32,944 bases of DNA from a virus, in IMG/VR virus record IMGVR_UViG_3300025168_000335, positions 1-32,944 of that record; one strand, 5' to 3'. How positions within the stretch are numbered: position 1 is the stretch's first letter; each line of letters starts with the position of its first letter. The translations under genes were made by a program, and so were the position numbers. The notes under the pieces are model-generated. The model saw only the letters and a program-made list of their open reading frames with translations. It made no database searches and had not been told where the DNA came from. Positions 1 to 32,944 of the stretch are shown one piece after another.

Positions 1-706
1 TGGTTATACCTATATAGCTAAAGGATTGCTTGAGGGCCCTGTCAGATCGGTACAACGGTTTACCTATAGTGTTGCTTTAGGTAACCGGAGGTAACGGATG
101 TACGGAAGCAATAAGAAGAACATGAAGCCGAATAGAACGCAAACGAATAGAGATATTGCGTATACACTATATACAGAGACAATAACATATATACACAGCA
201 AGAACGAATAAGATCGGAATAAACCACCATATATAACCATAATAGCACATACCCCTATATACCGACCGTATAACCCCAGGAATACCATATATAGGGCACA
301 TACCTTCAACTACCCCGTAATACCCCCAAAGAACCCCCCATAATAGGTGGATATAGGGGTTTATGGTAACATACCATGAATATACCAGCTCTGAGGGGGC
401 GTAATACCTTTTTACATCTACATGAAAGCTTTTTCTAATAGAGAACATTTGCGATAATATATACTGCGTATACCATGCTATGCTAGCAATCAGCTCGCTC
501 ATATATATAGAAGCCCAACCAATGTGGTATTCTGAGCTCTAGCGAAAAGTGCAAAACTAAATTTTCACTATAGAGAATTAATAATTTCTTAATATTAACT
601 TAATATGGTTTAAGGATGTTCTTGCTATTTATAATAGATTATGAACGCTACTAGAATAGACATATCGCCGATTATATATATTGCATTGATGATTGTGGTA
701 TTTGTA
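1..706. other. Gene-poor region, no supported CDS
   Basis: No convincing gene is visible in these 706 bases. The open frames here are leftward and their translations are dominated by Tyr, Ile, Val and Cys, which is what repeated TATATAC/GTATATA sequence gives in any frame; none has a good start context. The stretch holds several C-runs next to TATATA (for example near 251-264, 287-301 and 310-363) and a perfect inverted repeat ATGGTA-ACA-TACCAT at 363-377. Its texture differs from the A-rich coding sequence to the right. It could be an untranslated RNA, a regulatory region or the end of a module. Confidence 0.5.
544..569 (-). terminator. Possible terminator of the leftward operon
   Basis: Read on the minus strand, AGTGAAAA and TTTTGCACT can pair with one bulged base around a short loop, followed by TTTTCG. 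It lies about 140 bases past the stop of the SWIM gene, where a terminator would be expected. The stem is AT-rich and the U-run short, so this is weak. Confidence 0.3.
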
Positions 707-1087
707 TTAGCTCTTTAAGCTACTGGTAATTTGGTCTATATGTCGGCACCTCCTCCTAAACCCGTAACCTGGACATGAACATTCCAGAGCTCCTGTTACA
801 TTGTAATTAACCTGGTATTCCTTGTCTCCTTTACTAGACAATACCTTATATACCTTATCTACTGATTCTTCAGGTAATGGTCTCTTACTAGGCTTATAAG
901 GATAGAATGCAATGTCTTCTATATTAGGTAGTTCTTCTTCTTTATTGAGTTTATACCATCCGGGCATTATATACTTATCGCTTCCTATACTCATTGTATA
1001 TGGTGGTATCAATCCTCCGTATATTGCATAGCTTCTTTTAACTATCTTATTGGCTATAGCAAATTCATTAACTAGTACTTCTGGCAT
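707..1087 (-). CDS. SWIM-type zinc-finger protein
   Basis: This 126-residue protein ends in a SWIM-type zinc finger: Cys103-x-Cys105, then Cys114-x-His116, in the segment LECSCPGYGFRRRCRH. SWIM fingers bind nucleic acid or protein partners and occur in helicases, transposases and Sws1-type recombination factors. The first 95 residues resemble no family I know and contain aromatic and Pro-rich stretches. It is the second gene of a two-gene leftward operon: its ATG overlaps the TAA of the upstream gene by one base (TAATG), which implies translational coupling. The two genes are the only leftward ones supported here. Zinc and nucleic-acid binding is inferred from the motif; the actual job is unknown. 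Confidence 0.75.
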   Translation of the reverse strand: MPEVLVNEFAIANKIVKRSYAIYGGLIPPYTMSIGSDKYIMPGWYKLNKEEELPNIEDIAFYPYKPSKRPLPEESVDKVYKVLSSKGDKEYQVNYNVTGALECSCPGYGFRRRCRHIDQITSSLKS

Positions 1088-1296
1088 TATAGTATAGGGC
1101 TTATATCATTCATTGGTACCGTAACACATTTAGGCCAACCGGAAATATATTGATCTGTAATGATACTTACATATTTGGTTCCTAAGTGTTCACTACCTTC
1201 AATAACCACATTAAGTTTCTTAATTGTTCCAATTTCGGTACTTCCGTAATTGCTGGTATAATATACCGATTCTCCTACTCTTCTTTTGTTTTTCAT
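1087..1296 (-). CDS. Small unknown protein, SH3/KOW-like
   Basis: This 69-residue protein of unknown function is the first gene of the leftward pair. Its composition (GESVYYTSNYGSTEIGTIKKL, then alternating hydrophobic strands) suggests a small all-beta SH3/KOW-like barrel, as in many phage proteins that bind nucleic acid, but there is no diagnostic motif. It follows a well-formed host-type promoter, and its leader ends ATATAAAAG-ATG with no Shine-Dalgarno. The same leader ending precedes the genes at 4372 and 11200, which supports both the start codon and the reality of the gene. Confidence 0.65.
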   Translation of the reverse strand: MKNKRRVGESVYYTSNYGSTEIGTIKKLNVVIEGSEHLGTKYVSIITDQYISGWPKCVTVPMNDISPIL

Positions 1297-1333
1297 CTTT
1301 TATATCTAATTAATATTACTTATTTCTTATATA

Positions 1334-1365
1334 TAAAGATAAGGTTTTTTTCTCATATATCCTAA
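1334..1365 (-). promoter_or_regulatory. Host-type promoter, leftward
   Basis: On the minus strand: TTAG, exactly 20 bases, then TATCTTTA. This fits the Bacteroidota promoter (TTTG, 19-21 bases, TAnnTTTG) apart from one base in each box. Upstream is GCATGTAAAAGATTAGG, shared with the promoters at 11388 and 12303. Confidence 0.75.
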
Positions 1366-1454
1366 TCTTTTACATGCTTTGTTTAATCTTTTTATCCTCA
1401 CTATAACCACCTCACAATCCTTAACCGGAAACCACACTCTTTCCTTACAACCTC

Positions 1455-1469
1455 CATATTTATATTAAA
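1455..1469 (+). promoter_or_regulatory. Candidate late promoter
   Basis: CATATTTATATTAAA, the same 15 bases found before the genes at 5620, 7756 and 24732. Here the last A is the first base of the ATG, so a transcript starting 6-7 bases past TATTTATA would be leaderless. Confidence 0.5.
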
Positions 1470-1906
1470 TGATAAAACTCAAAGACATATACGAAGGTAA
1501 AATCAAAGGCGCTGATGGAAAGGCATGCTGGAAAGGATATCGACATGCTGGTACTAAGAATGGCAAAGATAAATGTGTAGCTGTTAATGAAGTATTAGGT
1601 TTGGCTATATGGGAACATTCAGGACCTGTTATATTTCAAGAAGCCGAATACCAAGGAAGAACGGTTACATTAAATAAACCAACTCGTGGTGATGTTAAGA
1701 AGTTTAAGGTATATGTTAAAGATGGTGATAGAGTAAAAAAGGTTAACTTTGGACATGGTGGCACATCTGCTAAGAAGGCAGGTGAAAAGACTATGAGAAT
1801 AAAAAAGGATAATCCTGAAAGAAGAAAATCATTTAGAGCAAGACATAAATGTGATCAAAAGAAAGATAGAACTACTGCAGGATATTGGAGTTGTAAGAAA
1901 TGGTAA
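1469..1906 (+). CDS. Putative head-internal protein, Cys-rich tail motif
   Basis: A 145-residue basic protein. It opens with MIKLKDIYE|GKIKG, where IYE|G fits the T4 prohead-protease site (L/I)xE|(A/G); the next gene starts with nearly the same peptide. A segment around residue 12-38 (ADGKACWKGYRHAGTKNGKDKC) and the C-terminal end (PERRKSFRARHKCDQ then GYWSCKKW) carry regularly spaced Cys and basic residues. I recall the C-terminal pattern from uncharacterised marine phage virion proteins, but cannot assign a function. Only one start is possible, since there is no other Met before residue 110. It is the first gene after a late-type promoter that abuts the ATG. Packaging in the head is inferred from the N-terminus alone. 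Confidence 0.65.
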   Translation: MIKLKDIYEGKIKGADGKACWKGYRHAGTKNGKDKCVAVNEVLGLAIWEHSGPVIFQEAEYQGRTVTLNKPTRGDVKKFKVYVKDGDRVKKVNFGHGGTSAKKAGEKTMRIKKDNPERRKSFRARHKCDQKKDRTTAGYWSCKKW

Positions 1907-1908
1907 AA

Positions 1909-2499
1909 ATGATTAAACTAAAAAACATAATAGAAGCTGATGTATTTGCAGATCCTAATATTGATATGGATAAGGTATTCATGAAAGGTAAGGATAGGAA
2001 TGAACTTACTGATGAACCTGAAAAGGAATTAGGTGATGTTATTGATGACTTTACAAAGGATATTAAAACATCAGATCTAGAACCTAAAAAGGTAGATGAG
2101 GCGTTAGGATTAACTTTAGCTGGAGTAGCATTATCAATGCCAGAGATTATTAAACTAATAGGCAAATTAATAAACCTATTAAAGAAGATACCTTTCCTTA
2201 AGAAGTTATCAGGAGATAAATTAATTGCTATAGGTGATAAATATCATCATAAGATTACAGGCGCATTTGAATTTATAATTAAGAAGGCTGGAGTTAAAGA
2301 TCCTACTAAAGCTAAAAAGTTTGCAGGTATTCTACATCATGTGGTAATTGCAATGTTATTAATTGCAGGAGGTATAAGTATGTCCGGACTAGCTACAGGA
2401 GGTAGTTTGAAAGGAGCCACATTGAAAGGAGCGTTAAATGCTATTAAGGCTAAAGAGTTAAGGACATTTATAATTACTTCAGCTGATGCAATAGTATAA
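1909..2499 (+). CDS. Putative head-internal membrane-active protein
   Basis: A 196-residue protein starting MIKLKNIIE|ADVFADPNI, almost identical to the preceding gene's N-terminus, with IIE|A matching the T4 prohead-protease site. I chose ATG 1909 over 1900 because it restores this shared peptide and leaves a two-base gap after the upstream stop. Residues about 70-100 form a basic amphipathic/hydrophobic stretch (SMPEIIKLIGKLINLLKKI). A hydrophobic, Gly-rich segment (HHVVIAMLLIAGGISMSGLA) follows near residues 140-160, a plausible membrane helix. A second possible cleavage site is VDE|A near residue 63. A head-carried protein with membrane-inserting segments could act on the host envelope during DNA entry; that is inference. 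Confidence 0.6.
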   Translation: MIKLKNIIEADVFADPNIDMDKVFMKGKDRNELTDEPEKELGDVIDDFTKDIKTSDLEPKKVDEALGLTLAGVALSMPEIIKLIGKLINLLKKIPFLKKLSGDKLIAIGDKYHHKITGAFEFIIKKAGVKDPTKAKKFAGILHHVVIAMLLIAGGISMSGLATGGSLKGATLKGALNAIKAKELRTFIITSADAIV

Positions 2500-2504
2500 T
2501 AGTT

Positions 2505-4022
2505 ATGTTACGATATACATCAAAAAATACTAACAATATATTTACTCAATCTATACATGAATTTTGTGAAGCCTGCGGCGTAATAGAAGATGAAGTACAT
2601 ATTAGTGAAGTAATATCTAAACCTGTACATCTTCGAGATTTCACATATAAAATTAAAGATGCAGCTGAATCGGATTATACTCTCCTTTTAAAGAAAGATC
2701 GTAGTAAAGAAATACAAGTAGCTAGAATGGCAGATGGTATGATAACCGCTAGCGGCACTACTACTGAAAGTTTAAAATATGGATTAAGGTCTGAACGTAT
2801 GTGTAGTTCATCAAATGGAACCAATACTGAATTCTGCTTTAGAATGACTGATAATACTGCAACTGCATCTTTTAAACAATCACCAAGATTTAAAGAATTC
2901 AAAGAAAAATATGAAACTAAGTTTCGTGATATACCAGAAGAACAAATAGATGGATTCAAAATAGGTATGGACCGATTAGGTAATCCTATTAGAATCAAAT
3001 CTGAGAGTATACAAGTAGTTAATTCAAATGGAGAAACTGTTCCTGACTTTAAATATTATGGTGCACATAAAAAGGAATGGTATAGAAAATTAGTTCCAGC
3101 TGAAAAGCTTACAAAACTAACAGCATCTTTTAGTAAGGCTGAATCTACAAAAATTGAAGATTATAAATATAAAGAATCCTTTGATTCAAATACCACATCA
3201 AGTTATTATACTAATGATACATCTGTTATATTTGATGGCACAAATGATTATATAGAAATAGCAAATACATCACCATATCATTATACTAAAGATAATTTTG
3301 ATGACCATGGTGTAACAATTAGTGCATGGGTCTATATGACTGCATCAGGATCAGCTGGTCATCCTGTATTATCAATAGGAAGATCAAATAACAAGTATTA
3401 TGGCTATCAAATGAGAATAACAGCAGACTTTAGAATAGCTATGGATTATTATGGATTACCAACAGAAGATGGATCGGCTGGCCAATCTGCAAGTCATAGA
3501 AAAACAGTAGTACAATCTAATTCAGTTTCACCTAAAAAATTACTTGAAAATACTTGGATGCAATTTACTTGTGTGTACGGAACGTCTAATACAGAAGATT
3601 GGAAAATTTATATAAATGGTAAACAACTAACTACTATTACTAGTGGTAATGCAGATGTTGTATTAACATATAATGGAACAGGTGGAAATATAGGAAGACT
3701 AGGTAAATCAAATCAAAACACAGAAACTTGGTTTGCAGGAACTATTAATCATATTGGATTATGGGCAGTAAGATTAGGTGAAGAATCAGTTAAAGGATTA
3801 TATAATGATGGTTCACCTCCATACTTGTTATCAGGATCAGCTGGATATACAGAAACTGGTAGTACTCAGTTAGTAGGATATTGGGAACTTAGTGAAGGCG
3901 AAGGGACAAGAATAACAGGCTTAGGAGGACATGCAACACGTGGATATCTAACTAATATGGATGAAGAGGGTATAGAAGCTGGAACATCAGGATGGACAAG
4001 TGTAAGCCCTTTAATAGGATAA
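2505..4022 (+). CDS. LamG/concanavalin-like domain protein
   Basis: A 505-residue protein. Residues 1-225 are an unrecognised N-terminal part, beginning with a helical stretch (SIHEFCEACGVIEDEVHISE). Residues about 230-430 are a LamG/concanavalin A-like lectin domain: SVIFDGTNDYIEI, VTISAWVYMT, LLENTWMQFTCVYG, WKIYINGKQL, FAGTINHIGLWAVRLGEESV. This is the typical strand order of phage adhesins and of glycan-binding laminin-G sheets. A second module start, LVGYWELSEGEGTRITG, follows near 457 and ends the protein without a full second sheet. It probably sits on the virion surface and binds polysaccharide. The following 77-residue gene begins four bases after its stop, a spacing typical of a fibre and its partner. 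Confidence 0.75.
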   Translation: MLRYTSKNTNNIFTQSIHEFCEACGVIEDEVHISEVISKPVHLRDFTYKIKDAAESDYTLLLKKDRSKEIQVARMADGMITASGTTTESLKYGLRSERMCSSSNGTNTEFCFRMTDNTATASFKQSPRFKEFKEKYETKFRDIPEEQIDGFKIGMDRLGNPIRIKSESIQVVNSNGETVPDFKYYGAHKKEWYRKLVPAEKLTKLTASFSKAESTKIEDYKYKESFDSNTTSSYYTNDTSVIFDGTNDYIEIANTSPYHYTKDNFDDHGVTISAWVYMTASGSAGHPVLSIGRSNNKYYGYQMRITADFRIAMDYYGLPTEDGSAGQSASHRKTVVQSNSVSPKKLLENTWMQFTCVYGTSNTEDWKIYINGKQLTTITSGNADVVLTYNGTGGNIGRLGKSNQNTETWFAGTINHIGLWAVRLGEESVKGLYNDGSPPYLLSGSAGYTETGSTQLVGYWELSEGEGTRITGLGGHATRGYLTNMDEEGIEAGTSGWTSVSPLIG

Positions 4023-4026
4023 TAAA

Positions 4027-4260
4027 ATGATATATGTAATAATAAATACAAGTGATGTTAGTTCTATAGACTTTTCTCAAGTACATGAAACCTCTGCAGA
4101 TACATTAAGATATAATATAGCTGGTACAAAGTCGTTTGTTAAATTCACTGGAAGTACTCCTAGTTTCTTATCAGGTAAAACTCAATATAACCATTCTCAA
4201 ATTATAGCCATATTAGATGATCCAGACGGAGAGTGGCGATATGAGGAGGAATATGAGTAA
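4027..4260 (+). CDS. Small protein linked to LamG gene
   Basis: A 77-residue protein of unknown function, starting four bases after the LamG gene, so certainly co-transcribed. It reads MIYVIINTSDVSSIDFSQVHETSADTL... and ends in an acidic tail (DDPDGEWRYEEEYE). Short proteins with this kind of opening are frequent next to tail or adhesin genes in marine phages. The position recalls T4-type fibre-assembly chaperones, but the sequence gives no proof. No membrane segment or Cys is present. The host-type promoter for the next unit starts about 40 bases after its stop. Confidence 0.6.
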   Translation: MIYVIINTSDVSSIDFSQVHETSADTLRYNIAGTKSFVKFTGSTPSFLSGKTQYNHSQIIAILDDPDGEWRYEEEYE

Positions 4261-4300
4261 TTCTCTCTTAATAACTTTCTGAAACTTTCCTGGTAAATGT

Positions 4301-4332
4301 CTAGGATATATGACTTATTTTCCTTATCTTTA
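4301..4332 (+). promoter_or_regulatory. Host-type promoter
   Basis: CTAG, exactly 20 bases, then TATCTTTA. Upstream CTTAATAACTTTCT (about 4267-4280) and CTGGTAAA recur at the same relative position before the promoter at 11140. The leader ends ATATAAAAG-ATG. Confidence 0.7.
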
Positions 4333-4371
4333 TATTATAAATAATAAGTAATATTAATTAAAATATAAAAG

Positions 4372-4818
4372 ATGAAAAAGAAAAGCGAAATTAAGTACGG
4401 AATCGAAATTACAAAACCACATTCAAAAGACATGTATAGCCATAATGATATGGTTGCTAAAGAAATGAAGTTCAATATTAGAGATGCATGGGCTAATGAA
4501 GTTATTAAATTTAATGCTAACGATGAATGGCCAACCGAAGGTAAAATAGTAGATATCCAAAAAGGTGTATGTGCTGTAGGTTATGGAGAAGGTTATACAA
4601 TTGAAGAAGTTCAGAATGATTTCTTACAAGAATTAGATAATATGGCTAATTGGCAATTGCATGAAGAATATAGTTATATGTCCTTTAAAAATAGTTTAGT
4701 TCCAAGAACTAGATTTATGATGGTTGGATTTGATTGGGAAAAACATGATTATAGTTTTTGTACGGATATAGATATATCACCAATTGCTAGAATGGAAGAA
4801 CAAGTAAATAATATATAA
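4372..4818 (+). CDS. Unknown protein, 148 residues
   Basis: A 148-residue acidic, soluble protein of unknown function. It opens with a Lys-rich stretch (MKKKSEIKYGIEITK) and has no Cys cluster, membrane helix or catalytic motif I recognise. The middle (GKIVDIQKGVCAVGYGEGYTIEEV) could be a small beta fold. It is the first gene of the unit driven by the 4301 promoter, and its leader has no Shine-Dalgarno but matches the leaders at 1296 and 11200. A 34-codon reading frame and a tRNA gene follow. Expression with regulatory genes rather than virion genes is inferred from the promoter type. Confidence 0.65.
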   Translation: MKKKSEIKYGIEITKPHSKDMYSHNDMVAKEMKFNIRDAWANEVIKFNANDEWPTEGKIVDIQKGVCAVGYGEGYTIEEVQNDFLQELDNMANWQLHEEYSYMSFKNSLVPRTRFMMVGFDWEKHDYSFCTDIDISPIARMEEQVNNI

Positions 4819-4829
4819 AAATAATAGAT

Positions 4830-4934
4830 ATGTCAAAAGAAAGATGGGAATGGTATCAGAAAGAGATACAGAGATTAAAAGAATTAGATAAACTAATAAC
4901 TGATAGAGCAAGAGCAACGTATTCTATAAGTTAA
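4830..4934 (+). CDS. Very small helical protein, 34 residues
   Basis: A 34-codon frame, MSKERWEWYQKEIQRLKELD..., lies between the 148-residue gene and the tRNA. It would form one continuous charged amphipathic helix, ending four bases before the tRNA. It has the same A-rich start context as neighbouring genes. Its composition looks protein-like rather than random, but a frame this short needs conservation to confirm it. Confidence 0.45.
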   Translation: MSKERWEWYQKEIQRLKELDKLITDRARATYSIS

Positions 4935-4938
4935 ACTT

Positions 4939-5010
4939 GCCCCGGTCGTCTAGTGGTTAGGACGCCAGGTTTTCATCCTGGTAACCGGAGTTCGATTCTC
5001 CGTCGGGGTA
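4939..5010 (+). tRNA. tRNA-Glu (anticodon TTC)
   Basis: A complete 72-base tRNA. The acceptor stem GCCCCGG pairs with TCGGGGT (one G-U at each end) with discriminator A at 5010. The D arm is TCGTCTAGTGGTTAGGA. The anticodon stem CCAGG/CCTGG encloses TTTTCAT with anticodon TTC at 4972-4974. The T arm contains GTTCGATTC. No CCA is encoded. It sits inside an otherwise protein-coding unit and decodes GAA, the dominant Glu codon in this AT-rich sequence, so it probably supplements the host pool. Confidence 0.95.
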
Positions 5011-5029
5011 CTAACTAAATAATAAATAA

Positions 5030-5272
5030 ATGAAATGTACTAAATGTCAAAAATCAATACACCCAACACGAATGCAAGCATTACCAAATACCAGAACTTG
5101 TGTTAAATGTTCGAGTGTAGGTAAATGGTATACGAGACCAGTTATAACTGGTAAAACTACTTATTCAGAAGTTGAGGTTATTAAAGATCCAGTAACAGCT
5201 AAAGAAATGCATAAATTAGATAGGAGAGGTAGACAAGGATTTGGATCAGCACTATATAGAGTAAGAAGATGA
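5030..5272 (+). CDS. DksA/TraR-type zinc-finger protein
   Basis: An 80-residue protein with a four-Cys zinc finger: Cys3-x2-Cys6, then Cys24-x2-Cys27, in the frame CTKCQKSIHPTRMQALPNTRTCVKC. The I-x-x-x-R-x-x-A-x-P spacing between the Cys pairs is the signature of the DksA/TraR C-terminal finger, which contacts RNA polymerase near its secondary channel. Full DksA has a long N-terminal coiled coil carrying the acidic tip; this protein lacks it and instead has a basic C-terminal tail (GRQGFGSALYRVRR). It overlaps the next gene by four bases (ATGA). It may modulate host or phage transcription; it could instead be a plain zinc ribbon used in another complex. Confidence 0.65.
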   Translation: MKCTKCQKSIHPTRMQALPNTRTCVKCSSVGKWYTRPVITGKTTYSEVEVIKDPVTAKEMHKLDRRGRQGFGSALYRVRR

Positions 5273-5583
5273 AACAGTTAAAAGTAGGAGACGTAGTAAT
5301 AGCAGTATTTCTTGGGTCACCAGAGCCATGTGAAGTAATTGCAATCACAAACAAGAAAGAAAAATTATATAAATTAAGAATGAATTCAGGAACTATACTA
5401 CCTGGAGTGACCTGGTTAAAGAATTTGGATGCAAAACAAAAGAAGACTAAGCCATGGCATATACTAAAATATGTAAAGCATGTAAAACCCAAAGTCCAAA
5501 AGGATGATAAGATTAAACGATCAGACTTGGACCAAGCTATAGACGAACAAAGGAAGTTCATACGAGGTGAAATTAAAGAGTAG
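5269..5583 (+). CDS. KOW/SH3-like small basic protein
   Basis: A 104-residue basic protein, translationally coupled to the zinc-finger gene by an ATGA overlap. The first 50 residues (KVGDVVIAVFLGSPEPCEVIAI then YKLRMNSGTILPGVTWL) read as a KOW/SH3-like barrel of the kind that binds nucleic acids or transcription factors. The rest is Lys-rich with a final helix (RSDLDQAIDEQRKFIRGEIKE). Pairing with a DksA-type finger suggests a role near RNA polymerase or RNA, which is inference. The late-type motif for the next unit starts three bases after its stop. Confidence 0.6.
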   Translation: MKQLKVGDVVIAVFLGSPEPCEVIAITNKKEKLYKLRMNSGTILPGVTWLKNLDAKQKKTKPWHILKYVKHVKPKVQKDDKIKRSDLDQAIDEQRKFIRGEIKE

Positions 5584-5585
5584 TG

Positions 5586-5600
5586 CATATTTATATTAAA
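5586..5600 (+). promoter_or_regulatory. Candidate late promoter
   Basis: CATATTTATATTAAA, identical to the motif at 1455, 7723 and 24701. The ATG of the next gene is 20 bases beyond it, preceded by AAAGGGA. Confidence 0.6.
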
Positions 5601-5619
5601 ATTATACAAAGGGACTCTT

Positions 5620-6570
5620 ATGAATATTAAACATTTAAGACAAATTATTAAAGAAGAATATGCTAGCATATTAGCAGAAGCGTTTGCTGACCCAAATATT
5701 AGAAAGATTTCTAAGATGGGTGGTATCAAAGGAAACAAGTACAATAACTGGTTTAAGCGATTTGCGCATACACATAATATAGCATGGGATAAACTTCCTA
5801 CAGGAACATTAACTAAATCAACTAACATGAATGATCCTATGGTGAAGAAAGGATTGGCATTCTGGGTTAATACAACTTCCAAATCTAATCCATATGGTGG
5901 AAATAGATATTGGGACACAAATATACCAGAAGGTGTAATGGCTGTAACATTAATGGGTAAAGTTCAATATGATGGCCGTGAAGGAATTGGATCAAAAGGT
6001 GTAAGTAAATATGGTGATGCATCAGGACATGGTAAGCGTGGAACATTACAACTTAAGAAACTAAAAGAAATTGCTGATGAAATTTATGTAATGGATTTTG
6101 AATCTTTTAGAGGTGGAACTAAAGCATTGAAAGCTAATAGAGCTGACCTGAAATTAGGTAAAGATAAATTTAAGGATTCTAGAGCATGGAAAGCCGGTAA
6201 CCTTAAAAGATATAAAGATATTCTAAATGCAAGAGTAGGAACAAGAGATAATGTAGATTCTATGGTTGCAAAAATAGTTAAGCTTGCAAATATAGCTGTT
6301 GAAGAAGGAATGGCAGTAATTAAGGTAGGTAGGTATGATGAATTGACAACTACCATTAATGGTAATGAAGTTGCAATGAAAGATGTTACATCAACAATGT
6401 CTAGAGCATTGAGATCATATGGTGAATATATTAGGCAAGATAATGCCGCAGTAAGAGAAAAGGAACAAGGTTATGGATCTTATAACCAGGATGCATCAAA
6501 AGAGACTGCAGGATATATTAAAGAAATGTTAAGAGCATTTGAAACAGGTAAAGGCATTAATAGATATTAA
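5620..6570 (+). CDS. Putative head-internal protein, 316 residues
   Basis: A 316-residue basic protein whose first 20 residues form an amphipathic helix (IIKEEYASILAE) ending at LAE|A, an exact fit to the T4 prohead-protease consensus. The sequence straight after the site, AFADPNI, recurs as VFADPNI in the gene at 1909, and NDPMVK (residues about 70) recurs in the gene at 9392. The body (residues 80-316) is Lys/Gly-rich, mixed alpha/beta, with no family I can name; no convincing ADP-ribosyltransferase triad is visible, although T4 packages such enzymes this way. The gene is headed by a perfect late-type motif and a GGGA ribosome site. Packaging and ejection are inferred. Confidence 0.6.
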   Translation: MNIKHLRQIIKEEYASILAEAFADPNIRKISKMGGIKGNKYNNWFKRFAHTHNIAWDKLPTGTLTKSTNMNDPMVKKGLAFWVNTTSKSNPYGGNRYWDTNIPEGVMAVTLMGKVQYDGREGIGSKGVSKYGDASGHGKRGTLQLKKLKEIADEIYVMDFESFRGGTKALKANRADLKLGKDKFKDSRAWKAGNLKRYKDILNARVGTRDNVDSMVAKIVKLANIAVEEGMAVIKVGRYDELTTTINGNEVAMKDVTSTMSRALRSYGEYIRQDNAAVREKEQGYGSYNQDASKETAGYIKEMLRAFETGKGINRY

Positions 6571-6584
6571 AAAAAGTAGAAAAC

Positions 6585-7139
6585 ATGAATATAAAAAAGT
6601 GGATACAAACCGAAATTAAAACAGCATTGAAAGAAAATGATGCATTCAAACCAAAATTTGGCACAGGAGATGTAGTACATGACTGTCCAAAACATGTACA
6701 AGAGGTTAAATCAGGAAAGAAAGGTAAAGTTGTTGCACATTCCTTAAATGAATCAGGACAAGTTAATTATGTTGATGTAGATTTTGGTACAGGAAAGGTA
6801 TTCAGAGACATTCCAACTAAGAAATTACGTGTTTTAGAAGGACAAACTCATGAACATGCTACTAAAGCTGAGCCTAACCTATCTGAAAGACCTATAACAA
6901 GAGCAAAAGTAGATTATTCTACAATGGATTTAGTATCAAACATAGATGTTAAATGGTCATCTACTGATGATATGGAAAATGACTTAAGACAATGGCTAGA
7001 AGCTGTGTTTGCTGCATCAGGCCCACAACTAGTTAGAGAGGTAGGATTGGTATTAAGAGAAATTGGTACGTCAGCTATCAAAGATGGCGACGTAGATAAT
7101 GAAGTTAGACCAGCTGGAGCAGCATCTAAGTTCGATTAA
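6585..7139 (+). CDS. Putative virion protein with SH3-like domain
   Basis: A 184-residue protein starting MNIKKWIQTEIKTALKE|N, which aligns with the helix of its upstream neighbour; LKE|N has the right P3 and P1 residues but Asn at P1'. Residues about 25-85 (FGTGDVVHDCPKHVQEVKSGKKGKV then NYVDVDFGTGKVFRDI) look like an SH3/KOW-like barrel. The C-terminal half is acidic and helical (WSSTDDMENDLRQWLEAVFAASG). It starts 14 bases after the previous gene with no clear ribosome site, so it is co-transcribed. The function is unknown. Confidence 0.6.
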   Translation: MNIKKWIQTEIKTALKENDAFKPKFGTGDVVHDCPKHVQEVKSGKKGKVVAHSLNESGQVNYVDVDFGTGKVFRDIPTKKLRVLEGQTHEHATKAEPNLSERPITRAKVDYSTMDLVSNIDVKWSSTDDMENDLRQWLEAVFAASGPQLVREVGLVLREIGTSAIKDGDVDNEVRPAGAASKFD

Positions 7140-7169
7140 CAGGTTACAAACAATAAAAGGTTATAAAAT

Positions 7170-7709
7170 ATGAAAGCAATACTCGGAAACTTCACAAAAA
7201 TTTCAGAAACTGAATTCAGACTTAAGAAAGACTTGCAATTTGCAGACATTACAGTTGATGAAGAGGCAAATATACAAACTGTACAGTATCAAGACAAACA
7301 AGACATCCAAAAAGGTGATATATTAACACATCAAACCATTGATTATGAAATTTTAGATATCAATGCTGATAATACTAAGTATCTTAAGGTATCTGTTAAG
7401 GCAGAGACGAAAGAAATAGCCGAACCAGTTGTAAAAAAGTTTGTAGCTAGGAAAATGACACCTAGAAAACCAAAGCCATCTCCAAAAAAACCAAAGACTA
7501 CACCGGAAATAATAGAACAACCAGTACCTACAATAGAAATACCAATAGAAGATTCTATTCTTCCAATAGATAAGATGGATTCCTCAGATATGGAACCATT
7601 CCGTGAAGAAGAATCTGTACCTAACCTGGTTATACCTAAGAAAAAATCTATTATTAAAAGATTTATATCATATTTAGTTAATAAACTAACTAGATATTCT
7701 GATAGTTAA
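7170..7709 (+). CDS. Unknown protein with Pro/Lys-rich linker
   Basis: A 179-residue protein in three parts: a beta-rich N-terminal domain (residues 1-90, KAILGNFTKISETEFRLKK and onwards); a low-complexity Pro/Lys linker (about 95-120, PRKPKPSPKKPKTTPEI); and an acidic stretch before a basic amphipathic C-terminal helix (KKKSIIKRFISYLVNKL, about 158-174). The last helix could touch membrane or DNA. There is no known family. It is co-oriented with putative virion genes and precedes the next late-type motif by 13 bases. Confidence 0.55.
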   Translation: MKAILGNFTKISETEFRLKKDLQFADITVDEEANIQTVQYQDKQDIQKGDILTHQTIDYEILDINADNTKYLKVSVKAETKEIAEPVVKKFVARKMTPRKPKPSPKKPKTTPEIIEQPVPTIEIPIEDSILPIDKMDSSDMEPFREEESVPNLVIPKKKSIIKRFISYLVNKLTRYSDS

Positions 7710-7722
7710 AATATCACTTCTC

Positions 7723-7737
7723 CATATTTATATTAAA
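7723..7737 (+). promoter_or_regulatory. Candidate late promoter
   Basis: CATATTTATATTAAA, identical to the copies at 1455, 5586 and 24701. It is followed by AAAAGGAAG and an ATG 18 bases downstream of the motif. Confidence 0.6.
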
Positions 7738-7755
7738 TTAAAAGGAAGTATATAA

Positions 7756-8478
7756 ATGGGATTTTTAAGAAATATTTTATTCGGGAAAAAGAAAAAAGGT
7801 AGTAGGAGTAATCCTTTTAGACCTCATATCCCTTTGCATAATGCAGCTCCTAATCCATTTATGCAAAATTTAATAGCTGCTTCACAGCCATCACACCATG
7901 TTACAACACCAATACCTAATAATTCAGGATATATATTGTTGACAAATAAAAATGACCATGACGAGCAATTAATGGGACGTCATTTAGAATTTGATTCTAA
8001 TAGAGGTTCTGTAGGAGGGTTTCTAAGTGGGAATAACTGGAGAGGAGAATCTGAAAAGGTTACCTTAGATGGCCATATTATATGGGAAGGACAAATAAGA
8101 AATACATCTGAGAGAAAATTAAAACAAGAATTCTTTGATGATTGGGATATTCAACAATTAACAAGAACTCAAGTGCAAGATATAATGGCCGATGAAGATG
8201 ATGATCCAACAATGTTTGGTGCAACCGCCCAAATGGATGATATGATGGAAGCTGAATTAGGAGACTTAAGAGAGGAACTTGAAGCAGAATATGTTGAAAG
8301 ATTTGAAGAAGATTATCAACGTAGATTTAAACAAGAATATCCAGAAAAGTTTAGTAAAGATTTTGAAGAACATTATAATGATATGGTAGTTGATGAATTA
8401 GATGAAGTTGAAGATGATTATGAAGAACTATACGAAGAGTATATAGTATCAGATGAACATATAAGATATAAAAGGTAA
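7756..8478 (+). CDS. Unknown protein with acidic coiled coil
   Basis: A 240-residue protein. It opens with a basic amphipathic stretch (MGFLRNILFGKKKKG), has a Pro/Asn-rich central part, and ends in about 85 residues of Glu/Asp-rich helix (residues 155-240, heptad-like spacing around EELEAEYVERFEEDYQRRF), likely a long coiled coil. There is no catalytic motif. It has a good AAAGGAAG ribosome site and directly follows a late-type promoter, so a structural or scaffold-like role is plausible, and acidic helical proteins are common in phage prohead cores. The family is not recognised. Confidence 0.6.
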   Translation: MGFLRNILFGKKKKGSRSNPFRPHIPLHNAAPNPFMQNLIAASQPSHHVTTPIPNNSGYILLTNKNDHDEQLMGRHLEFDSNRGSVGGFLSGNNWRGESEKVTLDGHIIWEGQIRNTSERKLKQEFFDDWDIQQLTRTQVQDIMADEDDDPTMFGATAQMDDMMEAELGDLREELEAEYVERFEEDYQRRFKQEYPEKFSKDFEEHYNDMVVDELDEVEDDYEELYEEYIVSDEHIRYKR

Positions 8479-8483
8479 ATGAT

Positions 8484-9101
8484 ATGGGCTTATTAATAAA
8501 AAATATAAGAGATGGTTTTGAATACGAAGGATTTAATATAGATTATATAATTGATGATGATGTAAAACTAGGAGAAGTATATCTAGATGAAGAATTAGTA
8601 TTCCAATCAGATGATGTATTTACAGAAGTACAATTAAAACAAGACTTTAAACGACATTTCAAAATAACACATATAGATGATAGTATTATTGGATTAGAAG
8701 AAGATTCAATTGATTATACTATAGAAGGTGTTTCATCTGGATTATATACACAAGGAGGAGAATATAGTACTGCAACAGGTACTGAATATGTAGGTGATTA
8801 TCATATTCATCCATCGGGCATTGCAATGCAAGGAAAATTCCATGATGCAGAACAATCACCTCGTTCACACCAACTGTCAATATTAGATCCATTAGAAGAA
8901 GAAGATATTTTAAATGCTCAATTAGAAGGAAGGACTCATAATATTGATTATACTATAGATGAAGATGTATATCCACATATTGGAGTTGATAGGTCACCGG
9001 TAACATTGACAGATGATGATATGTTAGAGGAACAACGAAAAGAAGCAAATAAATTAAGATTCGGAATTGAAGAAGATGACCATGATATGGAAGATTACTA
9101 G
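8484..9101 (+). CDS. Probable virion protein with YHIHP motif
   Basis: A 205-residue, strongly acidic protein five bases after the coiled-coil gene. Residues about 90-125 hold GGEYSTATGTEYVGDYHIHPSG followed by MQGKFH, a pattern (Y-x-G-x-YHxH...M-x-G-x-x-H) that I associate with uncharacterised virion proteins of marine phages. The His cluster could bind a metal but is not a JAB/MPN+ site as far as I can read. Three near-copies of (I/N)xDYTI(E/D) occur (about residues 19, 73 and 152). It ends in an acidic tail (EEDDHDMEDY). The function is unknown. Confidence 0.6.
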   Translation: MGLLIKNIRDGFEYEGFNIDYIIDDDVKLGEVYLDEELVFQSDDVFTEVQLKQDFKRHFKITHIDDSIIGLEEDSIDYTIEGVSSGLYTQGGEYSTATGTEYVGDYHIHPSGIAMQGKFHDAEQSPRSHQLSILDPLEEEDILNAQLEGRTHNIDYTIDEDVYPHIGVDRSPVTLTDDDMLEEQRKEANKLRFGIEEDDHDMEDY

Positions 9102-9150
9102 TAAAAACAATAAAAGCAAGCCTATAACATAGAAGTATTTAGTGTTACAG

Positions 9151-9172
9151 CATATTTATTTATAAATTAATA
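9151..9172 (+). promoter_or_regulatory. Candidate late promoter variant
   Basis: CATATTTATTTATAAAT matches the late-type motif at its first ten bases (CATATTTATT/A) and then diverges. The next gene starts 25 bases downstream with an AAGGAG ribosome site. Confidence 0.45.
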
Positions 9173-9196
9173 AACAAGTAAACAAGGAGAACAGTT

Positions 9197-9382
9197 ATGA
9201 GTACAACTCAGTTATATGATACATTGAACACCCTTTGGGAAGAGTTTCAAGCAAATCATACAAAATTTACCGATAAAGGTAATAAAGCAGCAGCAACAAG
9301 AGCAAGAAAATCAATCGGTGAAGTAAAAAAATTAGTAACCGAATATAGAAAGCAATCAGTATTAGAAAGTAAAAGATCTTAA
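9197..9382 (+). CDS. Histone H1-like (Hc1-type) DNA-binding protein
   Basis: A 61-residue protein with the core KGNKAAATRARKSIGEVKKLVTEYRK (written in parts: KGNKAAATRARK, then a Lys-rich helix). This is the hallmark of the short histone H1-like Hc1 family, chromosome-condensing helical proteins abundant in Bacteroidota and chlamydiae. Length and the initial acidic-hydrophobic helix (LYDTLNTLWEEFQANH) fit the short Bacteroidota form. It has a strong AAGGAG site and a late-type promoter, so it is probably made in quantity late in infection, either to compact genome DNA in the head or to reshape host DNA. Gain from a Bacteroidota host is likely. Confidence 0.75.
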   Translation: MSTTQLYDTLNTLWEEFQANHTKFTDKGNKAAATRARKSIGEVKKLVTEYRKQSVLESKRS

Positions 9383-9391
9383 TATAGACTT

Positions 9392-9787
9392 ATGCAAGGA
9401 ACAGATTTGAAAAATAGATTAAAACAAATTATACGAGAAGAAGTACATTCTTGTCTTAAAGAAGCATCGTATAAATTTGGTACATTAGCAGATCCTAAAG
9501 ATATGGACCCAAATGACCCAATGGTAAAGGTTACTGGGTTTGCATCCTTAAATAGGTCATCTGTCAGAAACCAAATAGTGGATAGACTATCAGGTGCACT
9601 AGCAACTGCAAAAGATGCAGCTAAAGGCGGTGAATCATCTTACCAAGCATATAAACAATTACAAGATCTTATAAGTGATGCAGGAATATTATACAAATTA
9701 ATCGGAGCTGAATTAGATGTTGCAAATGCATTAGAAGCTACAAGATTGAAAGGTGGTAGAAGAACAATACCGATACCAAAACAATAA
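9392..9787 (+). CDS. Putative head-internal protein, 131 residues
   Basis: A 131-residue protein. Residues 6-24 form the shared helix (LKQIIREEVHSCLKE) ending at LKE|A, a match to the T4 prohead-protease site. After the site comes SYKFGTLADPKDMDPNDPMVK, whose LADP and NDPMVK echo the genes at 1909 and 5620. The remainder is Ala-rich and helical (ALATAKDAAKGGESSYQAYKQL), ending with a basic tail (KGGRRTIPIPKQ). It lies ten bases after the H1-like gene and one base before a second gene of the same type. The function is unknown; packaging in the head is inferred from the N-terminal peptide. Confidence 0.6.
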   Translation: MQGTDLKNRLKQIIREEVHSCLKEASYKFGTLADPKDMDPNDPMVKVTGFASLNRSSVRNQIVDRLSGALATAKDAAKGGESSYQAYKQLQDLISDAGILYKLIGAELDVANALEATRLKGGRRTIPIPKQ

Positions 9788-9788
9788 T

Positions 9789-10088
9789 ATGAAACGCTCA
9801 TATATAACAAAATTAGTAAAAGAAGAAATTCATTCTCTTAAGAATGAGGCCTCTAGTAAAGCAATTAAAAGAGGTACTGTTACAGACAATGCACGACTAG
9901 CAATGATTTTAACTAGTCTAGGGAAACGTGCAAAAGGATCTTTCCAAAAAAGGAAAGTGGTTTCACAGGTGATAATGCAGTTAGCTACGGCGCTTGAAAT
10001 TACACCCAACGAAGTTTTACGAGCATATATAGATTACAAAAGAGATGCAAAAGGTGATGCATCTACTAAAGTAAAAAAAGATGATTAA
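9789..10088 (+). CDS. Putative head-internal basic protein
   Basis: A 99-residue, strongly basic protein. I start it at ATG 9789, just past the upstream stop, because this exposes a shared N-terminal helix (MKRSYITKLVKEEIHSLKNE|A); the site reads KNE|A, with Lys rather than Leu or Ile at P3, so it is an imperfect match. The body is helical (NARLAMILTSLGKRAKGSFQKRK) and ends in a Lys-rich tail. It could be a small DNA-binding head protein. It is the last gene before the beta-barrel unit. Confidence 0.6.
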   Translation: MKRSYITKLVKEEIHSLKNEASSKAIKRGTVTDNARLAMILTSLGKRAKGSFQKRKVVSQVIMQLATALEITPNEVLRAYIDYKRDAKGDASTKVKKDD

Positions 10089-10091
10089 ACA

Positions 10092-10123
10092 TTTGGTACT
10101 TTGAATAATATTTTATATATTAT
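10092..10123 (+). promoter_or_regulatory. Host-type promoter for beta-barrel gene
   Basis: TTTG, exactly 20 bases, then TATATTAT. It starts four bases after the stop of the preceding gene and lies 113 bases before the next ATG, leaving an unusually long leader. Confidence 0.6.
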
Positions 10124-10129
10124 ACAATA

Positions 10130-10236
10130 GTATTATGATTAAGGAGAAAATACGCTACAATTGAGGCGTACTAAATAGAGGGCTCCTTGAACAGACAGCC
10201 AATAGTGGCCAAAATCAAATTAAGGAGAATAAATTT
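10130..10236 (+). promoter_or_regulatory. Structured 5' leader of beta-barrel gene
   Basis: This untranslated leader of roughly 105 bases holds inverted repeats TACGC/GCGTA (about 10151-10170) and GGCT/AGCC (about 10181-10200), and two copies of ATTAAGGAGA/ATTAAGGAGAA: one at about 10138, the other acting as the ribosome site at about 10221. The first copy overlaps a 9-codon frame starting at 10135. It may be a regulatory leader; no known riboswitch is recognised. Confidence 0.4.
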
Positions 10237-10668
10237 ATGAAAAATTTAATTTTAACATTAGCTTTAGCTTTTTCCACATTATTTGCATCTGCACAGTTTA
10301 TGGTAGTAACAACTTACCAAGCTGCTGAAGAAGGTGAATCATGGGAAATGTCAAGTTTAACAGATAACCTAGGTTTAGGATATTCGTTAAATGACAAATG
10401 GACCGTAGGGTTCATTACTGCAGGAGAAGATTCATTAGGTGAATCTCAATACGACCTTTTCGGTCGTTACAACTGGAATACAAGTACATATATTTCAGTT
10501 AAAGCACCAACAACAGAAACGATAGATAATCTTTCTGTAGGTGTAGGTTACTCTTTTAATCTTTGGAAAGGTGTGTATGTTGAACCAAATTACAGCATGA
10601 ACCTAAAAGAAGATGAAGAGGGTGATAGGGCTGGTGAGTTTAAGTTAGGCTTAGCTTACCGATTCTAA
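10237..10668 (+). CDS. Secreted outer-membrane beta-barrel protein
   Basis: A 143-residue protein with a clean Sec signal peptide (KNLILTLALAFSTLFASAQ, cleavage after residue 19 or 20 at ASA|Q). About eight alternating amphipathic strands follow, ending LGLAYRF. The terminal Phe and strand pattern are hallmarks of small outer-membrane beta-barrels (OmpA/OmpX-like size), inserted by the BAM machinery. It has an AAGGAG site and its own promoter with a long leader. Phages use such proteins to alter the host surface (lambda Lom is a known case) and block superinfection; it could instead be a porin-like nutrient aid. The host-like SAQ site points to a Bacteroidota origin. Confidence 0.8.
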   Translation: MKNLILTLALAFSTLFASAQFMVVTTYQAAEEGESWEMSSLTDNLGLGYSLNDKWTVGFITAGEDSLGESQYDLFGRYNWNTSTYISVKAPTTETIDNLSVGVGYSFNLWKGVYVEPNYSMNLKEDEEGDRAGEFKLGLAYRF

Positions 10669-10831
10669 ATAGTATTTAATTACTATGTAGTACCCGTCCT
10701 ATAAATAGGACACAATCGTTTATAATACACGAAGATAGATTCTGTCTATTTTCCAAAAAGTAAATGAGCTCTCTAAATCAATTAGGCCATAATGCCGTAA
10801 AACAAGTATTACAAATAAAAGAGGAAAACAA
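10669..10831 (+). other. Intergenic hairpins, leader of membrane gene
   Basis: Immediately after the beta-barrel stop come ATAGTA-TTTAAT-TACTAT (10669-10686) and GTCCTA-TAAA-TAGGAC (10696-10711), both perfect six-base stems. Neither is followed by a U-run, so they look more like processing or attenuation structures than complete terminators. A weaker ATAGA/TCTAT pair lies near 10746. The ribosome site GAGGAAAA precedes the next ATG. Confidence 0.45.
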
Positions 10832-11056
10832 ATGGATAACGTAATTAAACAAATTACAGGTTTCGTTGGAGGACTTGGCACAGTATTATTAGCTGTTCTT
10901 CCAGTAACAATCTTATGGTACATCTTAACAGGTGGTGCCGTATTTGGAATGGATGTTGTAGCTAATTTAACTGCACTTATTACTTCACTAGGTAATGGTG
11001 GATTCGTAGGATTGATAGTATTAGTATTATTAACATCTTTCTTTATCAAGAAGTAA
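10832..11056 (+). CDS. Small two-helix membrane protein
   Basis: A 74-residue hydrophobic protein with two predicted membrane helices (about 10-33, GFVGGLGTVLLAVLPVTILWYIL, and 55-72, GGFVGLIVLVLLTSFFI) joined by a Gly-rich loop, ending in FFIKK. Size and topology suit a class II holin, but also a small virion-associated or coat-like membrane protein. No lysis enzyme is adjacent to support a holin. A GAGGA ribosome site and the strong terminator right after it imply a discrete, highly expressed unit together with the beta-barrel gene. Confidence 0.6.
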   Translation: MDNVIKQITGFVGGLGTVLLAVLPVTILWYILTGGAVFGMDVVANLTALITSLGNGGFVGLIVLVLLTSFFIKK

Positions 11057-11075
11057 TTTAGCTTGAATATTAAAT

Positions 11076-11104
11076 GGGGTATCTTCGGATACCCTATTTT
11101 TTTG
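11076..11104 (+). terminator. Strong intrinsic terminator
   Basis: GGGTATC-TTCG-GATACCC is a perfect seven-base stem closed by a UUCG tetraloop, followed by TATTTTTTTG. It starts 20 bases after the stop of the membrane gene and insulates it from the promoter at 11140. This is the clearest terminator in the window. Confidence 0.92.
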
Positions 11105-11139
11105 TTCTTAATAACTTTCTAAAAAAAGCTGGTAAAAGA

Positions 11140-11171
11140 TTTGGTAGTACGAGAAAAAAACCTTATCTTTA
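11140..11171 (+). promoter_or_regulatory. Host-type promoter
   Basis: TTTG, exactly 20 bases, then TATCTTTA: the closest match here to the Bacteroidota consensus. Upstream are CTTAATAACTTTCT and GCTGGTAAAAGA, also present before the promoter at 4301. Confidence 0.8.
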
Positions 11172-11199
11172 TATATAATTAATAAATTAGATATAAAAG

Positions 11200-11370
11200 A
11201 TGATCAAAACAATCAAGGAGTTTAAAATAGAGTTAAAGGGTGATTTAATTACCGTTTATAAGAATGGTGAATTAGTAACAGGTAAGGCTACTACAGGTAG
11301 TACCTCAGATGCCGATTTTAAGGATATGTGCGAACAAGTTGAACGCCATATAGAGAGTAAAAAAAGTTAA
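11200..11370 (+). CDS. Unknown small protein, 56 residues
   Basis: A 56-residue frame, MIKTIKEFKIELKGDLITVYK..., placed exactly between a host-type promoter and the next one. Its leader ends GATATAAAAG-ATG, identical to the leader at 1296, so the start is well supported. The first 30 residues suggest a small beta-hairpin; the rest is a charged helix with one Cys. No family is recognised. Its own promoter and position suggest early expression. Confidence 0.6.
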   Translation: MIKTIKEFKIELKGDLITVYKNGELVTGKATTGSTSDADFKDMCEQVERHIESKKS

Positions 11371-11387
11371 AAAAAGCATGAAAAAGA

Positions 11388-11419
11388 TTAGGATAATTGA
11401 AATATTTTTCTTATCTTTA
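11388..11419 (+). promoter_or_regulatory. Host-type promoter
   Basis: TTAG, exactly 20 bases, then TATCTTTA, preceded by GCATGAAAAAGA. From TTAG onward about 40 of 45 bases are shared with the promoter at 15641. Confidence 0.75.
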
Positions 11420-11437
11420 TATATAATAAAAAGGTAA

Positions 11438-11459
11438 GGTTCTAGCCATAAGTAGAACC
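11438..11459 (+). promoter_or_regulatory. 5' leader hairpin
   Basis: GGTTCTA-GCCATAAG-TAGAACC is a perfect seven-base stem in the leader, about 13 bases after the expected transcript start. Without a U-run it is more likely a stabilising or regulatory RNA element, or an operator palindrome, than a terminator. Confidence 0.5.
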
Positions 11460-11477
11460 AAAATTAAAAATTAAAAA

Positions 11478-11777
11478 ATGATAGAAAATAATTCAGTTCA
11501 TGAAATGGTAGATGTATTAAAAAGAATAGGACCAATGTCCGAAAATGATATCCATAAAGCAGCATTTGGTTATGATAGAAATAGATCGTTTGGTTCAAAT
11601 AAAAAATATGCTGATATGCTTCGTAGAGGTTTGACGAAAGGTATTATTGGTAGAATGGAATGGCCTAAGGATGCAATTAAATATGGTAGATCTCAATTTA
11701 TATATTATGCAACCAGAACACCAGAAGTAGAATGTTCTGCGGAATTAGATAATGCAATGTATAACGAATCTATATAA
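11478..11777 (+). CDS. Possible winged-helix protein
   Basis: A 99-residue protein of unknown function. The N-terminal pattern (VHEMVDVLKRIGPMSENDIHKAAFG) followed by a second basic helix (KYADMLRRGLTKGIIGRMEWP) and a Tyr-rich strand pair reads like a small winged helix that senses or binds DNA. That is a fold guess from helix spacing, not a family match. The leader ends ATTAAAAATTAAAAA-ATG, the same bases that precede the gene at 12597. The following phosphatase gene begins one base after its stop. Confidence 0.6.
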   Translation: MIENNSVHEMVDVLKRIGPMSENDIHKAAFGYDRNRSFGSNKKYADMLRRGLTKGIIGRMEWPKDAIKYGRSQFIYYATRTPEVECSAELDNAMYNESI

Positions 11778-11778
11778 T

Positions 11779-12282
11779 ATGTTAGAGAACAAATGGATTA
11801 TATTTGATCTAGACGGAACTCTAGCATTAATAGAAGATAGAAGGATCTTAGCAATGAATGAGTATACTGGTAAGATGAATTGGGATATATTCTTTGAACC
11901 AAAGAACATTAAATTGGATGAACCTAATCAACCAGTAATTATGATGGCCCAAGCCCTTAAGGCATTTGGTTACAAGATTGCAATATTTACTGGTAGAAAT
12001 GATATATCAAAAAAGGAAACGATAGAATGGCTAACTAAATATGATATCCCATATGATACATTGAATATGCGACCAAATAAACATCCTTTCAAGTTTATGG
12101 ATGATCGTAAACTTAAGTTAAAGTGGTTTGATGATATGTTTGTTGAACCAGAAGACATGGATGAAGATCAAGTAGTAGCTGTATTTGATGATAGACAGAA
12201 AGTAGTTGATATGTGGAGGGAGATTGGTTTAACATGTATGCAAGTTGCTCCAGGTGAATGGCCTGCTAAAGATGTTTTATAA
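11779..12282 (+). CDS. HAD phosphatase, PNKP-type 3'-phosphatase domain
   Basis: A 167-residue HAD-superfamily protein. Asp10-x-Asp12 lies in IIFDLDGTLAL (motif I), Thr71 in IAIFTGRND (motif II), Lys in KLKLKWF near 111-115 and the acidic pair in VVAVFDDRQKVVDMW (137-138). The ending MWREIGLTCMQVAPGEW closely follows the 3'-phosphatase half of T4 polynucleotide kinase-phosphatase (PseT), which removes 3' phosphates so cut tRNA or DNA can be resealed. The P-loop kinase half is absent, so this is a stand-alone phosphatase. I start at ATG 11779, after the previous stop, rather than 11752. A role in repair of tRNA cut by host defences is inferred. Confidence 0.8.
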   Translation: MLENKWIIFDLDGTLALIEDRRILAMNEYTGKMNWDIFFEPKNIKLDEPNQPVIMMAQALKAFGYKIAIFTGRNDISKKETIEWLTKYDIPYDTLNMRPNKHPFKFMDDRKLKLKWFDDMFVEPEDMDEDQVVAVFDDRQKVVDMWREIGLTCMQVAPGEWPAKDVL

Positions 12283-12302
12283 AGAAAAAAGCTTGAAAAA
12301 GA

Positions 12303-12334
12303 TTAGGACTTACGAGTAAAAGGTCTTATATTTA
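12303..12334 (+). promoter_or_regulatory. Host-type promoter
   Basis: TTAG, exactly 20 bases, then TATATTTA, preceded by GCTTGAAAAAGA, which matches the block before the 11388 promoter. A poly-A leader follows with no Shine-Dalgarno. Confidence 0.72.
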
Positions 12335-12363
12335 TATATTAATAAAAACAAAAAAAAAAGATT

Positions 12364-12567
12364 ATGAGTTATTATTCAGCAAAAGTTAGTTTAGCAGTAG
12401 ATACAGCTAAAGGAGTAAAAAGAGTAACAGAGATGTATTTAGTAGATGCACAATCTGTGACCCATGCGGAGGCAATGGTAGTAAAAGATTTTGAAGGAGA
12501 TGGAATTGACTTTGAAGTTAAAGCAGTATCAAATTCTAAGATTGTGAAAGTGATCGAAAGTAAATAA
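12364..12567 (+). CDS. DUF4494-like small protein
   Basis: A 67-residue protein: MSYYSAKVSLAVDTAKGVKRV, EMYLVDAQSVTHAEAMVVKDF, then a final strand (SNSKIVKVIES). The order of a first strand, a YLVDA turn, S-x-T/S-HAEA helix and closing strand fits DUF4494, a family of unknown function almost confined to Bacteroidota and their phages. It is smaller than usual for that family. The gene at 14737 carries the same SxSHAEA element. It is first in a unit that runs to about 15638. Confidence 0.65.
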   Translation: MSYYSAKVSLAVDTAKGVKRVTEMYLVDAQSVTHAEAMVVKDFEGDGIDFEVKAVSNSKIVKVIESK

Positions 12568-12596
12568 AATAAATAATAAAAATTAAAAATTAAAAA

Positions 12597-13085
12597 ATGG
12601 CAAAGAAAGTAAAAGGACCAGTAAGGAATTATCAAATTAAAGATCTAGTAGTAGTTAAAACATTAGGTTGGAATAACGAAGAACCTAAATATGAAGTTGG
12701 TATGATAACAAATAAACGTTATGCAACTAACTTAACTAAGACGACTTATGATATTAGAACCGAAGGTGGTACAGGTCTAATATATACTAGTGTTGATGAA
12801 CCAAAATCTAGACAAACAATTGTATCAAGTTGGACAGATGCCTGGATTGCAGATGGTGGATCAAATAATATGTGGATTCATAAGAGAGATGGTCATACAA
12901 GAGCTAACTATAAAGAAGGAATGGAACTTAGATATGATGGTCAGTCTTCGAATAAGAAAGAAGTTGTTAAATCAGATACTAATATAGATGATACTAAGGT
13001 TAAAAGTTTACCACCTTTAGTAGTAGGACAATTTGAAAAGTATAATGATTTTGTATTTCCAACTCAAGGACCTAGGTCATTTTAA
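12597..13085 (+). CDS. Unknown beta-rich protein, 162 residues
   Basis: A 162-residue protein of unknown function. Residues 1-75 (NYQIKDLVVVKTLGWNNEEP, YEVGMITNKRYA, TTYDIRTEGGTG) look like an SH3/KOW-type barrel; the second half is polar with several Trp (SSWTDAWIADGG, NNMWIHKRDGH). No catalytic motif is visible. It starts after ATTAAAAATTAAAAA-ATG, an A-rich leader shared with the gene at 11478, which supports the start. Confidence 0.6.
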   Translation: MAKKVKGPVRNYQIKDLVVVKTLGWNNEEPKYEVGMITNKRYATNLTKTTYDIRTEGGTGLIYTSVDEPKSRQTIVSSWTDAWIADGGSNNMWIHKRDGHTRANYKEGMELRYDGQSSNKKEVVKSDTNIDDTKVKSLPPLVVGQFEKYNDFVFPTQGPRSF

Positions 13086-13086
13086 T

Positions 13087-13386
13087 ATGAGAGAAGAAAT
13101 TAAAAAGGCTAGACTTAAGAAAAAGGTTATGGATAACTATCCAAATGCTACGGTTGAATATACAAATACCGGTGTACAAATCATGTCAGGGGATATTTAT
13201 ATAGCAGAGGAGTTCTATTTACCAGTAACAATGGATGTAGAAACAGCTTGGGAATATGCAGCAATAGCATGTAAAACAAGACAGCAATTTAATAGAACAC
13301 ATCCGATGAGAATGGACTTATCAGATATTGAAAGTAAAATAAATAGGATTAATAAACGAAGAGGTCCTAGAAATAAACGCAAATAA
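13087..13386 (+). CDS. Unknown basic protein, 99 residues
   Basis: A 99-residue basic protein with start ATG 13087, one base after the previous stop; an upstream in-frame ATG at 13033 would overlap the previous gene by 53 bases and is less likely. A Lys-rich N-terminal helix (MREEIKKARLKKKVMDNY) is followed by a short sheet and a strongly basic tail (NRINKRRGPRNKRK), suggesting nucleic-acid contact. No family is recognised. Confidence 0.6.
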   Translation: MREEIKKARLKKKVMDNYPNATVEYTNTGVQIMSGDIYIAEEFYLPVTMDVETAWEYAAIACKTRQQFNRTHPMRMDLSDIESKINRINKRRGPRNKRK

Positions 13387-13400
13387 AAAGGTTAACAACT

Positions 13401-14171
13401 ATGAACAAAGAAGAAACAGATTTACAAGTGGAAGCTTATAATGAGAACTATCCACCTACAGAAGAACCAACTAACGAAGAAGTATTTGAACAACAAATAC
13501 AATCTCGAGAAGAATCAGAAGATGCTGCTGATAATATAGATGCAGTACCAGAACCATTAGAAGACCAAGAAGAAGATATTAATCCAGATTATATCAAAAC
13601 CGATCCACAAGTAGTTGGATATCATTCTTTAGAAGAACAAGAAATATTATATGATTTTATATTATCTAATTTTGATCCTACTACCGAATCAGTTTTAGAT
13701 TTAGGTTGTGGTCGTGGTGATTTCTTAAGATATGTAGAAGAAGCATATCAATCAACTCTTAAGTATCATGGTGTGGATATGAATAAACAACTTATAGATG
13801 TTGCAAAAGAATTATCTCCGGATAATACATTTACTGCAACCAATTGGTTTTCATTAGATGGTAATTATGCAGCGGATTGGGTAGTAAATATTAATTCAAC
13901 TACTATATTATATGAACCAGAAGGAGAAGATTTTGATCAAACTCAAGCCTTACGAAATACTGTAACCAAAATGATGGAACTTGCAGATGTAGGAATTGTA
14001 ATCTCTTTATTGAGTACAGTAGCTGCAGATGCATATGATGAATCATTCTTAACATTTGATCCAATTGAAACATTAGATTGGGCATTAAATGAATATGGTG
14101 CACAAGGAGGAAATGTCAAAATAGATCATAGTATCTCTGATGCTGTGTTTATATTAACTATATACAAATAA
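13401..14171 (+). CDS. SAM-dependent methyltransferase
   Basis: A 256-residue class I methyltransferase. Residues 1-68 form an acidic, disordered N-terminal extension. The Rossmann core begins near 90 with motif I SVLDLGCGRGDFLRYVEEAY (residues 97-116), an acidic ribose-binding end of strand 2 in YHGVDMNKQLI (Asp126), and motif IV-like ADWVVNINSTTIL near 158. Strands 6-7 close the fold (VKIDHSISDAVFILTIYK). No NPPY/DPPY motif is present, so DNA adenine methylation is unlikely; small-molecule, RNA or protein substrates are possible. It sits among small unknown genes, with no partner that reveals the substrate. Confidence 0.8.
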   Translation: MNKEETDLQVEAYNENYPPTEEPTNEEVFEQQIQSREESEDAADNIDAVPEPLEDQEEDINPDYIKTDPQVVGYHSLEEQEILYDFILSNFDPTTESVLDLGCGRGDFLRYVEEAYQSTLKYHGVDMNKQLIDVAKELSPDNTFTATNWFSLDGNYAADWVVNINSTTILYEPEGEDFDQTQALRNTVTKMMELADVGIVISLLSTVAADAYDESFLTFDPIETLDWALNEYGAQGGNVKIDHSISDAVFILTIYK

Positions 14172-14188
14172 CAAAAACAAACAAAAAT

Positions 14189-14488
14189 ATGAAAGTTACA
14201 AAACCTTATTCAAGCCTAAACCAAGTGGCTGCGATAAATGAAAAAAAAGTAGAACATTTAGGTAAAAATTATGCAACAATTGATTTTGAGATAAAAGATC
14301 AAGTTAATCCAACCGATTTCAAATACGCAAAAATGAAACCAGTAGTTGGAACATTTGTAATAGGCAATAAACGTGTAGAGGTTACATATTCAGAACTAAA
14401 CCATATATTACGTACAGCAGCTGCAGCAGCAGAACAATGTGATATGGCATATCGTATTGGTAAATGGGGACGGGCTCAGAAAAGGTAA
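14189..14488 (+). CDS. Unknown protein, 99 residues
   Basis: A 99-residue basic protein with no recognised family. A beta-rich middle (NYATIDFEIKDQVNPTDF, VVGTFVIGNKRVEVTY) leads into an Ala-rich helix (SELNHILRTAAAAAEQCDMAYRIG). The leader is poly-A/C without a Shine-Dalgarno. The last base of its stop is the first base of the next gene's ATG (TAATG), so the two are coupled. Confidence 0.6.
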   Translation: MKVTKPYSSLNQVAAINEKKVEHLGKNYATIDFEIKDQVNPTDFKYAKMKPVVGTFVIGNKRVEVTYSELNHILRTAAAAAEQCDMAYRIGKWGRAQKR

Positions 14489-14724
14489 TGGGATTCCATA
14501 AACGATATATTAATGATGATCAAGTAATTGAATTATATCGAACACAAGGCAATCAAGCTGTGATAGATTTATATACAAAGGGTGTTGATGCAGTAATTAC
14601 TCAAGGAGATTTATCAGAACATGTATTAGATATGTTAGAAATAGGTTTATTAACGGAAGTGGATAAATGGAATAAAATTTCAGAATTAATCTCAGATGCA
14701 TCCATAGAAAAAGGGTTTGAGTAA
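14488..14724 (+). CDS. Unknown small helical protein
   Basis: A 78-residue acidic, mostly helical protein; start ATG 14488 is coupled to the preceding stop by TAATG, and the upstream in-frame ATG at 14464 would overlap that gene. The text (DDQVIELYRTQGNQAVIDLYTKG, then SEHVLDMLEIGLLTEVDKW) resembles tandem helix-turn-helix or TPR-like hairpins but has no signature. The function is unknown. Confidence 0.6.
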   Translation: MGFHKRYINDDQVIELYRTQGNQAVIDLYTKGVDAVITQGDLSEHVLDMLEIGLLTEVDKWNKISELISDASIEKGFE

Positions 14725-14736
14725 TATTTATTATAA

Positions 14737-14934
14737 ATGAGTAAGTTCGGATTATATACAAAAATGCAACAAGAGGCTACAGGTCATATCAACATTGTTG
14801 AGGTGTCAAGTATAAGTCACGCTGAAGCATATTTTGCTGGAGTTAAACAATTATCACTACAACAGTTTCGAGGCTTGTTCATTGTTAAAGAAATTAAAGA
14901 ACCTAATAAGACATTACTTTATGGAAATAGATAA
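14737..14934 (+). CDS. DUF4494-like small protein, second copy
   Basis: A 65-residue protein with a strand, EVSSISHAEAYFAGVKQL helix, then FRGLFIVKEIKE strand. The SxSHAEA element and the overall order match the protein at 12364, so the two may be diverged paralogues of the DUF4494 type. Its last 14 bases overlap the start of the next gene in another frame. The function is unknown. Confidence 0.5.
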   Translation: MSKFGLYTKMQQEATGHINIVEVSSISHAEAYFAGVKQLSLQQFRGLFIVKEIKEPNKTLLYGNR

Positions 14935-15355
14935 TTTAATTATTAATCAAAAAGAGTTTGATTTATTCCAACACCTTGAACCTAAAGATAAGATTGAGTT
15001 TCTATATGATGCTCAATTTATAGGTAAAGAACTTTCTATTAGTAATGCACTTTCAAAGATTCAGCCAGTTGATAAAGTAACAGATAATCCAATACTAAAT
15101 GAATTATTTCAAGACACATTATTTGATGAATTAAAATGGAATAACGATCGTTTAACAATTGTAATATCTAATAAGATGGTACATATTAATTCTACTAGTC
15201 TTAAATGGATACGTAGTATGGTAAGTAAATTATTTTCAGATGGTCATATACTCATGAGAAATAAAGATGCAAAAAAACAAATTGGAGTTGATATTTATCG
15301 ATTCTATAGATGTTATGATATTGTAGGAACTGGCCATCCTCTTTGCCTGAATTAA
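14921..15355 (+). CDS. Unknown protein, 144 residues
   Basis: A 144-residue protein of unknown function. I place the start at ATG 14921 (MEIDNLIINQKEFDLFQHLEP), a 14-base overlap with the previous gene; the in-frame ATG at 14834 would overlap it by 101 bases. It is mixed alpha/beta with a late basic stretch (SMVSKLFSDGHILMRNKDAKKQ) and two Cys near the end. No motif is recognised. Confidence 0.55.
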   Translation: MEIDNLIINQKEFDLFQHLEPKDKIEFLYDAQFIGKELSISNALSKIQPVDKVTDNPILNELFQDTLFDELKWNNDRLTIVISNKMVHINSTSLKWIRSMVSKLFSDGHILMRNKDAKKQIGVDIYRFYRCYDIVGTGHPLCLN

Positions 15356-15407
15356 TATCAAGCCATATATACCAGTTAAACCACCATTAAAGACCGAATA
15401 ACACTAT

Positions 15408-15638
15408 ATGCAAGTCAACCAATATATAATATACAATGATACGTTACTTGGAGTAAAACGAACCATTAAAGAACATAGTTTAAAGCCTGGATTTGATCAA
15501 CAATTACTTAAAGAATGGTCTATGTCAGATATCTTGTTAAAGAAAAATGGTGTATACTATTGTTGTGAAACTATACAAGAAGCAACTATTTTCGAACCAG
15601 AAGATAGTATTCAATTACAGTTAGATTTTCCCGAATAA
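15408..15638 (+). CDS. Unknown small protein, 76 residues
   Basis: A 76-residue acidic protein, last of the unit that began at 12364. It carries a Cys pair in a strand (GVYYCCETIQEATIF) and ends SIQLQLDFPE, which resembles a short peptide clamp-binding tail (QxxLxLF-like), though not a strict match. No family is known. The next promoter begins two bases after its stop. Confidence 0.5.
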   Translation: MQVNQYIIYNDTLLGVKRTIKEHSLKPGFDQQLLKEWSMSDILLKKNGVYYCCETIQEATIFEPEDSIQLQLDFPE

Positions 15639-15640
15639 CA

Positions 15641-15672
15641 TTAGGATAATTGATATATTTTTCTTATATTAT
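15641..15672 (+). promoter_or_regulatory. Host-type promoter for uvsE
   Basis: TTAG, exactly 20 bases, then TATATTAT. The stretch is nearly the same as that at 11388. It drives a single gene. Confidence 0.68.
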
Positions 15673-15695
15673 ATATAATAAAAAATAATAATTGT

Positions 15696-16670
15696 ATGAA
15701 TGAAAATGTAAGATTAGGTTATGCATGTGTCAATATGACATTAACAAATAGACCTAAAAAAGCTGGAGGTAGAGTAACTACTTCAAGAACTGCTAGAAAA
15801 GCGACATGGTATCCAGATCGCAATTATCAATTAATAGGTGAACGTGCATTACTTAATGCAACTGATTTATTGCATTATTTACAATGGAATATAGAACATA
15901 ACATTACATTGTTTCGTATTGGGTCTGAATTATTTCCTTGGCATGACCATTATGAACTTAACCAATTACCACAAATTCAAGAAATTACTGATAGGTTATT
16001 TGAAGCCGGAGAATATGCTAGAGAACATGGTATGAGATTAACTACTCATCCAGGACCTTTCCATGTATTAGGTTCTCCTAGACAAGAAGTAGCTGAACGA
16101 TCTATAATAGGATTAGAACGACATTCAGAAATGTTTGACCTCATGGGATATACACCATCATTTGAAAATAAAATTAATATTCATATAGGTGGCGCCTATG
16201 GAGGCGACTTCGAAGGTACATCAAAACGTTGGATTGCAAATTGGCATAGGTTATCAGATAATCTTAAAGCACGATTAGTATTAGAAAATGATGATAAGGA
16301 TAGCATGTGGTCAGTTAAGATGTTATATGATTATATTCATAAAGAAATAGGAGTTCCTATTACATTTGATTACCACCATCATACATTTCATCCAGATGAA
16401 TTGACAGAAGAGGAAGCTTTACGGTTAGCGGCCACTACATGGCCAGATGATGTTAGACAGTGTTGTCATTATTCAGAAAGTAAAGCAAGAGAATATAAAG
16501 ATGATAAGATTAGAAAACAAGCTCATTCAGATTACATAGTTGATGAGATTAGGACATATGGATTAGATTTAGACATTGTAGTTGAAGCAAAAGCAAAAGA
16601 ATTAGCAGTATTGAATCATAAAAGATTATATAGACAAAAAAATAGGCCAGTTATGGCCTCAGTTAGTTAA
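15696..16670 (+). CDS. uvsE: UV damage endonuclease UvsE/UVDE
   Basis: A full-length 324-residue UVDE-family TIM-barrel endonuclease, which nicks DNA 5' to UV photoproducts and abasic sites with three metal ions and so starts repair without photolyase or UvrABC. Visible family features: VRLGYACVNMTL at the N-terminus, ALLNATDLLHYLQWNIEHNI (His68), LFRIGSELFPW, MRLTTHPGPF (His118), His143, NIHIGGAYGG (His163), LVLENDD (Glu197), FDYHHHTFH (Asp225 to His232), His258 and DIVVEAKAKELAV (Glu297). These give a complete likely metal-ligand set. It has its own promoter and no Shine-Dalgarno. T4 uses the unrelated DenV for the same purpose. Confidence 0.92.
   Translation: MNENVRLGYACVNMTLTNRPKKAGGRVTTSRTARKATWYPDRNYQLIGERALLNATDLLHYLQWNIEHNITLFRIGSELFPWHDHYELNQLPQIQEITDRLFEAGEYAREHGMRLTTHPGPFHVLGSPRQEVAERSIIGLERHSEMFDLMGYTPSFENKINIHIGGAYGGDFEGTSKRWIANWHRLSDNLKARLVLENDDKDSMWSVKMLYDYIHKEIGVPITFDYHHHTFHPDELTEEEALRLAATTWPDDVRQCCHYSESKAREYKDDKIRKQAHSDYIVDEIRTYGLDLDIVVEAKAKELAVLNHKRLYRQKNRPVMASVS
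16636..16659 (-). terminator. Leftward terminator inside uvsE end
   Basis: On the minus strand AGGCCA-TAAC-TGGCCT is a perfect six-base stem followed by A and seven T. This is a good intrinsic terminator for leftward transcripts, yet no leftward gene lies to its right. On the plus strand the same stem lacks a U-run. It could block antisense transcription. Confidence 0.45.
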
Positions 16671-16786
16671 AATATAATATATTAATATATTAATAATAAT
16701 AATAATATATATATTTATAATAAATAATAATTTAATAATAATTATGCATAAGCATAGTCAAACCAACCAAAAACAGGAGAAACGTT
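16671..16786 (+). promoter_or_regulatory. AT-repeat leader with possible late promoter
   Basis: A nearly pure A/T stretch of AAT and TA repeats (16671-16745). It contains ATATTTATAATAAA at 16711-16724, a variant of the late-type motif, then a small hairpin TATGC-ATAA-GCATA near 16744-16757. The AGGAG ribosome site for the next gene is at about 16775. The distance from motif to ATG is longer than elsewhere. Confidence 0.35.
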
Positions 16787-16966
16787 ATGAGCGACATCAA
16801 AAACCCCCAACAAGTTAAGCGTCAATTGGACGAAGCAGACAATATGTTATCAATATTACAAAATGTGATACATAGAGGTCTTAAAATTGAACCACAAGAA
16901 GCACAAGAAAGATTTTCAAAAATACGATCAAAAATAAAATATGCTATGGATAGTATAAGTGGATAA
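16787..16966 (+). CDS. Small helical protein, 59 residues
   Basis: A 59-residue protein with a strong AGGAG ribosome site seven bases before its ATG. It is all-helical and charged (NPQQVKRQLDEADNMLSILQNV, then PQEAQERFSKIRSKIKYAMDSI), consistent with a two-helix hairpin. The next gene's ATG follows its stop by one base. No family is known; the partner may be the membrane protein downstream. Confidence 0.65.
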   Translation: MSDIKNPQQVKRQLDEADNMLSILQNVIHRGLKIEPQEAQERFSKIRSKIKYAMDSISG

Positions 16967-16967
16967 T

Positions 16968-18131
16968 ATGAAAAAAAGACTATTTCCATTATTAATTGCC
17001 TTATCTGCATTAGCAGTGTCAGGCTCGGCTGCATTTTATTCTGTGTATGGCTTAAGCAAGTTATTTGCAGGTGCTAGCATTCAAGTTATAATAATGGCTG
17101 GTAGTCTTGAATTTGCAAAATTAGTTGTTGCATCTTTATTATATCAATACTGGGATACTATTAATAAGTGGTTAAGGGCATATCTTGCAATTGCATGTTT
17201 TACTCTTATGATAATAACCTCTGGAGGTATATATGGTTTCTTATCTGGTGCATATCAAGAAACAGCAACCCAATCAGAACTATTAGATAAGTCATTAATG
17301 ATTCTTAATCAGAAGCAAGTTAGGTTTCAAGAAACAAAAGAAGATTTGACACTTGAAAAAACTCAAATAAACAAATCTATTTCTGATCTACGAATAGCAT
17401 TATCCAATCCTGCTCAGATACAATATATAGATAAAGAGTCCGGTACATTAATAACAACTTCATCATCTTCAGCAAGAAGAGCACTTCAGAACGAATTAAC
17501 ATTAGCAACTACAAGTAGAGATGACATCAATATTAAAATAGAAGCTGTAATGGATTCTATTAATAGAACTGATATGGCATTATTAGATAAAGAGGTATCT
17601 AATGAAGCTGAAAGTGAACTAGGTCCATTAAAATATCTATCAGAAACTACAGGACAGCCTATGAATAAAGTTGTTAACTGGTTTCTATTACTTATTATAT
17701 TTGTATTTGATCCTTTAGCAATAGCATTAGTAGTAGCAGCAAATATGGCATTCTTACAGCTAAAAACAAAAGATCCAGAAGAGGATTATTTTGAAACTCG
17801 AAATAAACATCTAAATAAGGTAATGATGTCTATACCAGAAGGCAAAGAATTTAATAAACCTTATACAATCTCTCCAGGACCATCAAAAGAACTAAAAAAT
17901 AGAGTTAAAGAAAATCAGGATAAGTTAAAAAAAGAAACTGGATTGGACGCATGGATTGATGTAATGGAAGAAGAAACCGAACAGGAACAAGTAATAGAAG
18001 TATTACCTGACTCAGGACATAGAATTGTAACACGTGATAAACCTAAAGAAGACATTTATAAAGATAAACCTGACTTAGGAAGAACTCCGAATCCAGTAAG
18101 AGACAAAACACAAAAACCTAAAAATCTATAA
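16968..18131 (+). CDS. Membrane protein with long coiled coil
   Basis: A 387-residue membrane protein; I use ATG 16968 rather than the in-frame GTG at 16959, which lies inside the previous gene. Predicted membrane helices: 5-24, 36-58 and 70-94 in the N-terminal part, then a polar coiled-coil region about 100-232, and one last helix 238-263 (FLLLIIFVFDPLAIALVVAA). The C-terminal 120 residues are charged and Pro-rich (PKEDIYKDKPDLGRTPNP). Proteins with this layout and an FDPLA helix recur in tailed marine phages without known function. It probably sits in the host inner membrane, perhaps affecting lysis timing or superinfection; that is inference. Confidence 0.7.
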   Translation: MKKRLFPLLIALSALAVSGSAAFYSVYGLSKLFAGASIQVIIMAGSLEFAKLVVASLLYQYWDTINKWLRAYLAIACFTLMIITSGGIYGFLSGAYQETATQSELLDKSLMILNQKQVRFQETKEDLTLEKTQINKSISDLRIALSNPAQIQYIDKESGTLITTSSSSARRALQNELTLATTSRDDINIKIEAVMDSINRTDMALLDKEVSNEAESELGPLKYLSETTGQPMNKVVNWFLLLIIFVFDPLAIALVVAANMAFLQLKTKDPEEDYFETRNKHLNKVMMSIPEGKEFNKPYTISPGPSKELKNRVKENQDKLKKETGLDAWIDVMEEETEQEQVIEVLPDSGHRIVTRDKPKEDIYKDKPDLGRTPNPVRDKTQKPKNL

Positions 18132-18132
18132 T

Positions 18133-18657
18133 ATGATAAAAACTAAAAAAGTTATAACAAAATTTAAGACAAGAAATCGTAAAGGTATACGACAGATAAT
18201 ATGTAGAAATAGCATTGAGGATAAAACTTATTGGGGCTGGCCATTACTATCAAAACATCCACGTTGTAATAATTGGATAGAAGCATCTCCTACTTCAACA
18301 GCTGTATTATGTTCTAGTTGTGTTAATAAAACAGTTGGACCACCAGAAATAAGAGGAGGATATAAATCAACTGGTAGAATTCGTGGTTGGCAATTTATGA
18401 GAGAATTCGTAGATAAGAATGGTAATGTATTTTTCAAAGGAGAGGAACAACCTAAATTAAAAGGAACATTAAAACCAACAGAACCAAAGCCAGAGAAGAA
18501 AAAATTATCTAAATCAGAAAAACAAGAATTACGTACTAGTATATTACAACAAATGGTAATGATTAAAGGAGATCTAAAAACTGCTAAATTCAAAAAGGAT
18601 ATTAGGTCAGGAAGCGTAAAGATGCGTAAATTAGAACGACAGTTAAAAAAGTTATAA
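18133..18657 (+). CDS. Zinc-binding protein with basic tail
   Basis: A 174-residue, strongly basic protein one base after the membrane gene. Four Cys (24, 45, 60, 63; IICRNS, HPRCNNW, VLCSSCV) can form a zinc site in the N-terminal third. The remainder has a Lys/Pro-rich linker (KPTEPKPEKKKLSKSEK) and a C-terminal basic helix (KDIRSGSVKMRKLERQLKK). RNA or DNA binding is likely. No exact family match is recognised. Confidence 0.6.
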   Translation: MIKTKKVITKFKTRNRKGIRQIICRNSIEDKTYWGWPLLSKHPRCNNWIEASPTSTAVLCSSCVNKTVGPPEIRGGYKSTGRIRGWQFMREFVDKNGNVFFKGEEQPKLKGTLKPTEPKPEKKKLSKSEKQELRTSILQQMVMIKGDLKTAKFKKDIRSGSVKMRKLERQLKKL

Positions 18658-18661
18658 AAGA

Positions 18662-18693
18662 TTTGGTAATACGAAATAAAATCATTATATTAA
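18662..18693 (+). promoter_or_regulatory. Host-type promoter for clpP
   Basis: TTTG, exactly 20 bases, then TATATTAA, only seven bases before the ATG at 18701. A transcript starting at the usual distance would be leaderless or use the second ATG at 18707. Confidence 0.6.
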
Positions 18694-18700
18694 TATTAAT

Positions 18701-19330
18701 ATGAATATGTATGATGAAAGACCTAAACAGGTAAAAAAAGAAACTACAGAATCTCAAGAAGATTCTCCTTACGTAGAATTAAATGAAATACTAGCCAACC
18801 AGCTTGAATTTAATGATTCTGTAATCTATCTTAACGATGATATCAATGAACATACTTTATTTGATTTAATGATACGTGTTCGTCAAATTCTAAAGTATCG
18901 TAAATCAAAAGACTATACTGGCCAATTAAATGATCCTATTAATTTAATGATCAATTCTGCAGGAGGTGATATACATGAGATGATGGGATTAATTGATTAC
19001 ATAGGGTCTTTGAACGTTAAAGTAAATACTATATGTAGAGGTAAAGCTTTTTCAGCAGCCGCGGTTATACTAACATGTGGTACAGGTGTAAGAATGATTA
19101 GTCGTAACTCTACATTAATGTTTCACCAGGCATCATCAATGATATCAGGTAAATTAACTGATGTATCTAATACAGTAGACTTTGTAAGGAAGGTAGAGAA
19201 TGATATATATAATATCCTAGCTGGTAAATCAAAACATGATATGGATTGGTGGAAAAATCAAATGAGATCAGATTTATATCTTACAGCGGATAAGGCATTA
19301 GAATTAGGTGTAGTAGATCAAATAATATAA
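18701..19330 (+). CDS. clpP: ClpP-family serine protease
   Basis: A 209-residue ClpP-fold protease with the whole catalytic triad visible: Ser118 in GKAFSAAAVIL, His142 in LMFHQASS, Asp191 in RSDLYLTADKALELGVVD. The substrate-strand segment INLMINSAGGDIHEMMGLIDYI is typical. ClpP forms tetradecamer chambers fed by Clp ATPases; no Clp ATPase gene is in the window, so it would use the host's. Ala replaces the usual Met after the nucleophile. Phage ClpP homologues are known both as head-maturation proteases and as metabolic helpers. A T4-type cleavage motif elsewhere here would argue for the helper role, but neither is shown. The Met3 codon is an alternative start. Confidence 0.88.
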   Translation: MNMYDERPKQVKKETTESQEDSPYVELNEILANQLEFNDSVIYLNDDINEHTLFDLMIRVRQILKYRKSKDYTGQLNDPINLMINSAGGDIHEMMGLIDYIGSLNVKVNTICRGKAFSAAAVILTCGTGVRMISRNSTLMFHQASSMISGKLTDVSNTVDFVRKVENDIYNILAGKSKHDMDWWKNQMRSDLYLTADKALELGVVDQII

Positions 19331-19340
19331 AATAAAAAAT

Positions 19341-20132
19341 ATGAAAATACCAGCAGAAATGATTGTAGACAATTGGAATCAGTTACTAAGAGTTATTGAT
19401 GATAACTTTGAAGGCGAACGAAAGGATAAACTAAAAGCAATGTATACAGACCTAGAAGATAGGATGTGCATGCAACCTGCTTCAAGTATCGATCATTATC
19501 ATAATGCATTTGAAGGCGGATATGTAGATCATGTATTGCGAGTTATTAAATGTGCAAAACAAGTATATATGTTATGGAAATCGATGGGATCTGATTGTGA
19601 TGGATATACAATGGAAGAATTAATCTTTGTTGCATTAAATCATGATATTGGTAAGATGGGGTTTCCTGGAGAAGGAAATGAAACATATATTCCAAATGAT
19701 TCTGAATGGCATAGAAAGAATATGGGAAGGATGTATAAGGTTAATCCTAATAACCAATTTACATTAGTAAATGATTTATCAATTTGGTTATTACAACATT
19801 ATGGTATTGAAATTTCTTGGAATGAAATGTTAGGAATTAAATTAACAGATGGTATATATGATGAAAGTAATAAACCATATTTCATGTCTAGGACAGCAGA
19901 TTCTAAATTAAAAACTAACTTAGGATTTGTTATGCATCAAGCTGATTTAATGGCAGCAAGGATTGAGTATGAAATGTGGGCAAAGAAAACTGTAAATACT
20001 AAACCTACTACAAGAGTAAATCAATCTTATGGTAAAAAAGCAAGATTACAAAAATTAGGAACTATAGCATCAACAGGAGAAGCCGGAAAGGCCATGAAAA
20101 TGTTTGATGATTTATTTGGAGATAAAAAATGA
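19341..20132 (+). CDS. HD-domain phosphohydrolase
   Basis: A 263-residue HD-superfamily metal hydrolase. Ligands visible: His64 in GGYVDHVLRVI, His101-Asp102 in VALNHDIGKMG, and a later Asp in GFVMHQADLMAARIE (about 206). The layout resembles YfbR/HDIG-type nucleotidases and phage HD proteins acting on nucleotides or second messengers; the substrate cannot be told from sequence. It follows clpP by ten bases with no ribosome site and overlaps the next gene by four (ATGA). Confidence 0.8.
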   Translation: MKIPAEMIVDNWNQLLRVIDDNFEGERKDKLKAMYTDLEDRMCMQPASSIDHYHNAFEGGYVDHVLRVIKCAKQVYMLWKSMGSDCDGYTMEELIFVALNHDIGKMGFPGEGNETYIPNDSEWHRKNMGRMYKVNPNNQFTLVNDLSIWLLQHYGIEISWNEMLGIKLTDGIYDESNKPYFMSRTADSKLKTNLGFVMHQADLMAARIEYEMWAKKTVNTKPTTRVNQSYGKKARLQKLGTIASTGEAGKAMKMFDDLFGDKK

Positions 20133-20419
20133 CAACAACTATTATAATTATATTATCGGTAATGTTAGTGATAGCAATATTCGTTAATATTAATCAATTA
20201 CGTAAACAAGAAGAACAAGCTGAATATATAGAAGACCTAGAAAATTCAAATACAAATTACTATTCATTTTTTCAGCAATTAAAAACAAAAGTAGGATCAG
20301 CAAATTCTGAAATTAGAAATGCAGATAGATTAGGAGCATTTGAAGCATCTGATGAAGTAGGAACAGCGTTTAGTACTATTAAAGAAGTATTAGAGGATCT
20401 AAATAAAGGAATGGAGTAA
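20129..20419 (+). CDS. Single-span membrane protein
   Basis: A 96-residue protein: one N-terminal membrane helix (residues 3-21, TTIIIILSVMLVIAIFVNI) and a polar coiled-coil remainder (QLRKQEEQAEYIEDLENS). The N-in or N-out orientation is unclear. It is coupled at both ends: ATGA overlap with the HD gene and a one-base TAATG overlap with the sigma gene. It could be a spanin-like or membrane-anchored accessory, but there is no lipobox and no partner to support a spanin. Confidence 0.65.
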   Translation: MTTTIIIILSVMLVIAIFVNINQLRKQEEQAEYIEDLENSNTNYYSFFQQLKTKVGSANSEIRNADRLGAFEASDEVGTAFSTIKEVLEDLNKGME

Positions 20420-21219
20420 TGCTTATGACAACATTATCTGCAGTTGATAAATTTTACGAATGGCTTGAAGAAGATAAGGCTCGAATTGAAGCGGAATCTT
20501 TATTACCTAAAAAAGCAAAAAGAGGCCGTAGGCCAACTAAGAAACAATATTTCACATACATAAATGATGAAGCGATTATGGCATATAATAGTGAGCCAGA
20601 TCAAATTAAACGAAATAAAGTATACCGAGAACATATTCATTATGCATTTGATAAATTGGCAGAAAATATAATACATACATTTAAGTTTTATTATTTTGAT
20701 GTTCCATATAGAGATGTTAAAGCAGATGTAGTTGCATTCTTAAATGAAAAAATTCATAAGTTTAATAATGATAAAGGAAAGGCCTTTTCATATTTTAGTA
20801 TAGTAGCAAAAAATTATCTAATTATAGCTAATAATGCTAATTATGCAAAAATGAAACAAAAGGCTGAAGTATCTGTAATAGATGACCAACGAAATTTAGG
20901 AGCAGAACTAGTATATTCAGATTACCAAGAAAATCTTAGAGACTTTACAGATTTATTTGTTGTATATTATACAGATAACATGAATGCCATTTTTACTAAC
21001 AAACGAGATATTATAGTAGCAGATACTCTAATAGAATTATTTAAGATTAGAGAAAATATAGAAAATTTCAATAAAAAGGCGTTATATATACTCATTAGAG
21101 AACGTACAGGGTTAAAAACTCAAAATATAACCAAAGTCGTCAACATAATGAAGAAACATTATGCTAAGATGTACAGAACATTCAGTAAAAGCGGTCATAT
21201 AGGCAATCATAAACTATAG
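20419..21219 (+). CDS. 55: gp55-like late sigma factor
   Basis: A 266-residue protein whose central part matches sigma region 2 of T4-type late sigma factors: FYYFDVPYRDVKADVVAFLNEKI, then HKFNNDKGKAFSYFSIVAKNYLI (residues about 90-136), the pattern used to grip RNA polymerase and melt the late promoter. T4 gp55 is 185 residues; here there is a basic N-terminal extension (KKAKRGRRPTKK) and a longer C-terminal half. T4 gp55 needs the sliding clamp and gp33 as coactivators; neither gene is in the window. It probably recognises the CATATTTATATTAAA motif found before virion genes, including one just after this gene. Another ATG, at codon 3, is possible. Confidence 0.8.
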   Translation: MLMTTLSAVDKFYEWLEEDKARIEAESLLPKKAKRGRRPTKKQYFTYINDEAIMAYNSEPDQIKRNKVYREHIHYAFDKLAENIIHTFKFYYFDVPYRDVKADVVAFLNEKIHKFNNDKGKAFSYFSIVAKNYLIIANNANYAKMKQKAEVSVIDDQRNLGAELVYSDYQENLRDFTDLFVVYYTDNMNAIFTNKRDIIVADTLIELFKIRENIENFNKKALYILIRERTGLKTQNITKVVNIMKKHYAKMYRTFSKSGHIGNHKL

Positions 21220-21225
21220 TTCCTT

Positions 21226-21239
21226 ATATTTATATAAAA
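21226..21239 (+). promoter_or_regulatory. Candidate late promoter
   Basis: TATATTTATATAAA, a one-to-two base variant of the late-type motif, seven bases after the sigma gene. AAAGGGA and the ATG at 21250 follow, at the start of the baseplate block. Confidence 0.55.
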
Positions 21240-21249
21240 GGGATTATAT

Positions 21250-21630
21250 ATGCACGACGAATTTGAAATATTCAAGGGAACAAGCTTCTCAGACTTAATG
21301 AAAGATATCTATCATAATTCTAAAAAGAAAGATAGACAAATTAACACACTTATTCATGAGTTACAACCATTAATAAAGAACATAGGTGATGCAACAATAA
21401 TTGTTCCATTAATTAAAGAATATCTAGATGTATCAGTTAAAAATGATGAACATCTAGTTAAACTAGCAGCAGTTGTACAACGGTTAGTAGGATCAGTAAA
21501 TAATTCTGGTGGAGATGAATTTGGAATGTCCGAAGAAGAAAAGCAGAGATTGCTAGAAACAGCTCAGCAAGAATTAGATAGTATTCATAAAGAACAAGAT
21601 GAAATTAATTTAGGAGGAGGATCTAAATGA
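21250..21630 (+). CDS. Small helical protein ahead of baseplate hub
   Basis: A 126-residue, mostly helical acidic protein (FEIFKGTSFSDLMKDIYHNS, KKKDRQINTLIHELQPLI, then KEYLDVSVKNDEHLVKLAAVVQRLV). It is coupled to the hub gene by a four-base overlap (ATGA) and follows a late-type motif, so it is likely a baseplate assembly or tail accessory protein; I recall similar proteins beside hub genes in marine T4-like phages. The exact function is unknown. The Gly-rich C-terminus (NLGGGSK) also encodes the next gene's GGAGGAGG ribosome site. Confidence 0.65.
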   Translation: MHDEFEIFKGTSFSDLMKDIYHNSKKKDRQINTLIHELQPLIKNIGDATIIVPLIKEYLDVSVKNDEHLVKLAAVVQRLVGSVNNSGGDEFGMSEEEKQRLLETAQQELDSIHKEQDEINLGGGSK

Positions 21631-23276
21631 GTCAAGTAACATGGGCATTTGGAGAGGTAACAAGCCTAGAAAATGCATTTCAACGTACTACAGCACATGA
21701 AGAGAAACAAAAAGATTCAAAAGGTGCACCTGTAGAAACTTTATATCGCGGTGAAATAAATATCATGTTGGCGGCTAATACATCTGGGGCCCCAAAAGGA
21801 TCTCCAGGAAAAACAATTGTAGCATATCCTGCAAATATGAATATGACTCGAATTCCTTTGATAGGTGAACATGTATTATGCTTTCAAGGGCCTGGTAAAG
21901 AAATGGGCCCACAAGGAGCCAATCCTGAAACAGGTGATAAATCTACAGGTAGTACATTTGATTTAGAATGGTATTACTTTGACCCACTTTCATTACAAGG
22001 AAGTATCCATACTAATCTAAACCCAGGAGCAAATGTAGGTGCACCTACAGGAACAGATAATTCAACATCAACACAAGATGGATTAAAGAAGCCTAAATCA
22101 ACTCAATATGAAATGGCCGCTGCTGGTAATCCAACTACTAACTCAGCTAATTCAGCTGCAGGAAAAACTCCTGATACACAAAATACTGCAGACACACCAC
22201 CAGGAAATGATTTCAAAGAAATTGAAGATGTTAATAATCTACAGCCATTTGAAGGAGATGTAATACTACAAGGTAGGTCAGGTCATAGTATAAGACTAGG
22301 AGCTACAGTAAATGTTTCAGCTGAGAGTTCTGCAGAAAAACGATATCAAACAATGCCATCCTGGAGTACAGGAGATGGTGGTGATCAAGCACCGATAATA
22401 ATTATAAGAGCAGGAGCTTCAGATGTACAAAAGAATACTGAGAATAATTATATAATTGAAAAAGTAAACGAAGATAAATCATCTATATATGTTTGTTCTG
22501 GTCAAAAAATTCCAATTGCAATTGCAAGTCCAAAATTTGATGCTCTTACTCAATGCCATAAAAATTGTCCTGATTCTGCTGAAGATGATGAAGGAACGGC
22601 AATTAATAGTACTCATTGTAGTGGAGCATCAGGATCTCCAACTCAGCCAGTAGAACCATTAGATCCAGTTCCTTCATCTGTAGAAGAATTACCATTGGTA
22701 GATGGAGAATGGCCAAAATATAATACTAGGAATGGTAAAGCGCAATCAATGGGTAGACTAAGACTTATACAAGGTGTTCCGGTTTTTGAAAATTTATGCC
22801 CTCATGTACTTAATTTAATAAAAGCAGCAAAGGCAGATGGCCATAGAATAGGACTTAATAGTGGTTATCGTGGTATTAGAGATGTAGTTGTTAATGGAAG
22901 AAAATATGCTTCTGGTCAATTAGATTTAAGAAGACAGAATGCAAAAAATTCAGCATGGAAAACTAATGCAATGATGGATGACCCTAATAGTAAATTATGG
23001 AGATCAAAATCTGGTAACTTTAAACCAGCCACTGCAGCTCCAGGATTTAGTAAACATCAAAATGGTATCGCAATAGATATGAGTACATCATCTAGATCTA
23101 GTAAGACAGGTATGTATAATTGGTTAGTTAATAATGCATATAAATTTGGATTTATAAGAACAGTATCATCAGAAGAATGGCATTTTGAATATAGACCAGG
23201 AAAGAAAACTTTTGATAAAGTAAGTGCTGGTAATGCAAAATGGCATGGACATCAAAAAGGACATATTCATGCATAA
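21627..23276 (+). CDS. 5: gp5-like baseplate hub with M15 peptidase domain
   Basis: A 549-residue protein. Residues 1-125 resemble the gp5 OB-fold hub domain (QVTWAFGEVTSLEN, YRGEINIMLA, MTRIPLIGEHVLCFQGPG). Residues 130-200 are low-complexity Ser/Thr/Ala/Pro. Residues 205-260 carry a second small beta module (GDVILQGRSGHSIRLGATV). Residues about 370-540 are a VanY/M15 D,D-peptidase: SGYR (412-415), SKHQNGIAIDMS with zinc ligands His477 and Asp484, and EEWHFEY with Glu516/517 and His519. T4 gp5 instead carries a lysozyme. The hub therefore probably cuts peptide cross-links of host peptidoglycan during injection. GGAGGAGG gives very strong translation. Confidence 0.85.
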   Translation: MSQVTWAFGEVTSLENAFQRTTAHEEKQKDSKGAPVETLYRGEINIMLAANTSGAPKGSPGKTIVAYPANMNMTRIPLIGEHVLCFQGPGKEMGPQGANPETGDKSTGSTFDLEWYYFDPLSLQGSIHTNLNPGANVGAPTGTDNSTSTQDGLKKPKSTQYEMAAAGNPTTNSANSAAGKTPDTQNTADTPPGNDFKEIEDVNNLQPFEGDVILQGRSGHSIRLGATVNVSAESSAEKRYQTMPSWSTGDGGDQAPIIIIRAGASDVQKNTENNYIIEKVNEDKSSIYVCSGQKIPIAIASPKFDALTQCHKNCPDSAEDDEGTAINSTHCSGASGSPTQPVEPLDPVPSSVEELPLVDGEWPKYNTRNGKAQSMGRLRLIQGVPVFENLCPHVLNLIKAAKADGHRIGLNSGYRGIRDVVVNGRKYASGQLDLRRQNAKNSAWKTNAMMDDPNSKLWRSKSGNFKPATAAPGFSKHQNGIAIDMSTSSRSSKTGMYNWLVNNAYKFGFIRTVSSEEWHFEYRPGKKTFDKVSAGNAKWHGHQKGHIHA

Positions 23277-23316
23277 AGAGATAAATTATGGTAATAAATA
23301 AAGAAGGAGTAATCTA

Positions 23317-24675
23317 ATGGGATGGAAACCAGGTGATCCACCCGACATGTCCGGATTCAAATTTGACTTTGGCAAGGTGGATAATGCAACTAAAAATAAA
23401 ATGGAAAAGTATTCTGAATTATTAGAACAAGGAGGAGGAAAACTCCCAGTAGTAATAGACAGGACAACCACCGTGTTTGATGGCGAGATGTGGGGACTAT
23501 CAAATGTGTATATTTTTCCAGAAAAGAATAGACATGTACATGGTGTAATATGGGTAATCCCAGGATGTGATAATCCAGGTGTAGCATATGGAGAAGGATC
23601 TGGTTTCAGTGCACAAAATTTTGCATATGACCAAATTAAAATTAAAATTGCACAAGGAATAATAGAACAAGATGATTGGGTAGTTGTTATCGGTCCAAGG
23701 CATGAATATTCCTTATCACAATTATCAAGTAATGCAAAGGATACATTTCATAAAGAATTCTTTAATTATACAGAACATATTGATTTATGTGGTTGTTGTA
23801 AAGATGACCAAGATAGAGAATTTATTAATGTGTTGATTGCAATGGGAGATGGTGCAAGTGCTGTTGATTTCAATGATCCAACAATAACAAATGTAGTATT
23901 AGTCGATCCAATATTATATAATCCTGATATACCAGAAGGATTAACTCCATATGTGACAATTGTACATAATCCAGGAAATCATGATCCAACGACTACAGCA
24001 GGTAATGCAACAGCGATTGCAATAGAAACAAATACACTTAATTTTGGAAGTAATTATAATATACCATCATCAACTGGGTTTAACCATACCGGTTGTTTTG
24101 CAGCAGGATTAGCAGCATTTGCATTTGGTGCGGCGACTCAATTACTCGCAACCCAAACCCCAGCCAACCTTGATGATTTAATAGCAGAGGCCGATCTTCT
24201 AGCAGATTATGATGGAGAATTAAAAGATAATGGAGGAGTTACTGCAGATCCAAAAAATGACCCCGCGGAAGAAACAAAAGAATCAGAAGGTACAGAACCA
24301 ACCGGATGCTCAGATTTTACAGGACCCCAAATTGTTATTACATCAGACAGGTTAGTATTCAATTCAAAAGCAGATAGTATATTAATATCATCAAATACAC
24401 ATATAGGATTATCTGCAAAAGAAAATGTTGGTATTGATGCAGAAGGATACTTTACAGTAGATTCACCAGAAATTAATTTAGGATTACATGCAACAGAGCC
24501 AATATTATTAGGCGACAAGACAGGTGATTGGTTAGATGGATTGGTTAATGCAATACAATTATTAACATATACAAATGCTGGTGGACCAACTGGCCCAGCA
24601 ATTAATGCTGCAACGTTAAATGTATATAAACAAACCATCAAGACATTAAAAAGCCCTCAGAATAAGACCTTATAA
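23317..24675 (+). CDS. Tail spike-like protein, alpha/beta-hydrolase-like N-terminus
   Basis: A 452-residue protein. The C-terminal part (about 335-430) has short repeating strands (QIVITSDRLVFNSKADSILISS, HIGLSAKENVGIDAEGYFTV, PEINLGLHATEPILLGDKTG), the beta-helix style of gp5-type membrane-piercing spikes. Residues 70-235 read like an alpha/beta hydrolase: a strand with HGVIWVIPGCDNPG (oxyanion-loop position), a turn in VLIAMGDGASAVDF where a nucleophile elbow belongs, VVLVDPIL and a late His in TIVHNPGNHD. The expected Ser is not in the elbow (GDG), so it may use Asp or be inactive. An AAGGAG site lies eight bases upstream. It is likely the tail-tip partner of the hub gene. Confidence 0.65.
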   Translation: MGWKPGDPPDMSGFKFDFGKVDNATKNKMEKYSELLEQGGGKLPVVIDRTTTVFDGEMWGLSNVYIFPEKNRHVHGVIWVIPGCDNPGVAYGEGSGFSAQNFAYDQIKIKIAQGIIEQDDWVVVIGPRHEYSLSQLSSNAKDTFHKEFFNYTEHIDLCGCCKDDQDREFINVLIAMGDGASAVDFNDPTITNVVLVDPILYNPDIPEGLTPYVTIVHNPGNHDPTTTAGNATAIAIETNTLNFGSNYNIPSSTGFNHTGCFAAGLAAFAFGAATQLLATQTPANLDDLIAEADLLADYDGELKDNGGVTADPKNDPAEETKESEGTEPTGCSDFTGPQIVITSDRLVFNSKADSILISSNTHIGLSAKENVGIDAEGYFTVDSPEINLGLHATEPILLGDKTGDWLDGLVNAIQLLTYTNAGGPTGPAINAATLNVYKQTIKTLKSPQNKTL

Positions 24676-24700
24676 AAAGTATCATACTTTATAGTATCTT

Positions 24701-24715
24701 CATATTTATATTAAA
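24701..24715 (+). promoter_or_regulatory. Candidate late promoter
   Basis: CATATTTATATTAAA, identical to the copies at 1455, 5586 and 7723. The ribosome site GGAG follows and the ATG is at 24732. An AAGTAT-C-ATACTT inverted repeat lies about 15 bases upstream. Confidence 0.6.
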
Positions 24716-24731
24716 ATAAATGGAGAATACT

Positions 24732-25157
24732 ATGAACACAAAAAGTTTTGTAAAGATTTTACGTAAAGTTGTAAGGGAAGAAGTTCGTACAGCACTTAAA
24801 GATGTACTAAATGAAACACCGGTTACTGATAAACAAGTTATTAATAATGGTGTAGGTTTACATGATTTAATAGAAAATCGATCAACCGTTAAAAAGAAAT
24901 TTGCTAAGAATTCAATGTTAAATGATATTTTGAATGAAACCGCAGATACAGCAGATTTTGCATCAATGAATGAATATCCTTCAATGGGAGATATGATGTC
25001 ATCTAATATGGTTAAAGAACCATTAGAAGGAATTAATGGAGAATCAGTTGATACATCTAAACCTGAGATTCAAGCTATAGACAAAGCAATCAATAGAGAT
25101 TATAGCGGGTTAATGAAAGCAATGAATAAGAAAAATGGAAGAATGGGAGTTAGTTAA
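24732..25157 (+). CDS. Protein with shared N-terminal helix, 141 residues
   Basis: A 141-residue protein; ATG 24732 is chosen over 24720 because GGAG lies seven bases before it. It begins with the shared helix in its longest form (VKILRKVVREEVRTALKDVLNE|T); LNE|T fits P3 and P1 of the prohead-protease site but not P1'. A second similar site, LNE|T(A), occurs near residue 75 (NDILNETADTA). The rest is polar with Met-rich helices. Its place inside the baseplate block is unlike the other members, so the helix may be a virion-assembly tag more general than head targeting. It is two bases from gp25. Confidence 0.6.
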   Translation: MNTKSFVKILRKVVREEVRTALKDVLNETPVTDKQVINNGVGLHDLIENRSTVKKKFAKNSMLNDILNETADTADFASMNEYPSMGDMMSSNMVKEPLEGINGESVDTSKPEIQAIDKAINRDYSGLMKAMNKKNGRMGVS

Positions 25158-25159
25158 TA

Positions 25160-25762
25160 ATGCCAGATAAATACTTCAATACAAAAAAGCAATCAGCATA
25201 TGCAAAGGGCGGAGGCCGTCCTGTATATACATATGATCCTTTAGATCTAGAAGTTGATATTGCAATTGGAGTAATGTTGCCATTTAATGGAAGTGCAAAA
25301 TCATTAGATGGTGCATTTGGTAGACATGACTTTGTATCTCAATCTATTGATACTGCAAATACAAATGCAGAAAAAATATTAGGAAAATTTCCGTTATCAT
25401 ATACTACTCAAGAACAAGCATTATCAAACCTTAAGAATTTATTATTAACATATCCTGGTGAAAGATATATGCAACCAACATTTGGTGTAAGAATTAAAGA
25501 TAGAGTATTTGAACAAAATACACCAGAATTAGTAATTAATCTTAATAGAGAAATCCAAGATGCAATTGGAACATGGCTTCCATATATTAAAATTAATTCT
25601 ATTCAAATTAATAATGAAGATGAATATAATAATTTAACAAATTATTTATTTATTAAAATAGAATACAAAGTAACAGAACAAGGTGCAAACCAAGTAATAA
25701 CATTAGTAAGTAATGGTGAACAAACAACAACTGTAGAATCAGATACAACTACAGGATATTAG
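25160..25762 (+). CDS. 25: gp25-like baseplate wedge protein
   Basis: A 200-residue member of the gp25/IraD-type family. The diagnostic segment is NLLLTYPGERYMQPTFGVRI (Glu101-Arg102), the conserved core that holds gp6 dimers and the sheath-initiating wedge in contractile tails and type VI secretion (TssE). An N-terminal extension of about 30 residues (GGGRPVYTYDPLDL) precedes the usual domain; T4 gp25 has 132 residues. Position immediately before gp6 and a GGAG just upstream support the call. Confidence 0.9.
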   Translation: MPDKYFNTKKQSAYAKGGGRPVYTYDPLDLEVDIAIGVMLPFNGSAKSLDGAFGRHDFVSQSIDTANTNAEKILGKFPLSYTTQEQALSNLKNLLLTYPGERYMQPTFGVRIKDRVFEQNTPELVINLNREIQDAIGTWLPYIKINSIQINNEDEYNNLTNYLFIKIEYKVTEQGANQVITLVSNGEQTTTVESDTTTGY

Positions 25763-25772
25763 GAAAAAGATT

Positions 25773-27653
25773 ATGGCAGACTTAATTCAAAAAGACGTAA
25801 AATATTTAGCTAAAGATTTTGGCGAATTCAGACAAAATTTAATAAACTTTACAAAAAATTATTTTCCTAATACATATAACGATTTTAACGAATCATCACC
25901 TGGAATGATGTTTATGGAAATGTCATCATATGTAGGAGATGTATTAGCATATTATAGTGATTCAAATCTTAAAGAATCATTACTTGCTTCAGCAGAGGAG
26001 ATATCCAATGTACAATCAATTGCAGATGCATTAGGATATAAAAGTAAAAATGTTATTCCATCATTAGTTGATATTGATGTATATCAAACAGTACCGGTAA
26101 TAGGATCTGGAGTAAACGCAAAACCAGATTATAATTATGCATTATCATTAAATGCAGGAATGACAGTAAAATCAAATACAGGAGTTGATTTTAGAACTTT
26201 AATGCCAATAGATTTTAATTCATCAGGATCGGGTCCAGGACAAAGAATAGTAACAGTTTATCAAATTGATGAAACGACTGGTACGCCGACATATTATCTA
26301 TTAAAAAAATCTACACAAGCAATATCAGGTGAGATAGTATCAATGGATTATAGTTTTGATGAACCAAAAATATATGATAAGATTGTTTTATCAGAAGATA
26401 ATGCAATTGAAATATTAGATATAAATGATAGCCATGGTAATAAATGGTATGAGGTTCCATATCTTGCACAAGATACAATACAGGAATCTATACGTAACAC
26501 GCCAATGATAGATCCTCAATTATCTAGTTATGCATCTAGTGTACCATATATACTAAAATTAAAACGAACAGCTAAAAGATTTATATCTAGATTTAGAGCA
26601 GATAATAAACTTGAGATACAATTTGGAGCAGGTATATCAGAAGAACATGATAGAGATTTAATACCTAATCCAGAAAATGTAGGTTTAGGTATTAAAGGAT
26701 TTAATCGAGAAGTAGACTTATCCATAGATCCAGCAAACTTTCTATATTCTAGTACATATGGACAAGCACCATCTCAAACCACATTAACAGTTCGATATTC
26801 TCTAGGAAAGGGGATACAAGATAATGTACCAGCAAATTCGATACAAGAAGTATCAGCAGTAACATATGCATCAGCTACTGCAGATCTTAATTCTTCATTA
26901 GTAGCGCAAGCAAAGAATTCAGTTGCCGTTAATAATCCAGCTCCATCAAAAGGTGGTGCCTCAAAAGAGCCATTAGAGACAATCCGACAAAAATCGTTAT
27001 CAGTGTTTGCTGCACAGAATAGAGCAGTAACAAGAGAGGATTATATATTAAGGTGTTATACAATGCCAGCTAAATTTGGAAGTGTTGCAAAGGCATATAT
27101 AATACAAGATGAGCAAGTAGATTCGACAGATCCTAACTCTAAAATACCTAATCCGTTAGCTATGAATATTTATACAAAAGGATATAATTCATCTCAACAA
27201 TTAGTTCCATTAAATGAAGCAATCAAACAAAATCTAAAAACATATATTGAGCAGTTTAGATTAATGACGGATGCAATAAACATTAAAGATGCATTTATAA
27301 TAAACCTAGGAATTGAATTTGAAGTAATTCCAAAGCCTAATTATAATGGCTCAGAAGTAGTAATAAAATGTATTGATAAATTAAAATCATTATTACATGT
27401 AGATAATATGCAAATTAATGCACCAATTATAATATCTGATTTATATAGTACATTAGATGAATTAGACGGTGTACAAACAGTATCGGATGTAACGGTAACA
27501 AATTTATATAATTCAAATGCAGGATATTCAGGAAATATATACGACATTAAAGCAGCAACATTAAATAATATAATATACCCATCATTAGATCCATGTATAT
27601 TTGAAATCAGATATCCAAATGCAGATCTAAGAGGTCGTATTGTAGGATTATAA
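25773..27653 (+). CDS. 6: gp6-like baseplate wedge (baseplate J family)
   Basis: A 626-residue protein close to T4 gp6 in length (660). The N-terminal NESSPGMMFMEMSSYVGDVLAYYSD (residues about 38-62) is the wedge-dimer signature. The C-terminal AVTREDYILRCYTMPAKFGSVAKAYI (residues about 416-441) is the baseplate-J core motif. gp6 forms the ring joining baseplate wedges around the hub. Gene order gp25-gp6 is as in many contractile tails. The ribosome site is AGGAAAA. Confidence 0.9.
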   Translation: MADLIQKDVKYLAKDFGEFRQNLINFTKNYFPNTYNDFNESSPGMMFMEMSSYVGDVLAYYSDSNLKESLLASAEEISNVQSIADALGYKSKNVIPSLVDIDVYQTVPVIGSGVNAKPDYNYALSLNAGMTVKSNTGVDFRTLMPIDFNSSGSGPGQRIVTVYQIDETTGTPTYYLLKKSTQAISGEIVSMDYSFDEPKIYDKIVLSEDNAIEILDINDSHGNKWYEVPYLAQDTIQESIRNTPMIDPQLSSYASSVPYILKLKRTAKRFISRFRADNKLEIQFGAGISEEHDRDLIPNPENVGLGIKGFNREVDLSIDPANFLYSSTYGQAPSQTTLTVRYSLGKGIQDNVPANSIQEVSAVTYASATADLNSSLVAQAKNSVAVNNPAPSKGGASKEPLETIRQKSLSVFAAQNRAVTREDYILRCYTMPAKFGSVAKAYIIQDEQVDSTDPNSKIPNPLAMNIYTKGYNSSQQLVPLNEAIKQNLKTYIEQFRLMTDAINIKDAFIINLGIEFEVIPKPNYNGSEVVIKCIDKLKSLLHVDNMQINAPIIISDLYSTLDELDGVQTVSDVTVTNLYNSNAGYSGNIYDIKAATLNNIIYPSLDPCIFEIRYPNADLRGRIVGL

Positions 27654-27663
27654 GGGATAAGAA

Positions 27664-28797
27664 ATGGCACATTACCAAATATATACAGAAAGTGATGCAA
27701 CGTTATATGAAAAGTATAACGAGCGTAATACAGGAATTGATCAAATTCTAGAACTGAAAAAAACGTATTCAGGTTCAAGGCTAGATGGAAACTATCAAGC
27801 AAATACATATAATACACGTATATTAATAAATTTTAATGGACCACAATTTACCGAAGTATCTAATTCAATAGTTAATGGAAGTGTAGGACCAACAGACCGT
27901 AAATTTTATTTAAACTTAAAAAATATATACGCACAAGACTTGCCAATATCATATTCACTACATGCATTTCCAGTATCTGAATCATGGGCTAACGGAAATG
28001 GCCACTATGACGATTCTCCAGAAGGTACAAATGGAGTATCATGGAAATATAAAGACAGCAGAGATGCAGGTACAGAATGGAAATCAACATTTACAGATAA
28101 TTTAGCTGGTGGTGGTGGAACAACTGAGGTAGGAGGAGGAACATGGTATACAGGATCTGGTTATGAAGCTTCACAAGCATTTAATTTTTCTAGTACTGAT
28201 ATAAGAATGGAAGTTACAGATATTGTAAATAAATGGTTAGATGGAACAATTGCAAATAATGGATTTATATTAAAGCAATCAACAGCGGATGAACAAAATG
28301 CAACAACAGCATTAGACTTAAAATTCTTTTCAAAAGAAACTCATACAGTATATGCTCCTAGATTAGAAGTTGTTTGGAATGATTATAGCTTACTCGGTGC
28401 AACAGATGTTGTACATCAAACAAATAACGGAGGACCTGTCGTATACTTCAAAAATATAGAAGAGAAATATCCAGAAGGTTCAAGAGTGAAATTTCGATTG
28501 GGTGCAAGATCAAAATATCCAACCAAAACATATACAACCGCATCGTTTTATACTACAGATGCAAGATTGACAAAAACCAGTTCTTATGCGGTATGTGATG
28601 CAGTAACAGGAGAAACATTATTAGATTATGATGATGTATATACAAAGATTAGTGATGATGCAAATGGAAGCTATTTTAACTATTGGATGAATTCATTAAG
28701 TCCAGAAAGATATTATAAATTTAAGATTAGATCAAAATATAATAATACCGAAATAAAATATTTCGATAATGGTTATTACTTTAAGGTAGTGAGATAA
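27664..28797 (+). CDS. Tail protein with DNRLRE-like domain
   Basis: A 377-residue protein. Residues about 90-240 follow a DNRLRE-type beta-sandwich: FPVSESWANGNGHYDDSPEG, GVSWKYKDS, GTEWKSTF, then DIRMEVTDIVNKWLDGTIANNGFILK. This is a carbohydrate/surface module found in secreted and phage proteins. The C-terminal 130 residues form another beta-rich part (VKFRLGARSKYPTKTYTTASF). It lies between gp6 and larger tail genes, where T4 has gp7/gp8, so it is probably a baseplate or peripheral tail component. A GGGATAAG ribosome site is present. Confidence 0.65.
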   Translation: MAHYQIYTESDATLYEKYNERNTGIDQILELKKTYSGSRLDGNYQANTYNTRILINFNGPQFTEVSNSIVNGSVGPTDRKFYLNLKNIYAQDLPISYSLHAFPVSESWANGNGHYDDSPEGTNGVSWKYKDSRDAGTEWKSTFTDNLAGGGGTTEVGGGTWYTGSGYEASQAFNFSSTDIRMEVTDIVNKWLDGTIANNGFILKQSTADEQNATTALDLKFFSKETHTVYAPRLEVVWNDYSLLGATDVVHQTNNGGPVVYFKNIEEKYPEGSRVKFRLGARSKYPTKTYTTASFYTTDARLTKTSSYAVCDAVTGETLLDYDDVYTKISDDANGSYFNYWMNSLSPERYYKFKIRSKYNNTEIKYFDNGYYFKVVR

Positions 28798-28798
28798 T

Positions 28799-31060
28799 AT
28801 GGGAACACCAACTGCAAAATCATTCATAGACGGAAGAGCGGCAACCGACAAGATGATATATAAACGTGCATTAACAAAGCTGTACGGCCTCTCTGCAGAT
28901 CAAATGAGCATCTTTTGGCCAACCATCCAAAACACTGCAGATGGAGTAATGCCTGATGGAACAATTGCACAAAATAATGATGATATTCGTTTGATTAAAG
29001 GAGATCCGTTACGTACACCAACCGGAGTAATTGAATATAAAGAAGAAACACCAGATGAAAACTTTCCTCTTAAAGTTTCTTTAGAATCAATTAAATATGA
29101 TGCGGAATCATTTAATGCAGCAGTTGATACTTCTTTTGAAGAATATGAAATTGCAAATATTCCATCAATGGATTCATTTGTTACCCCATCAGTAAATGTA
29201 TTAGATAATCTTCCTATTGATGAAGATGATCCGGAATTAATTAAAGTTGATTGGACAAATAATCCAGAAGAAGAAGACCAACCAAAAACGGCAACCGATG
29301 AATATGGAGATACGATACGAGTGTTAACTCAAATAAATGCAGCTGGAGACTTGACAGGAGTAGATGGAACAATGTTTGTAGTTTGGAAAGGATTCAAATA
29401 CCGATTACAATATGAAAGAGATAAAGATGGAGGAGGCCGTTCTACTATGGTAGAACCATCTCTGAATTCTTCTGGTGCTGTAGATCATTCCAAATGGCGT
29501 TCAAGAGATGGTGAACAGGTATATCCTCCATATACACCAACTAAAAGAATAGCAGGATTAACAAATTCTATAGCAGGAAGAAATTTAGAAGTATTTCTTA
29601 AAGATAGAGGATTAACTTACAAAAATATAGAAATTGTTCCGGCAGCTGATATCCAATCATTTCCATACGTTGATGAAATCATAGGTTATTTTTTCAGGAA
29701 TGAAGAAGACCTTACATGGGGGAGTTCATCAACAGATGGTAATACGTATAATACAAGTACAGTAGAGTATAAAGATATTATATACGAAGCTGGAGATATA
29801 ATAAAGGCAGTTAGGAATTCTGAGAACGGAAGAAAGGTATACTTACCAGGCCAACTTAGTAGGTGGACAGAATACCATCCCCACAAACTAGATAAACCAT
29901 CAAATGATGCTACAGTATATAAACCAGCTCGTACGGAAAGATCAGCATTACCATATGAAGGAGTGTTAGTCCGAGGATATGTAAATGGGAAGGCTAATAG
30001 AGACTTTACTGATATAAATAAAATTGGCCAAGATAATGATAATCTAATAGATTACTTTATGATTTTGCGTGGTACTTGGAGACAACTATGGCCATGGAGC
30101 CATATTGTAGCACACCAAGGAGGTCCACCAGCAAAAGTTCCAGATAAAACAAACAGCCAAGGTGGTTGGCAATATAATAATAAAGTCGGCCAAGATAAAA
30201 GATCAGACGTAATAGATGGATATCATGGAAATTCATATAAGATTCTAGATTGGGACCAAATGCAGCATATAGGAAATGGACTAAAAAGACAAGACTTTGG
30301 CGATGAAAATCTTGATGCATTTATAGCATCATTTGATGATCAATTACCATATCGAAATGCCTGGAAGGTAAATTGGAGTAGAGAACAAGGCCAGCCAGGA
30401 CATGAGTCTTGGCCATCTAGATTTAATGGAGGAGAAGGAAAAGATCCAACTGATTTTAAGTATGCAGAAGGATCAACCAATAATGTAGATGGAACTGCTC
30501 CAAATGAACAATACACTAGTAATGGAAGATTTACCTGGCCATATGATACTCCAGGTAGAATTTCACTTAAGTCTAGATTTACAACATGGAGAACCACTAA
30601 GGGTAAACGAGGTGGTATGGTACGTGTAAGAATTTATGATGCATCAGGTAAATATAAAGGAGTTGGAAAAACAAATAACTTTTCAGATAGAGGAGGTAGA
30701 CAACGTAATGAATATATTAATATTAATAATATAACAATGGAAAGGGGTGATACGATTCGGATGTTTGCAAAATCAAATTCTAGTAAAAGAAAACTTCATA
30801 TGCATTCAATGCAAATGGATGTACATAAAATAGAACTTACAAACCTACGTGATACAGTAGAAATTGGATATGAAAAATTATTAATATTTGGTAATGATAA
30901 TCAAGAAATGGGAATGGTTACTACCTCTCCATGGGTCGGCAAGGATGCATGGGATGCATACATTCAAGAAGGTGATTACTATAATCAAAAACATCTAGAA
31001 AAGTATAACCAATTATTTGATGCAAATCTGGTTTCACGAAGTATAAAAAAGACGGTATAA
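28799..31060 (+). CDS. Large baseplate/tail structural protein
   Basis: A 753-residue protein of unrecognised family. It opens with a helical domain (YKRALTKLYGLSADQMSIFWP), followed by acidic linkers (DEDDPELIKVDWTNNPEEEDQ) and several beta-rich, Trp-rich blocks (WRQLWPWSHIVAHQGGPP near 430; TPGRISLKSRFTTWRTTKGKRG near 585), and ends with a charged helical tail. The size and position, directly after the gp6-linked genes and three bases before the next gene, suit a wedge subunit such as the T4 gp7/gp10 position, but no homology is visible by eye. Confidence 0.65.
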   Translation: MGTPTAKSFIDGRAATDKMIYKRALTKLYGLSADQMSIFWPTIQNTADGVMPDGTIAQNNDDIRLIKGDPLRTPTGVIEYKEETPDENFPLKVSLESIKYDAESFNAAVDTSFEEYEIANIPSMDSFVTPSVNVLDNLPIDEDDPELIKVDWTNNPEEEDQPKTATDEYGDTIRVLTQINAAGDLTGVDGTMFVVWKGFKYRLQYERDKDGGGRSTMVEPSLNSSGAVDHSKWRSRDGEQVYPPYTPTKRIAGLTNSIAGRNLEVFLKDRGLTYKNIEIVPAADIQSFPYVDEIIGYFFRNEEDLTWGSSSTDGNTYNTSTVEYKDIIYEAGDIIKAVRNSENGRKVYLPGQLSRWTEYHPHKLDKPSNDATVYKPARTERSALPYEGVLVRGYVNGKANRDFTDINKIGQDNDNLIDYFMILRGTWRQLWPWSHIVAHQGGPPAKVPDKTNSQGGWQYNNKVGQDKRSDVIDGYHGNSYKILDWDQMQHIGNGLKRQDFGDENLDAFIASFDDQLPYRNAWKVNWSREQGQPGHESWPSRFNGGEGKDPTDFKYAEGSTNNVDGTAPNEQYTSNGRFTWPYDTPGRISLKSRFTTWRTTKGKRGGMVRVRIYDASGKYKGVGKTNNFSDRGGRQRNEYININNITMERGDTIRMFAKSNSSKRKLHMHSMQMDVHKIELTNLRDTVEIGYEKLLIFGNDNQEMGMVTTSPWVGKDAWDAYIQEGDYYNQKHLEKYNQLFDANLVSRSIKKTV

Positions 31061-31063
31061 TAT

Positions 31064-32944
31064 ATGTCATTAGATCAATATCTCAATAGCGAAAATATAA
31101 AAGAATCAACAAAACCAGTTGATGCATTACAACTCACACAAGAAGATCAAGATGTAATTCAATCTGAGATAATAGAGATTAAAAGCTTTGATGATCCTGC
31201 ATTAGATGAAGTATTAGAACTTCATGTATATGATTCAAATGGGCAATACATCACTAGTGATCATGAAGCAGACCATTGGAAACATTTTAGTGATGATGAT
31301 AGTTTTATACAATATCATTTATATAGGAATCTAACAGAGATAGGAATTGATCACGGTACATATAAAATTGTATTAAACTTCCTTCGTAATCTAGTAGGAG
31401 ATGAAAATAATCCAAATCTATATATTAGAGAAATATCATCAGACCGTACGGAATTAAAATGTTTAATCGCAGAAAATAATATATCAGCAAAAAGTAAGAC
31501 AGTAGATGATACTGTTGTTCCAGGTATTACTACCGAACTTCAATTGGCTCAAATGGAAACTCAAAGGCCAGAATTATGTAATCTTGAAGATAAAATGGAC
31601 TTTATATTTCTTAATAAAGGAAATAATAATCTACATCAAATAGTTAATTTTAGATGGTTTAATGATAGAAATGAATTATATGTAAAATTATACCAACCAT
31701 TACCTGAAGGAGTTAAAATAAAACAAAGATTCTGGTTATCATTACAAGTCAGACAACCATATACAGATAATACAGTTCTTTATAAAAAGGCAGTTGAGGC
31801 TCCATCATCTACATTAAAAGGACCAAACTTTGAAATAGATACAAAATTTGGTGCAATAACAGAAACTAATTTCCAAACATGGAATGATTTACTAGGAAAT
31901 AATTTATCTACTTCTCAACAAATTATAGATAAAATGTTTAGTGGTTCATTAGCCGGAGCAAAATTAGGAGTAGACTATACTGGGTTCCAAAACTTTGTAA
32001 ATTTTAGTTCTGCAAAAGAGCGGTTTGCAAACTTTAAGTATAAAGTAGAATTATTAGAATATTATAACGATCAAATAACAACATTAAATTCAGTATCAGA
32101 ATCACGAGAAGTAAATACAAATATAACATTGTATGGTAAATATAAAGATAATGTCATTGGCGGCTTTGATGGATTTGAACAATATCTATATAGAGAACAA
32201 ACAGGTAGTTATTATACCCATGGAACATCTGGATCTGCAATATATAATGAAACATTTACCATAGAACCATTTCCAAAAGTACAGTATAATGTAACAAGTT
32301 CTGCAGATGGATTTTATCCTGCAGGAACTTATAAATTACACCATTCAACATCAGATATAGCAGTAACTTGGTATAATGGATTATATTCATCTGCATCTTT
32401 ATGGGATACACATAATGATAATTCTTTAATAAGATCAGTACCTGAGCATATTAGAGATGATGCAAGCAATTCAGAGTTTGAATTATTTGTAAACATGATT
32501 GGCCATCATTATGATATCATGTGGTCATATATTAAACATCAAACAGATATATGGAATAGGGATGAACATTATGCTCATGGATTATCAAAAGATTTATTAT
32601 ATGAAACAGCCAAATCATTTGGTTGGCATTTAGTAAACGGAAATCAATCAGAAAGATTATTTGAATACTTGTTAGGAACAAATGAATTAGGTGATTTTGG
32701 AAATATTAATGATAGAAATATAGATGAAGATTTAGTTCTTTATGTTCCATTTGATGAAGGAAGACCTGACTTTGCAGCAAGAAACTTTATAGATTATAGT
32801 AATAATAGTAATCACTTAGAATCATTTAACAAGCCTGCATTTGTTAAAGGTGCACATGGTAATGGAGCACAATTTTATGGAGACCATTATCTAAAATATA
32901 ATACACCACATGATTATGGGACAGCTGATTATGCAGTATCATTT
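31064..32944 (+). CDS. Large tail protein with LamG domain, 3' partial
   Basis: An open frame from ATG 31064 to the window end: 627 codons without a stop, so the C-terminus is missing. The first 500 residues are an unrecognised beta-rich tail protein (DEVLELHVYDSNGQYITSDH, FLRNLVGDENNPNLYIREI). Residues about 475-545 (EHIRDDASNSEFELFVNMIG, YIKHQTDIWNRD, LLYETAKSFGWHL) form a helical segment. From about 563, LVLYVPFDEGRPDFAARNFIDYSNNSNHLE is the first strand pair of a LamG/concanavalin-like module, like the protein at 2505. It is likely a large baseplate-attached protein with surface-binding modules. It starts three bases after the previous stop. Confidence 0.75.
   Translation, partial: MSLDQYLNSENIKESTKPVDALQLTQEDQDVIQSEIIEIKSFDDPALDEVLELHVYDSNGQYITSDHEADHWKHFSDDDSFIQYHLYRNLTEIGIDHGTYKIVLNFLRNLVGDENNPNLYIREISSDRTELKCLIAENNISAKSKTVDDTVVPGITTELQLAQMETQRPELCNLEDKMDFIFLNKGNNNLHQIVNFRWFNDRNELYVKLYQPLPEGVKIKQRFWLSLQVRQPYTDNTVLYKKAVEAPSSTLKGPNFEIDTKFGAITETNFQTWNDLLGNNLSTSQQIIDKMFSGSLAGAKLGVDYTGFQNFVNFSSAKERFANFKYKVELLEYYNDQITTLNSVSESREVNTNITLYGKYKDNVIGGFDGFEQYLYREQTGSYYTHGTSGSAIYNETFTIEPFPKVQYNVTSSADGFYPAGTYKLHHSTSDIAVTWYNGLYSSASLWDTHNDNSLIRSVPEHIRDDASNSEFELFVNMIGHHYDIMWSYIKHQTDIWNRDEHYAHGLSKDLLYETAKSFGWHLVNGNQSERLFEYLLGTNELGDFGNINDRNIDEDLVLYVPFDEGRPDFAARNFIDYSNNSNHLESFNKPAFVKGAHGNGAQFYGDHYLKYNTPHDYGTADYAVSF

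Follow-up and report, generated by a model that had tools for sequence, protein, structure and literature searches.

The closest described counterpart of the locus analysed here is gp5 of phage T4, which passages in two reports (PMC4576200, PMC3004832) present as the product of a single gene with a lysozyme domain between an OB hub and a needle, cut at Ser351/Ala352 in the linker between lysozyme and needle. According to a passage in one of these (PMC3004832), the needle blocks the enzyme, and the departure of the needle unblocks it. A further point of comparison is provided by the NDRG proteins, which a passage in PMC7022630 describes as cellular, non-enzymatic proteins with an alpha/beta-hydrolase fold in which the catalytic residues are replaced. 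We analysed a 32,944-base virus record, referred to below over its whole length as the window, and in it an open reading frame (ORF) at 23317 to 24675 that an earlier note had described as a spike protein with a hydrolase-like N-terminal domain lacking the usual Ser. The parts of the locus described below, from 21627 to 27653, lie on the plus strand. The ORF encodes 452 amino acids, as claimed, and each of the four motifs quoted for it was located: HGVIWVIPG at residues 75 to 83, MGDGASA at 176 to 182, VVLVDPIL at 193 to 200, and HNPGNHD at 217 to 223.

The protein begins with an N-terminal extension (residues 1 to 43; 23317 to 23445) that, in the alignment, is absent or different in its relatives, the starts of which vary. 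There follow a domain of 235 residues with a predicted alpha/beta-hydrolase fold (residues 44 to 278; 23446 to 24150), assigned with AF2, Foldseek, and VIA; a variable linker (residues 279 to 330; 24151 to 24306), in which the window is 30 to 40% identical to loci L085 and L086; and the needle half of a putative gp5-like protein (residues 331 to 452; 24307 to 24672), assigned from sequence and profile matches. The whole ORF matched no Pfam family and no PDB sequence, and its match to PHROG was weak (E 0.018). When viral_contigs was scanned with single proteins (the whole ORF, its C-terminus, or its N-terminus), no relatives were retrieved; alignments were required to find them.

Immediately upstream lies an ORF of 549 amino acids (21627 to 23276) that carries a gp5-like hub half, delimited by the hub match (residues 28 to 307; 21708 to 22547), and a predicted M15/VanY peptidase domain (residues 393 to 524; 22803 to 23198; Pfam VanY, E 2.9e-12), whose stretches SKHQNGIAID (residue 475) and EEWHFE (residue 516) align to solved D-Ala-D-Ala carboxypeptidases. 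The frame of the needle ORF opens at 23302, after the stop of the upstream ORF at 23276, and a Shine-Dalgarno-like AAGGAG (23304 to 23309) ends 7 bases before its ATG; the ORF at 23317 to 24675 therefore encodes a protein in its own right. Downstream are a 145-amino-acid ORF (24720 to 25157) that is kept in the same place in relatives, a gp25-like baseplate wedge gene (25160 to 25762; Pfam GPW_gp25, E 3.6e-16), and a gp6-like baseplate wedge gene (25773 to 27653; PHROG baseplate wedge subunit, best E 1.2e-15). The product of the gp6-like gene shares 49.4% identity with its counterpart in Microcystis phage Mel-JY01 (a 190-kb record) and 39.6% with the one in Flavobacterium phage immuto (160 kb), and by this comparison the window virus belongs with the large myoviruses. 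Elsewhere in the window, a ClpP-like protein (18701 to 19330) matches PHROG head maturation proteases (best E 7e-36), and a protein at 15696 to 16670 matches a PHROG endonuclease family (E 1.8e-47).

We compared the two ORFs with single-gene relatives. Needle residues 331 to 446 match the C-terminal half of WWT39504.1 of Mel-JY01 (E 1e-11), and residues 317 to 411 match the C-terminal half of QQO91834.1 of immuto (E 4e-9), while the upstream ORF matches the N-terminal halves of the same two proteins (E 2e-22 and E 8e-4, respectively). Because the two ORFs match opposite halves of the same genes, the pair in the window corresponds to the halves of a gene that is whole in relatives, and residues from about 331 to 452 appear to correspond to the needle portion of a puncturing protein of the gp5 kind. 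These homologies and the gene layout show a split in which the hub and a predicted M15 peptidoglycan peptidase come from the upstream protein and the needle comes from the ORF at 23317 to 24675, the product of which would serve as the needle subunit of the particle. The fusion of a hydrolase-like domain to a spike-like C-terminus beside baseplate genes, as the earlier note had it, is thus borne out by the needle homology and the adjoining gp25-like and gp6-like wedges; what that note had missed is that, as judged by homology, the protein and the upstream M15-bearing ORF are the two halves of one split gp5-like gene. A profile of the needle matched the T6SS VgrG spike weakly (E 0.0062). Neither hub nor needle significantly matched a gp5 sequence or profile, and the hub was placed by homology and by the neighbouring wedge genes. 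In the full-length AF2 model, pLDDT was 48.9 overall and under 50 in the needle part. The wall-degrading domain that gp5 has between hub and needle is present as the VanY/M15 domain at residues 393 to 524 of the hub ORF, a peptidase rather than a lysozyme; the one-gene, cleaved layout of gp5 is absent from the window, where there are two ORFs, the second with its own AAGGAG. A frameshift joining the two ORFs was considered for the window, L085, and L088 and rejected for these three, in which the needle frame opens after the hub stop; a frameshift may apply at loci whose hub and needle frames overlap.

Profile scans of viral_contigs with the two halves gave the best 80 of at least 257 loci, and 68 loci. 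Iterated profiles were then run over all loci retrieved and the window, and 157 entries matched, of which 124 had hub and needle in one ORF, 28 had them in two ORFs, 1 had a hub only, and 4 had a needle only. Since the 157 entries include the same contigs fetched twice, distinct contigs were counted manually, giving 119 unsplit and 26 split. Seven of the 26, including the window, carry the hydrolase-like domain and 19 lack it; an eighth bearer, L156, has only its needle gene visible. In the unsplit entries the joint between hub and needle is 1 to 17 residues long (median, 4; 124/124). Where both genes of a split pair are present, the hub ORF continues for 242 to 415 residues past the hub match (68 in L150), and 5 to 17 residues precede the needle match in the needle ORF, or 294 to 333 when the extra domain is present (286 in L156).

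Pfam was searched with the hub ORFs that were left, 12 split and 61 unsplit, after near-copies had been removed at 90% needle identity. M15 families were found in 11 of the 12 split hub ORFs (VanY in 10 and Peptidase_M15_3 in L099), the one without being that of L150, and in a single one of the 61 unsplit hub ORFs, that of L016. At the latter locus (L016:285-1955) the M15 domain of the unsplit hub-needle ORF lies at residues 419 to 532, after the needle match (240 to 335). The L150 locus (L150:4796-7426) is split three ways, into a hub ORF, a separate 407-amino-acid ORF with no Pfam match, and a needle ORF. On a tree of 73 entries, built with a quick method, the split/unsplit label takes 3 changes, only 1 of which is forced by the starred branches, so that one split or several are both possible. 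The five entries on this tree with the hydrolase-like domain form one group with a support of 100, and the domain is an addition in one clade, comprising 8 contigs. Other variations in layout were also seen. The hub match falls in two pieces about 95 to 135 residues apart in L085:1703-3724, L153:4528-6900, L154:4584-6956, and L155:4102-6459, indicating an insertion within the hub of these four ORFs that is absent from the window. The unsplit hub-needle ORF at L089:3172-5490 (773 amino acids) carries a tail of Gly/Thr-rich repeats as well as additional C-terminal sequence. A distant hub encoded by a single gene (L004:5611-7068) occurs in LR756508.1, a 484-kb uncultured phage whose gp6-like gene product is 40.7% identical to that of the window.

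The eight contigs bearing the hydrolase-like domain are the window, L085, L086, L087, and L153 to L156. Further viral scans with domain profiles added no contigs to the first seven, and a search of genome_contigs with the domain profile found none. The domain matched no Pfam family (two single weak matches, best E 0.072), PHROG matched weakly for one of the eight proteins (E 0.0051), and the profile retrieved PDB sequences only at E 1.4 or worse. The window's record had no match to Pfam Esterase (PF00756, E ≤ 10) or DLH (PF01738, E ≤ 0.001), searches that gave matches in 13 and 12, respectively, of 14 control genomes. AF2 was run on residues 44 to 278 with the 8-member alignment (six sequences after redundancy filtering) and no templates. 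The best model had a pLDDT of 70.5 and a pTM of 0.77 (pLDDT of the other four, 66.2, 53.7, 44.7, and 36.1), and its order of strands and helices is that of the canonical alpha/beta-hydrolase core; the full-length run gave the same order of elements at low confidence. Foldseek matched the model to 211 PDB entries at E ≤ 1e-3, of which 50 were listed, with TM-scores of about 0.4 to 0.5, led by PETase, dienelactone hydrolase, cutinase, and enterobactin esterase. VIA, a second look at Foldseek's own list, placed the CE1 feruloyl esterase 5cxu best among the matches listed (Z 14.2, 3.3 Å, 193/235 residues, about 10% identity), and all 50 listed were alpha/beta-hydrolase-type by title at Z ≥ 12.6, the value for human esterase D (3fcx). 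Of the viral models, the one matched best was an uncharacterised phage protein of 204 residues, followed by phage esterases. A moderate-confidence model thus shows an alpha/beta-hydrolase fold for residues 44 to 278, and the hydrolase-like order of motifs in the earlier note is, on the AF2 fold and these matches, more than chance; an unrelated fold had been set beforehand as refuting that reading, and the fold predicted was that of an alpha/beta hydrolase. The domain is under purifying selection (NG86 dN/dS, 0.097 to 0.36 in seven pairs, six of them with a synonymous divergence of at least 0.6; needle, 0.018 to 0.197 in the six computable pairs) and is therefore not a decaying remnant.

Nucleophile elbows follow a small-x-Nu-x-small rule. 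The elbow of the window protein (residues 175 to 181, AMGDGAS; 23839 to 23859) has no Ser at the candidate nucleophile positions, 177 to 179; the modelled strand ends at 176, and GDGASA forms a short helix at 177 to 182. Over the eight proteins, columns 175 to 181 read A; M, V, or Y; G; D; G or A; A or C; and S, N, or G, with G177-D178 invariant in 8/8 and residue 179 a G in six and an A in two. The nucleophile can be placed in three registers, at G177, D178, or residue 179, and Ser occurs in none of them; the register at G177 (A-x-G-x-G/A) fits the rule, and that at D178 has M, V, or Y two places earlier. Three registers are given because profile comparisons with E. coli FrmB and YeiG, and with these two plus 78 relatives of FrmB (78 of 80; two without GHSMGG were left out), were not significant (Prob 0.2). 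MAFFT places the FrmB Ser opposite residue 174, in conflict with the modelled strand at 170 to 176, and these alignments were used only as a note on H257. Elbow Ser was thus absent from all eight proteins (A-x-G-D-G/A), in agreement with the earlier note's statement that the usual nucleophile is missing. Of the other candidate residues, assigned by position, D223 (23983 to 23985), the best candidate for a catalytic acid, is invariant in 8/8. The best candidate for a catalytic His is H257 (24085 to 24087), which lies within GFNHTGCF, where the last helix begins; it is present in the window, L085, L086, and L087 and replaced by F in L153 to L156. Across the eight proteins, the domain has no invariant column of His or Ser; H75 of HGVIWV is R in the other seven. 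Invariant columns number 16/64 in the loops assigned to the active-site face, 15/63 in other loops, and 20/108 in helices and strands. The active-site face is thus no more conserved than other loops, which argues against a conserved active site but offers no hint of a conserved binding pocket either. The sole invariant Cys of the domain, C158 (23788 to 23790; 8/8), has further Cys residues around it (DLCGCC in most), in a region where the confidence of the model is low.

These results make a conserved enzyme across the eight-protein family unlikely. With no Ser at the elbow and H257 lost in half of the family, the domain is most likely a non-catalytic, pseudoenzyme-like module that would bind or prop rather than cut. 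The reading that we prefer, at a probability of roughly one-half, is that the ORF encodes the needle of a split gp5-like device in which this module docks the needle to the peptidase-bearing hub. The retention of H257 and D223 in the window's subgroup, as might be expected of an enzyme, speaks against a pseudoenzyme, and the distinct split viruses that lack the domain, 19 in number, speak against docking as a general need. The earlier note had left three readings side by side, an Asp nucleophile, a Ser variant at the nearby Ser, and an inactive binding domain, and the last of these fits best. An active Asp-nucleophile hydrolase of the dehalogenase or epoxide hydrolase kind, with D178, H257, and D223 as its catalytic residues, in the four-member subgroup of the window at least, is improbable in our view. 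The invariance of D178 and D223 would suit it, as would the pairing of H257, in all three MAFFT modes, with the E. coli FrmB His in GYDH, which we take to be catalytic. That FrmB comparison was not significant, however, D178 fits only one of the three registers and has M, V, or Y two places before it, D178 is kept in the four proteins in which H257 has become F, and Ser esterases and PETases head the fold matches. A catalytic role for another residue is very improbable: S181 of the window lies near the elbow, but over the eight proteins position 181 reads S, N, S, S, G, G, G, S, so that the Ser variant fails in half of them, and the residue sits inside the modelled helix; C158 has its invariance in its favour but lies in a stretch with a pLDDT under 50 and away from the elbow in sequence.

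Binding could also be directed outward, with an esterase-like pocket holding a glycan or wall polymer of the host surface and no role in joining hub and needle. The best structural matches of the domain, CE1 feruloyl esterases, act on plant cell-wall glycans, and, like many binding modules, the domain is an optional extra. The loops of the active-site face are only as conserved as the others, though, and, by inference from T4, the baseplate would enclose a domain seated at the needle base until contraction; we regard this alternative as doubtful, if the most plausible of those set against docking. It is also improbable, about as much as an Asp nucleophile, that the fold call itself is wrong and that AF2 drew some other three-layer alpha/beta fold as a hydrolase from a thin alignment. 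Only eight sequences were available, six after filtering, three of the five models had a pLDDT under 60, TM-scores were about 0.4 to 0.5, and no sequence-profile match was found; against this, the core order is canonical, the Z-score of 14.2 over 193/235 residues was reached without templates, and the full-length run repeats the order of elements, at low confidence. Among possible functions, we infer that docking or shielding ranks first, envelope binding second, and an Asp-nucleophile enzyme in the window's subgroup third.

If the docking reading is correct, the hydrolase-like domain would form a trimer near the M15 peptidase at the upper end of the needle, roughly in the position that the lysozyme domains occupy in T4 gp5, and would dock the separately made needle onto the peptidase-bearing hub; it may also shield the M15 peptidase. 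By analogy with T4, the needle would pierce and depart upon tail contraction, and the M15 domain would then be freed to open the wall. As a speculative extension, to which we give little more than a small chance, a lineage of large myoviruses may have swapped the proteolytic maturation of gp5 for a gene split at the same joint, possibly repeatedly and nearly always with an M15 domain, and one clade may have taken an esterase into service as a "pseudo-esterase" collar, devoid of a nucleophile, that keeps the needle joined to the peptidase hub until contraction.

In the titles and abstract openings listed by searches of the open-licence literature we found no gp5 split into two genes and no such fusion, which is weak evidence of absence. 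If these readings hold, the cleavage that separates enzyme from needle in T4 has a counterpart at the gene level, and the purpose of that cut becomes testable through split and unsplit relatives; a pseudoenzyme with a hydrolase fold joins the known tail-tip parts, and caution is due before such spike proteins are annotated as esterases or depolymerases. In its predicted fold only, the domain is like CE1 feruloyl esterase and esterase D, from which it differs in lacking the nucleophile Ser and any Pfam Esterase or DLH match and in its identity of about 10%. By description, with no kinship claimed, it resembles NDRG in having a hydrolase fold with replaced catalytic residues, whereas NDRG proteins are cellular. 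WWT39504.1 and QQO91834.1 are homologous to both halves of the window pair; unlike that pair, they are single-gene proteins whose joint contains no peptidase and which have no hydrolase-like domain. With T4 gp5, which matures to gp5* and gp5C, the window shares the order of hub, wall enzyme, and needle, the break between enzyme and needle, and a likeness in the adjoining gp25-like and gp6-like wedge genes. It differs from T4 in having two genes in place of one cleaved gene, an M15 peptidase in place of the lysozyme, and a needle chain enlarged by a hydrolase-like domain. By analogy, the split resembles the gp5*/gp5C maturation cut of T4 turned into a gene boundary.
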